Shown: piece after piece, positions 1 to 64,000 of the stretch | Layout of the letters: each line of letters opens with the position of its first letter | Numbering within the stretch: the first letter of the stretch is position 1 | From: an uncultured Pelagibacteraceae bacterium | GTDB taxonomy: Bacteria; Pseudomonadota; Alphaproteobacteria; Pelagibacterales; Pelagibacteraceae | Assembly: GCA_902635685.1 (NCBI GenBank) | Contig: CACPOY010000001.1 | Location: 1 to 64,000 of the forward strand | Reading direction: 5' to 3' | Length of the DNA: 64,000 nt | Position numbers and translations under genes: made by a program | The notes under the pieces: model-generated | Databases searched by the model: none | What the model saw: only the letters and a program-made list of their open reading frames with translations | What the model was told of the DNA's origin: nothing

Positions 1-1
1 G

Positions 2-559
2 CAATTGACAAGTTTAAGATCTATTCCAAATTTGAATGTATTTAGACCAGCAGATACGATCGAAACTTTTGAATGCTGGCAATTAGCAATCAAAAGTCAA
101 AAGGCTCCAAGTGTAATAGCTTTAACTAGACAAGGGATCAATCCTTTAAGACTTAAAAATTCATCTAAAAATGAGTCCTCTGCTGGTGCTTATGAAATTT
201 TTAGAACTGGAGAGAACATAAAAGTAACGATCTTAGCAACTGGATCTGAAACTAGTTTAGCTAGTGATGTGGGACATAAATTGGCCACAGATGGCATCTA
301 TTCCAAAATAATATCAATGCCCTGTCAGGAACTATTTGATCAACAAAATAAAGATTATAAAAATGAAATTTTATCTGAAACTGAATTAGTTGTTTCAATA
401 GAGGCCTCTGAAACTTATTATTGGAAAAAGTACACTGGTGCTTCAGGATTAAATTTTGGTATCAATGATTTTGGAAAAAGCGCACCTTACAAAAAAATTT
501 ATGATCATTTTGGATTAAATGCCGACACCATAGTCAAAAGGATTAAGGAAAGATTATGA
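2..559 (+). CDS. tkt: Transketolase, C-terminal part (5' end outside window)
   Basis: The open frame enters from before the window and ends in TGA at 557-559. The visible part matches the C-terminal half of transketolase: the SLRSIPNLNVFRPAD stretch, then the ALTRQG segment and the C-terminal regulatory domain with a late VVSIEAS segment. The enzyme moves two-carbon units between sugar phosphates in the non-oxidative pentose phosphate pathway, using thiamine diphosphate. The TTG at 5 is not a real start because the conserved sequence extends upstream of it. Its stop overlaps the gap start codon by 4 nt, so it heads a central-carbon operon. Confidence 0.95.
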   Translation, partial: QLTSLRSIPNLNVFRPADTIETFECWQLAIKSQKAPSVIALTRQGINPLRLKNSSKNESSAGAYEIFRTGENIKVTILATGSETSLASDVGHKLATDGIYSKIISMPCQELFDQQNKDYKNEILSETELVVSIEASETYYWKKYTGASGLNFGINDFGKSAPYKKIYDHFGLNADTIVKRIKERL

Positions 560-1557
560 AAATAAAAATTGGAATTAATGGAATGGGTAGAATTGGTAGA
601 ATGATTATCAGGTCTATAGTAGAAAATGATAATAAAAATTTAGAAATTAAGCATATTAATAATAGAACGAATTCTGAAACTTGTTCTTCTTTATTAAAAT
701 ATGACTCTATACATGGAAAATTTAATGCAGACATAAGTTTTGATGATAAACATCTATTCATAAACAAAAATAAAATATCATTCAGTCAAGAAACAGATTT
801 AAACAAAATTAATTGGAAAAAGTTTGATGTCGATTATGTTTTTGAATGTACAGGGAAATTTAACTCAAAAGAAAAATTGGAGCCTCATCTTAAAAATGGA
901 GCGAAAAAAGTTATTGTCTCAGCCCCATGTAAAAAAGCTGATAAAACTGTTGTATTCGGAGTAAACGAAACAAAATTGAAAAAAAACGACAAAATAATTT
1001 CTGCTGCATCATGTACTACAAATTGTCTTGCTCCAGTAGCTCATGTTCTAAATGAGAACTTCGAAATCGAAAAAGGTTTTATGACAACTATCCATGCTTT
1101 TACAACTGATCAAAGACTTTTAGATAATTCACATAAAGATCCTAGAAGAGCTAGATCCGCAGGCCAATCGATTGTGCCTACCTCAACAGGTGCCTCTAAG
1201 GCAATCGGTGAGATTATTCCATCTTTAAAAGGAAAATTAGAAGGTGTCGCAATGAGAGTTCCCACACCCAATGTTTCTTTAATTGAACTTGTTTTTTGTA
1301 CCAAGAAAGATTTAAGTGTTGAAAAAATTAATTTAGCATTTCACAATTTTAGCAAAAAAAATAAAATACTTGAGATTACTAAAGAAAAACTTGTATCTAT
1401 AGACTTTAATCATAATCAAGCTTCATCAATAATTGACGCTAATTTAACAAACGTAATTGGAAAAAATATGGGTAAAATTTCAGCTTGGTACGATAATGAA
1501 TGGGCTTTTTCAAATAGGATGTGTGATATTGCAGAATACATTCACAAAAATTCTTAA
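556..1557 (+). CDS. gap: Glyceraldehyde-3-phosphate dehydrogenase
   Basis: A full-length 333-aa type I GAPDH. The N-terminal Rossmann motif GINGMGRIGR is present, and the catalytic cysteine is Cys153 within SCTTNCLAP. The partner His lies in TTIHAFTTDQ and the phosphate-site residues in the RRARSAG and STGASKAIG segments. It interconverts glyceraldehyde 3-phosphate and 1,3-bisphosphoglycerate. The ATG overlaps the transketolase stop (ATGA), and its own TAA shares one base with the pgk ATG, so tkt-gap-pgk-fba are probably translated from one message. In SAR11-type metabolism this set is expected to serve gluconeogenesis. Confidence 0.97.
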   Translation: MKIKIGINGMGRIGRMIIRSIVENDNKNLEIKHINNRTNSETCSSLLKYDSIHGKFNADISFDDKHLFINKNKISFSQETDLNKINWKKFDVDYVFECTGKFNSKEKLEPHLKNGAKKVIVSAPCKKADKTVVFGVNETKLKKNDKIISAASCTTNCLAPVAHVLNENFEIEKGFMTTIHAFTTDQRLLDNSHKDPRRARSAGQSIVPTSTGASKAIGEIIPSLKGKLEGVAMRVPTPNVSLIELVFCTKKDLSVEKINLAFHNFSKKNKILEITKEKLVSIDFNHNQASSIIDANLTNVIGKNMGKISAWYDNEWAFSNRMCDIAEYIHKNS

Positions 1558-2744
1558 TGAAAAATATAAAAGACCAAGAAAATCTAAGTCAAAAAATAGT
1601 TTTGTTGAGACTAGATTTAAATGTTCCATTAAAAAATGGCTTTATCACTGATGAAACTAGAATTGATAAAATTGTTCCTATTTTAAACTTCTTAATTGAA
1701 AAAAAATCTAAAATTATAATTATCTCTCATGTTGGAAGACCGAGAGGAGAATTTAATAAAATTTTTTCGCTTAAACCAATATGTGAGAATTTAGAGAAAA
1801 AGCTAAAGAAGAAAATTCAATTATTAGATGATAATATCTTTAAACTTACAAAAAAAGATTTGTTTAAAAGTCCTAAGAATCAAATAGTATTTTTAGAAAA
1901 TATTAGATTTTATAAAGAAGAAGAAAAAAACGATGTATTTTTTGCGAAACATTTAGCTAGTCTTGCTGATTTATATGTAAATGACGCATTTTCTTGTTCT
2001 CATAGACTCCACGCATCTATAAGCAAAATTACAGAATTTTTACCCTCATATGCTGGTCTTCAATTAGAGACAGAAATAAATGCACTTAAAAAGGTTACAA
2101 CAGAAATTAAAAAACCAATTACTTGCATCATTGGAGGATCGAAAATTTTAACAAAAATTAGTATAATTAAAAATTTAATACCAAAATTTGATAATATTAT
2201 AATTGTTGGGGCAATGGCCAATAGTATCATAAATTATAAAGGATACAACATTGGTAAGTCAATAAAGGAATTAAATTGTGAAACTGCGGTAAAAGAGATT
2301 TTTAAAACTTCAAAAAATCACTCTTGTGAAATTACTTTTCCTGAGGATGTTTTGGTTGGAAAAAATATAAACGATCTTTCAAAAGTTAAAAAACTAGATG
2401 ATATTGAAAACAATGACTTAATATTAGATATTGGACCAACTACAGTTCAAAAAATAAAAGAAATTATCAAAATAAGTAATACAGTTTTATGGAATGGTCC
2501 AGCAGGTTATTTTGAGAATCCGAATTTTGCGGGTGGAAGTTACGAAATTGCAAAGGCGATTGTAAAAAAAAATAAAGAAAAGTCAATTTACTCTGTAATA
2601 GGTGGAGGTGACACCATAGCTTTGATAAACCAACTAAATGTAATTCAAGATTTTAACTTTGTTTCAACTGCTGGTGGAGCATTTTTAGAATATCTTGAAG
2701 GAAAAGAACTTCCTGGTATAAAAGCCTTAAATCAAAATGTCTGA
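1557..2744 (+). CDS. pgk: Phosphoglycerate kinase
   Basis: A 395-aa protein of normal length for bacterial phosphoglycerate kinase. It has the N-terminal LRLDLNVPLKNG motif, the substrate-binding HVGRPRGE loop, and the C-terminal nucleotide-binding glycine-rich VIGGGDT and STAGGAFLE segments. It transfers phosphate between 1,3-bisphosphoglycerate and ADP. It starts within the gap stop codon and ends 8 nt inside fba. The second glycine-rich loop reads CIIGGSKILTKI where most homologues have GGAKVSxK, a mild divergence. Confidence 0.97.
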   Translation: MKNIKDQENLSQKIVLLRLDLNVPLKNGFITDETRIDKIVPILNFLIEKKSKIIIISHVGRPRGEFNKIFSLKPICENLEKKLKKKIQLLDDNIFKLTKKDLFKSPKNQIVFLENIRFYKEEEKNDVFFAKHLASLADLYVNDAFSCSHRLHASISKITEFLPSYAGLQLETEINALKKVTTEIKKPITCIIGGSKILTKISIIKNLIPKFDNIIIVGAMANSIINYKGYNIGKSIKELNCETAVKEIFKTSKNHSCEITFPEDVLVGKNINDLSKVKKLDDIENNDLILDIGPTTVQKIKEIIKISNTVLWNGPAGYFENPNFAGGSYEIAKAIVKKNKEKSIYSVIGGGDTIALINQLNVIQDFNFVSTAGGAFLEYLEGKELPGIKALNQNV

Positions 2745-3744
2745 ATTACACGATATAGTATTAAAAATTCTTGAAAAAGGTAAGGGAATTTTAGCTGCTG
2801 ATGAAAGTACAGGAACAATGACAAAAAGATTAGAAAATGTAAATGTTCCATCAACTCCAGAAAATAGATTATTATTCAGAGAAACTCTATTTAGCTCATC
2901 AGGTATGTCTGACTGTATCGGAGGAGTAATATTATACGATGAAACTATAAAACAGGAGACTTCAAAGAAAATAAAAATACCAGAATTGATTTCTAAAATG
3001 GGAAGCACTCCAGGTATTAAAGTTGATACTGGTGCAAAAGTTTTGGCTGGATCGCCAAATGAAAAAATTACAGAAGGTCTTGACGGATTAAGAGAAAGAT
3101 TAAAAGAATATCACAAACTTGGTGCAAAATTCACAAAATGGCGTGGCGTTTACATTATAACAAAAAATACTCCAAGCAGACTATCGATACAATCTAATGC
3201 TCATGCATTAGCAAGATATTCAGCTCTTGTTCAAGAATGTAAAATGGTCCCAATAGTTGAGCCTGAGGTCTTAATGGATGGTGAACATTCCGCGAGAGAA
3301 TGTTATGAAAAAACCTCAGAGGTAATAAAAAAATGCTTCGATGAATTAATATTACATAAGATCGATTTAAAAGGAATTATTCTAAAACCCAATATGATAT
3401 TAGCTGGTAATAAATCTAAAGACAAAATTTCAAACGAGGAAGTTGCAAAATTAACAATTAAATGTTTAAAAAATTCTGTCCCATTAGAAGTCCCCGGAAT
3501 AGCTTTTTTATCTGGGGGTCAATCAGAAATTGAGGCAACAGAAAATTTAAACTTAATAAATAAATTCAATGATACAGATTTTATAATGAGTTATTCTTAC
3601 GGACGAGCCCTTCAACAAAGTGCTTTAAAACATTGGTCAAAAAACATTCAAGACATTACGGGTACTCAAATGGTTTTTAACCATCGAGCAAAAATGAATA
3701 CATTAGCAGCTCAAAGCAAATGGTCTAAAAATCTTGAAGTATAA
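2737..3744 (+). CDS. fba: Class I fructose-bisphosphate aldolase
   Basis: A 335-aa Schiff-base (class I) aldolase. The N-terminal GKGILAADESTGTM motif and the GIILKPNM segment carrying the Schiff-base lysine are clear, as are the KWRGVY and FLSGGQSE segments. It reversibly condenses dihydroxyacetone phosphate and glyceraldehyde 3-phosphate to fructose 1,6-bisphosphate. This is the eukaryote-like class I family rather than the metal-dependent class II enzyme. The start overlaps the pgk end by 8 nt, and the end overlaps the following thiE-like gene by 11 nt. Confidence 0.96.
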   Translation: MSELHDIVLKILEKGKGILAADESTGTMTKRLENVNVPSTPENRLLFRETLFSSSGMSDCIGGVILYDETIKQETSKKIKIPELISKMGSTPGIKVDTGAKVLAGSPNEKITEGLDGLRERLKEYHKLGAKFTKWRGVYIITKNTPSRLSIQSNAHALARYSALVQECKMVPIVEPEVLMDGEHSARECYEKTSEVIKKCFDELILHKIDLKGIILKPNMILAGNKSKDKISNEEVAKLTIKCLKNSVPLEVPGIAFLSGGQSEIEATENLNLINKFNDTDFIMSYSYGRALQQSALKHWSKNIQDITGTQMVFNHRAKMNTLAAQSKWSKNLEV

Positions 3745-4348
3745 TAGAAAAAAATTCATTTATCTTATTTCCCCCTCAAAAATAAACAACGCTTTCTATA
3801 ATAATTTGCATAAAGTTCTCAAATCAAAAAAGGTTTGTTTTTTTCAATTAAGATTAAAAAAAGAAAGTTTTAAAAAAAAATATACAATTGGAAAAAAAAT
3901 CAAAAAAATATGTAAAAAATTTAATGTCAAATTTTTAATAAATGACGATGTTTTACTTGCAAAGAAACTAAATGCTGACGGTTGTCATTTAGGGCAAAAA
4001 GATACTAATATTTTTAAAGCTAGAAAAATTATCAAAAATAAAATAATAGGTATTACCTGCCACAACTCTATTAAGTTAGCAAAGATAGCTGTTATAAATA
4101 AAGCCGATTACATAGCTATTGGAGCATTCAATTTTTCAAAAACTAAAAGAGTTAAGTATAAAGCTACAATTGGTCTACTTAAAAAAGTAAGAAAAATAAC
4201 AAAAACTCAGATTGTCGCTATAGGGGGTATCAATTCTAATAATTATAAAAAACTACTATTGAATAAAGCTAACTTTTTAGCTATCTCAAGCTACATTTGG
4301 AAAAATAAAAAGCAAAAACCATTCGAAGCTATTCAAAAATTAAAATGA
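3734..4348 (+). CDS. Thiamine-phosphate synthase-like protein (ThiE family)
   Basis: A 204-aa TIM-barrel protein of the ThiE/TenI family. Recognisable elements are the early QLRLK strand, FLINDDVLLAKKLNADG, HLGQKD, an IGAFNFSKTK segment where canonical ThiE has GP-F-T-TK, and VAIGGINSNN. ThiE joins the pyrimidine and thiazole phosphates to make thiamine phosphate, whereas TenI-type relatives do not, so the exact activity is uncertain. The protein is very lysine-rich and diverged. It sits between fba and efp with overlaps of 11 and 4 nt, so it is co-expressed with core metabolism. Confidence 0.75.
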   Translation: MKYNRKKFIYLISPSKINNAFYNNLHKVLKSKKVCFFQLRLKKESFKKKYTIGKKIKKICKKFNVKFLINDDVLLAKKLNADGCHLGQKDTNIFKARKIIKNKIIGITCHNSIKLAKIAVINKADYIAIGAFNFSKTKRVKYKATIGLLKKVRKITKTQIVAIGGINSNNYKKLLLNKANFLAISSYIWKNKKQKPFEAIQKLK

Positions 4349-4905
4349 AAATAAATGCTAGTGAAATAAGAGTTGGAATGCTCATTGAATATAAAAATGA
4401 TTTATGGCAAGTGCTAAAAACTCAGCATGTAAAACCTGGAAAAGGGGGAGCATTTGCACAAGTAGAAATGAAAAGTATAAATAAAAATACTAAATTAAAT
4501 GAGAGGTTTAGATCAAGCGAGACTGTTGAAAAAGCATCACTTGATGAAATAAAACATAATTTCTTATATGAAGATGAAAATAATTATTTTTTCATAAATC
4601 CAATTTCATTTGAACAAATTGAAATGAAAAAAAATATAGTTGGTGAGAAAGGAAAATTACTCACAGAAAATTTAGAGGTATCAATAAGTTTTTATAATGA
4701 AAAACCTATGTTTGTAGATTTGCCAAATCAAGTGGCCTGCAAAATTGACACAACTGAGGCAGCTTTAAAGGGTCAAACTGTTTCATCCTCATATAAACCT
4801 GCAGTTTTAATAAATGGCTTGAGTGTTCAAGTACCTCCATTTATAGAGTCGGGAGATGAGATTATAGTTGATACTAGAAATCTTGAGTACATAAAAAAGA
4901 TTTAA
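4345..4905 (+). CDS. efp: Translation elongation factor P
   Basis: A 186-aa protein with the three-domain length usual for EF-P. It binds stalled ribosomes and promotes peptide bonds at proline runs. The tip loop reads HVKPGKGGAFAQ, with Lys33 at the position that is beta-lysylated in many bacteria. The two OB domains follow, ending in GDEIIVDTRNLEYI. The gene begins with a 4-nt overlap on the thiE-like gene and ends 4 nt before the inositol-phosphatase gene. Whether a modifying enzyme exists cannot be told from this window. Confidence 0.97.
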   Translation: MKINASEIRVGMLIEYKNDLWQVLKTQHVKPGKGGAFAQVEMKSINKNTKLNERFRSSETVEKASLDEIKHNFLYEDENNYFFINPISFEQIEMKKNIVGEKGKLLTENLEVSISFYNEKPMFVDLPNQVACKIDTTEAALKGQTVSSSYKPAVLINGLSVQVPPFIESGDEIIVDTRNLEYIKKI

Positions 4906-4909
4906 TTTT

Positions 4910-5650
4910 ATGAATACTATTTCTGCAAATCTGAACATAATGATAAAGGCAGCAGAAAAAGCATCAAAAATATTGATTAGAGATTTTGGTGAAATTGAAA
5001 AATTACAAGTTTCTAAAAAGGGTCCTGCTGATTTTGTTACTAATTCTGATTTAAAAGCAGAAAAAATAATCATTGAGGAATTAAGAAAAGCTAAGCCTCA
5101 CTATTCAATTATTAGTGAAGAGAATGGAATAGAAAATAACAGAGATAAGAATAATATATGGATTATTGATCCTATTGATGGAACTATAAATTTTCTACAT
5201 GGAATACCACACTTTGCAATATCAATTGCTCTAAAATCAAATGATGAAATAATTTCTGGAATTATATTTGATCCAATAAAAAATGAGATGTTCTATGCTG
5301 AAAAAAATAACGGGTCATTCTTTAACAATCATAGAATAAGAGTTTCACAAAAAAATGAAATTAGCGAATGTTTATTTGTTACTGGAGGAAAAATTTATAG
5401 TGAACCTGATATAACTTACAGAAAAACAGGATGTGCAGCTCTAGATATGGCTTATGTGGCTTCAGGACGATACGATGGTTGCTTTCAACAAAATTTAAAT
5501 TTATGGGATATTGCTGCAGGAATAATTTTAGTGAAAGAAGCTGGAGGTGTTTTAAATGAAATAGATCTTTCAATTCATAAAAACATTAAAATTGTTGCTT
5601 CAAGCACCAATATTAGATCAAAATTATTAGAAAAACTTGTTAACTTTTAA
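4910..5650 (+). CDS. suhB: Inositol-1-monophosphatase family protein (SuhB-like)
   Basis: A 246-aa Mg-dependent sugar phosphatase of the inositol monophosphatase family. The metal-binding motifs are SEENG (first Glu), [15 protein letters not shown] (core DPIDGT) and the late NLWDIAAG segment. The family hydrolyses myo-inositol phosphate and related substrates, and SuhB also has an RNA-polymerase-associated role in rRNA antitermination in some bacteria. The gene lies 4 nt after efp and ends the tight overlap chain. A short gap with a promoter-like sequence precedes rpmE. Confidence 0.92.
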
Positions 5651-5678
5651 TTGTTTTAAAAATTTGTTTTGTTATAAG
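5651..5678 (+). promoter_or_regulatory. Candidate sigma-70-type promoter for rpmE
   Basis: The 35-nt gap before rpmE holds TTGTTT (5651-5656), a 16-nt spacer and TATAAG (5673-5678), ending 7 nt before the rpmE ATG. The match is by eye in an AT-rich background, so it is suggestive only. It would give a nearly leaderless message. Confidence 0.3.
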
Positions 5679-5685
5679 TCACGTC

Positions 5686-5916
5686 ATGAAAAAAAATATT
5701 CACCCAGATTATCACACTATTAAGGTTGAAATGACAGATGGTAGTCAATTTGAGACAAAATCAACATGGGGTCAAGAAGGGGAAATATTAAAATTAGAGA
5801 TAGACCCTAAGTCTCATTCTGCTTGGACTGGAGGCAAACAAAAACTAATGGATAAAGGGCGTATCAGTAAATTTAACAAAAAATTCCAAAACTTTAAATC
5901 AGATAAGAAAAGCTAA
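5686..5916 (+). CDS. rpmE: 50S ribosomal protein L31
   Basis: A 76-aa ribosomal protein bL31 recognised from [19 protein letters not shown], the STWG segment, and the [11 protein letters not shown] and [10 protein letters not shown] segments typical of alphaproteobacterial L31. It has no cysteine, so it is a zinc-independent form, as in many alphaproteobacteria. Its last base is the first base of the next gene's ATG. It is placed between metabolic and regulatory core genes rather than in a ribosomal protein operon. Confidence 0.95.
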
Positions 5917-6491
5917 TGTCTAATAGTCCATTAATGCCAATGGCAACTGCTGTTTGGTTAGTTGAAAATACCACATTAACATTCAAACAAATAGCAAATT
6001 TTTGCAACATGCATGAAGTTGAAATCCAAGGTATAGCAGATGGAGAGGTTGCTAAAGGCATTAAAGCCTACAATCCTATAATCTCAGGTCAACTTTCAAG
6101 GGAAGAAATTGAGCTTTCTTCTAAGGACGAAAATAGACCACTTACGATTAAAAGTGCAGATATAGAAATTTCTAATACTGAACAAAAGACAAAAAAATAC
6201 GTGCCATTATCAAAAAGACAAGATAAACCAGATTCTGCTCTATGGCTGATTAAAAATCATAATATTCTTAAAGATTCTCAAATTGCGAAATTAGTGGGAA
6301 TAACAAAAAACACTGTTACAGCGATAAGAAATAAAAGTTATTGGAACTATAACAATCTAAATCCAAAAGACCCAGTTGCATTAAATCTATTTTCTCAAAA
6401 AGATTTAATTGAAGCTATCGAAAAGGCTGAGAGACGTATCAAAAGAGAGAAAAAAGAAAAAGAAAAACAACAAAATACAAATACTGTTTGA
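5916..6491 (+). CDS. DUF1013 family transcriptional regulator (TrcR-like)
   Basis: A 191-aa member of the DUF1013 family, which is widespread and strongly conserved in alphaproteobacteria. Databases name some members TrcR, a cell-cycle transcriptional regulator; I use that name with caution. The N-terminal PLMPMATAVWLVENTTLTF stretch is diagnostic. A second segment near residues 100-145 (SALWLIKNHNILKDSQIAKL plus GITKNTVTAIRN) looks like a helix-turn-helix. The C-terminus is a charged, probably coiled Lys/Glu tail. It starts on the last base of rpmE and is presumably co-transcribed with it. Confidence 0.85.
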   Translation: MSNSPLMPMATAVWLVENTTLTFKQIANFCNMHEVEIQGIADGEVAKGIKAYNPIISGQLSREEIELSSKDENRPLTIKSADIEISNTEQKTKKYVPLSKRQDKPDSALWLIKNHNILKDSQIAKLVGITKNTVTAIRNKSYWNYNNLNPKDPVALNLFSQKDLIEAIEKAERRIKREKKEKEKQQNTNTV

Positions 6492-6504
6492 TGAGGAAAA
6501 TTAA

Positions 6505-6533
6505 TAGACATATTTTTTTAAAAGTGTTATCTA
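6505..6533 (+). promoter_or_regulatory. Candidate promoter for rpsU
   Basis: TAGACA (6505-6510), a 17-nt spacer and TATCTA (6528-6533) lie in the gap before rpsU, followed by a strong GGAGG at 6545-6549. The match to sigma-70 consensus is partial and judged by eye. Transcription would start close to the ribosome binding site. Confidence 0.3.
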
Positions 6534-6544
6534 ATCGCTTTTTT

Positions 6545-6549
6545 GGAGG
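6545..6549 (+). promoter_or_regulatory. Shine-Dalgarno site that decides the rpsU start
   Basis: GGAGG sits at 6545-6549. The in-frame TTG at 6543 overlaps it and so cannot be the start it serves. With ordinary spacing it points to the ATT at 6555-6557 (5 nt away); an ATA at 6561 is 11 nt away. Strong SD sequences are not common in this window, which makes this one informative. Confidence 0.6.
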
Positions 6550-6554
6550 TATTT

Positions 6555-6749
6555 ATTAAAATAGAAGTAAAAGATAATAATGTTGAGCAGGCTCTAAGAG
6601 TTTTAAAAAGAAAACTTCAGAGAGATGGTTTTTTCAAAATTATTAAACTTAAAAATACATATGAAAAACCATCAGAAAAGAAAAAAAGAATTTTACAGGA
6701 AAATATTAAGAGAGTTAAAAAGTTAAATAAACTCAAAAACAGAATTTAA
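6555..6749 (+). CDS. rpsU: 30S ribosomal protein S21, probable AUU start
   Basis: The product is ribosomal protein bS21, recognised from VKDNNVEQALRVLKRKLQRDG and the YEKPSEKKKR segment followed by a basic tail. From the ATT at 6555 the protein would begin M-K-I-E-V-K-D-N-N-V and have 64 residues, the normal layout for short alphaproteobacterial S21. Starting at TTG 6543 gives 68 residues but would place the Shine-Dalgarno inside the coding region. No ATG or GTG gives an intact N-terminus. A rare AUU start, as in infC, is my preferred reading; a sequencing error at the start codon is the main alternative. Confidence 0.85.
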   Translation: MKIEVKDNNVEQALRVLKRKLQRDGFFKIIKLKNTYEKPSEKKKRILQENIKRVKKLNKLKNRI

Positions 6750-6755
6750 GTATAC

Positions 6756-6832
<77 letters not shown>

Positions 6833-6833
6833 A

Positions 6834-8084
6834 TTATATCAAATAAATTTTTTTAAAAATTCTTAAAGAAATATAAAATAAACTAAAAACATATAGATAA
6901 AATAAATTTCTCTTTTTTGAAAAAAAATTTTTATAATCTAGGTTATTAAATAAAATAAAAACTATAATCAAAAATAATGGCTCATAATATTTATGATAAA
7001 TAGTATTTTGTATATTAGATAAAATTAACAAAAAAATTAATGTAAAATTGTCTTTGTGTAAGCTTGACAAGTAAATAATTATAAAAAAACTTAAAAAACT
7101 AATTATAAAAAATAAAAAATTATTATTAAATAAAAATTGTGATAATTGAAAAAAAACACCACCTCCAGTAAAGCTCAATTGATAATTGAAAAAATAGACT
7201 AAAATTAAAAAAATTATTGATATAAAAACCAAATTTTTTTTAAAAAATAAAATCATTTTTTTATAATTTAATAAAAAAAATAAAATCGGGATTAAATGAA
7301 AAAAAATTATTGAGCTGATAATTAATAATTTATTAGATATATTTAAATTTAAACTTGTTGCTTCCATGTCTAAACCAGGTGTTCTTCCAGCTGCAATAAA
7401 ATTGATGTCTAGAGAAAAAATGTAATAAATCATTGGTAATGATGCAGCAAAACTAAACAAAATAAGTAAGAAAAAATTTTTAAATTTTAGTTTTTGAAAA
7501 AAATAATAAATAAAAAAAATAAAAAATAACGAAAAATTTGGACTTATATAAGAAGAAATTATAATTGTAATTAAAGAAAGCCAAGCAAATTTCTTTTCAT
7601 ATTTAGGTGATAATAGAAATTTTAAAAAAAAATATATCGATAAAGTAAAAAAAATTAAACCAGGAATCCTACTATCAGGCCAAATAGCTAAAGAGCGAAA
7701 AGTTGGCGAAAGAAAAATTGATAAGGCTAATATTTTAAGAATAGTACGGTTTGTATCCTTAAATTTTAATTTAAGGCAGTTATAAAATATTACAATTAAA
7801 CTTAAAGAAATATGCAAATGAATAAGTCTTATAAAATCAAAACTTAAGCCAAATTTATATAAAAATGATAGAAAAATAATATAAATAGGCGAATGTCTTT
7901 GACCAAAACTATCATAACTAAGAAAAGTATTTTTAAAATCTTTTGAAAAACTTTCAATAACAGGATTATACGCATTTACCCAATCCAAATATGATCCATG
8001 ATTTAAATTCTCTCCAAAGTAGAATCCGATCAACAAGGAGGTATATAATAGAAATATTAAAGTCTTTTCTCTAAAGAGTTGCAC
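6834..8084 (-). CDS. Polytopic membrane protein of unknown function
   Basis: A 416-aa protein with roughly ten hydrophobic segments from the N-terminus (after MQLFREKT) to the C-terminus. The loop after the first membrane span contains SYLDWVNAYNPVIES and SFGQRHSPIYIIFL. That arrangement, an acidic or polar first periplasmic loop followed by many spans, resembles GT-C type lipid-linked sugar transferases, but I see no diagnostic motif. It is the last gene of the minus-strand run that includes transaldolase (12-nt gap), and it ends one base from the tRNA. Confidence 0.6.
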   Translation of the reverse strand: MQLFREKTLIFLLYTSLLIGFYFGENLNHGSYLDWVNAYNPVIESFSKDFKNTFLSYDSFGQRHSPIYIIFLSFLYKFGLSFDFIRLIHLHISLSLIVIFYNCLKLKFKDTNRTILKILALSIFLSPTFRSLAIWPDSRIPGLIFFTLSIYFFLKFLLSPKYEKKFAWLSLITIIISSYISPNFSLFFIFFIYYFFQKLKFKNFFLLILFSFAASLPMIYYIFSLDINFIAAGRTPGLDMEATSLNLNISNKLLIISSIIFFHLIPILFFLLNYKKMILFFKKNLVFISIIFLILVYFFNYQLSFTGGGVFFQLSQFLFNNNFLFFIISFLSFFIIIYLSSLHKDNFTLIFLLILSNIQNTIYHKYYEPLFLIIVFILFNNLDYKNFFSKKRNLFYLYVFSLFYISLRIFKKIYLI

Positions 8085-8096
8085 TTTTCAGTTTTT

Positions 8097-8795
8097 CTAA
8101 ATTTTAAATTTAGATTTTTTACTGTCAATCAAAAAAGCTTTTACTGTATCAATTGTTAAAGCTTTAAAAGATTTTCCAAATTTTTCGATTTTTTCAATCA
8201 TTAATGGGGGTATCGTAATTATACTGCATCCTAATTTTCTAGCTTGTATAAAATTGTATGGCTCTCTAACGCTTGCCCACAAAATTTCAACGTTATTAAA
8301 TTTTTTTGAGATTAATATACTTTTATTAATTTCTGGGATTGGATCTTTACCAACATCTGCAGCTCTGCCAACAAAAATTGAGATGATAACTCGAGTTTTT
8401 TTGTCAATTACACTTAAAATCTTTTTTGTTTGAGCAGAATTATATACCGCAGTTATGTTTAATTTTATTTTCCTACTATTTAATTCTTTGATGACCTTAC
8501 CAGTGAATTTTCCTTTTGAATTAACTACTGGTATTTTCACATAAACATTTTTACCCCACTTGCTAATTTTTAGACCTTGGTCAATCATTTCGTGGAACTT
8601 GTCGCCAAAAACTTCTAATGATACTGGTTTTTTTTTACAAATTTTAAGTATTTTTTTTGAGTATTCTTTATAGTCTTTTGCTCCAGCTTTTCTCATCAAA
8701 CTTGGATTAGTCGTAAAACCTTTTACTATTTTTTTTTTATTAAACTTTTTAATTTGATTTATTTCTGCACTATCGCAGTATATTTTAGTTTTCAT
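8097..8795 (-). CDS. tal: Transaldolase (small, fructose-6-phosphate aldolase-type subfamily)
   Basis: A 232-aa transaldolase of the short family that includes TalC and MipB-type proteins. The N-terminal YCDSAEINQI, then GFTTNPSLM, the Schiff-base lysine at Lys87 in VYVKIPVVNS, and NITAVYN are visible. It moves a dihydroxyacetone unit between sugar phosphates in the non-oxidative pentose phosphate pathway, complementing the transketolase at the window start. It lies 6 nt downstream of pntB, so it is probably in the transhydrogenase operon. Confidence 0.92.
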   Translation of the reverse strand: MKTKIYCDSAEINQIKKFNKKKIVKGFTTNPSLMRKAGAKDYKEYSKKILKICKKKPVSLEVFGDKFHEMIDQGLKISKWGKNVYVKIPVVNSKGKFTGKVIKELNSRKIKLNITAVYNSAQTKKILSVIDKKTRVIISIFVGRAADVGKDPIPEINKSILISKKFNNVEILWASVREPYNFIQARKLGCSIITIPPLMIEKIEKFGKSFKALTIDTVKAFLIDSKKSKFKI

Positions 8796-8801
8796 TTATT
8801 A

Positions 8802-10199
8802 TTATAAATTTTTAGTAATATCCTCTGTCATTTTTTTTGCATCAGCAAATAGCATAAGAGTATTCTCTTTGTAAAAGAGGTCATTATCAATTCCAGCATA
8901 ACCTGGCGATAAACTTCTTTTTACAAATAAAACTGATTTACACTTCTCAACATCAAGAACTGGCATTCCATAAATTGGACTCTGAGGATCAGTTTTTGCA
9001 ACTGGATTTGTTACATCATTCGCACCAATCACGAATGCTACGTCCGCGTTAGCAAAATCGTTATTTATTTCCTCTAATTCAAAAACTTCGTCATAAGGAA
9101 CGTTCGCTTCGGCAAGTAACACATTCATGTGTCCTGGCATACGACCAGCTACTGGGTGTATTGCGTAGGATACTTTAATATCATTTTTTTTTAAAGTATC
9201 GACCATCTCTCTCAATGCATGTTGCGCTTGAGCAACTGCCATACCGTACCCAGGAACTATTATAACTGAAGACGCATTTTTCATTAAAAAAGCTGCATCA
9301 TCTGCATTTCCACTTTTGACTGGTCTTTGTTCTTTATTTTTGTCCTTAGAGGATTGATCTGTAGCACCAAAACCTCCTAAAATTACATTAAAGAATGATC
9401 TATTCATTCCTTTACACATTATATAAGATAAAATTGCACCTGAAGATCCAACTAGAGCACCTGTAATTATTAGTGCAGTGTTTTCTAATGTAAAACCAAT
9501 ACCTGCCGCAGCCCAACCTGAGTAAGAGTTTAGCATTGAAATAACCACAGGCATATCAGCGCCTCCTATTGGAATGATTAAAAGTAACCCAATTAAAAAT
9601 GAAACTGCAATCAAAACCCAAAATAAATTAGAGGATTGAGTTGCACATAGAAAATAAGTTAAAATAACAATAGAAATTAGTATCAAAGCATTTAATAAAT
9701 GTTGACCTTTAAATGTAATTGGGGCTCCAGACATTATGCCCTGAAGTTTCAAAAAAGCTATTATTGACCCTGAGAATGTAATTGCACCTACAGCTGCACC
9801 AATTGACATTTCAATCAAGCTTGCAAGCTTAATATTTCCAGGGAATCCAAGATTAAAAGCCTCGGGATTTATGAAAGCTGAGATGGCAACAAAAACTGCA
9901 GCGAGACCTACTAGGCTGTGAAAACCAGCTACTAATTCAGGCATCGCTGTCATCGGAATTTTAAAAGCTATAAATGCTCCAATTCCACCCCCAATTAATA
10001 AAAAAATAAATACATAAAAAAATCCAGATTCGAAATTTCCTACAGAAAGAAATGTGACAGTGACGGCTATCACCATTCCGATAATACCATAAAAATTACC
10101 TTGTCTAGACGTTTCAGGTGAAGATAAACCTCTTAAAGCAAGTATGAAAAGCACACCAGAAATCAAATAAAAAGTTGCAGATAAATTAGCTGATATCAT
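8802..10199 (-). CDS. pntB: NAD(P) transhydrogenase subunit beta
   Basis: A 465-aa membrane subunit of proton-translocating transhydrogenase. The N-terminal two thirds hold about nine membrane spans (domain II), including GLAAVFVAISAF and IPIGGADMPVVISMLNSYSG. The C-terminal domain III binds NADP(H), with GYGMAVAQAQHALREM and HPVAGRMPGHMNVLLAEA. It uses the proton-motive force to make NADPH from NADH. Its ATG overlaps the end of pntA2 by 4 nt. Confidence 0.97.
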   Translation of the reverse strand: MISANLSATFYLISGVLFILALRGLSSPETSRQGNFYGIIGMVIAVTVTFLSVGNFESGFFYVFIFLLIGGGIGAFIAFKIPMTAMPELVAGFHSLVGLAAVFVAISAFINPEAFNLGFPGNIKLASLIEMSIGAAVGAITFSGSIIAFLKLQGIMSGAPITFKGQHLLNALILISIVILTYFLCATQSSNLFWVLIAVSFLIGLLLIIPIGGADMPVVISMLNSYSGWAAAGIGFTLENTALIITGALVGSSGAILSYIMCKGMNRSFFNVILGGFGATDQSSKDKNKEQRPVKSGNADDAAFLMKNASSVIIVPGYGMAVAQAQHALREMVDTLKKNDIKVSYAIHPVAGRMPGHMNVLLAEANVPYDEVFELEEINNDFANADVAFVIGANDVTNPVAKTDPQSPIYGMPVLDVEKCKSVLFVKRSLSPGYAGIDNDLFYKENTLMLFADAKKMTEDITKNL

Positions 10200-10507
10200 T
10201 TTTTATCTTTCTTTTTTTTTTTGTACATGGCAAGCATTCTCTGGGTAACTAGAAATCCCCCAAATATATTTACAGCAGCTAAAGTTATCGCTAAATATCC
10301 AAATAAAGTTGATGGATTAAAAATTTTTCCCTCACTGTTTGCAAGAGCAGCAATTATAGCACCAACTATAATAACAGAGGAGATTGCATTAGTTACAGAC
10401 ATTAAAGGTGTATGTAAGGATGGAGTCACACTCCAAACAACATAATAACCTACGAATATGGATAAAATGAATATGCTTAATCTAAAAATAAAAGGATCTA
10501 TTTCCAT
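10196..10507 (-). CDS. pntA2: NAD(P) transhydrogenase subunit alpha part 2
   Basis: A 103-aa membrane piece of the alpha subunit, three to four spans, with SVTPSLHTPLMSVTNAISSV and IIVGAIIAA in conserved positions. In this three-gene form the alpha subunit is split into a soluble NAD-binding part and this membrane part, as in Rhodospirillum rubrum. The C-terminus is a poly-lysine tail encoded over an 11-nt homopolymer (10212-10222), a possible site of sequence slippage. Confidence 0.95.
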   Translation of the reverse strand: MEIDPFIFRLSIFILSIFVGYYVVWSVTPSLHTPLMSVTNAISSVIIVGAIIAALANSEGKIFNPSTLFGYLAITLAAVNIFGGFLVTQRMLAMYKKKKKDKK

Positions 10508-10509
10508 AA

Positions 10510-11598
10510 TTATTTAATCAATGTTTTTTCTATTATTTCGTCTTCTAAGTTTATATTAATTTTACCAGTTTTCTTATCTAATAAATTTGAGACAAAATTA
10601 AACAAATTTTTTGCATATAAAGTTGAAGCAGAAATTGGTAATTTGTTTAAAATATTCATTTCACCCATTATTTTTACTCCTCCCTTAAAAACTATTTTAT
10701 CAACTTCTGTATAGGCTGTATTTCCACCCTGAATTGCTGCTAGGTCATAAATGACTGATCCTTTTTGCATATTTTTAATCATATTTTCTTTTATAATTAT
10801 AGGGGCTTTTTTGCCAGGTATTAGAGCTGTACATATAACAATATCAATCTTTTTTAAAGTTTCACTCAAAAGATCTTCTTGTTTTTTTTTAAACTCTTCA
10901 GAAGCCTCTTTAGCGTAGCCGCCCTCAGTTTCAAGATTTTCAGATCCCTCCACGGTCAAAAATTTACCTCCTAAACTCTCAACTTGTTCTTTCGAGGCCA
11001 TTCTAACATCGGTCGCAAAAACAATTGCACCCATTCTTTTTGCAGTTGCTATTGCTTGTAAACCTGCAACACCAGCTCCTACAACTAAAACTTTTGCTGC
11101 TGGCACTGTTCCTGCAGCAGTCATCATCATTGGTATAGCTTTTTCAAAATTGGCAAACGACTCAATAACAGCCTTATATCCAGCTAGATTTGCTTGTGAT
11201 GAAAGAATATCCATTGATTGAGCTCTAGTAATTCTAGGAAGCAATTCCAAAGAAAAGTTGTTTATTTTTCTTTTCGACAATTTTTCTAATTTTTCTTTAT
11301 TTAAAAAAGGATTTAAAACTCCTATTAAATTTTGATTTTCTTTTAATAAAGATAAATTATCATCCGATGGTAAGCCTAATTGTAATATAATATCGCTATT
11401 AGTTAGAATGTCTTTTTCATCTTGAATAATATTTGCTCCTTGGGATTTATATTGTTCATTGTCAAAACCTAAATGAAGGCCGTAATCTTTGGAAAGAAAA
11501 ACTTCAAAACCTAGCGAGTTGTATTTTTTTGCTATTTCAGGGGTAATTGCTATTCTTTTTTCAATACTTAAATTTTCGGATAGAGAAACTATTTTCAT
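10510..11598 (-). CDS. pntA1: NAD(P) transhydrogenase subunit alpha part 1
   Basis: A 362-aa soluble NAD(H)-binding domain I, related to alanine dehydrogenase. The RIAITPE motif is near the N-terminus, and the Rossmann motif VLVVGAGVAGLQAIATAKRMGA is followed by FATDVR. It lies in the cytoplasm, docks on the membrane parts encoded next, and passes hydride to NADP. It is 2 nt upstream of pntA2 and 10 nt downstream of a 36-aa peptide gene. Confidence 0.97.
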   Translation of the reverse strand: MKIVSLSENLSIEKRIAITPEIAKKYNSLGFEVFLSKDYGLHLGFDNEQYKSQGANIIQDEKDILTNSDIILQLGLPSDDNLSLLKENQNLIGVLNPFLNKEKLEKLSKRKINNFSLELLPRITRAQSMDILSSQANLAGYKAVIESFANFEKAIPMMMTAAGTVPAAKVLVVGAGVAGLQAIATAKRMGAIVFATDVRMASKEQVESLGGKFLTVEGSENLETEGGYAKEASEEFKKKQEDLLSETLKKIDIVICTALIPGKKAPIIIKENMIKNMQKGSVIYDLAAIQGGNTAYTEVDKIVFKGGVKIMGEMNILNKLPISASTLYAKNLFNFVSNLLDKKTGKININLEDEIIEKTLIK

Positions 11599-11608
11599 AT
11601 GATTTATC

Positions 11609-11719
11609 CTACAATAAGAATATTGCCATAAGAACTAAAACTATGACAACAGCGACAGTTCCCCACAACACAAATTTAGTAAAATTATTCCAAGTTTTTT
11701 TATGGTCTTCATCATCCAT
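11609..11719 (-). CDS. aa3-type cytochrome c oxidase subunit IV-like small membrane protein
   Basis: A 36-aa frame, ATG at 11719-11717 and TAG at 11611-11609. It begins MDDEDHKKTWNNFTKF and continues as one hydrophobic span to the end. This layout, a short charged head with W-x-x-F-x-K-F followed by a single span, matches the bacterial aa3 oxidase subunit IV family, a very small peripheral subunit in alphaproteobacteria. It sits 5 nt after rpmJ and 10 nt before pntA1. The family assignment is from pattern only. Confidence 0.7.
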   Translation of the reverse strand: MDDEDHKKTWNNFTKFVLWGTVAVVIVLVLMAIFLL

Positions 11720-11724
11720 AAAAA

Positions 11725-11850
11725 CTACTTCTGTCTTGCTTTAAATTTTGGATTATTTTTATTGATGATATATACTCTACCTCTTCTCCTTACTAACTTG
11801 GAGTTTAAATCCCTTTTTTTAATCGATTTTAATGAACTTTTGATTTTCAT
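11725..11850 (-). CDS. rpmJ: 50S ribosomal protein L36
   Basis: A 41-aa ribosomal protein bL36, ATG at 11850-11848 and TAG at 11727-11725. The protein begins [14 protein letters not shown] and contains [20 protein letters not shown], the standard zinc-free alphaproteobacterial L36 pattern. The gene starts only 15 nt downstream of the 5S rRNA 3' end, with a run of nine T on the coding strand between them. It may be expressed by read-through from the 5S promoter. Confidence 0.93.
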
Positions 11851-11865
11851 AAAAAAAAATTGTAT

Positions 11866-11979
11866 GCCGGCAACGACCTACTCTCCCGTATCTTAAGACA
11901 AAGTACCATCGGCGCTGAAAGGCTTAACTTCCGAGTTCGGAATGGAATCGGGTGTAACACTTTCGCAATAATCACCGGC
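11866..11979 (-). rRNA. rrf: 5S ribosomal RNA (separated from 16S-23S)
   Basis: About 114 nt on the minus strand, reading GCCGGTGATTATTGCGAAAG at the 5' end. It contains the conserved CCGAACTCGGAAGTTAAGCC segment, the GCGCCGATGGTAC loop and the GAGAGTAGGTC segment, and closes with GTTGCCGGC. The terminal helix pairs GCCGGT with GCCGGC. No 23S rRNA lies upstream; instead more than 52 kb of surface-glycan genes begin about 55 nt upstream. This is the HVR2 arrangement of Pelagibacter genomes. Confidence 0.95.
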
Positions 11980-11985
11980 GAGCAA

Positions 11986-12013
11986 CTTATACAGATAAAA
12001 TATTCATTGTAAA
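11986..12013 (-). promoter_or_regulatory. Probable dedicated promoter of the 5S rRNA gene
   Basis: On the minus strand TTTACA (12013-12008), a 16-nt spacer and TATAAG (11991-11986) stand directly upstream of 5S. Counting 7 nt from the -10 places transcription start at 11979, the first base of the 5S terminal helix. This is the near-consensus element one would expect for a 5S gene cut off from its operon. It is read by eye. Confidence 0.6.
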
Positions 12014-12033
12014 CAGAGATTTATAAAAAAAGC

Positions 12034-12921
12034 TTATTTTTTACTGTTTTTTACAAAATTTTTTACATAGTCTCTTAAGTTTATTTCACCATAAGTTCTA
12101 TAAATCTTATTTGATAAACTAAGAGTTGTTAGGGCTGACGCATATCTTTCGCCTTTTCTAGCTGGCAAAAATCTTATTTTTTTGCCAAACATTTTTGCAA
12201 CCTCTAAGATAGTATAACTATTTTTATTTGAGATACTATAAAATCTAGATTTATTACTTTTCCATGCATTATAACAAACCTTAACAGTGTCTGTTATATG
12301 AGTGAATCTTCTAGATTGTGAACCAGGTCTGACAACTGGCAAAGGTAAATTTTTTAAGAAGCAATCTTCAAAAATTCCAATTACTGTTGACATCTTTCCT
12401 TTTGTAATTTGACCTGGACCATAAACATTATAAAAGAAAATTACTTCATATTTGAAATTAAACCACATTTTTAAATTTTCTAGAAGTTCTAAATTTTTAG
12501 CTTTTGTAAATGCATACGGAGAAAGATTTTTATCATTTCCCTTATTACCTAAAGAAGCAGAAGTTGCTGAATAAACTAGCTTTATTTTATTCTTCAAACA
12601 AAAATTAAAAACTGCATTGGTTCCAATAGAATTTGATTTAATACATTTGTCCATATTTAAGAAACTTTGATAAATTCTTGAAAATTCTCCAAAATGGAAA
12701 ATTGAGTGAATTTTATGAATATATTTTTTAAATATTTTATCTATATCTTTGGTATTACCTTTTATATATCGGACTTTTTTTGACTTAATATGATTTTTTT
12801 TAGTTCCAGAGGAATAATCATCAAGACTAATGATATTATAATTAGTTTTTTTAATTAGATATTCAATTAAATTACTTCCTACAAACCCACTTCCTCCAGT
12901 TACAATTATAAACTTTTTCAT
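12034..12921 (-). CDS. NAD-dependent sugar epimerase/dehydratase
   Basis: A 295-aa extended short-chain dehydrogenase. The Rossmann motif VTGGSGFVGSNL opens the protein. The catalytic Tyr-Lys pair is in SPYAFTKAKN, preceded by a Ser-rich SATSAS strand, and NVYGPGQ and SQSRRFTHITDT are typical of UDP-glucose 4-epimerase-like enzymes. It probably converts a nucleotide sugar for the surface glycan. It is the gene nearest the 5S boundary, 5 nt downstream of the GDP-fucose synthase gene, and its stop lies only about 21 nt from the 5S promoter. Confidence 0.85.
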   Translation of the reverse strand: MKKFIIVTGGSGFVGSNLIEYLIKKTNYNIISLDDYSSGTKKNHIKSKKVRYIKGNTKDIDKIFKKYIHKIHSIFHFGEFSRIYQSFLNMDKCIKSNSIGTNAVFNFCLKNKIKLVYSATSASLGNKGNDKNLSPYAFTKAKNLELLENLKMWFNFKYEVIFFYNVYGPGQITKGKMSTVIGIFEDCFLKNLPLPVVRPGSQSRRFTHITDTVKVCYNAWKSNKSRFYSISNKNSYTILEVAKMFGKKIRFLPARKGERYASALTTLSLSNKIYRTYGEINLRDYVKNFVKNSKK

Positions 12922-12926
12922 TATTT

Positions 12927-13862
12927 CTAATTAATCTTTTTTAAATAATCATCGTAAGTTAAATCAAAGCCTTTAAGTAAACTAAATTTTGATTTCCACC
13001 CATATTTTTTTGCTAAAGTAAGATCTAATTTTTTTCTTGGTGTTCCATTGGGTTTTTTTTTATCTAACTTTATTTTCAAATCAGCCTTTAATCTTTTTAT
13101 TACAAACTTACAATATTCTAAAATTGTTTTCTCTTGGCCACTACCAATATTGATGAGAGAATGCTTTGTTTTTTTTTTAAGAAAGAATTCACACGCATCC
13201 GCAAGATCATCTACATACATTAATTCTCTTTTGGGAGTGCCGTCTCCCCAGATTTTAATTATTTTATTTTTATTTTTCATAGCAAAATACGTTTTTTCTA
13301 TTAAAGCTGGAAAAAAATGAGAGGACTTCGAATTATAATTATCATTTGGCCCATAAAGATTTGTTGGCATTAAACATATATAATTAGTCTTATATTGTTT
13401 GTTATAAGCCTCACACATTTTATAACCTGCTAACTTGGCGATTGCATAAGCGTCATTAGTCTCTTCAAGTTTTCCTGTCATTAAATATTCTTCTTTAATA
13501 GGTTGCTTTGAATATTTTGGATAGATACAGCTTGAACCTAGAAAAATAAGTTTTTTGACACCAATTAAAAATGATGAGTGAATCAGGTTTGTTTGTATCA
13601 TAATATTTTCGTAAATAAATTTTGCTTTTTCCTCTTTATTGATTAATATTCCACCAACTTTTGCAGCTGCAATTATTACAAAATCTGGTTTTATCTTTTT
13701 AAGATATGAATAAGTTTTTTTTTGATCTATTAAATTCAAAGATTTTCGACTTTTAAAAAATAAATTTTCATAACCCTTTCTTTTAAAATGTCTCATTACT
13801 GATGAGCCCACCATACCATTATGACCTGCAATGAATATTTTACTTTTTTTATTTAGTTGCAT
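12927..13862 (-). CDS. fcl: GDP-L-fucose synthase
   Basis: A 311-aa epimerase/reductase. Diagnostic segments are IFIAGHNGMVGSSVMRHF, AAAKVGGI, FLGSSCIYPK, the Tyr-Lys pair in DAYAIAKLAGYKMCEAY, and MPTNLYGPNDNY. The enzyme turns GDP-4-keto-6-deoxymannose into GDP-L-fucose with NADPH. It overlaps the end of gmd by 14 nt, so the two steps from GDP-mannose are co-expressed. L-fucose, or a derivative, is therefore a likely component of the surface glycan. Confidence 0.93.
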   Translation of the reverse strand: MQLNKKSKIFIAGHNGMVGSSVMRHFKRKGYENLFFKSRKSLNLIDQKKTYSYLKKIKPDFVIIAAAKVGGILINKEEKAKFIYENIMIQTNLIHSSFLIGVKKLIFLGSSCIYPKYSKQPIKEEYLMTGKLEETNDAYAIAKLAGYKMCEAYNKQYKTNYICLMPTNLYGPNDNYNSKSSHFFPALIEKTYFAMKNKNKIIKIWGDGTPKRELMYVDDLADACEFFLKKKTKHSLINIGSGQEKTILEYCKFVIKRLKADLKIKLDKKKPNGTPRKKLDLTLAKKYGWKSKFSLLKGFDLTYDDYLKKIN

Positions 13863-14895
13863 TTAAGATTTTATATTCTGACTCGATCATTTCATGAATT
13901 AATAAATTAATGTCGTTTTTAGGTTTCCATTTCAGTAATTTTCTTGCTTTTCTTGCATCACCCAGCAAAGTATTTACATCTAAAGGTCTAACATAGTTTT
14001 TGTCACATTCAATTATTGGGTAACCAAACTCGTTATAACCTTTTTCTTTTATCCCTTTTCCCTTCCAAACTACTTTCATGTCTAATTTTTTTGCAGTCAA
14101 ATTTATAAACTGTTTGATTGAGTATTGTTTTCCAGTTGCTATGACATAGTCGTCGGGTTTTTTTTGCTGGAGCATTTTCCACATAGCATAACAATAGTCT
14201 TTGGCATGACCCCAATCTCTTTTAGAATTTAAATTCCCTAAAAATAATTTTTTTTGTCTTCCCTCTTTAATCTTACAGAGTGCAGAAATAATTTTTTTTG
14301 TTACAAATGTTTCACCTCTTCTTGGACTTTCATGATTAAATAGAATTCCATTACAAGCGAAAATATTATAAGCTTCTCTATAATTCTTTGTAATCCAATG
14401 AGCATATAATTTTGCAACTCCATAAGGACTTAGAGGATAAAAAGAAGTTTTTTCATTTTGAGGTGAACTTTGAACTTTACCATACATTTCTGAAGTGCCA
14501 GCTTGATAAAATTTTGTTTTTTTCTCAAGTTTATGAAATTTAATTGCCTCTAGTATTCTAAGGGCACCCAATGCATCAGCATTTGCAGTATATTCTGGAA
14601 CTTCAAAAGAAACTGCAACATGTGATTGAGCTGCTAAATTATAAATTTCGTGTGGTTTAATTTTTTTTATGATATTCGAAACTGATAAAGAGTCTGTAAC
14701 ATCTCCATAGTGAAGTCTAAATCTGTAATTCTTATCATGGGGATCTTGATAGATATGATCCACCCTAAAAGTATTAATACTTGAGGACCTTCTTATTACA
14801 CCATGAACAATGTAATTTTTTTTTAATAGCAATTCTGCTAAATAAGATCCATCTTGACCGGTGATACCAAAAATTAACGCTACTTTTTTTTTCAT
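13849..14895 (-). CDS. gmd: GDP-mannose 4,6-dehydratase
   Basis: A 348-aa enzyme with ALIFGITGQDGSYLAELLL, GVIRRSS, the YNLAAQSHVAVSFE segment, the catalytic PLSPYGVAKLYAHW motif and NHESPRRGETFVTKKI, all classic for GDP-mannose 4,6-dehydratase. It makes GDP-4-keto-6-deoxy-D-mannose, the substrate of the next gene product. It starts about 44 nt downstream of a membrane protein gene on the same strand. Confidence 0.95.
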   Translation of the reverse strand: MKKKVALIFGITGQDGSYLAELLLKKNYIVHGVIRRSSSINTFRVDHIYQDPHDKNYRFRLHYGDVTDSLSVSNIIKKIKPHEIYNLAAQSHVAVSFEVPEYTANADALGALRILEAIKFHKLEKKTKFYQAGTSEMYGKVQSSPQNEKTSFYPLSPYGVAKLYAHWITKNYREAYNIFACNGILFNHESPRRGETFVTKKIISALCKIKEGRQKKLFLGNLNSKRDWGHAKDYCYAMWKMLQQKKPDDYVIATGKQYSIKQFINLTAKKLDMKVVWKGKGIKEKGYNEFGYPIIECDKNYVRPLDVNTLLGDARKARKLLKWKPKNDINLLIHEMIESEYKILNATK

Positions 14896-14939
14896 TTTAG
14901 ATTTATTTTAATATTTTCATCATCATTGTTTAAATATAA

Positions 14940-16604
14940 TCATTTATCCTTTTTTAAGATATAGTAAATATTTTTTTTATTAACCGATATTCTGTCAAAG
15001 CTTTTACAATTTATTTTATCTATATTCTTACAATTTTGATAATTCAGTATTAAGCTGTCTAGAAATTTGTCAACTCTAAAATGAGTTTTGTCTAATTGAT
15101 AGTATGGTCCAGAAAAAAAATTATAATTGTATTTTTTTATTTCGTTCTCAATTCTATTCAAATTTCTCCCAACAAATATTATCAAAGATAATACAACCAA
15201 AAAAATAATTTTCCCTTTAAAAAACTTTATAGAAATAAATTTTGAAAGATATATCGAGAATGGGATAAATATAATCAGAGCTATCAAACTGTAGCCTCCG
15301 TACCTTAAACTTGGATGATTATAAAACCACTCTAGAAATAAAATAATAGCTATGAAATAAGTTAAATAATTCTTTTTTTCAATTTTTATTTTTATTTTTT
15401 TTCTTGAATAAAATGTAAAAAAAACAATTAATATTAAAAGAAGTATGCCAAATATAAAGTCACTTACTTTATTAAAAAAATAGATATCAATCCAATTTGA
15501 AACCCAATTAAATCCTTTTATATAATTTTCTGGATTATCAACTCGATGGTTTGGGCCTGCCCCAGCTTTAGCCCATTGTTCAAACCATTCGTTAGATGAT
15601 TTAGCCTCATTGAATAAAGACCATTCAAAATTAGAGAAACAAGTAATACTTACTGGATATATAATACAACCAGAATTAAAAATATTTACTAAAATTAAAA
15701 AAAAACCAATAGAACAAAAAAGATAAAAGTAAAAATTTTTAAGTAATTCTAAAAAATACTTATGTTTTTTAAAACTTATAAGTATTGGAATAAATATTAT
15801 TAAATACAAAACATAAAAAGCTTTAAGAGAAACAATTAAACCAAGTAAGATAAGAATCTTGGAAAAAATTTTTTCCTCAACTATTGATTTTCTATTTAGA
15901 GTTAAAACCTCAATAAATAAGAGAAGAATTAATATTTGAGCAGAACGATCAGTTCCATGTTCGGCTATTCTGTAAAAAAATATGTTGATAAATAAAAAAG
16001 ATAGAATCGTTAAAAAAAATATAAAATCATATATCTTATTTTGATAATCATTCTTTAATTTAAAAATTAAAACTAGATTTGAAAACCCAAATATCAAAAT
16101 TGCCCCCAAACTAAATGAAAAATATTTAATACCAGGAAGATAAAATAACGAATTAAGATAAAAAATTGAGGAAGGAGTTCTAAATGCATGAACAAGATTT
16201 CCAACGCCAATAATTAGATTTTCCTGTGTTAAATAATATATATATGGGAAATGATAATAAGAAAAATCATCGTGAGTTTTAGCAGCTAAAAGTGCAAAAA
16301 TAAATATTCCAAAAATTAAGAAAATGTACTTTAAATATTTGTCTAATAATTTCTTATAATTAAAAAAGTGAAATATGAACGAAACAATCCCTATGATTAC
16401 AATGATTGTATTATGAACAAATCCGTGTTTAAAAAAAAAATGTGTGAAATATGACAAGGATACCAAAAAAAATAAGCTTCCGAGAAGGTTGTACTCAAAT
16501 TCAATATCTATGGAATTTTGTAAAATTTTTTGAAAAAACAAACCATACCCGAGAATTGAAAGTATTATTATTACGTAAGATAATAAGTAAATTGACAATT
16601 CCAT
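14940..16604 (-). CDS. Large polytopic membrane protein, possible GT-C glycosyltransferase
   Basis: A 554-aa protein with about twelve or more hydrophobic segments. A long polar loop in the middle holds a cysteine pair (GCIIYPVSITCF) and NEWFEQWAKAGAGPNHRVDN, and a second polar domain forms the C-terminus. The HDDFSYYHFPYIYYLTQ segment near residue 110 resembles the acidic first-loop motif of GT-C lipid-linked sugar transferases. Similar proteins occur in other surface-glycan loci. A role as glycan polymerase or transferase is inferred from context. Confidence 0.6.
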   Translation of the reverse strand: MELSIYLLSYVIIILSILGYGLFFQKILQNSIDIEFEYNLLGSLFFLVSLSYFTHFFFKHGFVHNTIIVIIGIVSFIFHFFNYKKLLDKYLKYIFLIFGIFIFALLAAKTHDDFSYYHFPYIYYLTQENLIIGVGNLVHAFRTPSSIFYLNSLFYLPGIKYFSFSLGAILIFGFSNLVLIFKLKNDYQNKIYDFIFFLTILSFLFINIFFYRIAEHGTDRSAQILILLLFIEVLTLNRKSIVEEKIFSKILILLGLIVSLKAFYVLYLIIFIPILISFKKHKYFLELLKNFYFYLFCSIGFFLILVNIFNSGCIIYPVSITCFSNFEWSLFNEAKSSNEWFEQWAKAGAGPNHRVDNPENYIKGFNWVSNWIDIYFFNKVSDFIFGILLLILIVFFTFYSRKKIKIKIEKKNYLTYFIAIILFLEWFYNHPSLRYGGYSLIALIIFIPFSIYLSKFISIKFFKGKIIFLVVLSLIIFVGRNLNRIENEIKKYNYNFFSGPYYQLDKTHFRVDKFLDSLILNYQNCKNIDKINCKSFDRISVNKKNIYYILKKDK

Positions 16605-16733
16605 TTATACATTTCTATATTTTTTTTTATTATATTACAAAAAAGTTATTTAAATTATTTGATTTAAAAAAGTTAAAAATATGAGATAAATCAATTTATA
16701 GTTACTTTAAAATAATAAAAATCTTGTATATTT

Positions 16734-17405
16734 GTGAATAATCTAACACTATTAATTCCAGCTAAAAATGAAAAAGAGTCTCTTCCTAGAGTATTAGATG
16801 AATTAAAAAATTATAATCTTAAAATTTTGATTGTTTTAGAGACAGAAGATAAAGAAACAATTGAGTCGATAAAAAATTATAATTGTCAAATTCTTTTTCA
16901 AAACGGTAAAGGTTATGGTGATGCTTTAATTTATGGTATCAACTCAGTTGAAACAGAATTATTTTGTATATTCAATGCCGACGGATCATTCGATCCAAAA
17001 GAGTTGAATAAAATGTTTGACCAACTTAATGATAAAAAAGCTGATTTTGTTTTTGGCACGAGATATGAAAAAAATTGTGGAAGTGATGATGATACAATCT
17101 TAACATCAATTGGCAATTTTATTTTTACTAAAATGGGAAACTTATTATTTGGTCTAAATTTAACAGATATTCTATATACTTACGTTATAGGTAAAACATC
17201 CAAAGCTAGGGACTTAGGTTTAATATCTAAAGATTTTAAATTTTGTGTCGAATTGCCAATCAAAGCCAAAAGGAAAGGTTATAAATTGGTAAATTCTAAA
17301 GCTTACGAACGATTAAGACTTGGTGGAAAGAAAAAGGTCAATCCATTTAAAGACGGATTGATAATATTAATCTATTTAATCAAACTATTTTTTATTAGAA
17401 ATTAG
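16734..17405 (+). CDS. Glycosyltransferase family 2 (dolichol-phosphate mannose synthase-like)
   Basis: A 223-aa GT-A fold protein starting at GTG 16734. The N-terminal LLIPAKNEKESLPRVLDEL, the nucleotide-sugar strand with the Asp motif FNADGSFDP, and the DFVFGTRYEKN segment fit the polyprenyl-phosphate glycosyltransferase subfamily. It likely transfers a sugar to a polyprenyl phosphate or an early glycan intermediate. Its 3' end overlaps the converging WecA-like gene by 21 nt. Confidence 0.85.
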   Translation: MNNLTLLIPAKNEKESLPRVLDELKNYNLKILIVLETEDKETIESIKNYNCQILFQNGKGYGDALIYGINSVETELFCIFNADGSFDPKELNKMFDQLNDKKADFVFGTRYEKNCGSDDDTILTSIGNFIFTKMGNLLFGLNLTDILYTYVIGKTSKARDLGLISKDFKFCVELPIKAKRKGYKLVNSKAYERLRLGGKKKVNPFKDGLIILIYLIKLFFIRN

Positions 17406-18419
17406 TATTTTATATTTAAACTTAAATAATTTTAAATATACTAAAGTATAAACCAAAATATTAACTAAAATTAAAATAATTAAAAGTTGGCTGTTATAAA
17501 TATTATAACTTCCAGAAAATAAAACTATTAAATTATAGAAATTAATTATAAGGCTGGAATAATTATTACAATTTAGATCGTTCAATTTAAATTTTTTTTT
17601 CAAGAAATAAAATAATAAATGATGAAAATGTTTACTGTCTGGAGAAACTGGAGACTTACCTAGTTTGAATTTTCTTAAAATTGAGAATAGATTTTCAAAG
17701 CAAGGATACCACAATAATAATACTACAAAAAAAGGGGATATATTGGGATAAAAATTATGTATTTTTATTAAAATAAACCCAATTAACAATCCTAATAAAT
17801 AAGCTCCAGAGTCACCTAAATAAAATTTATTTAAAAAATTAAAAACAATTAAAACAAATAAAAAATACCAAAAGTGAATAAAATTAAGGTCAGTAAAATC
17901 GATCCCGACTAAAAGATTTAACTTATAAAGTATGGTAATAACTATTAAATAATATGTTAGAACCAAGCCATTTAATCCATCAATAAAATTAGTACCGTTA
18001 ATTAAGATTATTAAACAAAAAGCGCTGAAAAAAATACTTAGGTAATAATTCTGTAAAGCGTGATCAATGAATATAATTCTAGTCGAAATGGTATCAAATT
18101 TTGAAAAATAAACAAATAATACAATCAAGATTAATTGATAAAATAATCTTCTCGAGGGTACAGATAAAATTTTCAGATCAGAAAATAATCCTAACACAAA
18201 AATTAAAATCAAAAAAATTAACGTAGTTATATCTTTATCCCTAAAAATGACTGATAAAAATAAGATTAAAAAAATTCCACCAGATAAGGGTGTATTTTTT
18301 GTTCCTAAAATCTTTTGATGATTTTCACCTGAAAAATTAAGAAAGTATCCATTTTTTACAATGTAAAAATTAATACAGTAAATTAAAACTGGAATTAAAA
18401 AAAAAAACAGGAGATCCAT
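17385..18419 (-). CDS. MraY/WecA-family polyprenyl-phosphate sugar-1-phosphate transferase
   Basis: A 344-aa protein with about ten spans. Family landmarks are NTPLSGGIFLI, ILINGTNFIDGLNGLV, KFYLGDSGAYLLG and the C-terminal histidine loop DSKHFHHLL. It is expected to start glycan assembly by moving a sugar 1-phosphate onto undecaprenyl phosphate at the inner membrane. The first acidic motif reads FSDL, not the DD of MraY or WecA, as in a distinct branch of the family. It is 1 nt downstream of a glycosyltransferase gene. Confidence 0.85.
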   Translation of the reverse strand: MDLLFFFLIPVLIYCINFYIVKNGYFLNFSGENHQKILGTKNTPLSGGIFLILFLSVIFRDKDITTLIFLILIFVLGLFSDLKILSVPSRRLFYQLILIVLFVYFSKFDTISTRIIFIDHALQNYYLSIFFSAFCLIILINGTNFIDGLNGLVLTYYLIVITILYKLNLLVGIDFTDLNFIHFWYFLFVLIVFNFLNKFYLGDSGAYLLGLLIGFILIKIHNFYPNISPFFVVLLLWYPCFENLFSILRKFKLGKSPVSPDSKHFHHLLFYFLKKKFKLNDLNCNNYSSLIINFYNLIVLFSGSYNIYNSQLLIILILVNILVYTLVYLKLFKFKYKILISNKK

Positions 18420-18420
18420 A

Positions 18421-19185
18421 TTATTTTTTTAAAAAATTAATACTTAAACATATCACATAGTAAAACGATTTAATAAAATTAAATTTCATGTAGTAATTAT
18501 AAACTTTAAAAGCATCTTTTATTTTTTGAAAAATTGAACTTGAAAGCGAATTATCAAGTTTTCTCCATGATGTTAGAGTTTCATTCAAAGACCCTATAAA
18601 AATATTTCTTTGAAGAATTTTAAGCCATAAAACAAAATCTTCTTTAGTTTTAAGATTTGGAAATTTAGTTTGAAGATCAAATATTTCTTTTTTTAAGATT
18701 ACCGTTGATAACCCAATATCACATGAAAAAATTAGATCGTTAACTTTTTCAAAATTTCTAGAAATTCTTTTACCTAATACTTTATCATTTTCATCGATTA
18801 TTTCATATGATGTGTGGGTAAATTTGAGATTTTTCTGTTTCATAAAATTAATTTGACTTTCTAACTTAAATTTTTTCCAAATATCATCTGCATCTATGAA
18901 AGCAATAAATTCCCCTTTAGCATTTTCAATTCCTCTATTTCTTGAAAAACCTGCACCAACAGTTTGTGAATTTTTTAAAATTTTGATTTTTTTATAAGAC
19001 TTAAATAATCCCTCTAAATAACTCAAATCAGATAAATTTTCGTCATCATAAACAATTATTATCTCAAAATGATCATAGGATTGATTTAAAATCGAATTTA
19101 TTGTTTTTAATATATACTTTTTTTTTCGGTAATATGGAATTATGATAGATACCAAATCTTTAGTAAATTCTATTGTATTTTTCAT
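18421..19185 (-). CDS. Glycosyltransferase family 2
   Basis: A 254-aa GT-A protein. VSIIIPYYRKKKYILKTINS opens the domain, followed by SFEIIIVYD-type nucleotide binding (HFEIIIVYDDEN), SRNRGIENAKGEFIAFIDADD with the metal-binding DADD, and the KTKEDFVLWLKIL acceptor region. It adds one sugar to a growing glycan. It is followed by the MraY/WecA-like gene and preceded by a methyltransferase gene with a 9-nt gap. Confidence 0.9.
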   Translation of the reverse strand: MKNTIEFTKDLVSIIIPYYRKKKYILKTINSILNQSYDHFEIIIVYDDENLSDLSYLEGLFKSYKKIKILKNSQTVGAGFSRNRGIENAKGEFIAFIDADDIWKKFKLESQINFMKQKNLKFTHTSYEIIDENDKVLGKRISRNFEKVNDLIFSCDIGLSTVILKKEIFDLQTKFPNLKTKEDFVLWLKILQRNIFIGSLNETLTSWRKLDNSLSSSIFQKIKDAFKVYNYYMKFNFIKSFYYVICLSINFLKK

Positions 19186-19194
19186 TAAGATATT

Positions 19195-19839
19195 TTAATC
19201 TTTTTTTGCTATAGCCCACACTTGCACTGGAAAATTTTTTTCGTTCTTAAGGTCTCTGTGAAACCAAACCCTAGACCAAGTGTCGTCTGTTCTAAGATTA
19301 GATATAACACACTTTTTATTTCCCCAAGAATTAGTAAAAATATTTTTTATTTTAAATCCACATTCTTCTAAATGATATTTCAATCCTTCCTCTGTCCATC
19401 TAGAACAATCAATTGGAACATTATGAACTCTAATTAAAAAAGGAACTATTACAAGAAAGTAACCACCTTGATTTAGTAAATCGAATACATTTTTTGTGGC
19501 TTTATAGGGATATTTCAAATGCTCCCAAACATTATCGGCTATAACTAAATCAAATTTTTTATCTAAGTTATTTGTTTTACAAATATCAAAATCTGGAAAA
19601 TTGAGTTGTGTAAATGATTTAAAATTAAAATTTTCTTTCCAATATTCTCCTGCTGAAATTTCAAGCGTATCAAAATTGCTTAAATCTAAATTTCCAATAT
19701 CCTTCTTAATTTGTTTGTATGTTGGATATCTTTCCCAATGTTCTAAATTCAAACCAACTTTTTTTGAGAGCCTTTTTAAATTTTTGACAAATTTTCTGTT
19801 TGGGCCTATCTTTTTTTCAAAAAATCTTTGAAAGCTCAT
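19195..19839 (-). CDS. Class I SAM-dependent methyltransferase
   Basis: A 214-aa protein. The SAM motif is divergent (TLEISAGEYWK in place of the usual GxGxG). The later strands DLVIADNVWEHLKYP and NQGGYFLVIVPFLIRVH are typical of the Methyltransf_11-like family, and a tryptophan- and arginine-rich C-terminus follows. The likely target is a sugar of the surface glycan. It is the first gene of the minus-strand group that reads into the glycosyltransferase and MraY/WecA genes. Confidence 0.8.
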   Translation of the reverse strand: MSFQRFFEKKIGPNRKFVKNLKRLSKKVGLNLEHWERYPTYKQIKKDIGNLDLSNFDTLEISAGEYWKENFNFKSFTQLNFPDFDICKTNNLDKKFDLVIADNVWEHLKYPYKATKNVFDLLNQGGYFLVIVPFLIRVHNVPIDCSRWTEEGLKYHLEECGFKIKNIFTNSWGNKKCVISNLRTDDTWSRVWFHRDLKNEKNFPVQVWAIAKKD

Positions 19840-19938
19840 TATTATATTTATAACTCTAAATTTTATATTAGAATATGTTAATTTTAAGATAATCTGATAA
19901 TTAATTTTGATAAAATAAACCTCTTTATACCTAATAAA

Positions 19939-21036
19939 ATGATAAAAAAAAATATATTACTCTTCGCTCCAGAGCTTGGTGGTGGTGGAGTAGAAAAAAA
20001 TCTTTTTTTAATTGCTAATTATTTTTCAACTAAATTCCAAAAAGTAACGGTTATATCGGCATCTCCAGAATATAAAAATAAATTTAAAAAAAAAATTGAA
20101 TTTATAACTCCAATAAGTGAATTCTGGATTGGAATAAAAAATAGGAGGCTAAAAATAATTATGAGTTTATTTTTGCTAATTAGATATTATTTTAAAAATC
20201 CAAAATTTACCTTACTTTCATTTAAAGGAAATTTATACTGTTGTTTAATCTGTAAAATATTAGGTATTAAAGTTATATTAAGATCAAATGCCTCCATAAC
20301 TGGTTGGTCAAAAGGTTTTCTTAGGCATTTTTTTTATAAAAATATCTCCAAAATGGCAGACAAAATTATAGTCAATAGTTTAGAGTTTAAAGACGAATAC
20401 AAAAAAAAATTTAAGATTAAAACTCATTGTATTTATAATCCACTAAATAAAGATGAAATTATAAAAAACTCAAAAAAAAAAATTGTTTTTTCTTTTTTTA
20501 AGAGAAATACAAATAACTTTATAAGTATTGGCAGATTAGTTGATCAAAAGGATCAAATAACAATTCTTAAATCTTTTAAACAATTAAAAGAAAAAACAAA
20601 TTATAAATTTAAATTATTGATAATTGGTAATGGTATTAATAAAAATTTTTTAAATAAGTTCATAAAAAAAAATAACCTAAGTTTACATATAAAAATAATG
20701 AATTTTCAAAAAAACCCTTTTCCTTATCTAAAAAAATCTGAGGTTTTAATTTTATCTTCTTTATTTGAGGGGTTACCTAATGTTTTGCTAGAAAGTCTGT
20801 CTTTGAAAAAATTTGTGATTTCAAGTGATTGCCCTACAGGCCCAAAAGAAATTTTAGATTATGGAAAAAACGGTTTGCTATTTAAAGCAAATGATGAAAA
20901 TGATCTGTTAAAAAAGATCATCTACTACATTCAAAATAAAAAAAAATGTAAATTTTTATTGAAGAGTGGAGTCAAAAGATTGTGGAGATTTGATTATCAC
21001 TCTAATTTACAAAAATACGTAAAATTAATGAATTAA
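19939..21036 (+). CDS. Glycosyltransferase family 4
   Basis: A 365-aa GT-B protein. It starts ILLFAPELGGGGVEKNLFLI (the glycine-rich acceptor loop). The C-terminal half has the FISIGRLVDQKDQ and KLLIIGNG strands, ILSSLFEGLPNVLLESLS with the Glu of the nucleotide-sugar site, and SDCPTGPKEIL. It is a retaining sugar transferase. The gene is divergent from the methyltransferase at 19195-19839 across a 99-nt gap and pairs with the next plus-strand glycosyltransferase 9 nt away. Confidence 0.92.
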   Translation: MIKKNILLFAPELGGGGVEKNLFLIANYFSTKFQKVTVISASPEYKNKFKKKIEFITPISEFWIGIKNRRLKIIMSLFLLIRYYFKNPKFTLLSFKGNLYCCLICKILGIKVILRSNASITGWSKGFLRHFFYKNISKMADKIIVNSLEFKDEYKKKFKIKTHCIYNPLNKDEIIKNSKKKIVFSFFKRNTNNFISIGRLVDQKDQITILKSFKQLKEKTNYKFKLLIIGNGINKNFLNKFIKKNNLSLHIKIMNFQKNPFPYLKKSEVLILSSLFEGLPNVLLESLSLKKFVISSDCPTGPKEILDYGKNGLLFKANDENDLLKKIIYYIQNKKKCKFLLKSGVKRLWRFDYHSNLQKYVKLMN

Positions 21037-21045
21037 TAGTCACAT

Positions 21046-22119
21046 ATGAAAAAAAGAAAAAAAATTTACTATGTTGCAGAACTGAATCTGCCTAGTAAGT
21101 CTGCTTACTCTATTCACGTTATGAAAATGTGTGAGTCCTTTTCAAAACTTAATTATGACACCAATCTTTTCGTTATAAATAAAAAAGATACAAACCAAAT
21201 TAACAAAATTTATAATATAAATTACAAGTTCAAAATTATTTCTGTTTTTAATAATTTTATCTTATTAAATTTTATAATTAGGATATTATTTTCAATTAAA
21301 ATTCTCTTAAAAACAGAAAAGAACGCTTTATTTCTTTCAAGAAGTATAATTTTCTCTTTAATTGCCAGTCTTTTTAAAAAAAAAATCATCTTAGAGTTAC
21401 ATCATGAAATCACAGGTCTTTCAAAAATAATATATTGGTTATTTAAAAACTTAAAATTAATTGAAAATTTAAAATTCATATTTCTAAGTAAAAATTTAAA
21501 TCGCGTTTACAAAATTAATAGAGCTAGATTTTTAGTCCTCGATGATGCTGTAAATATAATTCATTTTAATTTTAAAAAAAAGATAAAGCACAAAAAGACG
21601 TGTGTTTACATCGGAAGTTTTTTTGAAGGAAAGGGTGTTGAACAAATATTTAGATTAGCCAAAAAAAACCCAGAAATTTTTTTTCATATTTATGGGGAGA
21701 AACAATATTTAAAATCAAAAAAAAAAGAAAAAAATATAAAACTTTTTGATTATGTGCATTACTCAAAAATACCAAAGATTTTATCAAGATACGAAGTTGC
21801 ACTTATGCCTTATCAAAAAAAAATTAGAGGGAGAGGTTCAATTTGGTTACAAAAATATATGTCACCATTAAAAATGTTTGATTATATGGCAGCTAAAATG
21901 GTTATAATTGCCTCGAACTTAAAAGTATACAAGCACATACTTAAAAATAATTTTAATTGTATTTTAGTTGATATAAATGAAGACGATAAATGGTCAAAAG
22001 CAATTCAGTGTGCCTTTAAAAAGAATTACAAAAACCAATTTTTAAGGAACAATGCTTATGAAACCGCTAAGAAATATACATGGGATAAGCGTTGTCAAAA
22101 GATAATTAATTTTTTTTAA
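21046..22119 (+). CDS. Glycosyltransferase family 4-like
   Basis: A 357-aa GT-B fold protein. The N-terminal domain holds IYYVAELNLPSKSAYSIHVM. The C-terminal domain has CVYIGSFFEGKGVEQIFRLA, a middle IPKILSRYEVALMPYQ segment, and SPLKMFDYMAAKMVIIASNL, in which the Glu of the usual E-x7-E motif is less clear. It probably adds one sugar residue. The C-terminus ends at YTWDKRCQKIINFF, a normal family ending, 8 nt before a GGAGAAAATG that starts a small frame. Confidence 0.87.
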   Translation: MKKRKKIYYVAELNLPSKSAYSIHVMKMCESFSKLNYDTNLFVINKKDTNQINKIYNINYKFKIISVFNNFILLNFIIRILFSIKILLKTEKNALFLSRSIIFSLIASLFKKKIILELHHEITGLSKIIYWLFKNLKLIENLKFIFLSKNLNRVYKINRARFLVLDDAVNIIHFNFKKKIKHKKTCVYIGSFFEGKGVEQIFRLAKKNPEIFFHIYGEKQYLKSKKKEKNIKLFDYVHYSKIPKILSRYEVALMPYQKKIRGRGSIWLQKYMSPLKMFDYMAAKMVIIASNLKVYKHILKNNFNCILVDINEDDKWSKAIQCAFKKNYKNQFLRNNAYETAKKYTWDKRCQKIINFF

Positions 22120-22127
22120 AGGAGAAA

Positions 22128-22232
22128 ATGATTTCAATAAGAACTTTTATAATAAATAAAAATATTTACTTAGTGAAAATTTTTTTATTTTTAAAAAACC
22201 AATCACAGGTATTTTTAACACCGTATTTGTAA
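22128..22232 (+). pseudogene. Short frame with a strong ribosome binding site, possible gene-start remnant
   Basis: AAGGAG followed 4 nt later by ATG at 22128 opens a 34-codon frame (MISIRTFIINKNIYLVKIF and so on) that stops at 22230-22232. It runs head-on into the 3' end of the minus-strand epimerase gene. The first dozen codons look like an ordinary protein start and the rest is antisense to the epimerase. I read it as the surviving 5' tip of a third gene of the plus-strand glycosyltransferase pair, cut by a recombination junction. A real short peptide is possible. Confidence 0.3.
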
Positions 22233-23149
22233 TTAGTAAGTTCAAATTTTTTTCCTAGAAAATTTCTTATCTTTTTATTATCACCATAAGTTTTATAAAC
22301 GTCAGCTTTATCTCTTGGTTTATTTATAATTAATGGTTTTGGAGAGTATTTGTCTATTTCTTTTAAAATTTTAGTAATATGTAATGGTCTTGAAGAACAT
22401 ATGTTAAAAATTTCAAAGTTTTTTTTAATTTTTTTGTTTAATAAGGAAATACAAAGATTTGTAGCATCGTCAATATAAGTAAAATCTCTAAAGTGATCTC
22501 CATTGTTAAAAAGAGGAAAGCTCGATTTTTTATAGGCTGAAATAAGATATTTTAGTATCATCATATCTGGCCTACCCCATGGACCGTAGATGGTAAAAAA
22601 TCTTAGCCCAATCATTTTAGTATTTGATTTTTTACTAATCGATTTTGCAAATTGTTCATTGGATAATTTTGAGAGGGAATATAAATTTATTGGATTAACT
22701 TCTGAATTTTCTGTCTTAGGGAATGGTTTTTGGTCACCATAAATAGAACTTGAAGAAGCAAAAATTAATTTATCTATCTTAAAATTTTTAGTCACTTCGA
22801 TCAAATTAATAAAACCTATAATGTTTGACTCTGTATAAGATTTTGGATTCTCAAACGAATATCTTACTCCAGCCTGAGCAGCCAAATTAAAAACAATATC
22901 AAAATTATATTTTTTAAATAAATTATGAAGTTTATTTTTTTCTGTCAAATCAATTTTATAAAACTTAAATTTTTTTTTTTTTAGGAGACTTAATCTTTTT
23001 ATCTTTAATTTTTTAATGTAGTAAGAGTTTAAATTATCTATTCCAATTACATCATACTTTTGTGTCTCAATGATTTTTTTTGCTAAAGAAAAACCTATGA
23101 AACCTGCAACTCCAGTAATCAATATTTTTTTTTTCTTTTTAATTTTCAT
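22166..23149 (-). CDS. NAD-dependent epimerase, UDP-glucuronate 4-epimerase-like
   Basis: A 327-aa extended SDR. ITGVAGFIGFSLAKK, the GIDNLNSYY segment after strand 2, NLAAQAGVRYSFENPKSY, the catalytic NLYSLSKLSNEQ (Tyr-x3-Lys) and RFFTIYGPWGRPDM are characteristic of the UDP-glucuronate/galacturonate epimerase group. It likely supplies an acidic sugar. Codons for a lysine run use a 13-nt homopolymer at 22970-22982. It overlaps the upstream glycosyltransferase gene by 11 nt. Confidence 0.9.
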   Translation of the reverse strand: MKIKKKKKILITGVAGFIGFSLAKKIIETQKYDVIGIDNLNSYYIKKLKIKRLSLLKKKKFKFYKIDLTEKNKLHNLFKKYNFDIVFNLAAQAGVRYSFENPKSYTESNIIGFINLIEVTKNFKIDKLIFASSSSIYGDQKPFPKTENSEVNPINLYSLSKLSNEQFAKSISKKSNTKMIGLRFFTIYGPWGRPDMMILKYLISAYKKSSFPLFNNGDHFRDFTYIDDATNLCISLLNKKIKKNFEIFNICSSRPLHITKILKEIDKYSPKPLIINKPRDKADVYKTYGDNKKIRNFLGKKFELTNYKYGVKNTCDWFFKNKKIFTK

Positions 23150-24275
23150 TAATAATATTAGATAATTTTTTTGAATTATAGAAACAAGTATATAATTTCG
23201 ATCTTTTTTTTGCGTTAATTAACTTCTTATTAATACTATCTTTTGATGAAACAATAAAAGCATCAAGTGCCTTTTTAAAGCTAGCCTCGTCATTTGAATT
23301 AAATATAAATCCATTTTCATTTTTACCAATGAACTCTTTTGGGCCACTAGGACAATCAGATGATATTATTGGTGTACCTACACAAGCACTTTCAATCATT
23401 ATAAAACCGGGATCTTCCCATAAAGAGCAGGAGATCACACATTTAGCGTTGTATAAATATTTAAAAATATTCTTTTTATAGCCTAAAATTTGAATTTTGT
23501 TTTCTAGCTTCTTATTCTTAATAATTTTATAGTAGTCTTTTTCTAGCTCTCCCTGCCCAATAATAACTAGCTTATAATTCTCTAAATATTGTAAATTTTT
23601 TGAAAAAAAATTAATTAAAAAAATATGATTTTTTTGTTTTGTAAATCTTCCAACGCTTAAAAAAAAAGGTTTCTCAAATTTTGTCTCTAATTTTTCTTTT
23701 TTTAAAATGCTAATTTTTTTAATATCTAATATGGGATCTGGTATAAATATAACTTGTTCTTTATCAAAAATTTTTTTTTTCAATAAAAAACTTTTTGTTT
23801 CCTCAGTTGGGCAAACCACATATTTTATTTTTGCCGAAGCAATTTTCCAAAGGCAAAATCTAAAAAAATTAAGTTTTGGATAACCTGATATTCTAAGAAT
23901 TAATTTAGTTTTAAATTTATTAAAAATAAATAATAAGATTGGTATTGATGTAATTAAATGAACGATTAAGAAATCTGGTTTATTTTTAATTAAGATTTTT
24001 TTTAATGGGAAATAAGATGAAAAAAAAATCATAAGATATAAAAATCTTGAATTAATAAAACCTTTGTATTTTTTATCTTTTAAATTCTTATTAGAAGTTA
24101 AATCAATTTTATTAACATTTAGGAAATTGTGTTTATCCCATTCACCAAAAACATTTATTAAAAAATTTTTTGTTTTTTTTTCATACCTGGTTAAAGAATT
24201 TAACGAATTTGAGACCGATTTTAACGTTGCTACCTGTGGATCAATATGTGGTGACCAAAAATAATTTTTTTTCAT
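23139..24275 (-). CDS. Glycosyltransferase family 4
   Basis: A 378-aa GT-B protein beginning KNYFWSPHIDPQVATLKS. The C-terminal domain has PFFLSVGRFTKQKNH, KLVIIGQGELE, CSLWEDPGFIMIESACVG and ISSDCPSGPKEF, the standard family 4 nucleotide-sugar site. It overlaps the preceding methyltransferase stop by 4 nt (ATGA) and the epimerase by 11 nt, so these three genes form one unit. Confidence 0.92.
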   Translation of the reverse strand: MKKNYFWSPHIDPQVATLKSVSNSLNSLTRYEKKTKNFLINVFGEWDKHNFLNVNKIDLTSNKNLKDKKYKGFINSRFLYLMIFFSSYFPLKKILIKNKPDFLIVHLITSIPILLFIFNKFKTKLILRISGYPKLNFFRFCLWKIASAKIKYVVCPTEETKSFLLKKKIFDKEQVIFIPDPILDIKKISILKKEKLETKFEKPFFLSVGRFTKQKNHIFLINFFSKNLQYLENYKLVIIGQGELEKDYYKIIKNKKLENKIQILGYKKNIFKYLYNAKCVISCSLWEDPGFIMIESACVGTPIISSDCPSGPKEFIGKNENGFIFNSNDEASFKKALDAFIVSSKDSINKKLINAKKRSKLYTCFYNSKKLSNIINEN

Positions 24276-25447
24276 TTTGTTATAATTCTAGGATAAGGAA
24301 TATGAGTAATAAATTTACCAGAATTAACGTAAAAGAAATTTTCTTTTCTTAAAATTTCTTTATAAAAGTTCCATGCCCCTAAAAAAACGTATATTTTGTT
24401 ATTTTTTAGTTTTTTATACTTAATTACCTTAATTCTTGTTCCAGGCAAAAATTTGCCAATTTTTTGTTTCGTTGTATCATAAAAAAAGTCAAAATAATCT
24501 TCTTTTAAATTACAATAATTTATAATTGTTACCGCCTTCGCAGAAGCGCCATAACCAATGATTTTATTATTATTTCTTTTAAGTTTTTTAAATAATTCAA
24601 TTAATTTAATTTTAGATTTTTTTACTTTTTTTGAAAAATTTTTGTAACAAGAAAATTTATGAAGCCCAAATTTTTTTTCTAAGATAATATTTTTATTAAA
24701 TCTTTGTGAAATTTTAGTTTTTTTATTTTTTATTTTTTTAATATAATATCGGTTAGATCCACCATGAACTTTAATATTTTCAACATCATATATTTCTAGA
24801 TTATTTTTTTTTAAAATATTCTGTAAAGCTATCGTTGAAAAAACATAGATGTGTTCATTATAAAATTGATCGTAAGAATTTTTTTTAATCGTTTCTAATA
24901 AAGATGGCTCCTCAATGATAAATGTCCCATTATCAGACAAAATTCTTGACACGTTATGAAAAACTGAGTTGAAATTCGAAATATGTGTTATCGTGTTAGC
25001 CGAAAATATCATATCAAATTTTTTATGATCATTGATTAATTTTTTTACTAACGAATCATCAAAATACTTAATATAAACTTTTAAACCCTTTTTTTTTGCC
25101 TCTACCGCAACTTCACCACAAGGTTCAATACATGTTATATTCTTTTTATTAAAATTCGAAGCAAATGTTCCATCATTACATCCAATTTCTAAAATATTTC
25201 TAGGCTTCAATTTTTTTTTTATTTTTTGTGATAATTCCTTAAATAATTTTTCCACTAATTTTGATTTTGATGATCTGTAAGGATAAGAATTATTGAACAT
25301 TCTCTCCTTCTTCATATGCTTATTGATCATTACTAATTTTGACTTTGTGTCAAACTTAAGTTTAAGTCTAAAATGTGGTGGGAAATATTTTTTACTAAAG
25401 TTATTTGCCAATGGCTGGTTTCCAAGATCTAAAAATGTTTTTTTCAT
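24272..25447 (-). CDS. C-methyltransferase-type protein lacking the N-terminal zinc cysteines
   Basis: A 391-aa protein with the layout of nucleotide-sugar C-methyltransferases. It has the DLGNQPLANNF segment, a SAM-binding LEIGCNDGTFASNF core, SANTITHISNFNSVF, an EEPSLL strand, and a C-terminal Rossmann-like half with IIGYGASAKAVTIINY. The family normally starts with a CxxC zinc site and a second Cys pair. Here the protein starts at the LGNQPLAN motif, and the expected second pair is replaced by FDTKSK. Either the enzyme works without zinc or the annotated form is N-terminally trimmed. Confidence 0.82.
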   Translation of the reverse strand: MKKTFLDLGNQPLANNFSKKYFPPHFRLKLKFDTKSKLVMINKHMKKERMFNNSYPYRSSKSKLVEKLFKELSQKIKKKLKPRNILEIGCNDGTFASNFNKKNITCIEPCGEVAVEAKKKGLKVYIKYFDDSLVKKLINDHKKFDMIFSANTITHISNFNSVFHNVSRILSDNGTFIIEEPSLLETIKKNSYDQFYNEHIYVFSTIALQNILKKNNLEIYDVENIKVHGGSNRYYIKKIKNKKTKISQRFNKNIILEKKFGLHKFSCYKNFSKKVKKSKIKLIELFKKLKRNNNKIIGYGASAKAVTIINYCNLKEDYFDFFYDTTKQKIGKFLPGTRIKVIKYKKLKNNKIYVFLGAWNFYKEILRKENFFYVNSGKFITHIPYPRIITK

Positions 25448-25461
25448 TTAATAATTAAATT

Positions 25462-26106
25462 TTAATTTTTATAAAAAACCTTAACAAGAGAATTTTTTAT
25501 CTTTTTTTTATTGAAAAATATAAAATCCGTAGATTTCAAGATCTCAAAGTTAAATTCTTCACCTATCTCATTTATTACTTTATTACATCCATAATTTTTA
25601 ATAATTTCTGTATCAGAATAATAATCATCGAAAATAACTATTGATTTTTTTGACATGATTTTTTTAACATTTTTCCAATCTGACAAAATAGTTTTTACAG
25701 AATGACCACCATCAATGAATATGAAATCAACCTTTTTTTTTGACTTTATAAATTTTTTTAAGGTAACTCGAGTATCACCACTTATTAACTTTACTTTAGT
25801 ATTCTTAAAATTATTTAGTTTTTCCTCGATTTCTTTTTTAGATAAAGGTTGTTTGCTCAACTCTAAATTAATTTTTTTTTTTGAAATTTTTTCAAATAAA
25901 TCAAAACCATAATATTTAATTGATGAATTTAGATCACTAGCTAAACTTATCATTTCATAGGATCTAATACCCCTGTATACTCCAATTTCTAAAATTGTTC
26001 TAGGTCTTAAGCTCAACAACGTGAGATAGATATGTCGGTATCTAGAATATTTTGAAAAATAATATTTCAACCAAAACTTCAAAAATTTGAAATTTAGATT
26101 TTTCAT
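25462..26106 (-). CDS. Class I SAM-dependent methyltransferase (Methyltransf_24 type)
   Basis: A 214-aa protein. ILEIGVYRGIRSYEMISLA is the SAM-binding loop, YGFDLFEKI the strand 2 acidic end, LISGDTRVTL and VDFIFIDGGHSVKTILSDW the catalytic region, and SIVIFDDYYSD the last strand. This resembles metal-dependent O-methyltransferases and cephalosporin-hydroxylase-like proteins that modify sugars. It overlaps the next gene upstream by 4 nt. Confidence 0.82.
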   Translation of the reverse strand: MKNLNFKFLKFWLKYYFSKYSRYRHIYLTLLSLRPRTILEIGVYRGIRSYEMISLASDLNSSIKYYGFDLFEKISKKKINLELSKQPLSKKEIEEKLNNFKNTKVKLISGDTRVTLKKFIKSKKKVDFIFIDGGHSVKTILSDWKNVKKIMSKKSIVIFDDYYSDTEIIKNYGCNKVINEIGEEFNFEILKSTDFIFFNKKKIKNSLVKVFYKN

Positions 26107-27083
26107 AAAATAGAGTCTAATTGTTTTTCAATATTATTTTTACTATTTTGGAAAATTTCTTTTAATGATTTTAATTGAGACTTATAAAATCCAAAATCAT
26201 CTTTTAAAATTTTTAATTTTTTAGTTAAGTCATTTAAATCAGTAAATGTAAAATAATCTTCATGTTTTCCAAAAATTTTATTTGAGTCAGATTGTCTTAG
26301 TTGAAGTAAGTATCCTCCGCTTTCAATAATTTCAATAGACCTGGGATAAAGACTTAAAGAACCTGAAATTGAACCAAAATCTAAACATATATTCCCCCTG
26401 TATAAATTTTGAATAATTTTTTTTTTTTCAACATTTGCATGCGCTTCTTTAAAATAATCTTTCCAATCATTACCATAAAGTTGAAAATTATTTTTGAAAT
26501 TATAAAAAATATTTTTTACAATTAGCATTCTTAAACTAATTTTAAAATCTCTATAAATTACAAATTTTTCTTGATCATCGTACTTAGAATTAAATTCATT
26601 TAACCAAAAATACTTATCATCAATCAATCTAAAGTTTTTACTAATTTTTTCTTTATATATTTCCCAATATTTGGATGAGATTTCTGGTTTTTTTAATTTG
26701 TAACTTGAAATGTAAATAATTTTTTTGTTTTTGATAAATTTAGTCTCTTTTTTTATTATAGGATATAATTGAAATACATTATCATTTGAGTGAAAGACAC
26801 TCCTCATATTTACATAGTTATTATTACGATCTCTAAATTTTTTAGGAATTTTATGAATTGTTCCAGTCAACCAAAAATTAAAGCCGTTTCTTTTATCTAT
26901 GTGCGGTATTGAATCTATAGATATTGTTTTAAATATTTTTAGTTTACTAAAAATTAGGCCAAAATAATAAAATATAAATGAAAAGCTTAGTATCAAATAT
27001 TTTCCAAAAAAATTTATTTTACAAAAATTATTAAGGTTTCTTTTTCTATAACTTGATTTACATAATAATATAACTAATTTCAT
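26103..27083 (-). CDS. Putative glycosyltransferase, C-terminal GT-B half recognisable
   Basis: A 326-aa protein. The N-terminal 60 residues contain a hydrophobic stretch (YLILSFSFIFYYFGLIF). The C-terminal third looks like a GT-B nucleotide-sugar domain: NFQLYGNDWKDYF, CLDFGSISGSLSLYPRSIEI, ESGGYLLQLRQSD and a helical end, similar to the glycosyl transferase 1_2/CgeB-like group. I do not recognise the N-terminal domain. It lies between a heptose-kinase-like gene (14-nt gap) and a methyltransferase gene. Confidence 0.6.
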   Translation of the reverse strand: MKLVILLCKSSYRKRNLNNFCKINFFGKYLILSFSFIFYYFGLIFSKLKIFKTISIDSIPHIDKRNGFNFWLTGTIHKIPKKFRDRNNNYVNMRSVFHSNDNVFQLYPIIKKETKFIKNKKIIYISSYKLKKPEISSKYWEIYKEKISKNFRLIDDKYFWLNEFNSKYDDQEKFVIYRDFKISLRMLIVKNIFYNFKNNFQLYGNDWKDYFKEAHANVEKKKIIQNLYRGNICLDFGSISGSLSLYPRSIEIIESGGYLLQLRQSDSNKIFGKHEDYFTFTDLNDLTKKLKILKDDFGFYKSQLKSLKEIFQNSKNNIEKQLDSIL

Positions 27084-27097
27084 AAAATTTTAAAAAA

Positions 27098-28078
27098 TCA
27101 AATTTTATTTCTTTTTATAGCCGAATAAAAATTTTTTTTGGTTACAACATATGTACCAAATTTTTCAACTGCAATACCTGAGATATTATTAGATAAATTT
27201 GTAGCCATTTTAAGATTTTTTGTTAAGCAAAGCATTACTGCTAATGATGATATAAAATTATCACCCGCACCTGTCACATCAATATTTTTTCTTCTCTTAT
27301 GTCTAAAATGATAAAAATTATTATTTTCATCTAGAAGTGTTGAACCATCACCTCCAAGTGTAATTATTATATTTTTTATTTTATAATTTTTTTTAAATAG
27401 AAGTGAGCATTTTTTGAGAGATTTGTCATTTCTTTTAAGTTTTTTATAAATTGATTTTGCCTCAAAAAAATTTGGTTTTATACAATAGCTCTTTTTATAA
27501 ATATTAAAATCTTTTGCATTTTTCCTGGTATCCAATAGCATAGGAACTTTAAGTTTGTTAGCGTTCATTATTACGAATTTTAAAATTTCACTTGAGCAAA
27601 AACCTTTTCCATAATCTGAAACTATAATAACATTGCTTGATTTCATTTTAGATAAAATCATTTTTTTTAACTCAACCTTTTTTTTTTTGGATATTGAAAA
27701 TGAAGACTCGTTATCTAGTCTTAATAATGCTTTTTGATCAGAAAAAATTCTCACTTTATTTGTAGTTACTGATTTTTTATCTGTAACAATATAACTTTTG
27801 ACTTTATTTTTCTTGATTTGATATTTTAACTCATATGCACTTTGTTCATTCCCAAGTCCGCCAATTAAAAATGATTTCCCACCAATTTTATTAACACAAA
27901 GAGCTACAAGAGCTGCTGCACCAGCTGTAGAGTATTCTTTTTGTTTTTTTATAAGCGGAATAGGTCCTTCCGGTGATTTTCCAAGATGTTTACCTAAAAT
28001 AAATGTATCTAGCATGATGTCCCCTATAACCAGAACATTTGGTTTTTTTTTATTTCTAAATGTTTTCTTAAAATTCAT
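27098..28078 (-). CDS. PfkB-family kinase, D-glycero-D-manno-heptose 7-phosphate kinase-like (HldE N-domain)
   Basis: A 326-aa ribokinase-fold protein like the kinase half of HldE/RfaE. It has NVLVIGDIMLDTFILGKHLG, the SPEGPIPLIKKQ lid, TAGAAALVALCVNKIGG, the VSDYGKGFCS segment and the intact catalytic DVTGAGDNF. It would phosphorylate heptose 7-phosphate at C1. In enteric bacteria the kinase and nucleotidyltransferase are fused; here the matching transferase is a separate gene at 29021. It is 1 nt downstream of the GT9 gene. Confidence 0.88.
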   Translation of the reverse strand: MNFKKTFRNKKKPNVLVIGDIMLDTFILGKHLGKSPEGPIPLIKKQKEYSTAGAAALVALCVNKIGGKSFLIGGLGNEQSAYELKYQIKKNKVKSYIVTDKKSVTTNKVRIFSDQKALLRLDNESSFSISKKKKVELKKMILSKMKSSNVIIVSDYGKGFCSSEILKFVIMNANKLKVPMLLDTRKNAKDFNIYKKSYCIKPNFFEAKSIYKKLKRNDKSLKKCSLLFKKNYKIKNIIITLGGDGSTLLDENNNFYHFRHKRRKNIDVTGAGDNFISSLAVMLCLTKNLKMATNLSNNISGIAVEKFGTYVVTKKNFYSAIKRNKI

Positions 28079-28079
28079 T

Positions 28080-29024
28080 TTAAGGGTTTAAATTATTTTC
28101 TATTTTTTTCAAAACGAATTCACTATCAATATTATGTTTCACATTTTCTTGGTGTTCTTCACATACTAAATCATAGCAAGGATGACACCTAATTTTATCA
28201 TTATTATGTATAATTATATTATTATTGTATTTAAATGACTGAATTGGTAAAAATCCTGTATGTATTAAAAAGGTTTTTTTATTAAAACATGAGGCTAAAT
28301 GGTTAAAAAAACCTTCATAGCAAACTATAAAATCACAATTACTGATTAGAAATGCCAATTCTCTCATAGGTAAATCAAAAAAATAATTGCAATTTTTAAG
28401 TCTTGGTTCTTCAGATTTTCCTATCTGAATCCAATTTATATTATCGAAGTAATTTATTATATCTTGCATACCTTCTTGTTTCCACTCTTTATTTTTAGTG
28501 AAACTTTGTTTTGATTGAGAGTGAATTAAAGAATATTTTTTTGAAAGTTTCATTTTAGCACTAAAATGTTTTTTTTCTTCTTCTGTTAAAAACATTTCAT
28601 TCTTTAAATCAGTATAATCAAGATCTAGAGAAAAATGTTCTGACATTGCTTGTGCAATATGAATATTTTTTTTGTGGTAATACAGAAAGTGCTTATTAGA
28701 TTTATTTGAATGTAAGCTATTAAAATTCATTATCATTTTTCCTTTCATGCTCTCTAGTAAAAATGATATAAACGTTCCATGAGTTGACTTGATTAATATC
28801 TTTATTCTTGGGTTATTTTTGTAAAATTGATCAAAATTTGTAAATAAAATAATATTTTTTTTTTTTTTCATATTAATTTCTCTCAAAACGCTACTCATAT
28901 AAACTTGGTCACCTAGAGAGTTACCAAATCTAAAAATTACAACTGTATTAAGTAATTTAAGTATGACGTAAAAAAGTGGCTTAAGAGAACAATTAAGAAT
29001 TAAGACAAAAATTTTTTTTATCAT
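28080..29024 (-). CDS. Glycosyltransferase family 9 (heptosyltransferase-like)
   Basis: A 314-aa GT-B protein of the ADP-heptose:LPS heptosyltransferase family. It has VVIFRFGNSLGDQVYMSSVL, the NWIQIGKSEEPRL strand, LPMRELAFLISNCDFIVCYE, and a late HLASCFNKKTFLIHTG segment. A C-terminal cysteine cluster (CHPCYDLVC) follows. It probably transfers the heptose made by the neighbouring genes. It overlaps the nucleotidyltransferase by 4 nt, so donor synthesis and transfer are coupled. Confidence 0.87.
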   Translation of the reverse strand: MIKKIFVLILNCSLKPLFYVILKLLNTVVIFRFGNSLGDQVYMSSVLREINMKKKKNIILFTNFDQFYKNNPRIKILIKSTHGTFISFLLESMKGKMIMNFNSLHSNKSNKHFLYYHKKNIHIAQAMSEHFSLDLDYTDLKNEMFLTEEEKKHFSAKMKLSKKYSLIHSQSKQSFTKNKEWKQEGMQDIINYFDNINWIQIGKSEEPRLKNCNYFFDLPMRELAFLISNCDFIVCYEGFFNHLASCFNKKTFLIHTGFLPIQSFKYNNNIIIHNNDKIRCHPCYDLVCEEHQENVKHNIDSEFVLKKIENNLNP

Positions 29025-29476
29025 TTTTTTTTTATTTTTTTTATTAACGAAGAAGTGCTTATGCCCCGCAATTTTTTTAAAATTATTACTTTGCCTCCAT
29101 ATTTTGATATAAATTTATATCCAGAGACTTTTCTTTTTGTATAGTCTGAGCCTTTAAATATGTAATCTGGTTTTATATTTTTTATCATTTTTAAAGGTGT
29201 TGTCTGATTAAAAGATATAACTAAATTAACCTCTTTTAAGTTGATTAGTTTTTTTTTTCTAATACTTAATTTTTCGTATGGTCTAAATTTGCCTTTTAAT
29301 TTTTTGACTGAATTATCTGAGTTAATAAGTAAAATTAATTTATCAGTTTTTTTTTTGGCTTGTTTGATGAGATATTTATGACCCTCGTGCAAATAGTCGA
29401 AACATCCGTTACAAACTCCAATTTTGGAGCCTTTATCTCTCCATTTTTTTATTAAATTAAATTCTTGGCTATTCAA
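29021..29476 (-). CDS. Heptose-1-phosphate nucleotidyltransferase-like (HldE C-domain)
   Basis: A 151-aa cytidylyltransferase-fold protein. The HxGH site is HEGH at residues 30-33 in VCNGCFDYLHEGHKYL, LLINSDNSVKKLKG follows, and the C-terminal YGGKVIILKKLRGISTSSLI has the ISTSS motif. This is the separate equivalent of the HldE transferase domain that makes ADP-heptose, although other nucleotides are possible. It overlaps the genes on both sides by 4 nt. Confidence 0.9.
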   Translation of the reverse strand: MNSQEFNLIKKWRDKGSKIGVCNGCFDYLHEGHKYLIKQAKKKTDKLILLINSDNSVKKLKGKFRPYEKLSIRKKKLINLKEVNLVISFNQTTPLKMIKNIKPDYIFKGSDYTKRKVSGYKFISKYGGKVIILKKLRGISTSSLIKKIKKK

Positions 29477-29832
29477 ATCTTAGCCCTAAATTTAATTTTT
29501 CTTTTTAAGTATTTAGACCAATTTGAATTAAAATTTAAACTTTTATCATCAATCACTAAGTCGAAACTTGGTTTTCCGAAAATTAATTTGTGATACTTGA
29601 TACCCCATTTTTTCAATTGTTTTTCAGTAAATCTATAACCCTCTTTTTTTGCTTTGACAATATTGTCAGAATTTCTACCCATATATCTTGCGGTAAATAT
29701 TAAAATCTTAAATTTTTGATCATATAAAGAATTTATCATCTTAATATTCTTTTTTATTGGAACAGATTTGGTATATAAATTTTTTTTAGTTCTACATATT
29801 ACTCCATCAATATCAAAACATATTTTTTTCAT
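29473..29832 (-). CDS. Small HAD-family phosphatase (EcbF/BcbF capsule-biosynthesis type)
   Basis: A 119-aa HAD protein. Motif I is FDIDGVI, motif II ILIFTARYMGR, motif III around GKPSFD, and motif IV DLVIDDKSL. The size and the TARxM segment match the capsule-biosynthesis phosphatase subfamily rather than full-length GmhB. In this position it could remove the 7-phosphate of heptose bisphosphate between the kinase and nucleotidyltransferase steps. That role is inferred from neighbours. Confidence 0.82.
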   Translation of the reverse strand: MKKICFDIDGVICRTKKNLYTKSVPIKKNIKMINSLYDQKFKILIFTARYMGRNSDNIVKAKKEGYRFTEKQLKKWGIKYHKLIFGKPSFDLVIDDKSLNFNSNWSKYLKRKIKFRAKI

Positions 29833-29833
29833 A

Positions 29834-30871
29834 TTATTTCCAGACCTTTTTTTGTATTTTTTTTAATTTAGCCTTATTACTTATAATATGTTTTATCTGT
29901 GGCAAAATTTTTTTTTTTAAATCTAACGGAAAAACAATTTTTTCATCGAAAAATTCTTTCAATGAATGTTTGCTTCTTATAGAAATTGGAAAAACATCAA
30001 AATAAGATGCACTTAGTAATGCTGTTGAATTTGCTCCTATGACTGCATGAAATTTTTTTTTATTTATTAAATCCTCAAAAGGAATATTGTCATATATCTT
30101 GATATTATTTCTTTTACAAAATTTTAAAATCCTTTCATCAAGAATTTGATTTTGTCTTGGTTTGTAGCTAATGATATATTTTTTTGATTTTCTAAATTCT
30201 TCACTTAATTTGAAAAAAAAAATATTGGGGGTATTTTTTTCTTGTAAAAAAATTATATTTTTTGATTTTAAATTATTTTTTTTTATCTTTAATTTTTTAA
30301 ATTTATTAAAAATTTCAATATTTTTTTTTTTATATTTTGAATTGATACTAAGTATTTTAATTTTAAAATAATTACTCCACACAAAATATTTATCAAAAGT
30401 ATGTGTGAATAAGAAACTTTGTGATTTAATATTTTTAGAAAATCTGCCATGCATATATCCTATTGTATGAATGTGAAGTTTTTTACAAGTGGGGATAAAA
30501 ATATTTAAATATCTATAATCATCTATCGTTGTAAATTTTTTAATCCTATAAACTCTCAATATAAATTCTAATAAAAAAACATTTTTCAAATTTAATTTAT
30601 TTGAAAAATATTCGAGACAATTAATGAAGACCAAATTTTTAAATTTTAAATAAGAAATAATTGATAATTTTAGGTTGTGTGATCTTACAAAATTTAAACT
30701 TTTTTCAATCTTTAACTTGGGCGAATAAGGATCAGATCTTGGATCAATAAGCGTTTCGTGGTTGTTAATAATAAAATATTGGGCATATATTTTTTTAACA
30801 AACAAACCTTTTATAATCGTCAATATGCTTAAAAATAATAAAAAGAAGTTAAGTAAAAAAACTGGTTTCAT
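29834..30871 (-). CDS. Putative glycosyltransferase, unassigned family
   Basis: A 345-aa protein with an N-terminal hydrophobic segment (FLLNFFLLFLSILTIIKGLF). The rest is soluble and reads like a GT-B enzyme: HTIGYMHGRFSKN, DKYFVWSNYFK, then in the C-half KYIISYKPRQNQ, FEDLINKKKFHAVIGANSTALLSASYFDVFPI and a helical end. The GANS-T segment recalls glycerophosphotransferase or sialyltransferase-like GT-B proteins. I cannot name the family. It precedes the HAD gene by 1 nt and is the first gene of the heptose group. Confidence 0.6.
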   Translation of the reverse strand: MKPVFLLNFFLLFLSILTIIKGLFVKKIYAQYFIINNHETLIDPRSDPYSPKLKIEKSLNFVRSHNLKLSIISYLKFKNLVFINCLEYFSNKLNLKNVFLLEFILRVYRIKKFTTIDDYRYLNIFIPTCKKLHIHTIGYMHGRFSKNIKSQSFLFTHTFDKYFVWSNYFKIKILSINSKYKKKNIEIFNKFKKLKIKKNNLKSKNIIFLQEKNTPNIFFFKLSEEFRKSKKYIISYKPRQNQILDERILKFCKRNNIKIYDNIPFEDLINKKKFHAVIGANSTALLSASYFDVFPISIRSKHSLKEFFDEKIVFPLDLKKKILPQIKHIISNKAKLKKIQKKVWK

Positions 30872-30949
30872 TTATAATAGAATTTTTGATTTTTTTGATG
30901 AATTTCATATATACATATAACAAATAAATTGTATTAAAATGGCAATTTT

Positions 30950-31783
30950 ATGAAAATTTTAATTCAAACAAACGAAATGCAGGAAATTGCTTCTAAAGTA
31001 TCTGCGGCATCATTTAGAAAATTTGGTTTTAAAGAAGATGATATATTTTTTTTAGATTTCAAAAAGAATGACTTAATTCAGTCATACATTGGAAAAAAAT
31101 ATTTAAGAAATGGTAAATTAAAAATTTTTAAAAATGACCTTCAATCATTTACTCTTTTAAGATTTTTAGGTCCAGAGTTTTTGAATTATAATGGAAGAGC
31201 TTTGATAATTGATCCAGACGTTTTTGCCATTAAAGATCCCTCAAATATTTTTAATCAACTTAATGATGAAACAGCGATTGCGTGTACTTTCTACGAAGAT
31301 TTGCCAAGATCTGAGGTAATGTTAGTAAATTGTAACCTAATCAGTTGGAATTTTAAAAAAATATTATCAGATCTTTTCTCATTAAAAGTAGACTATAAGG
31401 ATCTAATGAATCTTTCTTTCGATAAATCTTTGAACATAAAAAAGTTGAGCAAATCCTACAACTCGCATGATATAATTAATCCTGATACTATTTTACTGCA
31501 CACAACCAACCGAATTACTCAGCCCTGGAAAGAGGGTCTCAACATAGATTTTGAACGCCACATTTCACGTAAATATATATTTACACAGTATCTAAAAAAA
31601 ATAATTGGCCTTAAATATAACAAAAAGATATTTGAAAAAACATATCAACGGCATCCTGAACAAAATGTCATAGATAAATTTAGAGAGTTGTTTTATTTTG
31701 CTAAAGAAAATAATTTTATACATGAAGGAGATATTAATATCTCAATAAAAAATAATTTTTTTTCTAAAAAATTTTTGGAGTAA
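30950..31783 (+). CDS. Putative glycosyltransferase (GT8-like fold suspected)
   Basis: A 277-aa soluble protein. The middle of the chain has SFTLLRFLGPEFL, then RALIIDPDVFAIKDPSNIF, which looks like the metal-binding D-x-D strand of GT-A enzymes, and EVMLVNCNLISWN and ILLHTTNRITQPWKEG, which resemble the late strands of glycosyltransferase family 8. The family call is tentative. It opens a plus-strand run and is 3 nt before gmhA. Confidence 0.55.
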   Translation: MKILIQTNEMQEIASKVSAASFRKFGFKEDDIFFLDFKKNDLIQSYIGKKYLRNGKLKIFKNDLQSFTLLRFLGPEFLNYNGRALIIDPDVFAIKDPSNIFNQLNDETAIACTFYEDLPRSEVMLVNCNLISWNFKKILSDLFSLKVDYKDLMNLSFDKSLNIKKLSKSYNSHDIINPDTILLHTTNRITQPWKEGLNIDFERHISRKYIFTQYLKKIIGLKYNKKIFEKTYQRHPEQNVIDKFRELFYFAKENNFIHEGDINISIKNNFFSKKFLE

Positions 31784-31786
31784 TAA

Positions 31787-32371
31787 ATGAAAATTAAAAA
31801 AAAAAGCAATAGAGATGCACAGTTTATTGATACTTATATAAAGAAAATTATTAAAGAAATCTCATTTGATAAAGAAATAATAAAAAAGATTCTTTCAATT
31901 AAGAAGCTCCTGCTTGAATGCAAAAAGAAAAATAAAAAAGTTATTATTTTTGGAAATGGTGGAAGTTCGGCTATAGCAAGTCATTTTAGTGTTGATCTTA
32001 CTAAAAACTCTGGAATCAAGTGTGTTAATTTTAATGAATACGATTTGATCACATGTTTTTCAAATGACTTTGGTTATGAAAATTGGATTTTCAAGGCTGT
32101 CGAATATTATGGAGATAAGGGTGACCTTTTAATACTTATATCATCAAGTGGTATGTCTAAAAATATAATAAATGGATGTAAAATTGCTAGAAAAAAAAAA
32201 ATGAAAATTGTTACTTTATCGGGTTTTCAAAAAACAAATCTTCTTAATAAAAAGGGGGATATAAATATTTGGATTAACTCAAAAGTTTATAATATCGTTG
32301 AAAATATACATCAAATAATTCTTTTATTGCTTAATGATTTAACAAGCCTCAAAACAAATCAAATAAAGTAA
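31787..32371 (+). CDS. gmhA: Sedoheptulose-7-phosphate isomerase (SIS domain)
   Basis: A 194-aa SIS-domain protein: KVIIFGNGGSSAIASHFSVDL, the ITCFSNDFGYENWIF segment, LLILISSSGMSKNIING and the C-terminal histidine NIHQIILLL, as in phosphoheptose isomerase. It converts sedoheptulose 7-phosphate to D-glycero-D-manno-heptose 7-phosphate, the first step toward the nucleotide heptose made by 27098-29832. A poly-A run of 11 lies inside the gene near 32191. It sits on the opposite strand from the other heptose genes but within 2 kb. Confidence 0.9.
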   Translation: MKIKKKSNRDAQFIDTYIKKIIKEISFDKEIIKKILSIKKLLLECKKKNKKVIIFGNGGSSAIASHFSVDLTKNSGIKCVNFNEYDLITCFSNDFGYENWIFKAVEYYGDKGDLLILISSSGMSKNIINGCKIARKKKMKIVTLSGFQKTNLLNKKGDINIWINSKVYNIVENIHQIILLLLNDLTSLKTNQIK

Positions 32372-32381
32372 TTGAGAGTTA

Positions 32382-33065
32382 ATGTTAATATCAAAAAGAA
32401 ATAAATTCATTTTTGTCCATATTGATAAGAATGGTGGAACATCCATTAGAAATTCATTGAACAAATATCACGATAGGAAAGGAATTTTTTTACTTTCAAA
32501 TAAAATTGACAAAATCTTTAGAGTCAAAATTTTTAACAGGAATTTTTTGTTAGGAAGATATATATTAAATTTCTTAAACAAATTTCTTAAAATAGAAAAT
32601 AATTTCTTAAGTTACCATCATCGACTGAAATTATTAAATAAAAATCAAATGAAAAAATATTTCAAATTCTGTGTTATAAGAAATCCAATTGATAGATTTT
32701 ATTCATTATATTATCATAATTTATCACATAAACATAGTTCAGGTTTCATTTTTGCTAAAAAAGGTATTTCAAAATTTTTAAACGAATTTGTAATTAAAAA
32801 AAAGATTTATAGCCAGGCAGACTACATCACTGACAACGGTAAAATATTGGTAGATGATTTAATACTGTTCGATAGATTAGATAAAGATTATAAGAGAGTA
32901 ACGAAAAAAATTATAAAAAAAAAAATAAGTTTAATTCATCTTAATAAAAAAAAAATTAATAATAAACAAAAGCTTAACCACAAAGATCTTCAAAAATTGA
33001 AGAGGTATTTTAGAGAAGATTTTAAAATTTATAAATTACTTATGAATAAAAAAAATGTTATATAA
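32382..33065 (+). CDS. Sulfotransferase family protein (Sulfotransfer_2-like)
   Basis: A 227-aa protein with the 5'-phosphosulfate site FVHIDKNGGTSIRNSL and the 3'-phosphate site CVIRNPIDRFYSLYYH, typical of carbohydrate sulfotransferases of the Golgi HNK-1/chondroitin type and their bacterial relatives. It would move sulfate from PAPS to a sugar. It is 10 nt after gmhA and its 3' end overlaps an FkbM methyltransferase by 11 nt. Confidence 0.85.
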   Translation: MLISKRNKFIFVHIDKNGGTSIRNSLNKYHDRKGIFLLSNKIDKIFRVKIFNRNFLLGRYILNFLNKFLKIENNFLSYHHRLKLLNKNQMKKYFKFCVIRNPIDRFYSLYYHNLSHKHSSGFIFAKKGISKFLNEFVIKKKIYSQADYITDNGKILVDDLILFDRLDKDYKRVTKKIIKKKISLIHLNKKKINNKQKLNHKDLQKLKRYFREDFKIYKLLMNKKNVI

Positions 33066-33798
33066 ATTTAGACGTTTAACAACTAAAATTGAAAAAAAGT
33101 TTAACATTTCATTATTTTTTTTATTTCCACTAAGAATTATCTTAATAATATTTGAAAACATTTTCCTCAGAAAAAGCAATGGAATTCCCTATATTGCAAA
33201 TTATAAACTAGATCAAAATAAACTAAAAAAAAAGGAACTAAATATAATATCTGCTGGAGTTGGATTGGATATAAGCTTTGAAGAAAAAGTTTTAGAAAGT
33301 TTTACAGTAAAATCAGTTATATTAGTTGATCCTGGAGAAGACTCAAAAAATATTGTTTCAACAAAAAAAGGTTTTTTATTTGAAAAGGCTGCTTTATTCA
33401 CAGAAGAAAAAAAAATGAAAATTTACAAGAAAAAGGGTAATAAAAACTTGTCACTGGATAATCTTTTCAATAGTGATCAATATAATTTGGTTAAGACTAT
33501 AACAATAAGCCAGATTATGGAAAAATATAATATTTATAATCTTGATATTATGAAACTAGATGTTGAGGGAGTAGCTGATAAAATTATTATTGATTGTTTA
33601 GAAAAAAAAATATTTCCTAATCAAATTTGCTTTGAACTTGAAAGACCAATTAAGATTTTTAAACAAATTGACTATTTTAAAAGATTTATTAAAACCGTAC
33701 TATTGCTAAAAAAATCTAACTATATTTTATACAACTGTACCAATCTAAAATTAGGATTAAGGTCTGAAATTTTAGCTGTAAAAAATGAAATTAAATAA
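33055..33798 (+). CDS. FkbM family methyltransferase
   Basis: A 247-aa protein with an N-terminal hydrophobic segment (SLFFLFPLRIILIIF). The SAM domain is diverged: IISAGVGLDISFEEKVLE, VILVDPGE, and the FkbM-type DIMKLDVEGVADKIIIDCLE, FELERP segments. FkbM proteins O-methylate sugars or polyketides. It overlaps the flanking genes by 11 and 14 nt. Confidence 0.82.
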   Translation: MLYKFRRLTTKIEKKFNISLFFLFPLRIILIIFENIFLRKSNGIPYIANYKLDQNKLKKKELNIISAGVGLDISFEEKVLESFTVKSVILVDPGEDSKNIVSTKKGFLFEKAALFTEEKKMKIYKKKGNKNLSLDNLFNSDQYNLVKTITISQIMEKYNIYNLDIMKLDVEGVADKIIIDCLEKKIFPNQICFELERPIKIFKQIDYFKRFIKTVLLLKKSNYILYNCTNLKLGLRSEILAVKNEIK

Positions 33799-34633
33799 AC
33801 TTAATATTTTACAAAATTTCAAAGTCGAAAATTATTTCGATTATCCTTATCCTTTTTTTGAAATAGAGAATGCTTTGCCTGAGGATGTGTATGCAGCTTT
33901 GAGGAGCGATTATTCAATATTTAATAAATACTTTTCACAACATAAAAATTTTAATGGCAATAATAAAAGGGTTCAAATTAATAGTGAAACAATATTAAAA
34001 AATGAAAATGATTTTAAAAAAAGTATTTGGTATGATTTTATAAAATATCACAATTCAATTGATTTTTTTGAACAATTAATCAATATTTTTGATAAAGATC
34101 TAATAAAGATTTATCCGTTTGTAAAAAAAATATTTCATGAGAAAAAAAAAGATGAATTTTTTCTATCTTATAGGTCAGTAAATAATAATAATAAGTATGA
34201 ATTTGTTTCAGATTGTCAACCAGGTATTAACACAGCCACAATTGAAAAAAGCTCTGTAAGAGGGCCACACGTAGATAACCCAGTAGAATTATTTGGTGGT
34301 CTTTTTTATCTACGTGATAAAAATGATAAATCAATTGGTGGTGATCTAATAATATATGAGAAATCTGAAAAAATTATATTTCATAAAAAAGCTGAAGTTC
34401 AGAATGTGAAAGCTTTGAAGCAGTTTAAAAAAATCAAATATAAAGAAAATAATTGTATTTTCTTTTTAAATACTAAAGATAGTATTCATTCAGTGAGCGA
34501 GAGATCTATTACGAATAATCCAAGAAATCTTACAAATTTAATTTTCGAGAGGTATAAAAATTCAAATTCTTTTTTTACTCTCGATAGAGAAAAAAACTTA
34601 TTTAAAAAGTTACTTAATAAAATAAATTTATAA
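33785..34633 (+). CDS. 2-oxoglutarate/Fe(II)-dependent oxygenase family protein
   Basis: A 282-aa protein with a jelly-roll iron site. His162 and Asp164 stand in RGPHVDNPVELFGGLFYLR. The second His lies in KDSIHSVSERSITNN, and the Arg that holds 2-oxoglutarate is probably in that region. The family hydroxylates or desaturates small molecules or protein side chains. It lies between two methyltransferase genes, overlapping the first by 14 nt and touching the next by 1 nt, so a sugar-tailoring role is likely. Confidence 0.82.
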   Translation: MKLNKLNILQNFKVENYFDYPYPFFEIENALPEDVYAALRSDYSIFNKYFSQHKNFNGNNKRVQINSETILKNENDFKKSIWYDFIKYHNSIDFFEQLINIFDKDLIKIYPFVKKIFHEKKKDEFFLSYRSVNNNNKYEFVSDCQPGINTATIEKSSVRGPHVDNPVELFGGLFYLRDKNDKSIGGDLIIYEKSEKIIFHKKAEVQNVKALKQFKKIKYKENNCIFFLNTKDSIHSVSERSITNNPRNLTNLIFERYKNSNSFFTLDREKNLFKKLLNKINL

Positions 34634-35400
34634 TGTTAGAAAAAATAAATAAAATTATTTACTTAAATAATTTAAAAAAAAGCCTCAGTAAAACTAAAAT
34701 TGATAATCTTAAAAAAAAATTTTTTTTTTTAAGTAATACTCCTTATTCAAAACTCTCAAAAAAAAACAAAAAACATTTTGAAAAATTAAATATAAAAAAG
34801 AAAGATATTTCTGTTTTAAAATATACTAATTACACACAGCAATTAGCAAGAGCTTTAAATAATTACATAACTATAAATAAAATATTTAATAACTATAAAA
34901 GTGTTCTAGATTTGGGTTGTGGAGTTGGTTATTTTTTATATGTTAACAAATTTTTTAAAAAAAAAATAACTGGTATTGATTGGCTAGAAGCTAATGCTTA
35001 TTATGAACGAGACTCAATTAATTTCATAAAAAAATACAACAAAATTCTTAATATCAGGCCGATAAATTATAAAATTGTAGAAAATTTCAAACCAGATATT
35101 AAAAAAAAGTTTGGTCTAATCACAGCTTTTTCAGCTAATTTTGATGGTACTTATAAGAATAGGTATAAGTTCATACCCTGGAATTTTAGTAATTATAAAA
35201 GTTTTTTTGATAAAATTGAAAACTACTTAGCTCCTCATGGAAAGTTTTTAATTAAATTTAACGAAAAATGGGAGTATAAAAAAAATTTCTACATTGATAA
35301 AAAATTTGAGAAATTTCTGATCAAAAAAAAATTGTGGTATGGAAAAGGTATTGTTACCAATCTTAAAGTTAATGAGGAAATACTAGGATTATTTTACTGA
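34633..35400 (+). CDS. Class I SAM-dependent methyltransferase
   Basis: A 255-aa protein. An N-terminal helical region (about residues 1-75, lysine-rich) precedes the SAM core: SVLDLGCGVGYFLYVNKFF, ITGIDWLEANAYY, FGLITAFSANFDG and a late YLAPHGKFLIKFNE strand. The substrate is unknown. It ends the plus-strand run and overlaps the converging ABC transporter gene by 7 nt. Confidence 0.82.
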   Translation: MLEKINKIIYLNNLKKSLSKTKIDNLKKKFFFLSNTPYSKLSKKNKKHFEKLNIKKKDISVLKYTNYTQQLARALNNYITINKIFNNYKSVLDLGCGVGYFLYVNKFFKKKITGIDWLEANAYYERDSINFIKKYNKILNIRPINYKIVENFKPDIKKKFGLITAFSANFDGTYKNRYKFIPWNFSNYKSFFDKIENYLAPHGKFLIKFNEKWEYKKNFYIDKKFEKFLIKKKLWYGKGIVTNLKVNEEILGLFY

Positions 35401-36140
35401 TTAAGAGATTTATATTTTTCAACGCCTTCTTTTAAGTCACCATTAAAAATTAATTTTCCATTTTCAAGAATTACAACTTTATTACAAAGTTCAACAATAT
35501 TTTCTATTTGGTGACTAACGAATATTAAAGAGGAGTTCTTATGATTTATCTTTGATTTGATTTTTTTTATTGTTTTTTCTCTAAAAAATTGATCTACGGT
35601 TGCCAACATTTCATCAAAAATATAAATATTACCATCTAGGTGTGATAAAATAGAAAATGCTAATTTTATTGTCATTCCATCAGAATATCTCTTAAGAGGT
35701 GTATCTATAAAATTTCTACACTCTGAAAATTCAATAATTTCTTCAAGATTATTGTCTATATCTTCCTTATTCATTCCATGCAATACACCAGATAAATAAA
35801 TATTTTCTTTACCTGTTAGCTCTGGATGAAAACCAACTCTTCCTTGAAGAATACTACACACTTTTCCGTTTATTAATATTTCACCCTTGGTTGGTATAGT
35901 GATATCAGAAACCATCCTTAGCAATGTTGATTTTCCTGAACCATTGTGTCCTAACAAACCAATTCTATCACCTGTTTTAATCTCTAAACTTATATTATCT
36001 ATAGCTTTAATTTTTTTTAACTCATTATTTTTGGAGGAAATTTTCCCCATAAGGCCCAAAAATTTGTTTTTTCCAAGATAATACTCTTTTTCTAAATTTG
36101 AGATTTTGATTGCTAATGGATTATTGCTATTAAAATTCAT
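35394..36140 (-). CDS. Polysaccharide ABC exporter, ATP-binding subunit (Wzt/KpsT/TagH type)
   Basis: A 248-aa ATPase. Walker A is GLLGHNGSGKST, the signature region is SDGMTIKLAFS (degenerate, as in this subfamily), and Walker B is IYIFDEMLATVD, with the H-loop in LIFVSHQIENI. There is no C-terminal glycan-binding domain, so it resembles the short O-antigen/teichoic-acid exporters. Together with the permease upstream it moves a finished lipid-linked glycan across the inner membrane. The two genes overlap by 4 nt. Confidence 0.93.
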   Translation of the reverse strand: MNFNSNNPLAIKISNLEKEYYLGKNKFLGLMGKISSKNNELKKIKAIDNISLEIKTGDRIGLLGHNGSGKSTLLRMVSDITIPTKGEILINGKVCSILQGRVGFHPELTGKENIYLSGVLHGMNKEDIDNNLEEIIEFSECRNFIDTPLKRYSDGMTIKLAFSILSHLDGNIYIFDEMLATVDQFFREKTIKKIKSKINHKNSSLIFVSHQIENIVELCNKVVILENGKLIFNGDLKEGVEKYKSLNQ

Positions 36141-36982
36141 ATTAAATCCACCATCATCTTATCTTTATTTAAAAAAAGTTTTATTGAAAATACAAATAAA
36201 GCAAATGAAATTATCAATTGTGATATAATTTGATTTAAAGTTATTCCAAAATCAGAACCAAACCAGGCCCATCTGAATGTTTCTGCTATTAATGTAAGTG
36301 GATTAATATAAAGAATATAGCTTAAATATCCAGTCAAGTTACCTGATGAATAAAGCACACAACTAATGACCATTAAAATTTGAATTATAATACTATTAGC
36401 ATAAACAATATCTCTATATTTAATACTCAAACTTGCAACTGCCAATGCATAAATCAAAGATAAAAATATACAGTATGCAATTAAAGGAAATATTATAAAA
36501 AATCTTATTGATATTGAGATTGTAAAATCAGTCTTTAAAATAAAAATGATATTAAATGCTACAAAAATTGAAAATGAGACTAGAAATACTATAAAATTAT
36601 ATATTATTGGACTTATTATAAATATTGTTCTTGGTATAGATATTTGTTGAATAAGTTTTATGTTATTAATGATTCCTTGTGATCCTCTTAAAGCACCATT
36701 AGAAAATAAACTCCAAAATATAAATCCCGATAAATAAAATAAATAATTTGGAATCTCGCCAGAAAAATTTACATTTGCAACGTTAGTTAATAAAAAATTA
36801 AAAATCAATGCCTGAATAAAAGGTATCAAAAATAGATATCCTGGCCCAACTAAAGATTGGGCAAAATTAGTTTTCAAATCTTTTTTAATAATTTCTGAAA
36901 AAAGATTTTTTTTTTGAAAAATATCCAAAAAGAAATTTTTAAAATTTTTTTCTCTGTTTTTTATTTTGTAAGTCCAATTCAT
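36137..36982 (-). CDS. Polysaccharide ABC exporter, permease subunit (Wzm/KpsM/TagG type)
   Basis: A 281-aa ABC-2 type permease. The N-terminal amphipathic segment contains KKDLKTNFAQSLVGPGYLFL, followed by six spans with SGFIFWSLFSNGALRGSQGI and IIQILMVISCVLYSSG, typical of O-antigen/capsule exporters. It implies that at least one glycan is completed in the cytoplasm and exported as a whole, rather than by flippase and polymerase. It starts at the base where the upstream E1-beta gene ends. Confidence 0.92.
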   Translation of the reverse strand: MNWTYKIKNREKNFKNFFLDIFQKKNLFSEIIKKDLKTNFAQSLVGPGYLFLIPFIQALIFNFLLTNVANVNFSGEIPNYLFYLSGFIFWSLFSNGALRGSQGIINNIKLIQQISIPRTIFIISPIIYNFIVFLVSFSIFVAFNIIFILKTDFTISISIRFFIIFPLIAYCIFLSLIYALAVASLSIKYRDIVYANSIIIQILMVISCVLYSSGNLTGYLSYILYINPLTLIAETFRWAWFGSDFGITLNQIISQLIISFALFVFSIKLFLNKDKMMVDLI

Positions 36983-38016
36983 TAAAAAGGTCCTCTAAAA
37001 TTTTTATTTGGTATATCGTGTAATTTATAACTATATTTGCTTGTATCAAATTTTGAGTTAATAGATAAAAAATTGCAGATAATTTTCACTGTCTTTTTAA
37101 TTTGGGGATAAACTTTGTCAGATAGATAAAATGAAGTTGGAACAGACATTTCTTCATTTGAGATTATTTTGCTTCTAAATAAAACACCAGAGGTATGAAC
37201 CCTGGCTAAAATTTCACTAGATACTGACATCGATTTGTGTGTTGGCTCTAATAAAATTAAATTTTTAGTTTTTTTCACAGATTTTGCTATCATGTCTACT
37301 TTAAGAGGATTAATTGATAAAATTTTAATAATATCAAATTTTATCTTTTTTTGACTAAAAATTTTTTTTAAAATATAAGCATCCAAGACTGTGTTGCCAA
37401 TGCATACAATTGTTCCTTTATTTCCAGATGAAACTTTTTCAACAGATTTAATTTTTTTCTGGAATTTTATTTTTGACTCCAACTCATAAAGCCATCTATG
37501 TTCAATTATTATTACAGGATTTGGATCAAATATAGAGTGATATAAAATATTGAATATATCGTTAGAGTTAAATGGAAAGTAAACCTTTAGCCCAGGCACA
37601 CTTCCTAACATAGCCTGAAAATTTTGAGAGTGTGTAGGTCCTTGCCCCCAACCCTTCCCAACTATCGCTCTTATCGTAATATTTGACTGAAGGTTTCCCC
37701 CATACATAAAATGTATTTTAGCAGCATTGTTTATTATTTGGTCAAACGACAAAAGCATAAAATCAAAACGTTGATGAGTTAAAATAGCTTTTTTTTTTAA
37801 ACCATAACCAACACATATTCCTGTTAGTGCATTTTCTGAACAAGGAACATCAAAAACTCTTTTTTTTCCAAATTTTTCTTGTAAACCTGTGGTTGTTTCA
37901 AAAATATTTTTTGGGTCTCCCACTCCCAGACCCATTAATAAAATATCTTTGTCTTTTTTAAGGGCTCTTTGTAAAGCTAAATTTATTGCTGTTTTGAATT
38001 TAACGGGATTTTTCAT
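36982..38016 (-). CDS. Thiamine-diphosphate 2-oxoacid dehydrogenase E1 beta-like subunit
   Basis: A 344-aa protein like AcoB/PdhB. It has ALKKDKDILLMGLGVGDP, the catalytic-site Glu in VFDVPCSENALTGICVG, the GQGPTHSQ segment (active-site His) and SVPGLKVYFP. With its partner at 38000 it would form an alpha2beta2 decarboxylase. No E2 or E3 gene is present nearby, so it may pass a two-carbon unit to a sugar rather than feed acetyl-CoA synthesis. This is inferred from context. It overlaps the alpha gene by 17 nt. Confidence 0.85.
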   Translation of the reverse strand: MKNPVKFKTAINLALQRALKKDKDILLMGLGVGDPKNIFETTTGLQEKFGKKRVFDVPCSENALTGICVGYGLKKKAILTHQRFDFMLLSFDQIINNAAKIHFMYGGNLQSNITIRAIVGKGWGQGPTHSQNFQAMLGSVPGLKVYFPFNSNDIFNILYHSIFDPNPVIIIEHRWLYELESKIKFQKKIKSVEKVSSGNKGTIVCIGNTVLDAYILKKIFSQKKIKFDIIKILSINPLKVDMIAKSVKKTKNLILLEPTHKSMSVSSEILARVHTSGVLFRSKIISNEEMSVPTSFYLSDKVYPQIKKTVKIICNFLSINSKFDTSKYSYKLHDIPNKNFRGPF

Positions 38017-38965
38017 TATAAATTAATTTTTTTGTTGTGGAAAAATTTGGTCTTGGATAATTTTTTGAATTTTTGTAAAGGTTATGAATATAATTTTCAA
38101 TTTCTTTTTCTAAGGCAACTATTTGCTTGTTTTTCATTATATTTTTTTTTACAAGATAATTAGAAAAAAATGAAATTGGACATTTTCTTTTCCATCTTTT
38201 TATCTCTTTTTTTGGCCTGTAATTCAAATTGTCATCATCATAGGGACCACAATGTTCTACATACCGGTAAGTGTTAAATTTAATGAAAAATGGTTTTTTT
38301 TTAGAAAAAATATATTTTTTTGCTTTTTGATAAGTTTTTATAACTTGAAAAATATTATTACCATCTGCCTCAATAGCTTCTATACCCATTTTTTTAACAA
38401 CTTTTAATATATCGCGATTTTCAGGCTGCCTAACACTTAATGAAGAATAGACTGAATATTTATTATCTTCACAAATGAAGAGTGTTGGTAAATTTTTAAG
38501 GGCTGAAAAGTTTACCGACTCGAAAAAAACACCCTGCTCCGTTGCCCCATCTCCAAAAAAAATTAGTGTAAGATTTTTTTTATTTTCCATTTTTTGTGAA
38601 AGTGAGAGACCTACTCCAACTGGGATACTATTTCCAACTATCGCTGAACTTGATATGAAGCCAACAGATTTATCAGTTAAGTGCATTGATCCACCGATGC
38701 CCCCTGAACAACCTTTTAAACCTAATATTTCAGCAAACATATTTTTAATGTTGCCTCCTTTCCCAATATAATGAGCATGTGCTCTGTGAGAACTAACAGC
38801 TAAATCTTTAGAATTAAATACAAAATTAATAGCAGCACTTATCGCTTCCTGACCAATCGAAAGGTGTACAGGACACCTAAAGATATTCTTGTGATACTCT
38901 TTAGAAATTAATTCTTCTGTTTTTCTTATTAAGAATAAGTTTTGTAAAACTTTTCTGTATTTCAT
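38000..38965 (-). CDS. Thiamine-diphosphate 2-oxoacid dehydrogenase E1 alpha-like subunit
   Basis: A 321-aa protein like AcoA/PdhA. It has CPVHLSIGQEAISAAI, SSHRAHAHYIGKGG, GSMHLTD, and the ThDP/Mg motif IFFGDGATEQGVFFESVN ending in ICEDNKYS. It forms the cofactor site with the beta subunit of the next gene. Its position inside an exporter and epimerase block, next to a second ThDP enzyme pair on the other strand, argues for a role in an unusual sugar. The start is 58 nt from the divergent dehydratase gene. Confidence 0.88.
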   Translation of the reverse strand: MKYRKVLQNLFLIRKTEELISKEYHKNIFRCPVHLSIGQEAISAAINFVFNSKDLAVSSHRAHAHYIGKGGNIKNMFAEILGLKGCSGGIGGSMHLTDKSVGFISSSAIVGNSIPVGVGLSLSQKMENKKNLTLIFFGDGATEQGVFFESVNFSALKNLPTLFICEDNKYSVYSSLSVRQPENRDILKVVKKMGIEAIEADGNNIFQVIKTYQKAKKYIFSKKKPFFIKFNTYRYVEHCGPYDDDNLNYRPKKEIKRWKRKCPISFFSNYLVKKNIMKNKQIVALEKEIENYIHNLYKNSKNYPRPNFSTTKKLIYNEKSR

Positions 38966-39023
38966 TTTTCAGATTTCATGTAAACATTCTTTATTTTTTA
39001 ATTTAAATATATATATATAGATA

Positions 39024-40010
39024 GTGAAAAAAATACTAGTTATTGGTTGTAATTCATTCTCTGGAAGTTCATTTGTTGATTATCTAGACGAAAAACAATT
39101 CAAAATTTATGGAATAAGCAGGTATTCTTATAAAGATAAATTTAATAGGTTTTATAATAACAAAAAAAAGATCACTTTTAGACAACTTAATCTAAATAAA
39201 GATTTAAAAAAAATATGTGCCTATATTATCAAAATTAGACCTAATTATATAATTAACTTTACCTCTGAGAGTATGGTAGCTGAAAGCTGGTTATTCCCTG
39301 AGGATTGGTACAAGCTAAACAGTTATATACTTCCAACTTTTTATCATAAAATTTCAAATTTTAAATTTATTCAAAAGTTTATTCATTTTTCGACACCAGA
39401 GGTATATGGATCCACTAAAGGAAATATATCAGAAAACAACTACTATAACCCAAGCACTCCATATGGAATTTCTAGAGTTACAGCTGATCAAGTTTGCCAA
39501 ACATTATTCAAATTTAAAAAATTTCCAGTAATTATAACCAGAGCCTCTAATGTTTATGGGGAATATCAAAGATTGTATAGAATAATACCAAAAACTATTT
39601 TTTTTATATCAAAAAATAAAAAAATTCATTTACATGGGGGTGGGAAAAGTAAAAGAAATTTTATTCATATAGACGATGTTTCAAGAGCATTACTAATCTT
39701 ATTAAAAAAGGGGGTGATAGGAGAAACTTACCATATATCTTCATCAAAAATTATATCTATTAAAGATTTAGTAAAATTTGTTGGATCTAAATTCGATAAG
39801 AAATTTTCTGAAATTACTAAAGTTTCAAAAGAAAGACTTGGGAAAGATGAGCTATACTTTTTAAACTCAAATAAACTGCGAGGGTTAGGTTGGAAACCTA
39901 GAATTTCTTTGATCAATGGGATTGATAGAGTTTCAAAATGGATATCGAGTAAATCATCCGCTCTCAAAAATGAAAAGGCATTTTATGAACATAAGAAAAA
40001 ATCTTCTTAA
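39024..40010 (+). CDS. NAD-dependent nucleotide-sugar 4,6-dehydratase/epimerase-like
   Basis: A 328-aa extended SDR starting at GTG 39024. The Rossmann motif is divergent (VIGCNSFSGSSFVDYL), NFTSESMVAESW replaces the usual AAESHV strand, and the catalytic pair is in STPYGISRVTADQ, where the usual Lys of Y-x3-K is Arg. SNVYGEYQRLYRIIPK and KRNFIHIDD follow the dTDP-glucose dehydratase pattern. The Lys-to-Arg change suggests altered or reduced catalysis. It precedes the split transketolase genes and overlaps the first. Confidence 0.8.
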   Translation: MKKILVIGCNSFSGSSFVDYLDEKQFKIYGISRYSYKDKFNRFYNNKKKITFRQLNLNKDLKKICAYIIKIRPNYIINFTSESMVAESWLFPEDWYKLNSYILPTFYHKISNFKFIQKFIHFSTPEVYGSTKGNISENNYYNPSTPYGISRVTADQVCQTLFKFKKFPVIITRASNVYGEYQRLYRIIPKTIFFISKNKKIHLHGGGKSKRNFIHIDDVSRALLILLKKGVIGETYHISSSKIISIKDLVKFVGSKFDKKFSEITKVSKERLGKDELYFLNSNKLRGLGWKPRISLINGIDRVSKWISSKSSALKNEKAFYEHKKKSS

Positions 40011-40788
40011 TAAAGATTTAAGATTAAAAATAATTGAAACAATAATAAATGCGAAAGAAGGTCATATTCCAAGCTCCTTATCAATAGTAGACATTATTAA
40101 TTTTCTTTACGAAAAAAAAATTAAGATAAAATCACCTAATGATGACAAGAGAGACATATTTATTTTAAGTAAAGGTCATGGTGCAATGGCACTTTATGTA
40201 GTATTAAATAAATTTGGTTTTTTATCTAACACAGAATTAAAAAAATACGGAGATTCAAAAAGTGCCCTAGGGGGACATCCTGATATGACAAAAATAAAAT
40301 ATGTTGAAGCATCAACAGGTTCTTTGGGTCATGGATTTTGTACAGCTGTTGGAAGTGCTTTAGCTTTAAAAATCAAGAATAAAAAAAACACCGTCTATTG
40401 TCTGACCGGAGATGGAGAATGTCATGAAGGAACTATTTGGGAAGCAGCTAATATAGCAACAAATAATAAATTAAATAATTTGCTCAATATTGTGGATGTA
40501 AATGACTCAGCCAAACAATTAATGCCAATTGATAATCTAGGTTTAAAATGGAAAGCGTTTGGATGGAATGTTTTGAAATGCAATGGACACTCAAATTCTA
40601 GTTTAAACCAAGCTTTTAGAAAATTTAAAAACTTTAAAAATAAAAAACCTACTGTAATTTTAGCTAAAACGACCAAAGGTATGGGAATACCATTCATGGA
40701 AGGGCATGGAAGATGGCATCACAAAATTCCTAATGAGGAAGAATTCACTAAAATAAAAAAATTGTTAGGGTTTAATGAAAAAAATTAG
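39970..40788 (+). CDS. Transketolase N-terminal subunit
   Basis: Frame of the N-terminal half of a two-gene transketolase. It has AKEGHIPSSLSIVDI, ILSKGHGAMALYVVL, GGHPDM, STGSLGHGFCTAVG and the ThDP motif CLTGDGECHEGTIWEA. I place the start at ATG 39970 (MKRHFMNIRKN) or 39985. The longer ATG at 39916 would overlap the upstream gene by 95 nt and add a non-family segment. It pairs with the C-terminal subunit by a 14-nt overlap, and in surface loci such pairs make unusual ketose-derived or branched sugars. Confidence 0.87.
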   Translation: MKRHFMNIRKNLLNKDLRLKIIETIINAKEGHIPSSLSIVDIINFLYEKKIKIKSPNDDKRDIFILSKGHGAMALYVVLNKFGFLSNTELKKYGDSKSALGGHPDMTKIKYVEASTGSLGHGFCTAVGSALALKIKNKKNTVYCLTGDGECHEGTIWEAANIATNNKLNNLLNIVDVNDSAKQLMPIDNLGLKWKAFGWNVLKCNGHSNSSLNQAFRKFKNFKNKKPTVILAKTTKGMGIPFMEGHGRWHHKIPNEEEFTKIKKLLGFNEKN

Positions 40789-41692
40789 ACAACAATTTGC
40801 TGAGACTGTTCTCAAAATTGGTAAAAAAGATAAGAATATTGTTGTTATGGTTGGAGATATAAGTCATGGTATTATGCAACCATTTGCAAAAAATAATCCT
40901 AGAAGATATTTTAATATAGGTATATGTGAACCCGCTATGGTTAATGTAGCTGCAGGAATAAGTAAAATGGGCCTAATACCAATTGTCCACACGATTACCC
41001 CCTTTTTAATAGAAAGATCATTTGAACAAATTAAACTCGATTTTGGTTATCAAAAACTTCCTGTCAACTTGGTAAGCGTAGGTGACACATTTGATTATTC
41101 TAAACTTGGCTGTAGTCATCATAGTTACTCTGATTTAGCCATGATGAACCAATTTAATAATTCACAATTCATTTATCCTGGCTCAGCTGAGGAGTTTGAT
41201 ATTTTATTTAACCAGGCTTATAGACAAAAAAAAATTAACTATTTTAGAATTTCAGATTTTTCACATAGTTTTAAATTTAGTAAAAATAAGATAAAACTAG
41301 GTAAGGGTATTAAATTCCAAAAAGGTAAAGATTTAACAATAATTTGCACTGCAAACTTTTTGAATGATGCAAATTTGGTTTCAGAAAACTTAAAAAAAGA
41401 AAAAAAAACAACTGAAATAATATATTTACATACTATTAAGCCGATAGATAAAAATTTGATAATAAAAAGCGTGAAAAAAACCAAAAAAGTTCTTATTTTA
41501 GATAAATTTAATTTTCATAGTGGTTTAGCAAATATTTGTATAAACTTGCTAAAAGATTTGCGTAATATAAAAATTGAAAGTATCAGTATCAACGATTTTA
41601 TTCATGATTATGGGTCTTATGAGAATTTAAAAAATAAAGCAGGTTTTAGCCAAAAAAATATTATGCTAAAAGTAAATAAATTATTTAAATAA
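40775..41692 (+). CDS. Transketolase C-terminal subunit
   Basis: A 305-aa protein carrying the pyrimidine-binding half: VVMVGDISHGIMQ, FNIGICEPAMVNVAAGISK (with the catalytic Glu), TPFLIERSFEQIKLDFGYQ and GCSHHSYSDLAMM. The C-terminal regulatory domain ends near MLKVNKLFK. It needs the preceding gene product for a full active site. A complete core transketolase is already encoded at the window start, so this is a specialised second enzyme. Its 3' end overlaps a converging gene by 12 nt. Confidence 0.87.
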   Translation: MKKIRQQFAETVLKIGKKDKNIVVMVGDISHGIMQPFAKNNPRRYFNIGICEPAMVNVAAGISKMGLIPIVHTITPFLIERSFEQIKLDFGYQKLPVNLVSVGDTFDYSKLGCSHHSYSDLAMMNQFNNSQFIYPGSAEEFDILFNQAYRQKKINYFRISDFSHSFKFSKNKIKLGKGIKFQKGKDLTIICTANFLNDANLVSENLKKEKKTTEIIYLHTIKPIDKNLIIKSVKKTKKVLILDKFNFHSGLANICINLLKDLRNIKIESISINDFIHDYGSYENLKNKAGFSQKNIMLKVNKLFK

Positions 41693-42643
41693 AAATTTTT
41701 TTATCTTAATTAAATTTAAAAAATTATCATCATCTGATAAAAGTACATTTCTTCTTCTATTCAATATTTTAGATTTTTCATCCCGCTCTAGTCCTAAATT
41801 ATCTTCGTGCAAGCCTCTATTGTTGCCATCACCCCAAACTTTCCAACTTATTGAGTTATATTCATTAATCCAACATATTGTTTGTGGACCACCATTAACA
41901 AAAAGATTGAAATTTGAAATTTTATAAAGAGCTGATCTTGTAATTATATCATATGATGCATTTGGAAAAAGTTCATATTTTTTAAAAAAATCTTTTTTAT
42001 AAATTTTTTCAAAATCCCTTATAACAATTATAAAAAAATTTTTTTTTTCTAAATATTCTATAAATTTTTTCCAGTCTTTAAGTGATGAGTTTCTCTCAAC
42101 TGTATAAGAGCTTTCTCTCAATGTTATTGTAATAATTTTTTTTTTTGTATTAATTTGACTCTTAACATTTTTTGAAACTAAATTTGGAACACTCATTTTT
42201 GTAAAAGAAAAAATTTTATCATCTTTTTCAAGATTTGCCCAAATACATTGTTTAACATATTTTCTTTTATCAATATTAATATGGTAATTATAAGGAAATA
42301 ATGAAGTTTCTTTTTTGAAAGTTTTCTTAAACTCATCTCTACTTTTAAAAAAATAGAAATTCTCATAATGCTCTTTAAACATACCAATTGATGGCAACAC
42401 TATATTTTGTAAACGTGATTTAGCATATTCTAATTGATTATTTTTCTCCCTTTTAAATTGGTAATATTTAAAACCATTGAATGAACCTGGGATAATACAT
42501 AAATCCATGTATTTAAGTTTATTTTTTTTTTTAAACAACATTGCATTTTGAAAAAAAACTAAAAAGTCATGACTGCAATTAATTTTATCCAAATCATATA
42601 CAGCTAATAATCTATTGCTTTTTTTTTTAAAATAAGAAAACAT
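41681..42643 (-). CDS. Unrecognised protein, possible glycosyltransferase
   Basis: A 320-aa soluble protein with no family I can name. It has a LAVYDLDKINCSHDFLVFF segment near the N-terminus and a middle strand KKIITITLRESSYTVERNSS. A later GT-B-like region follows: FFIIVIRDFEKIY, ALYKISNFNLFVNGGPQTICWINEY. The end is Arg/Asp-rich. The order of a strand with R-E/W-x-x-F-I-x-Y-L followed by a G-G-P loop is reminiscent of GT9-type transferases. It stands alone on the minus strand between two plus-strand runs. Confidence 0.5.
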   Translation of the reverse strand: MFSYFKKKSNRLLAVYDLDKINCSHDFLVFFQNAMLFKKKNKLKYMDLCIIPGSFNGFKYYQFKREKNNQLEYAKSRLQNIVLPSIGMFKEHYENFYFFKSRDEFKKTFKKETSLFPYNYHINIDKRKYVKQCIWANLEKDDKIFSFTKMSVPNLVSKNVKSQINTKKKIITITLRESSYTVERNSSLKDWKKFIEYLEKKNFFIIVIRDFEKIYKKDFFKKYELFPNASYDIITRSALYKISNFNLFVNGGPQTICWINEYNSISWKVWGDGNNRGLHEDNLGLERDEKSKILNRRRNVLLSDDDNFLNLIKIKKFLFK

Positions 42644-42755
42644 TTGAATTATTATTTTTATACTTTATTAAATCTAATTATAGAAATTAAAATACTTCTG
42701 CTTTATTTTAAACACAATTTAACTATTAATAGTTTAAAATAGCTGATTACTTAGA

Positions 42756-43409
42756 ATGAAAATTAATCTACTCAGAAATTACCCAAAATCAAAAAGAAAC
42801 TTAAATAATAGAGCACTTTTAAAAACCAAAAAAATACAACATATCGCAAGAAAGTTTGGCAAAGAATATTTTGATGGTGAAAGAAGTTATGGTTATGGTG
42901 GATTTAATTATCACAGAAAATTTTGGACACGAGTAGTAAAAGATATAAAAAAAAAATATAAACTTAGTAATAATTCTAAGATTTTAGATGTTGGCTGCGC
43001 TAAAGGATTTTTGATTTATGATTTGAAAAAAATTTTACCAAAAGCAGAAATCTTAGGAATTGATATATCAAAATATGCAATCAAAAATTGCAAAAAAGAG
43101 GTGAAAAAATTTTTAAAATTAGGAAATGCATGTAAACTTGAATTTAAAGATAATTACTTTGATTTAGTTATATCAATTAATACGATTCATAATTTAGATA
43201 AAACTGATTGTGCTAAAGCATTAAAAGAAATGGACCGTGTTACGAAAAAAAATGCTTTTATAACAGTTGATGCTTATAAAAACCCTAAAGAAAAAAATAG
43301 AATGCAAAAATGGAATCTTACAGCGAAAACAATTTTGAGTGAAAAAAACTGGATAAAATTTTTTAAAAAAAATAATTATAATTATGACTATTATTGGTTT
43401 AAACCGTAA
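42756..43409 (+). CDS. Class I SAM-dependent methyltransferase
   Basis: A 217-aa protein. The N-terminal segment has GKEYFDGERSYGYGGFNYH, an Fe-S independent GYGGY-like motif seen in sugar-tailoring methyltransferases. The core is ILDVGCAKGFLIYDLKK, ILGIDISKYAI, YFDLVISINTIHNLD and AFITVDAYKNPKE. It likely methylates a nucleotide sugar or glycan. It opens a six-gene plus-strand operon, 5 nt ahead of an SDR gene. Confidence 0.85.
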   Translation: MKINLLRNYPKSKRNLNNRALLKTKKIQHIARKFGKEYFDGERSYGYGGFNYHRKFWTRVVKDIKKKYKLSNNSKILDVGCAKGFLIYDLKKILPKAEILGIDISKYAIKNCKKEVKKFLKLGNACKLEFKDNYFDLVISINTIHNLDKTDCAKALKEMDRVTKKNAFITVDAYKNPKEKNRMQKWNLTAKTILSEKNWIKFFKKNNYNYDYYWFKP

Positions 43410-43414
43410 CTTAT

Positions 43415-44170
43415 ATGAATATATCTTTTAAAAATAAAATAGCGTTAGTCACTGGTGGTGGAAGGGGTATTGGCAAAAAAATTATTGAGGATTTATTATC
43501 AAGAGATTGTAAAGTTATTAACTTAACAAGAACTATAAAAAAAAAAAGTGAAAAAGAAAACTTAATAAACATAAAGTGTGATTTAGGAAATTTAAAAGAT
43601 GTAAAAAAAAAAATAAATATTTTAAAAAAAAAGAAAATTAACCCAGATATAATTATTAACAATGTTGGTGGAAATCTTAATATAACAAATCCTTTTTCAT
43701 CAACGAGCGAATGGAAAAAGGTTTATGAATTAAATTTTTTTAACTCCATAGAGATAAACAATTTTTTTATCAAAAATATGCAAAAAAAAAAATGGGGACG
43801 TATTTGTTATATTTCTTCAATATCTGCTCTTGAACAACAAGGAACTCCTCAATATTGCTCTGCTAAAGCATCGGTTAATGCCTACGTTAGATCGGTTGGA
43901 AGATATGTTGCAAAAGATGGAATAATAATCACATCTGTAATGCCAGGAGCAATTTTTACTGAAGGTGGATATTGGAACATAAAAAAGAATCGCGATTTCA
44001 GATCTTATAAAAAATATATGACGGAGAGAATGGCGATAGGCAGAATTGGGAAAGTTGATGAAATAAGTAATTTTGTGATATTTTTATGTTCAGAAAAATC
44101 GTCGTTTGCAGTTGGATCATCCTTCTTAGTGGATGGTGGTCAAGGTAAAACTTTTTATCCAAACATATAA
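43415..44170 (+). CDS. Short-chain dehydrogenase/reductase
   Basis: A 251-aa classical SDR. The TGGGRGIG cofactor loop, NNVGG strand, catalytic SSIS and Y-x3-K in QYCSAKASVNAY, and the PGAIFTEGG segment are intact. The C-terminus has the FAVGSSFLVDGGQG family ending. It oxidises or reduces a sugar or small-molecule hydroxyl or ketone with NAD(P). It lies 8 nt before a medium-chain dehydrogenase gene, and the two may act in succession on one precursor. Confidence 0.9.
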   Translation: MNISFKNKIALVTGGGRGIGKKIIEDLLSRDCKVINLTRTIKKKSEKENLINIKCDLGNLKDVKKKINILKKKKINPDIIINNVGGNLNITNPFSSTSEWKKVYELNFFNSIEINNFFIKNMQKKKWGRICYISSISALEQQGTPQYCSAKASVNAYVRSVGRYVAKDGIIITSVMPGAIFTEGGYWNIKKNRDFRSYKKYMTERMAIGRIGKVDEISNFVIFLCSEKSSFAVGSSFLVDGGQGKTFYPNI

Positions 44171-44178
44171 ATTAATAA

Positions 44179-45219
44179 ATGACCCAAGAAAAAATTAATG
44201 CATATATCTTAAAAAAAAATAATTCTAAATTAAAACTTGTAAAAGACTTATATTTTCCAAAACTGAAAAAAGGACAAATTCTTGTTGAGCTGATCTATAC
44301 CACAGTATGTGGTAGCCAAATAATGGAGATCAAAGGAAAAAGAGGGAGAGATAAATATTTACCTCATGGCCTAGGACATGAGGGAACTGCTAAAGTGATC
44401 AAAACAGCCTCGGATGTAAAAAAAGTAAAAAAAAAAGATAAGATTATATTAACTTGGATTAAGTCAAGAGGAAATAATTGTGGAGGGATCAAAATTAAAG
44501 ATAAAAAAAATAAAAAATATAATTTTGGTCCAATAACCACTTTTTCCAATTTTTCAATTATTTCAGAAAATAGATGTGTAAAAAAACCAAAAGGTTTAAG
44601 TGATGAATTAGCGGCTTTTTTTGGGTGCTCAATATCTACAGGATTTGGCGTAGTATATAATACAATTCCTAAAAAAAAATCTAACATTTCTATCGGAATT
44701 TTTGGATTAGGAAGTGTCGGTTTTTTTAGTTTAATTGCTGCTAAATGTCTAAGATTGAAAAATATATTTGTTTTTGAAAAAGACCCAAATAGAAAAAAAA
44801 TAGCAAAAAAACTCGGAGCACAAATCATTAATATAAAAAATGCAAAAAGAGAAATTCTCAAAAAAAATAATAATAGATTATTAGATTATTGTTATGAGTC
44901 TGCTGGGTATGCTAAAACTATAGAGAAGGCTTTTGATTTGATAAATTTAAACGGAAAGTGTTTTACCACCTCTCATCCTGCTGAAAAAGAAATTTTAAAA
45001 ATAAACCCTCATGAGTTGATTAAAGGTAAAAAAATATTTGGTTCTTGGGGAGGTTATACTCAACCAGAAACTGATTTTGTTAAATTTACAAGAATATTGA
45101 ATAAAAACAGAAAGTATTTAAGATTTCTAAAAATTAAAAAATATAATTTTAATCAATTAAATGATGCCATTTTTGATTTCTCAAAAAATAAAATTATAAA
45201 ACCGTTAATTAAATGCTAA
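44179..45219 (+). CDS. Zinc-type medium-chain alcohol dehydrogenase-like protein
   Basis: A 346-aa MDR protein. The catalytic-zinc Cys is in TTVCGSQIMEIKG and the His-Glu in LPHGLGHEGTAKV. The coenzyme domain has GIFGLGSVGFFSLIAAKCL. The structural zinc loop with four cysteines is missing (one Cys remains in NNCGG), as in several sugar dehydrogenases. It is probably an NAD(P)-linked oxidation of a polyol or sugar. It overlaps the cytidylyltransferase gene by 7 nt. Confidence 0.85.
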   Translation: MTQEKINAYILKKNNSKLKLVKDLYFPKLKKGQILVELIYTTVCGSQIMEIKGKRGRDKYLPHGLGHEGTAKVIKTASDVKKVKKKDKIILTWIKSRGNNCGGIKIKDKKNKKYNFGPITTFSNFSIISENRCVKKPKGLSDELAAFFGCSISTGFGVVYNTIPKKKSNISIGIFGLGSVGFFSLIAAKCLRLKNIFVFEKDPNRKKIAKKLGAQIINIKNAKREILKKNNNRLLDYCYESAGYAKTIEKAFDLINLNGKCFTTSHPAEKEILKINPHELIKGKKIFGSWGGYTQPETDFVKFTRILNKNRKYLRFLKIKKYNFNQLNDAIFDFSKNKIIKPLIKC

Positions 45220-46676
45220 AAGAAGAAAAATTAAAAAAGTTTCTTAAAAAAAACAATAAAAAAAAAATTGTATTATGCCATGGGGTTTTTGATGTTTTGC
45301 ATATTGGTCATTTAAATTATTTGAAAAAGGCAAAAAGTCTGGGTGAAGTTTTAATTGTTTCTATTACATCAAAAAAATTTGTAAATAAAGGGTTTGATCG
45401 ACCACTATTTAATGATTACGAAAGGAAAAAATTTTTAGAAAATATATCTTTTGTTGATTATGTTTATATCAACGATAATTTCTCATCCAAAACGTTGATA
45501 AAAAAAATTAAACCAAATTTTTATTGTAAAGGAAAAGAATACTCAAATCCAAAAAATGATCTGACTAATAATATTGAAAGAGAAATTAATGAGGTAAAAA
45601 AATTCGGTGGTAAATTTAAAATTATAAATACAAAAACTTATAGTTCGTCAAAAATAATTAATAACCAATTTAAAAATTACGATTTAGACCAAAGAAAAGT
45701 TTTATCTAAAGTAAAAAAAGAATTGACAGAAAAAAAAATTTTTGAGATCAAAAAAAAAAATAAGAATAGATCAGTCACTTTAATTGCTGAAACAATTATA
45801 AACTCAAAAAAAAATCAATTAAGATTTTCAGAAAAATGCTTAAAGGATATATTATCAGTGGCAAATATATTGGCAGCATTTATGAAGAAAGTTACAATCG
45901 TGACATATTTTGATAAAAAAAAAAATCAGCTTAAGTATCTAAGAAATAATACCTTAAAAAATGTTAAATTTGAGTTTATAAACAAAAGAAACGTATCAAC
46001 TATTTATAAAAAAAGTTATTTTGACTATTTTCCTAAAAGTAGAATTTTAAGTTCACATAAAATAAATGAAAATTATTTCAATTTAGTAGAGGAAAATAAA
46101 ATATTAAAAATTTTAAATAATATTAAAAAAAACGAATTTTTATGCGTAATGTACCACAGTGGTGAATTATTCTCACAAAGAATATGTGACAAGTTAAATA
46201 AACTAAAAAACAAAAAAGGTCTCAATTTTAAATTTGATCCATTAAATTCTAATTTTCAAAAAATCTTAAAATTCAAAAATTTTGATATAGTTTGTTTTAA
46301 CCCAAAAAGGATACAATCTGGACAAAAACAAGGTTTTAATTTAAAAAGCATTGAATTAAAATCAAAAAATCTTCAAAATAATCAGAAATTTAAGAAAGTT
46401 ATTTTAGCTCTAGATAAAGATGGCTCAAAATTACGAGATAGGTATAAAAATAAGATATATCACTGTCCTGCTTTTACGGAAAAAACAAATAAAAAAAATA
46501 ATTTAGAAAGTAGTTTATTTGCCATTGCCATAATCTTGAATGATTTACCTTTAAGTAATAATTCAATTTTATTCTTAGGAAATTATATGACTTTTTTGAA
46601 TTTAAAAAATAATAGTCCAGTTCATAAAATAAACATTAATGATTTTTTTAAACACGTTCAACACTATATAAAATGA
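45213..46676 (+). CDS. Cytidylyltransferase fused to a degenerate PfkB-like kinase domain
   Basis: A 487-aa two-domain protein. Residues 18-150 are a nucleotidyltransferase with HIGH at residues 30-33 in HGVFDVLHIGHLNYL and YCKGKEY further on. Residues about 180-487 follow a ribokinase-like plan, but the catalytic D-T/V-T-G-A-G-D segment is not seen where expected (after ILALDKDGS, the chain reads FTEKTNKKNNLESSLFA). The domain order is also reversed from HldE. The transferase may be active on a sugar or alditol phosphate, while the kinase-like part is probably regulatory or binds a ligand. Confidence 0.78.
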   Translation: MLKEEKLKKFLKKNNKKKIVLCHGVFDVLHIGHLNYLKKAKSLGEVLIVSITSKKFVNKGFDRPLFNDYERKKFLENISFVDYVYINDNFSSKTLIKKIKPNFYCKGKEYSNPKNDLTNNIEREINEVKKFGGKFKIINTKTYSSSKIINNQFKNYDLDQRKVLSKVKKELTEKKIFEIKKKNKNRSVTLIAETIINSKKNQLRFSEKCLKDILSVANILAAFMKKVTIVTYFDKKKNQLKYLRNNTLKNVKFEFINKRNVSTIYKKSYFDYFPKSRILSSHKINENYFNLVEENKILKILNNIKKNEFLCVMYHSGELFSQRICDKLNKLKNKKGLNFKFDPLNSNFQKILKFKNFDIVCFNPKRIQSGQKQGFNLKSIELKSKNLQNNQKFKKVILALDKDGSKLRDRYKNKIYHCPAFTEKTNKKNNLESSLFAIAIILNDLPLSNNSILFLGNYMTFLNLKNNSPVHKININDFFKHVQHYIK

Positions 46677-47623
46677 AAACAGTTTTAATTACAGGTGCAG
46701 GAGGATATATTGGTACTGAATTAACCGAGTTTTTAGCAGATAGAGGTTATTTAATATATGCTTTGGACACCTTCTGGTTCAAAAATAAAATAAAAAAAAA
46801 TAAAAATATTAAAATAATTAAAGAGGATATACGTTATCTTTCACAAAAAAATTTTCCGAACAATATTGATACCGTTATTCATCTAGCGGCTATTTCAAAT
46901 GATCCATCTGCTGAAATAAATCCAAAATTAAGTTGGGAAGTAAATGTATTGGGTTTGCTAAATATTTTAAATTTATCAGAAAAAAAAAAAGTAAAAAAAT
47001 TTATTTTTGCCTCATCTGGAAGTGTTTATGGTGTAAAAAAAGAAAAAAAAGTTACTGAAAAGTTATCTTTAGTTCCAATAAGTGAGTATAATAAAACTAA
47101 AATGGTTGGAGAAAAAATTGTTGAAAGTTTTAAAAAAAAAATGAAAACTATTCTTCTTAGGCCTGCAACTGTCTGTGGCCCGTCAAAAAATCTTAGGTTA
47201 GATTTAACTATAAATATGCTTACTTATCATGCAATTAAAAACAAAAAAATCAATGTTTTTGGTGGATCTCAATATAGACCAAATTTAACCTTAGACGATA
47301 TGATAAATATCTATCATTTTTTTTTAAAAAAAAATTTAACGGGAACATATAATGTTGGTTTTGAAAATGAGAAAGTGATTGATATAGCGAGGAAAATATC
47401 AAAAAAAATCAAAAAAATAAGTATTAATAGAAGTAAAAGCAATGATAAAAGATCGTATAGATTAGACTCCACAAAATTATTACTCAAAGGTTATAAAAGA
47501 GTCTCAAATATAAGCGATGTAATTAGTAAACTTCAAAAATATTATTCTAGCAAAAATTTCAAATTTTCTGATAATATGATTAGAATTAAATATTTAAAGA
47601 AATTTCTAAATGGAAGTAAGTAA
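46673..47623 (+). CDS. NAD-dependent epimerase/dehydratase
   Basis: A 316-aa extended SDR. It has VLITGAGGYIGTELTEFLADRG, VIHLAAISNDPSAEINP, FASSGSVYG, the catalytic SEYNKTKMVGEKI and RPATVCGPSKNLRLDLTINM. The NDP-sugar end has NLTLDDMINIYHFF. The substrate is not clear; similar genes sit beside cytidylyltransferases in loci that make CDP- or GDP-linked sugars. It overlaps the preceding gene by 4 nt. Confidence 0.88.
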   Translation: MKTVLITGAGGYIGTELTEFLADRGYLIYALDTFWFKNKIKKNKNIKIIKEDIRYLSQKNFPNNIDTVIHLAAISNDPSAEINPKLSWEVNVLGLLNILNLSEKKKVKKFIFASSGSVYGVKKEKKVTEKLSLVPISEYNKTKMVGEKIVESFKKKMKTILLRPATVCGPSKNLRLDLTINMLTYHAIKNKKINVFGGSQYRPNLTLDDMINIYHFFLKKNLTGTYNVGFENEKVIDIARKISKKIKKISINRSKSNDKRSYRLDSTKLLLKGYKRVSNISDVISKLQKYYSSKNFKFSDNMIRIKYLKKFLNGSK

Positions 47624-47640
47624 ATATATCTCACAAGATT

Positions 47641-48330
47641 ATGAAATCATTTTTTTTTAAACCTAAGTTGCAGAATAAAACTAAACCTAAAAAAGTGTTT
47701 GACTATTATAAAGAAGAAAATATTAAAGAATGTTATATTGAATTTAAGAAATATTTTAAAACATCTTTGGTTTTTGAAAAAAATGCACAAACGAAAGAGT
47801 ATGCGATAGATTTGGCACTTAAAAACAAAGATGTTGAAAATTCTTTGTATTTAGAGTTTGGAGTTTTCAAAGGTGAAAGCATAAATTTTTTTTCTAATAA
47901 ATTAAAAACAAATATTTATGGGTTTGACTCATTTGAAGGACATTCTCATGATTGGCCAGGTACCTCAACAACTTCTAGAAATAATCATTACAATCAAGAA
48001 GGTAAACTGCCCAAAGTTAATTCAAATGTTGTTTTAATTAAAGGATTCATTGACGATACACTAGATAATTTTCTTAAAGAAAAAAATGAAGAAATTAATT
48101 TTATTCATATTGATGTAGATATATATGAGCCTACTTACACAATTTTAAAATTGACCAAACCTTACTTAAGAAAAAATAGTATAATATTATTTAATGCATT
48201 GTACAATTATGTTGGATGGGATACCGGTCAATATAAAGCTTTAAAAGAAATTTATAATGAGAAAGAATTTATTTTTAAAGCTTTTTCAACACACGGTCCT
48301 CAAGGTGTAATACAAATTTTAAAAAAATAA
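47641..48330 (+). CDS. TylF/MycF-type methyltransferase family protein
   Basis: A 229-aa protein. The SAM region is LYLEFGVFKGESINFFS, followed by IYGFDSFEGHSHDWPGT, the metal-site segment FIHIDVDIYEPTYTIL and a late IILFNALYNYVGWDTGQYKAL. TylF/MycF enzymes are Mg-dependent sugar O-methyltransferases of macrolide pathways, and related proteins occur in glycan loci. The usual final Asp pair of the metal site reads FNAL here, where the family often has FDD, so metal binding may differ. It closes the plus-strand operon. Confidence 0.8.
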   Translation: MKSFFFKPKLQNKTKPKKVFDYYKEENIKECYIEFKKYFKTSLVFEKNAQTKEYAIDLALKNKDVENSLYLEFGVFKGESINFFSNKLKTNIYGFDSFEGHSHDWPGTSTTSRNNHYNQEGKLPKVNSNVVLIKGFIDDTLDNFLKEKNEEINFIHIDVDIYEPTYTILKLTKPYLRKNSIILFNALYNYVGWDTGQYKALKEIYNEKEFIFKAFSTHGPQGVIQILKK

Positions 48331-48331
48331 T

Positions 48332-49165
48332 TTAAACTTTCCAAAAATTTTCTGAAGAAATAAAAAGTGATCCTTCTTTATAGGAAGTAGGTAAATCACT
48401 TAAATTTTTTACTTTTCTGAAGTTTATTTTTTGAGCATAAGATTTTATTTTTTCTTTTTTTAATTTTTGATAAATTTTTCTTGCATTTTTTTTACTACCT
48501 ATTTCACAAATAAAATCATTTTTTGATAACTGTTGATTATTAAGTGAAAGTAAAATTTTGGCTTCCTCGCCTTCAGCGTCTATTTTAATCAAACTGTTGG
48601 CTTTGACTATTTTTTTGGCAGACAAAACATTTACTTTAAGTTTTTCTATTTCATTATAAACATTTCTTTTAGATCCAGAGATGTGTGAGCCAGTGGTATT
48701 TCCAAGAACTCTGGTAAAAGAAGTCTTTTTATTCTTATTACTTACCGCATATTTAAAAAATTTAATATTACTAGTTTTATTTCTTTTAATATTTTTCTTT
48801 AAAAGATTGATGTGCCATGGATCTGGCTCAAAAGATAAAACCTTTAAACCTAATTTTGAATTTATTATTGAGTGCGTACCTATATTTGCCCCAATATCAA
48901 TAAATTGATCATAAAATTTATAATTTTTTAAATAATATTTAAATATGAATAATTCATCAATTTCTAATAAATTTAGAGATGTTATGTTTCCAAAACTTAT
49001 TTTAGGATGATAAAAACTAATGTTTTTATTCAATTCAACTTTGTTATTATTCTTAATAAGTTTTTTTTTTATATATTTGATAATTTTTAACTTTGTCTTT
49101 TTATAATTTGAATTTTTATATGATGGATTAACATTGGTTATTAACTTAATGTAATGTTTAAGCAT
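48332..49165 (-). CDS. FkbM family methyltransferase
   Basis: A 277-aa protein. It has FIDIGANIGTHSIINSKLG, the VLSFEPDPWHINLLKKNI strand, FKYAVSNKNKKTSF and the diagnostic LIKIDAEGEEAKILLSL of the FkbM family. It likely O-methylates a glycan sugar. The start codon shares one base with the stop of the next gene upstream on the minus strand, so the two methyltransferases are translationally coupled. Confidence 0.9.
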   Translation of the reverse strand: MLKHYIKLITNVNPSYKNSNYKKTKLKIIKYIKKKLIKNNNKVELNKNISFYHPKISFGNITSLNLLEIDELFIFKYYLKNYKFYDQFIDIGANIGTHSIINSKLGLKVLSFEPDPWHINLLKKNIKRNKTSNIKFFKYAVSNKNKKTSFTRVLGNTTGSHISGSKRNVYNEIEKLKVNVLSAKKIVKANSLIKIDAEGEEAKILLSLNNQQLSKNDFICEIGSKKNARKIYQKLKKEKIKSYAQKINFRKVKNLSDLPTSYKEGSLFISSENFWKV

Positions 49166-50316
49166 TATATTTTATACGAAGGAATAAAAAAACTTAACTT
49201 ATTTTCAATCAATTTTTTACAAATTACCTTTAAAGTATTTTCAGTGCTTATAGAAGTAATTAATATCTTATGATTTTTTAACAACTTAAAATTTCCATTA
49301 AAATGTTTAATTTTTGGTTTCATGTTGATAAAAAATTTATTATTTTTGCTTAAATCATTATCTAAAATAAACTTTAATTTATTTATCACTGGAAGGTAAT
49401 AATTTAATGTAGGGACCATTATTCCTGCACCAAATCCTATAAGGTTTTTTTCAAATTCTAATACTTTATTAATAATCTTATAAAAATTTTTAAAATTTGA
49501 AAACTTTCTCTTAATTTCTCTGGAACTTATTCTTACATCAAAATTATTTTTTTTCGACGATTTAATAATTTTCAATCGTACGGTTCCAAATACAGAATTG
49601 TCAAATTCGTATTTTAAAATGAATAAATTATTTTTATTTAAAACACGACTAATAGACTTTAGTGAATATAGATTTAAATGTTGATGTGTTATCTGGTCAA
49701 ATCTTGAATTATTCACAAACATTTCTAAGGAAGGATATTGTAAAAAGAAATAGTCGTTTATTTTCATGCTTAAAGAGATTTTCTTAATCAAGGATTTTAT
49801 ATTTGGAATATGCTCTATTGTATGGCTAGATACGTAGATTTTTTTTAAATCATTATATTTCGAGAAATTCACTTCTTCAAAATACTCTTTTTCCTTTATT
49901 ATATCTTTTTTTCCTGATGCGTTTGGGTCAATGTTAATTTTTAATTTATTTTTAAATAGATTTAGAAAAGTTGAGTCATTTCCACCAATGTCAATAATCG
50001 CTTTTTTGCCAAAGTTTTTTGAATTTTTTTTTATAAACAAATAAAAATTTGTCAAATATTCACCAGCATGCTTTATTGAAGTTTTGCTTTTTACTTTGTA
50101 ATTGCTGTAAAGAAAACTTTGATTAACTATTTTCTCTAATGATATATGTTTGCATCTTTCACAAAATAACAATTTTTGGTTAATATTAAATTTTTTTTTA
50201 ATTTGTCTTTTATTTGAAAAAAATTCTGTAAGAGGATAATCTGGTAATGATGCAACTTTTTTAAGTTTATTAGAACAAATATTGCACTTGCTAATATTTT
50301 CTATAATCAGTTTCAT
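49165..50316 (-). CDS. C-methyltransferase-type protein with N-terminal zinc site
   Basis: A 383-aa protein of the nucleotide-sugar C-methyltransferase type. The zinc cysteines are present as CNICSNK near residues 11-16 and CERCKH near residue 53. The SAM core is diverged (IDIGGNDSTFLNLF), the SSHTIEHIPNI segment and YPSLEMF follow, and the C-terminal half has NLIGFGAGIMVPTLNYYLP. It probably adds a methyl group to a keto-sugar nucleotide. It forms a contrast with the family member at 24272, which lacks the cysteines. Confidence 0.83.
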   Translation of the reverse strand: MKLIIENISKCNICSNKLKKVASLPDYPLTEFFSNKRQIKKKFNINQKLLFCERCKHISLEKIVNQSFLYSNYKVKSKTSIKHAGEYLTNFYLFIKKNSKNFGKKAIIDIGGNDSTFLNLFKNKLKINIDPNASGKKDIIKEKEYFEEVNFSKYNDLKKIYVSSHTIEHIPNIKSLIKKISLSMKINDYFFLQYPSLEMFVNNSRFDQITHQHLNLYSLKSISRVLNKNNLFILKYEFDNSVFGTVRLKIIKSSKKNNFDVRISSREIKRKFSNFKNFYKIINKVLEFEKNLIGFGAGIMVPTLNYYLPVINKLKFILDNDLSKNNKFFINMKPKIKHFNGNFKLLKNHKILITSISTENTLKVICKKLIENKLSFFIPSYKI

Positions 50317-50354
50317 AAATAATTAGTTGTTAAATTTAAATTAATAATTAATTC

Positions 50355-51326
50355 TTATTTTTCTAAAATTTTATCTAAGTTAAATAATTTTTTAGCCAAA
50401 AAAGTTGTTACTCTATAAAATCTAACTTTATAATAGAACCTACTGAATATCATTATGAAAAAAGCATCAAATCTTTTAAAATAAAATAAGCTTTGAATAT
50501 TCAAAGGGAAGAAGCAGTATCTAAATACAGCTAATTTTAGATAATATTTTGATAAAACTTGATTCTTATCTTTGAAATAATAGAAAAGTTTTAATAATGG
50601 CATAGCAACTGATATTCTATAAGTTTTTTTCCAAAAATCTGAAGCACTATAATTATCGTTATAAGTCCCTCGCACACTTACAACTTTACCAGATATAACT
50701 GTTTCTCCATGAAAAATACATAATATAGAAGCTGTCATAATTTCATCAGGTTCATATTTAAATTTTCTATAATCCTCTTGGCTGAAATAAAATTTGAAAT
50801 ATTCATTTTGAATTAAAGTTTCTCTTTTAACTAAGATTGCACTATAAGCAGGTGGATTTTGTAGATAATGAATTAAAAATTTCTCTATATCTTTTACTTT
50901 TTGCCAAGTCTCAGCTCTGTCTTTAAACATCTTTTCTTTACTTAGCTCACTATATGAATTTGCAATAAGACAGGTCAAATTTTTATTTTCTTCAATTAGC
51001 GAATTGCATTCTGAAAAAAAAGATTTATCGATTAAATAATCATCATGTGGTAATGATAAAATATATTTACCTTCCGCTTTTTCAAAGATAAACTTTGTAT
51101 TAAGAGTTGGACTTAAATTTTTTTCTTGATAGAAATATCTTATACTTAATCTGGGATTTACTTGACTAAATTCATCACAAACTTTTTTTAAATTAGCTTT
51201 TTTTGAACAATCATCTGACACAATAATTTCTAAATTCTTAAAGCTTTGATCTCCAATTGAATTTAATGCTCTTTTTAATGCAGTCTCGTTCTCATAAGCT
51301 GGAATTACGATACTAAAATCATACAT
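50355..51326 (-). CDS. Glycosyltransferase family 2
   Basis: A 323-aa GT-A protein. It has FSIVIPAYENETALKRALNS, LEIIVSDDCSKK, ILSLPHDDYLIDK (metal-binding HDD) and an acceptor region with SQEDYRKFKYEPDEIM. The C-terminus has a moderately hydrophobic tail. It adds a sugar to the growing chain. It lies 1 nt after the DegT aminotransferase gene, suggesting use of an amino sugar made next door. Confidence 0.88.
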   Translation of the reverse strand: MYDFSIVIPAYENETALKRALNSIGDQSFKNLEIIVSDDCSKKANLKKVCDEFSQVNPRLSIRYFYQEKNLSPTLNTKFIFEKAEGKYILSLPHDDYLIDKSFFSECNSLIEENKNLTCLIANSYSELSKEKMFKDRAETWQKVKDIEKFLIHYLQNPPAYSAILVKRETLIQNEYFKFYFSQEDYRKFKYEPDEIMTASILCIFHGETVISGKVVSVRGTYNDNYSASDFWKKTYRISVAMPLLKLFYYFKDKNQVLSKYYLKLAVFRYCFFPLNIQSLFYFKRFDAFFIMIFSRFYYKVRFYRVTTFLAKKLFNLDKILEK

Positions 51327-51327
51327 A

Positions 51328-52419
51328 TTAAAAATATAAATTAACTATTCTCGAAATTTCTTTAATCTTATGAATTTCCAAATTCTCACTTAATGGCAAA
51401 CATAAGATTTTTTTTGAAATATTTTCTGATATTGGACATTTTATCTTACTACTAAAATGTCTAATTTTATTTAAACTTGGAAAAAAATATCTTCTTGGAA
51501 AAATGTTTTTTTTTGCTAATTTTTTTATACATTTAATAAGATTAATTTCAGACTCAAATATTATTGGTAAATAGCCATAATTTGAACTGCTCAGAGCTTT
51601 ATTAGGTACAACTATATTTTTATTTAAATATTTTAAATATTTTTCAAATCTTATTTTCCTTAAATTTTTTATTTTAGTAAATCTATCAATAAGCGCTAAA
51701 CCCCATGCAGCTTGTAACTCAGTCATCTTCAAATTTATACCCTCTTTTGGAACTAATTTAGAGTTATCTTTTTTATAATCATCCGTTTTGAAACCAATTT
51801 GAATTAAATGCTTTGCTATATTTAAATCCTTTTTTTTTTTAAAAATTATAGCTCCACCTTCACATGTGTTAAAAACTTTAGTCGCATGAAAACTAATCAC
51901 ACTTGCGTGACCTTGTAACAAAACAGATTTATTTTTATAATTAAGTCCAAAGCAGTGAGCTGCGTCATATATAATTTTTTTATTTTTTAAGTGCTTATTA
52001 AATTTTTCAAAATCACAAGGTATGCCAAAACTGTTAACTGGAACTACGCAATCAACTTTATTTAATATTTTTTTGGAAATTTTTTTGTAATCTAAGTTAA
52101 GACTCTTTTTGTTAATATCGGAAAAAAAAACTTTTAAATCTATCCATCTTGCAGCGTTAGCAGCAGAAACATAATTAAAAGGAGAGGTTAGTATGCCTTT
52201 TTTAACACCTAAAGCTTTATAAGCAATTTGTAGACCCATAGTACAATTATTCAAAAGTAAAATATTTTTAACCCCTAAAGTTTTTTTTAATTTTAACTCT
52301 AATTTTTTAAGCAAAGGGCCGTTTGTTGTAAGTCTTCTAGTTTTGAATATAATATCAACATTTTTTGACAAAATATTCTTTGAAGGTAAAGAAGAACTTG
52401 TGACTTGGATTTTTTTCAT
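51328..52419 (-). CDS. DegT/DnrJ/EryC1-family PLP aminotransferase
   Basis: A 363-aa sugar aminotransferase. It has RLTTNGPLLKKLE, NCTMGLQIAYKALG, SPFNYVSAANAARW, YDAAHCFGL and the PLP lysine in VISFHATKVFNTCEGGAIIF, followed by KMTELQAAWGLA. It transfers an amino group from glutamate to a keto-sugar nucleotide. This gives the locus at least one amino sugar. The dehydratase that would make its keto substrate could be one of the SDRs at 39024, 46673 or 12034. Confidence 0.92.
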   Translation of the reverse strand: MKKIQVTSSSLPSKNILSKNVDIIFKTRRLTTNGPLLKKLELKLKKTLGVKNILLLNNCTMGLQIAYKALGVKKGILTSPFNYVSAANAARWIDLKVFFSDINKKSLNLDYKKISKKILNKVDCVVPVNSFGIPCDFEKFNKHLKNKKIIYDAAHCFGLNYKNKSVLLQGHASVISFHATKVFNTCEGGAIIFKKKKDLNIAKHLIQIGFKTDDYKKDNSKLVPKEGINLKMTELQAAWGLALIDRFTKIKNLRKIRFEKYLKYLNKNIVVPNKALSSSNYGYLPIIFESEINLIKCIKKLAKKNIFPRRYFFPSLNKIRHFSSKIKCPISENISKKILCLPLSENLEIHKIKEISRIVNLYF

Positions 52420-52460
52420 ATTTAAATTCTTTATTTTTTTACCGTATACAATAAATTAAA

Positions 52461-53798
52461 TTAATCATAAAACATTTCATTCGGGAAATTTTCCCTAATA
52501 TAATTGATCATATCCTTATCACCAAAATTTTTCCATTTACCTATTCTTGATCTTGACCAGTCTAATGAAAAAAATTTACCATCATATTTTGTATTTTTTA
52601 AAAGTTTAATGTCCAGAAATTTTTCTAATCTTTCAGTTTCTCTCTCATTTTCAAAAATTAATTTTTCGAATTGAACATGTAAAATATTTTTGTTTTTTTG
52701 TTTTAGAAAATGTTTATATTGGTTTGCGTAAATTTTACAAAAATCTTTGACATTATTAGGAAAATTGCGCGCGAGTTTGTTTTGACTCAATGAACTGAGA
52801 TACACATCCCTTGGATCTCTAGATACAATGATTACTTTAGTCTCCTTAGGTAAAATTTCTAAAGTTTCATCAGCTTCCTCTGGTAATACACCTTGGTCTA
52901 AAAGTAAATATTTTTTTTTCAAGGTTATTATTTTATCATCGTACCAAAAAAAATTTTTTACATAATTATCAATAATAGACTTGAATATCTTGTTGAGATA
53001 ATTTGAAAAAATTAGATCAATTTCGTCTTTACTAAATTCTTTAACCTTAATTAAAAAACTATCATCTTCAATTTTCTTGCTTTTTAAGTGTTCGATCAAT
53101 TCTTGGTAAAAACTTAAATTTCTATAATGATTCCACCAATTAAATTTGTGCCTTACATCAATCAAATCATTTATAAAATCATTTGTATAATTTTCAAAAT
53201 TATCGTTTGTCAATTTTGCTAATGCAAAACCTTGTTGATACTTTAATTCACTTGGCCAAAAAATTTTAGTGAATAAATTTCTTTTTGATAGTCTTGAATT
53301 CAATTTTGTTTGATTAATATAATCTTGGATATAAGCGTAATTATTCCAATAAGAGTTTCTTTTTAATGATCTTCTTAAATCAACTAATCCTCCAGGATCT
53401 TTGATTAATCTAAACTCAAAAGTATTTCCCTTTGGTTTGGGATCAATGAATCCAATATGTTCTCTTAGAAAATGAACCACTGAACTTGATCCTGTGGCAC
53501 CAAAACCTGAAACTACGACCGGTATGGGCTCATAATTAGCTGTATTACAAAATTTTTTAATATCAGGATTATTTGAATAAATATAAGGCTGTATTAATTC
53601 GGCTTGTTTAGGCTCACATCTTAATATTATGTGGTCACTATTTAATCCTTTTAAAAACTTGTTAGTAAACTTTAGTAATTTGGATTGATTATTTTTCAAT
53701 ATTTCAAATTCTGATATTTTAGAATTTTGAATTTTTACTTTATTAAATATTTCAATATCAAATAATCTTAAAAAATATTTTAATAATTTTTTAATCAT
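52461..53798 (-). CDS. Sulfotransferase-like protein
   Basis: A 445-aa protein. The PAPS-type P-loop is PVVVSGFGATGSSSVVHFL near residues 92-110, and the 3'-phosphate motif KVIIVSRDPRDVYLSSLS comes late, with LHVQFEKLIFENERE and a final SLDWSRSRIGKWKNF. The first 75 residues and the long middle helical region are specific to this subgroup. It would sulfate a glycan, or it may be a sulfotransferase-fold protein with another donor. It overlaps the carbamoyltransferase gene by 8 nt. Confidence 0.8.
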   Translation of the reverse strand: MIKKLLKYFLRLFDIEIFNKVKIQNSKISEFEILKNNQSKLLKFTNKFLKGLNSDHIILRCEPKQAELIQPYIYSNNPDIKKFCNTANYEPIPVVVSGFGATGSSSVVHFLREHIGFIDPKPKGNTFEFRLIKDPGGLVDLRRSLKRNSYWNNYAYIQDYINQTKLNSRLSKRNLFTKIFWPSELKYQQGFALAKLTNDNFENYTNDFINDLIDVRHKFNWWNHYRNLSFYQELIEHLKSKKIEDDSFLIKVKEFSKDEIDLIFSNYLNKIFKSIIDNYVKNFFWYDDKIITLKKKYLLLDQGVLPEEADETLEILPKETKVIIVSRDPRDVYLSSLSQNKLARNFPNNVKDFCKIYANQYKHFLKQKNKNILHVQFEKLIFENERETERLEKFLDIKLLKNTKYDGKFFSLDWSRSRIGKWKNFGDKDMINYIRENFPNEMFYD

Positions 53799-55422
53799 TA
53801 TTTTTTATTAAAATCCTATCACCAATTATCAAATAGTCTATTCCGCTGGCATAAAAAGTTGAAATTGCATCTTCTGGGGTATTAACGTTAGGTTGCCTGT
53901 TAAGATTGAAGGAAGTATTGATTAACACTGGATTTTTAGACAATTTTCCAAATTCATTAAGAATGTTTTCTATAAGCTTATTTTTACCCTTTTCCAATAA
54001 TTGTACTCTTGCAGTATTATCTACGTGAACACAGCTTGGAATTAATTGACTAATGCCTGGTTTTGCATCGCATGTTACGGTCATATGTCTATAGTCAACA
54101 CCCTTTTTAATTTTAAAGTATTTCGTAGAGTCTTTTTTCATGACAATTGGTGCAAAAGGTCTAAATTCCTCTCTATACTTAATTTTCGCATTAAGAATAT
54201 TTTTCATGTTTTTATTCATAGGATTTGCAAGGATAGACCTATTTCCTAATGCTCTAGGTCCAAATTCTTGACGTCCTTGAAAAACTGCAAAAATTTTTGA
54301 CTGATTCAATTTTTTTGCTACAAATTTTTCATTTAATTTGATCGTCTTATTATAGATACCGTTATTTTTTAAAACTTTGGCAATATGTTTATTGTTGTAT
54401 TGATTTCCTAAGTATACATGCTCTTTAACTTTAATTCTTTTATCAAATTTGAGTGAGGTAATTAAAGCAGCACCTAATGAATTACCAGCGTCAGATGATG
54501 CTGGTTGAACGTAAAGATTTTTTATAAAACTTAACTCTGAGATTTTTTTATTCATTGTACAATTTAATCCCACTCCGCCTGCTATACATAAATTTGATAT
54601 TTTTGTTTTTTCATATGCCCACTTGATTAAGCTAATTGCAGCGTCATTTAATTTTTTCTGAGCTGAAGCTGCAATATCAATTTTATTAATAAAGTCTTTT
54701 TTTTTTAATCTTTTTTTAATCTTTAAAATTTTAAGTAATTCTTTTGAGTAAAAAGGTTCTTGTCTTGTTAAGTCTTTTGAATATTTAAACTCGTTTTTAG
54801 AGATTATTTTTTGGTTTAATTTGTAATATCCTTTACCAACTTCTAAAATTTTATCCATATTATATTTAGGTTTTCCATATGAAGCTAGACCCATTAATTT
54901 ATATTCATCATTATCTATTTCAAAACCTAGAACCTGTGTAATTAGACTATAAAAAATTCCTAAACTATTTGGTTTTTTAAACTCTTTAATTCTCTTAATT
55001 TGATTATTTTTTCCAATTGAAATTGTAGTCGAAATTCCATTACCAGAATAATCGGCTGTTAAAATAATTGTCTTTTCAAAACCTGAGGGATAGAAAGCGG
55101 ATGCCGCATGACATAGATGATGATCAACAAAAACAATTTTAGGGCAATAACCAAAGTTAAAGTCAAAGTAATCTCTTATTTTATTTCTTAATTGAGGCAA
55201 ATTAGAAGCAAAGGCAATATAATCAATTTCTTTAATTTTAGTATTTTGATGTTTTAAACATTCTTTAATAGCGAAGGTTGGAATAAGACCTCTAGAGTGT
55301 TTAATTCTATTAAACCTTTCTTCCTCTTGAGCAAATACTACATCGCCATCAATAATTAATGTTGCAGCTGGATTTTCAATTCTGTGAGTAAATCCTCCCG
55401 AAATACCAATTATTTTTGTCAT
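53791..55422 (-). CDS. Carbamoyltransferase, NodU/CmcH family
   Basis: A 543-aa protein of the O-carbamoyltransferase family. The N-terminal Kae1-like domain has VFVDHHLCHAASAFYPSGF (metal-binding histidines), ILTADYSGNGISTT and CIAGGVGLNCTMN. The C-terminal YrdC-like region has GRQEFGPRALGNRSILANP, REEFRPFAPIV and LINTSFNLNRQPNVNTPEDA. It makes carbamoyl adenylate from carbamoyl phosphate and ATP and passes the carbamoyl group to a sugar hydroxyl, as in Nod factors. It is the first gene of a minus-strand run. Confidence 0.95.
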   Translation of the reverse strand: MTKIIGISGGFTHRIENPAATLIIDGDVVFAQEEERFNRIKHSRGLIPTFAIKECLKHQNTKIKEIDYIAFASNLPQLRNKIRDYFDFNFGYCPKIVFVDHHLCHAASAFYPSGFEKTIILTADYSGNGISTTISIGKNNQIKRIKEFKKPNSLGIFYSLITQVLGFEIDNDEYKLMGLASYGKPKYNMDKILEVGKGYYKLNQKIISKNEFKYSKDLTRQEPFYSKELLKILKIKKRLKKKDFINKIDIAASAQKKLNDAAISLIKWAYEKTKISNLCIAGGVGLNCTMNKKISELSFIKNLYVQPASSDAGNSLGAALITSLKFDKRIKVKEHVYLGNQYNNKHIAKVLKNNGIYNKTIKLNEKFVAKKLNQSKIFAVFQGRQEFGPRALGNRSILANPMNKNMKNILNAKIKYREEFRPFAPIVMKKDSTKYFKIKKGVDYRHMTVTCDAKPGISQLIPSCVHVDNTARVQLLEKGKNKLIENILNEFGKLSKNPVLINTSFNLNRQPNVNTPEDAISTFYASGIDYLIIGDRILIKNND

Positions 55423-55579
55423 AACTTAAATTAAAATTAAAATTAATTATCTGAATTTATTAATTAAACGAATAAATATCCCAATCATCATAAATATACA
55501 AAATTTAAATTTAAATATTGTTAAAATTATGTTTTTTCACTATTAAATAAGTTATTTTGTATACACTTGATTTAAATCT

Positions 55580-57649
55580 ATGGAAAAAAATAACGATAAA
55601 AATTTTTATATAAAAAATTTAATTTCTGCACTTGTCTTTTTATATATAGTTCTAAACATATTTGCTTCCTATAAAATCTTTCCAGTCAGTGGATATTATT
55701 TAATTACAGATTTAGTTTATTTATGTTTTGGATATCTTTTATGCAAAAAGAGCAAAGATGATTATAATTTCGGAATAAAAAAGTTTTTTTATCAGACTAA
55801 AGATTACATTTTATTATATTTTTTATGTTTATTGATTATTCTTATGCCCACTTTTTATGGGCACTCACATCAATTTTTAACACACTTTGCTAAGGCAGAA
55901 ATATTTTCATTGTTTTTTTTTTCAAATGCCTTTTTTTGGTTTCATGGAATTAATTTTCATGACCACATTATTTCGGTAAACGGAACATACGACGGTCTTT
56001 TTACATTTATTTTTTCTAGCTACTTTATTTCCCAACTATTACAATTGTTTATATTAAGTATATTGCTCAATTATTTTTTTAATACTTTTTTGAAAAAATT
56101 TAAACTTATATTTTTTTTCATATTTTTTCTAGGGAGCTATTACTTAACATTTTATATTTCAAATAAACTTGAAAGTTTTTATTTTTATTCACCTTTCTTC
56201 TACATAATACCTTTTTTAATGGGGTTTTTTTTAAAATTAATTAAAGAAAATGATTCTTTAATAAAGAAAATTGATAACGTATATATATCTAAATTTATTT
56301 TTTTTTTTTCAATCCTAGTTTTAATTTATTATCTCTTTTTCTTAAATTTTACAGATTTTTATCTAAGTCTTAATAGAAAAATATTTTTTTATTTTTGTTG
56401 TTCATTTATAATTTTAAATTTAACCAAAAGTTCTTGGATTAAAAAAGAAGAAGTATTTAATCTTAATATAAAAAAAATTCATAAGGGTATATTTTTTTTA
56501 TTTTTAATACATTTTTTATTAATATTTTTTTCAAAATATAAATTTATACCAAGTCATATTTTTAATATCGATCAGCTTTTAATATTATCGATTGTAACAA
56601 TTTTAATTTTTTTAACACATTATTTTTTAAAAAATTTCAAAAACACAAAAACTATTGTAAAAATTTTGATTCCCTTGATTATTAATATATCTTTATGTTT
56701 AGTAATATTAGATAAAGATGGATTTAAAAAAAAATATCCAAATATTCTGACAAATTTAAGTGCAAAAAAAACTGCATATTTTGAATTAAAACAAGATGGC
56801 AAAATATGTTTAAACCGTAAAGATAATTTTTGTACTTATAATAAAAAAAAAACAAAAACCATAATATTAGTCGGAGCGTCAGAACTAGCACCACTTCAAA
56901 CAAGCCTCCTAAAGTACTCAATGGAAAATGATTATAAATTTATTTCTATGACGATAATTAATTGTCCTTTAATTCTAAATTTATTTAATATTAATAGAAA
57001 AACTAGAGATAAAGATACAAATCAGTGTGATCTTGATGTCCAAAAAAATAGAATGGATATAATCAAAAAACATAATGATGCAATAATTATTTATTCTGTA
57101 AGAACTGACTATTTTTATAATGAGACCTTTATAAAAGACATAGAAAATGACAAACCAATTTTTGCAAAAAGCAGAACTTATTTAGATGATCAAGTTAAGG
57201 GAGTAAAAAGTTTTGAAGAAAGACAAAAAGATTTAATACTCAATATAAAAAACTCTGTTAATGAAATTTTAAAAACTAATAACAAATTAATACTTTTATA
57301 CCCTATCCCAGAAATTGGATTTAGTTTAAAAAAAAAAATTAATTCAAAAATTAAAAAAAGTTTTTTAAGTGAAGAATTTAGATTTGATAGTGAAATTATA
57401 TCATTACCCTACAGTATATATTTAGAGAGGCAAAAAGAATTTTTTGCTATTTTTGAAAATATGTCAAATCAGAATCTAATTAAAATAAAAACGGCTAATG
57501 TATTTTGTAATAATTATATCCCAAATAGATGTGTAACACATGACTTTAAAAATATATATTATGATGATAGAGATCATTTAAGTATAGAAGGGGCTCGATT
57601 AGTAACAAAAGAAATTATTAATAATTATAAACTTTACATAAATAAATAA
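55580..57649 (+). CDS. Acyltransferase-3/SGNH fusion with a degenerate AT3 half
   Basis: A 689-aa protein. Residues 1-380 are about ten or eleven spans laid out like an OafA acyltransferase-3 domain. Residues 410-689 are an SGNH hydrolase-like periplasmic domain with Ser434 in VGASELAP and the late DxxH site as DRDH (residues 663-666) followed by LSIEGARLV. The AT3 catalytic His near the end of span 1 appears to be Asn26 (YIVLNIF), and the R-x-x-R-like motif after span 2 is not seen. I infer that acyl transfer runs through the SGNH part, fed by the MBOAT of the next gene. They meet at a shared base. Confidence 0.8.
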   Translation: MEKNNDKNFYIKNLISALVFLYIVLNIFASYKIFPVSGYYLITDLVYLCFGYLLCKKSKDDYNFGIKKFFYQTKDYILLYFLCLLIILMPTFYGHSHQFLTHFAKAEIFSLFFFSNAFFWFHGINFHDHIISVNGTYDGLFTFIFSSYFISQLLQLFILSILLNYFFNTFLKKFKLIFFFIFFLGSYYLTFYISNKLESFYFYSPFFYIIPFLMGFFLKLIKENDSLIKKIDNVYISKFIFFFSILVLIYYLFFLNFTDFYLSLNRKIFFYFCCSFIILNLTKSSWIKKEEVFNLNIKKIHKGIFFLFLIHFLLIFFSKYKFIPSHIFNIDQLLILSIVTILIFLTHYFLKNFKNTKTIVKILIPLIINISLCLVILDKDGFKKKYPNILTNLSAKKTAYFELKQDGKICLNRKDNFCTYNKKKTKTIILVGASELAPLQTSLLKYSMENDYKFISMTIINCPLILNLFNINRKTRDKDTNQCDLDVQKNRMDIIKKHNDAIIIYSVRTDYFYNETFIKDIENDKPIFAKSRTYLDDQVKGVKSFEERQKDLILNIKNSVNEILKTNNKLILLYPIPEIGFSLKKKINSKIKKSFLSEEFRFDSEIISLPYSIYLERQKEFFAIFENMSNQNLIKIKTANVFCNNYIPNRCVTHDFKNIYYDDRDHLSIEGARLVTKEIINNYKLYINK

Positions 57650-59088
57650 TGCTTTTTTTTTCTGAAGAATTTTTATTCATCTTTCTTCCAATAGTTATTT
57701 TGCTAACATACTTGTTTCATAAATTTATTAGCCCTGTTTATTCATTATTTTTTTTGTCATTTTCTTCGATAATATTTTATTCAATACATAACATTAAATC
57801 AGTTTATATAATTTTATTCTCAATATTATTTAATTTCTTAATGTGCAAAGAGATTGTCAAAAATAAAAATAAAATGATCTTTTTTTTTACAATACTTTCT
57901 AATCTTTTTTTATTAGGTTATTTTAAATATAGAAATTTTTTTATTGAAAACATTAATTATGTTTTCTTTTCAAATTTTCAAATTGCTGATTTAATTATTC
58001 CTTTAGCTATTTCCTTTTATACATTTCAACAAATTTCATATATTATTGATGTATACAATGACAGAGTTGAGGCAGTATCCTTCAAAGAATATTTATTTTT
58101 TATATCCTTTTTTCCTCAATTAATTGCAGGCCCAATCGTTTTAATGGAAGAGATGAGAGAGCAAATCTCAAATTTTCTCAAGAAAGATTATAAAATTTTC
58201 AAATATTTTGTATTTGGTTTTTTTATTTTCACTATTGGGTTATTCAAAAAAATAGTTATTGCAGATACAATTGGTATTTATGTGGATGAATGGTTTGTAA
58301 ATCTAGCTGATTTAAACTTTTATGAAAGTTGGATCGCAATTATTAGTTTTGCAATCCAAATTTATTTTGATTTTTCAGGTTACACTGATATGGCAATTGG
58401 ATTAGCACTGATTTTTGGGTTCAAATTACCTGTTAACTTTAAACTTCCATATAAATCATTATCAATAATCGAGTACTGGCAGAAATGGCATATTACCATG
58501 ACACGATTTTTCATGAATAATATTTACGTACCTATAGCAGTAAATTTTAGTAGAAAATATTATGATAAAAACTTAAGCCTTATTATTTCTAGTATTGCGC
58601 TCCCCTCGCTATTGACTTTTTTTTTAAGTGGTTTGTGGCATGGAGCAGGTTGGAAATTTACTATATTCGGGTTAATTCATGGATTTGCAATAGTAATAAA
58701 TCAAATTTGGAAAAAATATACAAAAATTAAATTGAACAAATATATTTCTTGGACTTTAACAATGTTTGTTGTTCTTATTTCACTGGTTTTTTTTAGAGCT
58801 GAATCGTTTAATTCATCAGTTATCATGATTGAAAATCTTTTACTTTTAAAAGATCTTTCACAAATATTAACCTTTAAAATTAGTTTATTTAAAGATAATT
58901 TTGATAAATTCTTTTTTTTGGTAATTTTCGTTTTTTCAGTTTTTTTCATAAAATATGAAAAAAATTATTCTGAATTAAAGGATAATATTAAAATAGGATA
59001 TTATTCGTCTTTTGTAATTATACTTATTTTTTATGCTTCAATTTATTTGGTTGAAAGAAAACAACCATTTATTTATTTCCAATTTTAG
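57649..59088 (+). CDS. MBOAT O-acyltransferase (DltB/AlgI-like) with C-terminal FIYFQF motif
   Basis: A 479-aa membrane-bound O-acyltransferase. The two family histidines are His281 in YWQKWHITMTRF and His331 in FLSGLWHGAGW, and the fold includes FPQLIAGPIV and IQIYFDFSGYTDMAIG. The chain ends PFIYFQF, placing Tyr476 in a C-terminal hexapeptide. Such a hexapeptide carries the acyl group across the membrane in Dlt-like systems, on DltX or fused to the MBOAT. The family takes an acyl thioester from the cytoplasm. It starts on the last base of the SGNH gene, and its end overlaps the converging carrier gene by 20 nt. Confidence 0.92.
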   Translation: MLFFSEEFLFIFLPIVILLTYLFHKFISPVYSLFFLSFSSIIFYSIHNIKSVYIILFSILFNFLMCKEIVKNKNKMIFFFTILSNLFLLGYFKYRNFFIENINYVFFSNFQIADLIIPLAISFYTFQQISYIIDVYNDRVEAVSFKEYLFFISFFPQLIAGPIVLMEEMREQISNFLKKDYKIFKYFVFGFFIFTIGLFKKIVIADTIGIYVDEWFVNLADLNFYESWIAIISFAIQIYFDFSGYTDMAIGLALIFGFKLPVNFKLPYKSLSIIEYWQKWHITMTRFFMNNIYVPIAVNFSRKYYDKNLSLIISSIALPSLLTFFLSGLWHGAGWKFTIFGLIHGFAIVINQIWKKYTKIKLNKYISWTLTMFVVLISLVFFRAESFNSSVIMIENLLLLKDLSQILTFKISLFKDNFDKFFFLVIFVFSVFFIKYEKNYSELKDNIKIGYYSSFVIILIFYASIYLVERKQPFIYFQF

Positions 59089-59335
59089 ATTTATTTAATT
59101 TTGATATTATTAGTTTAGTAACATTGTTTATTGAACAAAAACTATTTATATCACTAGTAGTGAATTTAATTTTGTACTTTTTTTCACAAGCAACTAAAAA
59201 TGTTACCATTGCTAGGCTATCGTAAACAGGTAATTTTGATAAGTTGTTTTCTTTGATAATTTCCTCCTTTCCTAGCTTTAATATTTTAGATAGTATTTGA
59301 GTAATATTTGACTTTATTAATATTTCTTCTTTCAT
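59069..59335 (-). CDS. Acyl carrier protein (DltC-like)
   Basis: An 88-aa carrier protein with the phosphopantetheine Ser40 in PVYDSLAMVTF, an acidic helix II and the usual four-helix layout (ITQILSKILKL at the start, NNVTKLIISKL at the end). It holds an acyl or aminoacyl thioester for the ligase and MBOAT. Its ATG overlaps the stop of the 48-aa microprotein gene (ATGA). A dedicated carrier inside a glycan locus, separate from fatty acid synthesis, supports an acylation pathway. Confidence 0.9.
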   Translation of the reverse strand: MKEEILIKSNITQILSKILKLGKEEIIKENNLSKLPVYDSLAMVTFLVACEKKYKIKFTTSDINSFCSINNVTKLIISKLNKSKIGNK

Positions 59336-59478
59336 TCAAAATAGTTAAAAACTCTATCCTCTACGATTAGTAAGATATTATATATTTTTTTTAAAATAAA
59401 ATCTCCGTTTATAATAATAAAAAAAATTAAAACTAAAATTAATGTAATTATAAAAAATACTTTAATACTTAATTTCAT
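59332..59478 (-). CDS. 48-aa single-span membrane microprotein (DltX-like candidate)
   Basis: A frame from ATG 59478-59476 to TGA 59334-59332. The first six residues are MKLSIK, then one hydrophobic span runs to about residue 24, and the tail ends LIVEDRVFNYFE. The start lies inside the last 17 nt of the ligase gene, and the stop overlaps the carrier start by 4 nt, so it is coupled on both sides. DltX of the dlt operon is a ~50-aa single-span protein with a C-terminal aromatic Tyr motif. The size, topology, neighbours and F-N-Y-F ending fit, but there is no strict sequence match. Confidence 0.6.
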   Translation of the reverse strand: MKLSIKVFFIITLILVLIFFIIINGDFILKKIYNILLIVEDRVFNYFE

Positions 59479-60949
59479 TAGAATATCTGTTAATCAGTCT
59501 AGCTCTATCGATTTTTCCATTTTTATTTATAGGAAATTCTTTTAGCACAAATATCTTCTTAGGTATCATATGTGGTGGCAAAACTTTAGACATATATAAA
59601 ATCAGGTTATTTTCATCAATTTTTTTTTTAGTCTCAACTACTGAAAATAGAAAAACTTCATATTCATTTTTTTTTTTATAAAAGGTAATTGAATTAGAAA
59701 CGTCATCATTTTTTCTTAAGTTTATATCAATTTCTAATAATTCTACTCTGTAACCTTGAATTTTAACAACCGTATCATTTCTTCCAACAATAAAGGAGTT
59801 CTTTGACTTAACTTTACAAATGTCATTGGTTTTATAATATTTTTTATTTGAAATTTTAACAAATTTTTCATTATTTTTATTGTCCAAATATCCATTCACT
59901 ACATTCGGCCCTGATATTAATAGTTCATCATTCTTTATAAGAGTTTTAATTAGATGATAAGGCTGACCGATTGGTACCAAACCATTATCTCTTATTACTT
60001 GGTAATCTTTTTTTTTATATTCATAAATATGAGACCAGGGAGATAGTTCTGTGCTACCATAACAATTAAATAAAGATTTACTTTTTAAATTTTTTAAAAT
60101 GTAATCTAATATCTTAAAATAAAATGGCTCACCACAACAAATAAGAATCTTAAGATTAATTTTTTTTGTAATTTGTTTTGAAATTAAAATTCTGTTTATA
60201 GTGGATGGCACAGTTATAAAGCAATTAACTTTGTTTGACCTAATTAATTCTAACGGCATTACACTTTCTGAAAAAAATTTAGCTGGAACTATTGTACCCC
60301 CAAAATAAATACAAGGTATGATTATATTCAAGGAGATAACAAATGAGATATCGTGAATATCTACAATCACAAGTTTTTTTTCATTTTTGTAAATAGTCTC
60401 ACACTGGAAATTAAAACTAGTTATGAAATTTTTAAAACTTATCGGAACTCCTTTTGGAATACCTGTTGACCCAGAAGTAAAATAAATTACTGAAATATCA
60501 TTATCTTTATATCTTCTTTTTTCTAATACAGATTTCTTTGATTGTTTAATATCATCTGTTGTTATAAATCTGATTTTTGAGGCTTTAAGTATTTTAATAA
60601 TTTTTTTGTTAAATGAAGAATTTCTATTTTGTAATATGAATAGATCTATTTGGCTTTCTTTAATCTGCTTTTTCATTTTTTCTAAAGGCAAGTTTACAGA
60701 TATAGGAATCCATATGTTGTTTGATAATATTATTGATATTGCTGTGGCATAAAGCTCGAATGATTTTTCACAACAAACATAAATATTATTTCTTTTTTTT
60801 GGTAAGTAATTAGTTATTGTAAAAAATTTTCGTAAGAATTCTTTTAAATCTGCGTAAGTGAAAACTTCTTGATTATATCTATAAAATATATTTTTCGAAT
60901 TTAAATTTTTGAAAACTTGCTTAAAAAAATTACGTGCTTGCATCGTCAC
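59462..60949 (-). CDS. AMP-forming ligase/adenylation enzyme (DltA-like)
   Basis: A 495-aa adenylate-forming enzyme. The P-loop is YFTSGSTGIPKGV (residues 156-168). A5 is NCYGSTELSPW, A7 YYKTND, A8 VGRNDTVVKIQGYRVELLEID, and the catalytic lysine is in INKNGKIDRARL near the end. The A4 region reads IHDISF with Asp200 at the position that binds the alpha-amino group in amino-acid-activating domains. Length and lack of a fused carrier fit DltA. It would load an amino acid onto the carrier at 59069. The start could be Met1 or Met3. Confidence 0.9.
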   Translation of the reverse strand: MTMQARNFFKQVFKNLNSKNIFYRYNQEVFTYADLKEFLRKFFTITNYLPKKRNNIYVCCEKSFELYATAISIILSNNIWIPISVNLPLEKMKKQIKESQIDLFILQNRNSSFNKKIIKILKASKIRFITTDDIKQSKKSVLEKRRYKDNDISVIYFTSGSTGIPKGVPISFKNFITSFNFQCETIYKNEKKLVIVDIHDISFVISLNIIIPCIYFGGTIVPAKFFSESVMPLELIRSNKVNCFITVPSTINRILISKQITKKINLKILICCGEPFYFKILDYILKNLKSKSLFNCYGSTELSPWSHIYEYKKKDYQVIRDNGLVPIGQPYHLIKTLIKNDELLISGPNVVNGYLDNKNNEKFVKISNKKYYKTNDICKVKSKNSFIVGRNDTVVKIQGYRVELLEIDINLRKNDDVSNSITFYKKKNEYEVFLFSVVETKKKIDENNLILYMSKVLPPHMIPKKIFVLKEFPINKNGKIDRARLINRYSNEIKY

Positions 60950-60990
60950 ATATTATATATATATTATTATTAACATAAAATTATATTTCC

Positions 60991-62049
60991 ATGAAACTAG
61001 GATATTTTGCTTTTCCAATTCATCCAAAAAATAAAAATTATTATTCTTGTCTCAGAGAAGACCAGGATGCAATAATTCTTTGTGATAAGTTGGGTTTTCA
61101 TGAGGCATTTATCGGTGAACACTTAACAGATGAGTATGAAAGGATTACATCAAGCCAAATTTTCCTTTCTAGTCTAATTAATCTTACAAAAAATATAAAA
61201 TTGGCCACAGGCACAATTAATTTACCAAATACTCATCCCGTGAAGGTGGCATCAAACATTTCTATGTTAGATCATATGAGTAAAGGTAGGATTATTATGG
61301 GCATAGGACCTGGCAGTCTCGTGTCAGACATGGAAATTATGGGTAATCTTAAAAAAAAAAGAAATGAGATGTTTTTAGAGGCTATTAAGCATGTTTTAGA
61401 CTTATGGTCTAAAAAACCTCCTTACAACTTAAGAGGAAAATATTGGAATATAAACACAAAAAAAACATACGATAAAAAACTCTCGATTGGATCAGTTGTC
61501 AAGCCTTTCCAAAAACCTAGGCCCGAAATAGTTTTGACATCATTAAGCAACAATCCTCATCCAATAAAGGCTCTTACATCACGTGGTTGGAATTTATTAA
61601 GTTCAAATTTTTTAAATGAAAATGTACTAAAAACTCATTTTCTATCAATTCAATCAATTAAAAGAAAAAAAATAAATTGGAGAGTTGCAAGAAAAATATT
61701 TGTTAATTACGACAAAAAAGTTGTAAACAAATATGTGTTTTCATCAAAAAGTCCTTACTACAAAGTTGTTTCGCAAATATTAAATAAATTAAAAAAATAT
61801 AACAGATTGGATGTTGTCAAAAAGAACCCTTTAGACAAAAAGGAAAAAATTGATATTGAAGCGTTAATGAAAAAATTAATAATATGCGGTGATCCATCAA
61901 CAGTTAGTGAAAGAATTTTAGAACTAAAAGAAAAATCAGGTAATTTTGATACCATTACATATGTGGGTATTGATTGGATGAACAAGAAATTAGGAATAAA
62001 ATCTCTTGAACTTATGGCAAATAAAGTTATGCCAAAGTTAAATGATTAA
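60991..62049 (+). CDS. Luciferase-like (LLM class) flavin-dependent monooxygenase
   Basis: A 352-aa bacterial luciferase-type TIM barrel. It has LGYFAFPIHPKNKNYY, CDKLGFHEAFIGEHLTDEY, IKLATGTINLPNTHPVKVA, LDHMSKGRIIMGIGPGS and the late CGDPSTVSERILEL segment. LLM enzymes use FMNH2 or F420 to oxidise a small substrate, and some act on carrier-bound amino acids. It starts 41 nt from the divergent ligase gene, so the two probably share a regulatory region. Its 3' end overlaps the next gene by 8 nt. Confidence 0.88.
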   Translation: MKLGYFAFPIHPKNKNYYSCLREDQDAIILCDKLGFHEAFIGEHLTDEYERITSSQIFLSSLINLTKNIKLATGTINLPNTHPVKVASNISMLDHMSKGRIIMGIGPGSLVSDMEIMGNLKKKRNEMFLEAIKHVLDLWSKKPPYNLRGKYWNINTKKTYDKKLSIGSVVKPFQKPRPEIVLTSLSNNPHPIKALTSRGWNLLSSNFLNENVLKTHFLSIQSIKRKKINWRVARKIFVNYDKKVVNKYVFSSKSPYYKVVSQILNKLKKYNRLDVVKKNPLDKKEKIDIEALMKKLIICGDPSTVSERILELKEKSGNFDTITYVGIDWMNKKLGIKSLELMANKVMPKLND

Positions 62050-63235
62050 TAATCATAATTATTATATTTTAGTTAATAAGGGTTTATTAATACCCAAGAG
62101 TGTAAGTAGAAACATTATAAATTTCATCAACCTAAAAAACAAAGATTATGCAATTAATGATCTAAGAGTTTCAAAATATTTAACATATGAAGAATTAAAA
62201 AATCTAAAAAAAGAATTTTTAAAATTTAAAAAAAAATTTTATAAAAAAAAAGAAAATTCAAGAAACTATGCAATATATAAGTTTATAAGTAGCAAATATT
62301 CAAAGAGTAAAAAAATGTATGAAAGACTTTCTTCTAACACAGCTAAAAAAATAAATGGCTATATTCCATCACTTTCAACATTATTGCTTCAATCCAAAAA
62401 AATAAATAAAATTAATCACGATAGAAAAAGTTCAATTGAGATTTTTAATAGTAAATTAAAAAAATTTCTCATCGATTGTGATTTTACTAAACCAGATAAA
62501 AATATGTTTAAAAATTTAAGTAAGGTAATTCACAAATATAAAAATAAAACAAATAAACAAATAATTTTTTTTTCCGCAGTCTGTCCAGACTATTCTACAG
62601 AAAAAATAGGTAACATACATCGATATACTTTCGACAGTATCAAAGGTAATATTGGCTTAGGTGCAAAAAGAATAATTAAATCTAAGAGAAAAATTGAAAA
62701 ATTTTTTAATACGAATAGAATAAATTCTTCACATATTATATCAGTGGGAGATTTTGAGGCTTTTAGTAAAAATAATCAAGAAAGATTAAAATTAAGTGAA
62801 AAAGAAATTTTATCAGAAATTTCAAATTCTCAAGAAAAAATAAATGAAGCTTTTAAAAAGTATAAATTCTTAAAAAGTCAAACTTTCACAAAATACTTTG
62901 GTGGAAAAAATAATTGGCTTAAGACTAAAAAATTTTTCAAAGAAAAAATTAAAAATTACGATTTTGGAAACTCAAAAATTTCTGTTATTAAATTCAAAAA
63001 AATACTTAAATCTAGACTTAAATTATATAAAAGATGGTATGGCGATTTAACTGAGAAAGAATATGAGGATATCCTTATAGATCAAGCTGCTGAGTATGCA
63101 TCTATGGGATATCTTATAGAAAATAAATTTAAAGATGCTATCATAATAGGAGCGGACCATCATAGAATGATAGACTTTTACTTGATTAAATCTAATATTG
63201 TTGTTATTTATTTGAAAAAAAATTACGAGACATGA
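62042..63235 (+). CDS. Unrecognised 397-aa protein
   Basis: I do not recognise the family. The chain is soluble. An N-terminal part of about 160 residues is helical and lysine-rich. The more conserved-looking core contains FFSAVCPDYSTEK, NIHRYTFDSIKGNIGLGAKR, SSHIISVGDFEAFS, TKYFGGKNNWLKTKKFF, and a late DQAAEYASMGYLI plus AIIIGADHHRMIDFYL. The clustered Cys/Asp/Glu/His residues suggest an enzyme. Overlaps of 8 and 4 nt with its neighbours place it in the same pathway as the flavin monooxygenase and 2OG oxygenase. Confidence 0.75.
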   Translation: MINNHNYYILVNKGLLIPKSVSRNIINFINLKNKDYAINDLRVSKYLTYEELKNLKKEFLKFKKKFYKKKENSRNYAIYKFISSKYSKSKKMYERLSSNTAKKINGYIPSLSTLLLQSKKINKINHDRKSSIEIFNSKLKKFLIDCDFTKPDKNMFKNLSKVIHKYKNKTNKQIIFFSAVCPDYSTEKIGNIHRYTFDSIKGNIGLGAKRIIKSKRKIEKFFNTNRINSSHIISVGDFEAFSKNNQERLKLSEKEILSEISNSQEKINEAFKKYKFLKSQTFTKYFGGKNNWLKTKKFFKEKIKNYDFGNSKISVIKFKKILKSRLKLYKRWYGDLTEKEYEDILIDQAAEYASMGYLIENKFKDAIIIGADHHRMIDFYLIKSNIVVIYLKKNYET

Positions 63236-63867
63236 TCAACTCAGATAATCATAATATAAAAGAATTCATTAACGACTACAATCATAAAGGCACTATTCAA
63301 ATTTCAAGAGAGAACGGACTATATCCTTTTGATAATGAGGATTTAGAAAAACTCTCGGAATATTGTAAGAATGTAGAAAAAGAATACATACAGATTGGTG
63401 ATGCTGGTGAAAAAAATAATTTAATGGTTGGAAGATTTATGACCGATGTAGATAAACCACAAGTAGTTGAAAACCCTTACTCAAAAAAAGTTATTGATGT
63501 TTTAAATAAACCAAAAGTAAAAAATTTTATAAAAGATATTTTAAATCTACAAGATGATTTTTATTTGAGAAGAATTCAGTTTAATCAAATAGACAAAGAT
63601 TGTTTTGTTGGCTATCATTTGGACACAGATAGCAACCCTGACTATATAGCTGCTGGTGTAATTCAAATGGGTAGCAAATTTGAGGGTGGTTTGTATAGAG
63701 TGTATCAAAAAGATGAGAGTTTTTTTGATTATAAATCTGGTTATGGTGACTTAATTATAAGTAACTGTAAATATCCTCATGAGGTTACTAAAGTTACTGA
63801 GGGTGAAAGAAAATCATTAGTTTTTTTTGTATCAAATCATGGAAGTAATAATAGAAGAAAAAATTAA
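63232..63867 (+). CDS. 2-oxoglutarate/Fe(II)-dependent oxygenase
   Basis: A 211-aa jelly-roll protein. The iron site is His129-x-Asp131 in GYHLDTDS and His183 in YPHEVTKVTEGERKS, with Arg193 placed to bind 2-oxoglutarate. It would hydroxylate or otherwise oxidise a small molecule, probably the group built by this operon. It overlaps the unknown gene by 4 nt and a following partial gene by 29 nt. Confidence 0.85.
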   Translation: MINSDNHNIKEFINDYNHKGTIQISRENGLYPFDNEDLEKLSEYCKNVEKEYIQIGDAGEKNNLMVGRFMTDVDKPQVVENPYSKKVIDVLNKPKVKNFIKDILNLQDDFYLRRIQFNQIDKDCFVGYHLDTDSNPDYIAAGVIQMGSKFEGGLYRVYQKDESFFDYKSGYGDLIISNCKYPHEVTKVTEGERKSLVFFVSNHGSNNRRKN

Positions 63868-64000
63868 ATATTTAGAGAATTACGATCAAAATGGTATAGC
63901 GTTTCCATTTCAATTAGACCAATATTTAAATTCAAAAGATCTAGAAAAAGAATATCTAAAATACAATTCAAAGTCGGAAAAGATATTCAAGAGGAAATTA
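63839..64000 (+). CDS. PhyH-like dioxygenase, N-terminal fragment (runs off the window)
   Basis: An open frame from ATG 63839 to the window end, 54 codons without a stop. It begins MEVIIEEKIKYLENYDQNGI and continues AFPFQLDQYL. The Y-x-x-N-G-I-x-F-P-F opening is typical of phytanoyl-CoA dioxygenase family proteins. The iron-site residues lie beyond the window, so this is a pattern-level call. The 29-nt overlap with the 2OG oxygenase gene indicates coupled expression. Confidence 0.55.
   Translation, partial: MEVIIEEKIKYLENYDQNGIAFPFQLDQYLNSKDLEKEYLKYNSKSEKIFKRKL

Follow-up and report, generated by a model that had tools for sequence, protein, structure and literature searches.

Five contiguous genes located at positions 55580 to 60949 of the window, the whole 64,000-nucleotide stretch of DNA analysed from an uncultured Pelagibacteraceae bacterium, might together encode an acyl relay in which a carrier protein feeds an MBOAT transferase and an SGNH domain esterifies a surface glycan. 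We give this reading an even chance. In the proposed mechanism, the adenylating ligase would activate a small acid with ATP and load it onto the phosphopantetheine arm of the carrier, as the families of these proteins suggest. The MBOAT protein would take the acyl group from the carrier on the cytoplasmic side and pass it to the tyrosine of its own FIYFQF motif, a step proposed by analogy with PatA and DltX. The SGNH domain of an AT3-SGNH protein would then receive the acyl group and place it on the glycan. The cargo would more likely be a non-amino acid, such as a hydroxy or keto acid, than D-alanine because the amino-binding aspartate of the ligase is replaced by valine. Judged from sequence, the Dlt pathway of Gram-positive bacteria is matched in overall logic (ligase, carrier, MBOAT, and SGNH domain), not part by part.

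All five open reading frames are present in two convergent operons, as a preliminary description of this DNA had proposed. On the forward strand, the gene for the 689-aa AT3-SGNH protein (55580..57649), putatively the glycan acyltransferase that the MBOAT supplies, overlaps by one base the gene for the 479-aa MBOAT O-acyltransferase (57649..59088). On the reverse strand, the gene for the 495-aa AMP-forming ligase (59462..60949, with a GTG start or an ATG at 60943) shares 17 bases with the gene for a 48-aa single-span protein (59332..59478), which in turn shares four bases with the gene for the 88-aa acyl or peptidyl carrier protein (59069..59335). Because same-strand genes overlap, each set looks like a coupled operon, and the two sets overlap by 20 bases at their 3′ ends. 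Genes for a sulfotransferase and a carbamoyltransferase adjoin the module, which is consistent with the surface-glycan island suggested earlier, and further neighbours identified with Pfam are a luciferase-like monooxygenase and a 2OG-Fe(II) oxygenase. Approximately 10 kb past the ligase end of the module, the contig reaches ribosomal RNA genes: first the 3′ end of a 23S gene, then tRNAs and 16S rRNA.

The MBOAT protein matches PF03062 (1.4e-22) and DltB chains in the PDB (4.6e-21), and its sole NCBIfam match is DltB (TIGR04091, 152.5 bits, below the cut-off of 375). Residues H281 and H331 are invariant in all 11 rows of alignment A1. The C-terminal FIYFQF, encoded at 59068..59085 on the forward strand, fits the FXYXXF acyl-shuttle motif as defined in PMC12148441, including its tyrosine. 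With an invariant MBOAT histidine, this C-terminal tyrosine, and an adjacent SGNH domain carrying predicted Ser, Asp, and His residues, the locus has by sequence the features of an MBOAT-SGNH relay. It thereby resembles the PatA/PatB and AlgI/AlgX pairs, in which an MBOAT with a C-terminal FXYXXF is combined with an SGNH acyltransferase domain. However, those pairs are described as lacking a carrier and using acyl-CoA (PMC12148441), whereas a ligase and a carrier are adjacent in the window.

In a tree of 103 MBOATs, the window protein groups, at a support of 0.898, with three that have ligase and carrier genes as neighbours, which argues for the carrier-fed relay. This group falls inside a 17-tip branch (support 0.965) where a carrier gene lies near the MBOAT for 12 tips, compared with 2 of the 85 outside; some of these same loci went into building the MBOAT and carrier profiles, the tips are not independent, and 12 of 17 is not to be read as an unbiased probability. 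A weak 46-residue carrier match in locus L037 (8.3e-4) and the gene context of the MBOAT locus in genome G027 (L029) are left out of the counts. Identity is 36-40% to four SAR11 MBOATs that have a carrier gene nearby, and the six compared that have none are at 30-32%. The nearest motif-bearing SAR11 MBOATs (L133 and L134, both from genome G713) have no carrier nearby, an observation that counts against the relay.

The 689-aa protein had been described as a DltD-like protein with an SGNH domain. The SGNH domain is indeed present (PF19040, 5.9e-26), but it is fused to an Acyl_transf_3 half that had been missed (PF01757, 6.4e-9), and an assignment to DltD-like stand-alone SGNH proteins is rejected. 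The domain order is that of the AT3-SGNH O-acetyltransferases OafA/B and OatA. Unlike these enzymes, the AT3 half contains neither R-X10-H nor RXXR in an alignment with two plasmid AT3-SGNH controls, and a search of the first 70 residues for R-X10-H, the first-membrane-helix motif of AT3 O-acyltransferases, found none. In OafA, the substitutions R14A and H25A reduce the signal to 0.07% and 0.33%, respectively (PMC7448272). The AT3 half is degenerate, its own acetyl-CoA motifs being gone. The SGNH half retains its predicted residues, with Ser in VGASEL and Asp-His in DRDHLS. By comparison, R-X10-H is present in all 38 other readable SAR11 AT3-SGNH genes; the sole further exception seen is in genome G179, where the protein has R-X10-N and adjoins a carrier-linked MBOAT (window and G179 versus 38 of 38 others, Fisher p 0.0013). 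These counts omit PF19040 loci whose N-terminus is unreadable (L085/L130, L096/L131, and L118) or that do not look like AT3 proteins (L126 and L128).

The main alternative, which we regard as possible rather than probable, is that the two convergent operons are unrelated. The AT3-SGNH and MBOAT proteins would then form an ordinary acetyl-CoA-fed O-acetylation pair, and the ligase, the 48-aa protein, and the carrier would serve another pathway, in which the adjoining monooxygenase and 2OG-Fe(II) oxygenase could perhaps tailor a carrier-bound acid. The presence of these two oxygenases agrees with such a pathway, and the MBOAT has its own motif, like the acetyl-CoA-fed PatA. The convergent orientation favours this alternative and counts against the carrier-fed relay, as does the distribution of the ligase. 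The ligase has six relatives in SAR11; every one occurs in a genome that lacks an MBOAT match and at least three of them (L011, L013, and L014) adjoin a carrier gene, so ligase and carrier can work together in a different pathway. Also weighing against the relay, none of the 296 other SAR11-family genomes searched contains matches to both the ligase (E up to 1e-20) and the MBOAT (E up to 1e-10), and the co-occurrence that the preliminary description would have taken as support is not seen for these two genes.

What speaks against two unrelated operons is the grouping of the window MBOAT with the three ligase- and carrier-linked MBOATs, the loss of the AT3 motifs, which is partial in G179, and the gene arrangement in GC-rich members of Pseudomonadota. 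Two dlt-like operons from these organisms, L146 and L147, contain a motif-bearing MBOAT, a carrier, and a DltA-like ligase. The L147 genes are all on one strand, whereas in its sister L146 the ligase and carrier genes are convergent to that of the related MBOAT, as in the window; L146 also encodes an AlgX-type SGNH protein. The ligases of both sets score 326-358 bits with the DltA models, still under the cut-offs, and keep the amino-binding Asp, unlike the window ligase. The Bordetella dra locus is perhaps related to operons of this type, a likeness drawn from its description, not from sequence. In support of the carrier-fed relay, we counted these two sets together with the MBOAT grouping, the R-X10-H loss, the Asp-to-Val change, and the fact that the ligase, carrier, and MBOAT are of Dlt kinds.

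The carrier matches PF00550 (8e-5, above the cut-off), and alignment with DltC and other carriers places the serine of its DSL site at residue 40. The ligase, an AMP-binding protein (1.7e-38), is of the same kind as DltA and the NRPS A domains, and DltA models head its NCBIfam matches (198.2 bits with a cut-off of 476, and 194.3 bits with a cut-off of 559.85). Since the best fatty-acyl-CoA model reaches only 124 bits, a fatty-acyl-CoA ligase is rejected, and the grouping with such ligases that would have undermined the original proposal is not seen. Two further comparisons count against the carrier-fed reading: in the PDB, the highest-ranking D-alanine ligase scores 142 bits and is preceded by NRPS A domains at 157 and 148 bits, and other ligases of SAR11 islands come closer to the window ligase (up to 30%) than L. 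curvatus DltA does (24%).

Of the 12 rows in alignment A3, 11 have Asp at the amino-binding position of DltA and GrsA, among them L. curvatus DltA and the ligases of both GC-rich dlt-like operons; the window ligase has Val202 there (counted from the ATG at 60943; codon 60338..60340, reverse strand). Because of this valine, an aminoacyl cargo for the ligase, and with it the aminoacyl decoration first proposed, is doubtful. Hydroxy- and keto-acid A domains have aliphatic residues at this site, according to passages of PMC11253843 and PMC10949194. The Cys of a CGE stretch is retained and aligns with the chirality Cys of DltA, given as C269 in B. cereus DltA by PMC11253843. A true aminoacylation system, in which the ligase loads D-alanine, glycine, or another amino acid via a changed pocket and the 48-aa protein works with the MBOAT, is unlikely given the valine and scores far under the DltA cut-offs (476 and 560), although DltA models are the best matches, the Cys is kept, McyG has Val at the Asp position yet accepts Phe (a case noted in PMC11253843 that also counts against the carrier-fed reading), and the Bordetella outer membrane carries D-alanine via the dra locus (passages of PMC9858536 and PMC4448142, citing Taneja 2013).

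The 48-aa protein, previously equated with DltX, is at best a weak analogue. At E up to 10 it matches nothing in Pfam, neither PF12459 (DltX) nor DUF5989, while a control DltX matches PF12459 at 1.8e-20 in the same search; both assignments are rejected. Its C-terminus, EDRVFNYFE, ends in FNYFE and is missing the last F of FXYXXF. Its Tyr follows the hydrophobic segment at a distance of 23 residues; this distance is 15 in the control DltX, and 10-11 in a DUF5989-like string and three microproteins from SAR11. Since the MBOAT carries its own FXYXXF, no DltX role needs to be filled by the 48-aa protein, which may be an accessory membrane subunit. The locus thus resembles Dlt in having a ligase, carrier, MBOAT, and SGNH domain together, and the proposed correspondence to DltA, DltC, and DltB is supported in kind, with the carrier having its Ser site and the other two scoring below the cut-offs. 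It differs in placing the shuttle motif on the MBOAT, in having no recognisable DltX and an AT3-SGNH protein instead of DltD, in the loss of the amino-binding Asp, and in its two convergent operons.

Lipid A glycylation in V. cholerae relies on AlmE, AlmF, and AlmG, with a transferase of another family and no known MBOAT. This system, likened here by description and not by sequence, similarly employs a DltA-like ligase for surface decoration in a Gram-negative bacterium; AlmE is also treated in PMC11253843.

Three other SAR11-family genomes (G213, G020, and G179) contain all Dlt part types, but with a different ligase. Each has a motif-less MBOAT, a carrier, an acetyl-CoA-synthetase-like ligase, an SGNH-like protein, and a microprotein with the shuttle motif at its end; the microprotein of G213 is 38 aa long. 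The microproteins do not match the DltX family, one starts the motif with W rather than F, and those of L031 and L032 match DUF5989 below the cut-off (19.5 and 18.8 bits versus 27). For the SGNH-like proteins of G213 and G020, a PDB search gave chance matches only and Pfam gave no SGNH family, so this label comes from visual inspection, which picked out GSS/GDS and D-x-H or D..H motifs; no other step in the comparative argument is as weak.

The loaders near carriers in the MBOAT branch are DltA-like, acetyl-CoA-synthetase-like, or FkbH proteins. We tentatively propose, at well below even chances, that Pseudomonadota hold a carrier-fed MBOAT-SGNH branch in which these loaders, FkbH supplying a glyceryl group, are swapped to deliver non-acetate acids to surface glycans. 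In SAR11, the shuttle motif would have moved from the MBOAT to a microprotein as an independent reinvention of DltX, and the window version would use a non-amino acid and an SGNH half borrowed from an AT3 protein with a dead acetyl-CoA engine. According to a 2025 paper on this mechanism, MBOAT-SGNH pathways besides Dlt have neither a DltX-like microprotein nor a carrier protein (PMC12148441). The carriers beside MBOATs in one Pseudomonadota branch, and the shuttle-motif microproteins in three SAR11-family genomes, suggest otherwise. If true, which acyl groups occur on Gram-negative surfaces would depend on the loader plugged into a common relay. SAR11 is a marine lineage abundant in the oceans, and its surface glycans probably bear on phage attack.

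A scan of genome contigs with the ligase also returned two distant loci in Clostridia. A viral origin is not indicated, as a search of viral contigs with the ligase gave no relative and the MBOAT profile matched nine viral loci, eight of them motif-bearing and without a carrier or ligase match. The ninth (L255) combines a motif-less MBOAT with a carrier and a ligase and resembles an ordinary dlt set.

The module at 55580-60949 of the window comprises five open reading frames, as the preliminary description had stated, and ORF calling arranges them in two convergent operons that overlap by 20 bases. On the plus strand, a 689-aa AT3-SGNH fusion, carrying an Acyl_transf_3 (AT3) domain, overlaps by one base the gene of its operon partner, a 479-aa MBOAT protein. 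On the minus strand, the gene of a 48-aa single-span protein overlaps those of both a 495-aa AMP-forming ligase and an 88-aa carrier protein.

The MBOAT terminates in QPFIYFQF. PatA acetylates the Tyr of its C-terminal FXYXXF motif, and DltX bears the same motif (PMC12148441). The 48-aa protein ends in FNYFE and has no family match in a Pfam search, in which DltX of L. curvatus, the control, matched PF12459 at 1.8e-20. Its last Tyr lies 23 residues past the hydrophobic stretch; the distance is 15 residues in L. curvatus DltX, and in each of three SAR11 microproteins and one DUF5989-like string it is 10 or 11.

The best NCBIfam matches of the ligase are DltA models, at 198.2 bits against a cut-off of 476 and 194.3 bits against 559.85, followed by amino-acid adenylation at 182 bits; the best fatty-acyl-CoA model reaches 124 bits, which separates the protein from fatty-acyl ligases. 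In the PDB comparison the highest-ranking D-alanine ligase, at 142 bits, comes after NRPS A domains scoring 157 and 148 bits. The window ligase shares 24% identity with L. curvatus DltA and at most 30% with other ligases from SAR11 islands. It retains the Cys of the CGE stretch in an alignment of 12 sequences; at the position of the amino-binding Asp, the other 11 have D and the window ligase has Val. This Asp coordinates the alpha-amino group in A domains, and aliphatic residues replace it in hydroxy- and keto-acid A domains; McyG has Val at the position, yet accepts Phe (PMC11253843). A second source likewise describes aliphatic residues in keto-acid domains and mentions one proposed exception, in which Asp is retained (PMC10949194). 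Because of the change from Asp to Val and these precedents, the cargo is likely, though not proven, to be a non-amino acid, and the aminoacyl cargo proposed previously is doubtful.

PMC9833829 describes the R-X10-H motif as absolutely conserved in AT3 domains, and R14A or H25A abolishes OafA activity (PMC7448272). Both R-X10-H and the second AT3 motif, RXXR, are absent from the window AT3-SGNH protein when aligned with two plasmid controls that have both. The SGNH profile PF19040 matches in 44 of 297 family genomes, including the window's own (G000). Outside the window and G179, another SAR11-family genome, R-X10-H is kept in all 38 SAR11-family AT3-SGNH loci with a readable N-terminus (25 + 12 + 1 in three sets). 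The G179 protein has R-X10-N in its place and retains RXXR. The SGNH Ser and Asp-His are present in both the window and G179 proteins.

In the mechanism that we propose, the ligase would load an acid onto the carrier, the MBOAT would pass the acyl group to the Tyr at its own C-terminus, and the SGNH domain would place it onto a glycan. The protein families, the shuttle motif and the losses of the AT3 motifs and of the Asp are evident from the sequence; we infer the individual catalytic steps, the functional connection of the two operons, the cargo and the acceptor. The set resembles Dlt in using a carrier and PatA in having an MBOAT that bears its own shuttle. Five of the defining features of Dlt for which we tested are lacking, and therefore we do not class the set as Dlt; the one-to-one mapping suggested earlier is wrong for two of the five parts. 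No description of such a gene set in SAR11 was found among the papers listed in literature searches, which covered few subscription-journal papers.

The preliminary description looked to co-occurrence in other genomes for support. Among 297 family genomes, the ligase matches in seven (E up to 1e-20) and the MBOAT in 12 (E up to 1e-10), G000 being included in each count and the only genome to match both. The surroundings of ten of these MBOATs nevertheless revealed three genomes in which every Dlt part type is represented within one module. In G213 (locus L031), one strand encodes an SGNH-like protein, a 438-aa motif-less MBOAT, a 38-aa microprotein ending in FIYMIF, an acetyl-CoA-synthetase-like ligase and a carrier. 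G020 (L032) and G179 (L033) each have a motif-less MBOAT, an acetyl-CoA-synthetase-like ligase and a carrier, with an SGNH-like protein in the former and the AT3-SGNH protein in the latter, and on the other strand a 49-aa microprotein ending in WIYTVF or FLYFNF, respectively. That the proteins of G213 and G020 are SGNH-like is purely a reading by eye. The ligases of these modules match acetate-CoA ligase models below cut-off (390 of 725 bits in L032), and those of L031 and L032 have an ACAS_N domain match. None of the three microproteins matches the DltX family in the Pfam search, and those of L031 and L032 give weak matches to DUF5989 that stay below cut-off. As a check on chance, 41 of 6585 short ORFs (30-80 aa, 194 loci) end in [FW].Y..F, comprising 34 DUF5989-like proteins (30 come from loci retrieved for a DUF5989 match), DltX, the three SAR11 microproteins and only three others. 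In a further genome, G259 (L030), a carrier and an FkbH protein that scores above cut-off lie near an MBOAT that bears the motif.

Comparison points to a wider branch of carrier-fed MBOATs beyond the window. The MBOAT profile A2 has matches in 108 of the 349 genomes searched at phylum level and in 9 of the 377 at order level (G000 included in both). We read 89 non-SAR11 loci, namely the phylum matches that scored highest plus two additions. Flanks were approximately 3.5 kb for 60 loci (some shortened at contig ends) and initially 1.5 kb for 29, of which 20 were re-read with wider flanks and a profile search, L059 was re-read with wider flanks by ORF list only (L135), and eight kept 1.5 kb. The shuttle motif is present in every one of the 89 MBOATs, as FXYXXF in 88 and with Y at the first place in L158. 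A carrier gene, sought with a profile of our own at E up to 0.01, lies near the MBOAT in nine (L139, L146, L147, L158, L191, L193, and L052, L053 and L054, re-read as L232-L234). In L059 a ligase adjoins the MBOAT without a carrier match.

In a FastTree phylogeny of 103 MBOATs rooted on DltB, the window protein groups with those of G213, G179 and G020 (support 0.898), and the branch of seven SAR11 members is supported at 1.0. In one branch (support 0.965), 12 of the 17 tips are carrier-linked MBOATs, compared with 2 of the 85 outside it (Fisher 3.7e-10, a value computed on tips that are not independent and with profiles that favour this branch). The loaders of this branch are DltA-like in the window, L146 and L147, ACS-like in L031-L033, and FkbH in L030, L158, L052 and L054. 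In L146 the ligase and carrier are convergent to the MBOAT, an arrangement shared with the window; L147, its sister, has all three on one strand.

FkbH above cut-off together with a carrier occurs near motif-bearing MBOATs in L030, L158, L232 and L234 and may provide a way of adding glyceryl esters to surface glycans; L191 has the same DxDNTLW signature as the FkbH loci. In L139, an MBOAT bearing FIYFQF has upstream of it, at 1331-3285, a carrier and a radical SAM protein that resembles PhpK below cut-off.

The G000 genome consists of 33 contigs totalling 991,918 bases and is 79.5% complete; its placement in SAR11 follows the preliminary description and the character of the surrounding genes. 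A NodU-like carbamoyltransferase (53791-55422) and a sulfotransferase (52461-53798) adjoin the module. At 60991-63867, divergent from the ligase, are genes for a luciferase-like monooxygenase, a 397-aa protein without family and a 2OG-Fe(II) oxygenase, which might tailor the carrier-bound acid. Past the window end on contig C1, locus L017 includes 23S rRNA, two tRNAs and 16S rRNA from approximately 70.7 kb. A gene run at L017 11658-15676, mostly past the window, ends adjacent to the 23S rRNA gene and encodes what we take by eye to be a CysC-type kinase, PEP mutase, phosphonopyruvate decarboxylase and alcohol dehydrogenase, possibly a phosphonate-bearing glycan island.

DUF5989 (PF19451) microproteins have matches in 95 of 197 SAR11-family genomes and none in G000. 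In the loci read (L197-L226) they end in a DltX-like FIYTIF in 30 of 30, and a text-pattern search places a NodU-like carbamoyltransferase nearby in 30 of 30; further copies are at L037 3261-3413 and 5379-5531 and L038 7191-7343. A protein of approximately 126 aa, SxtJ-like by eye and matching PF19588 in L037, often lies between the two genes. The literature searched yielded no paper naming DUF5989; these microproteins may act as shuttle peptides in moving carbamoyl or acyl groups to the surface. Finally, L255, a contig from a viral collection, has a ligase, a motif-less MBOAT and a carrier in a row, and is probably a bacterial dlt operon.
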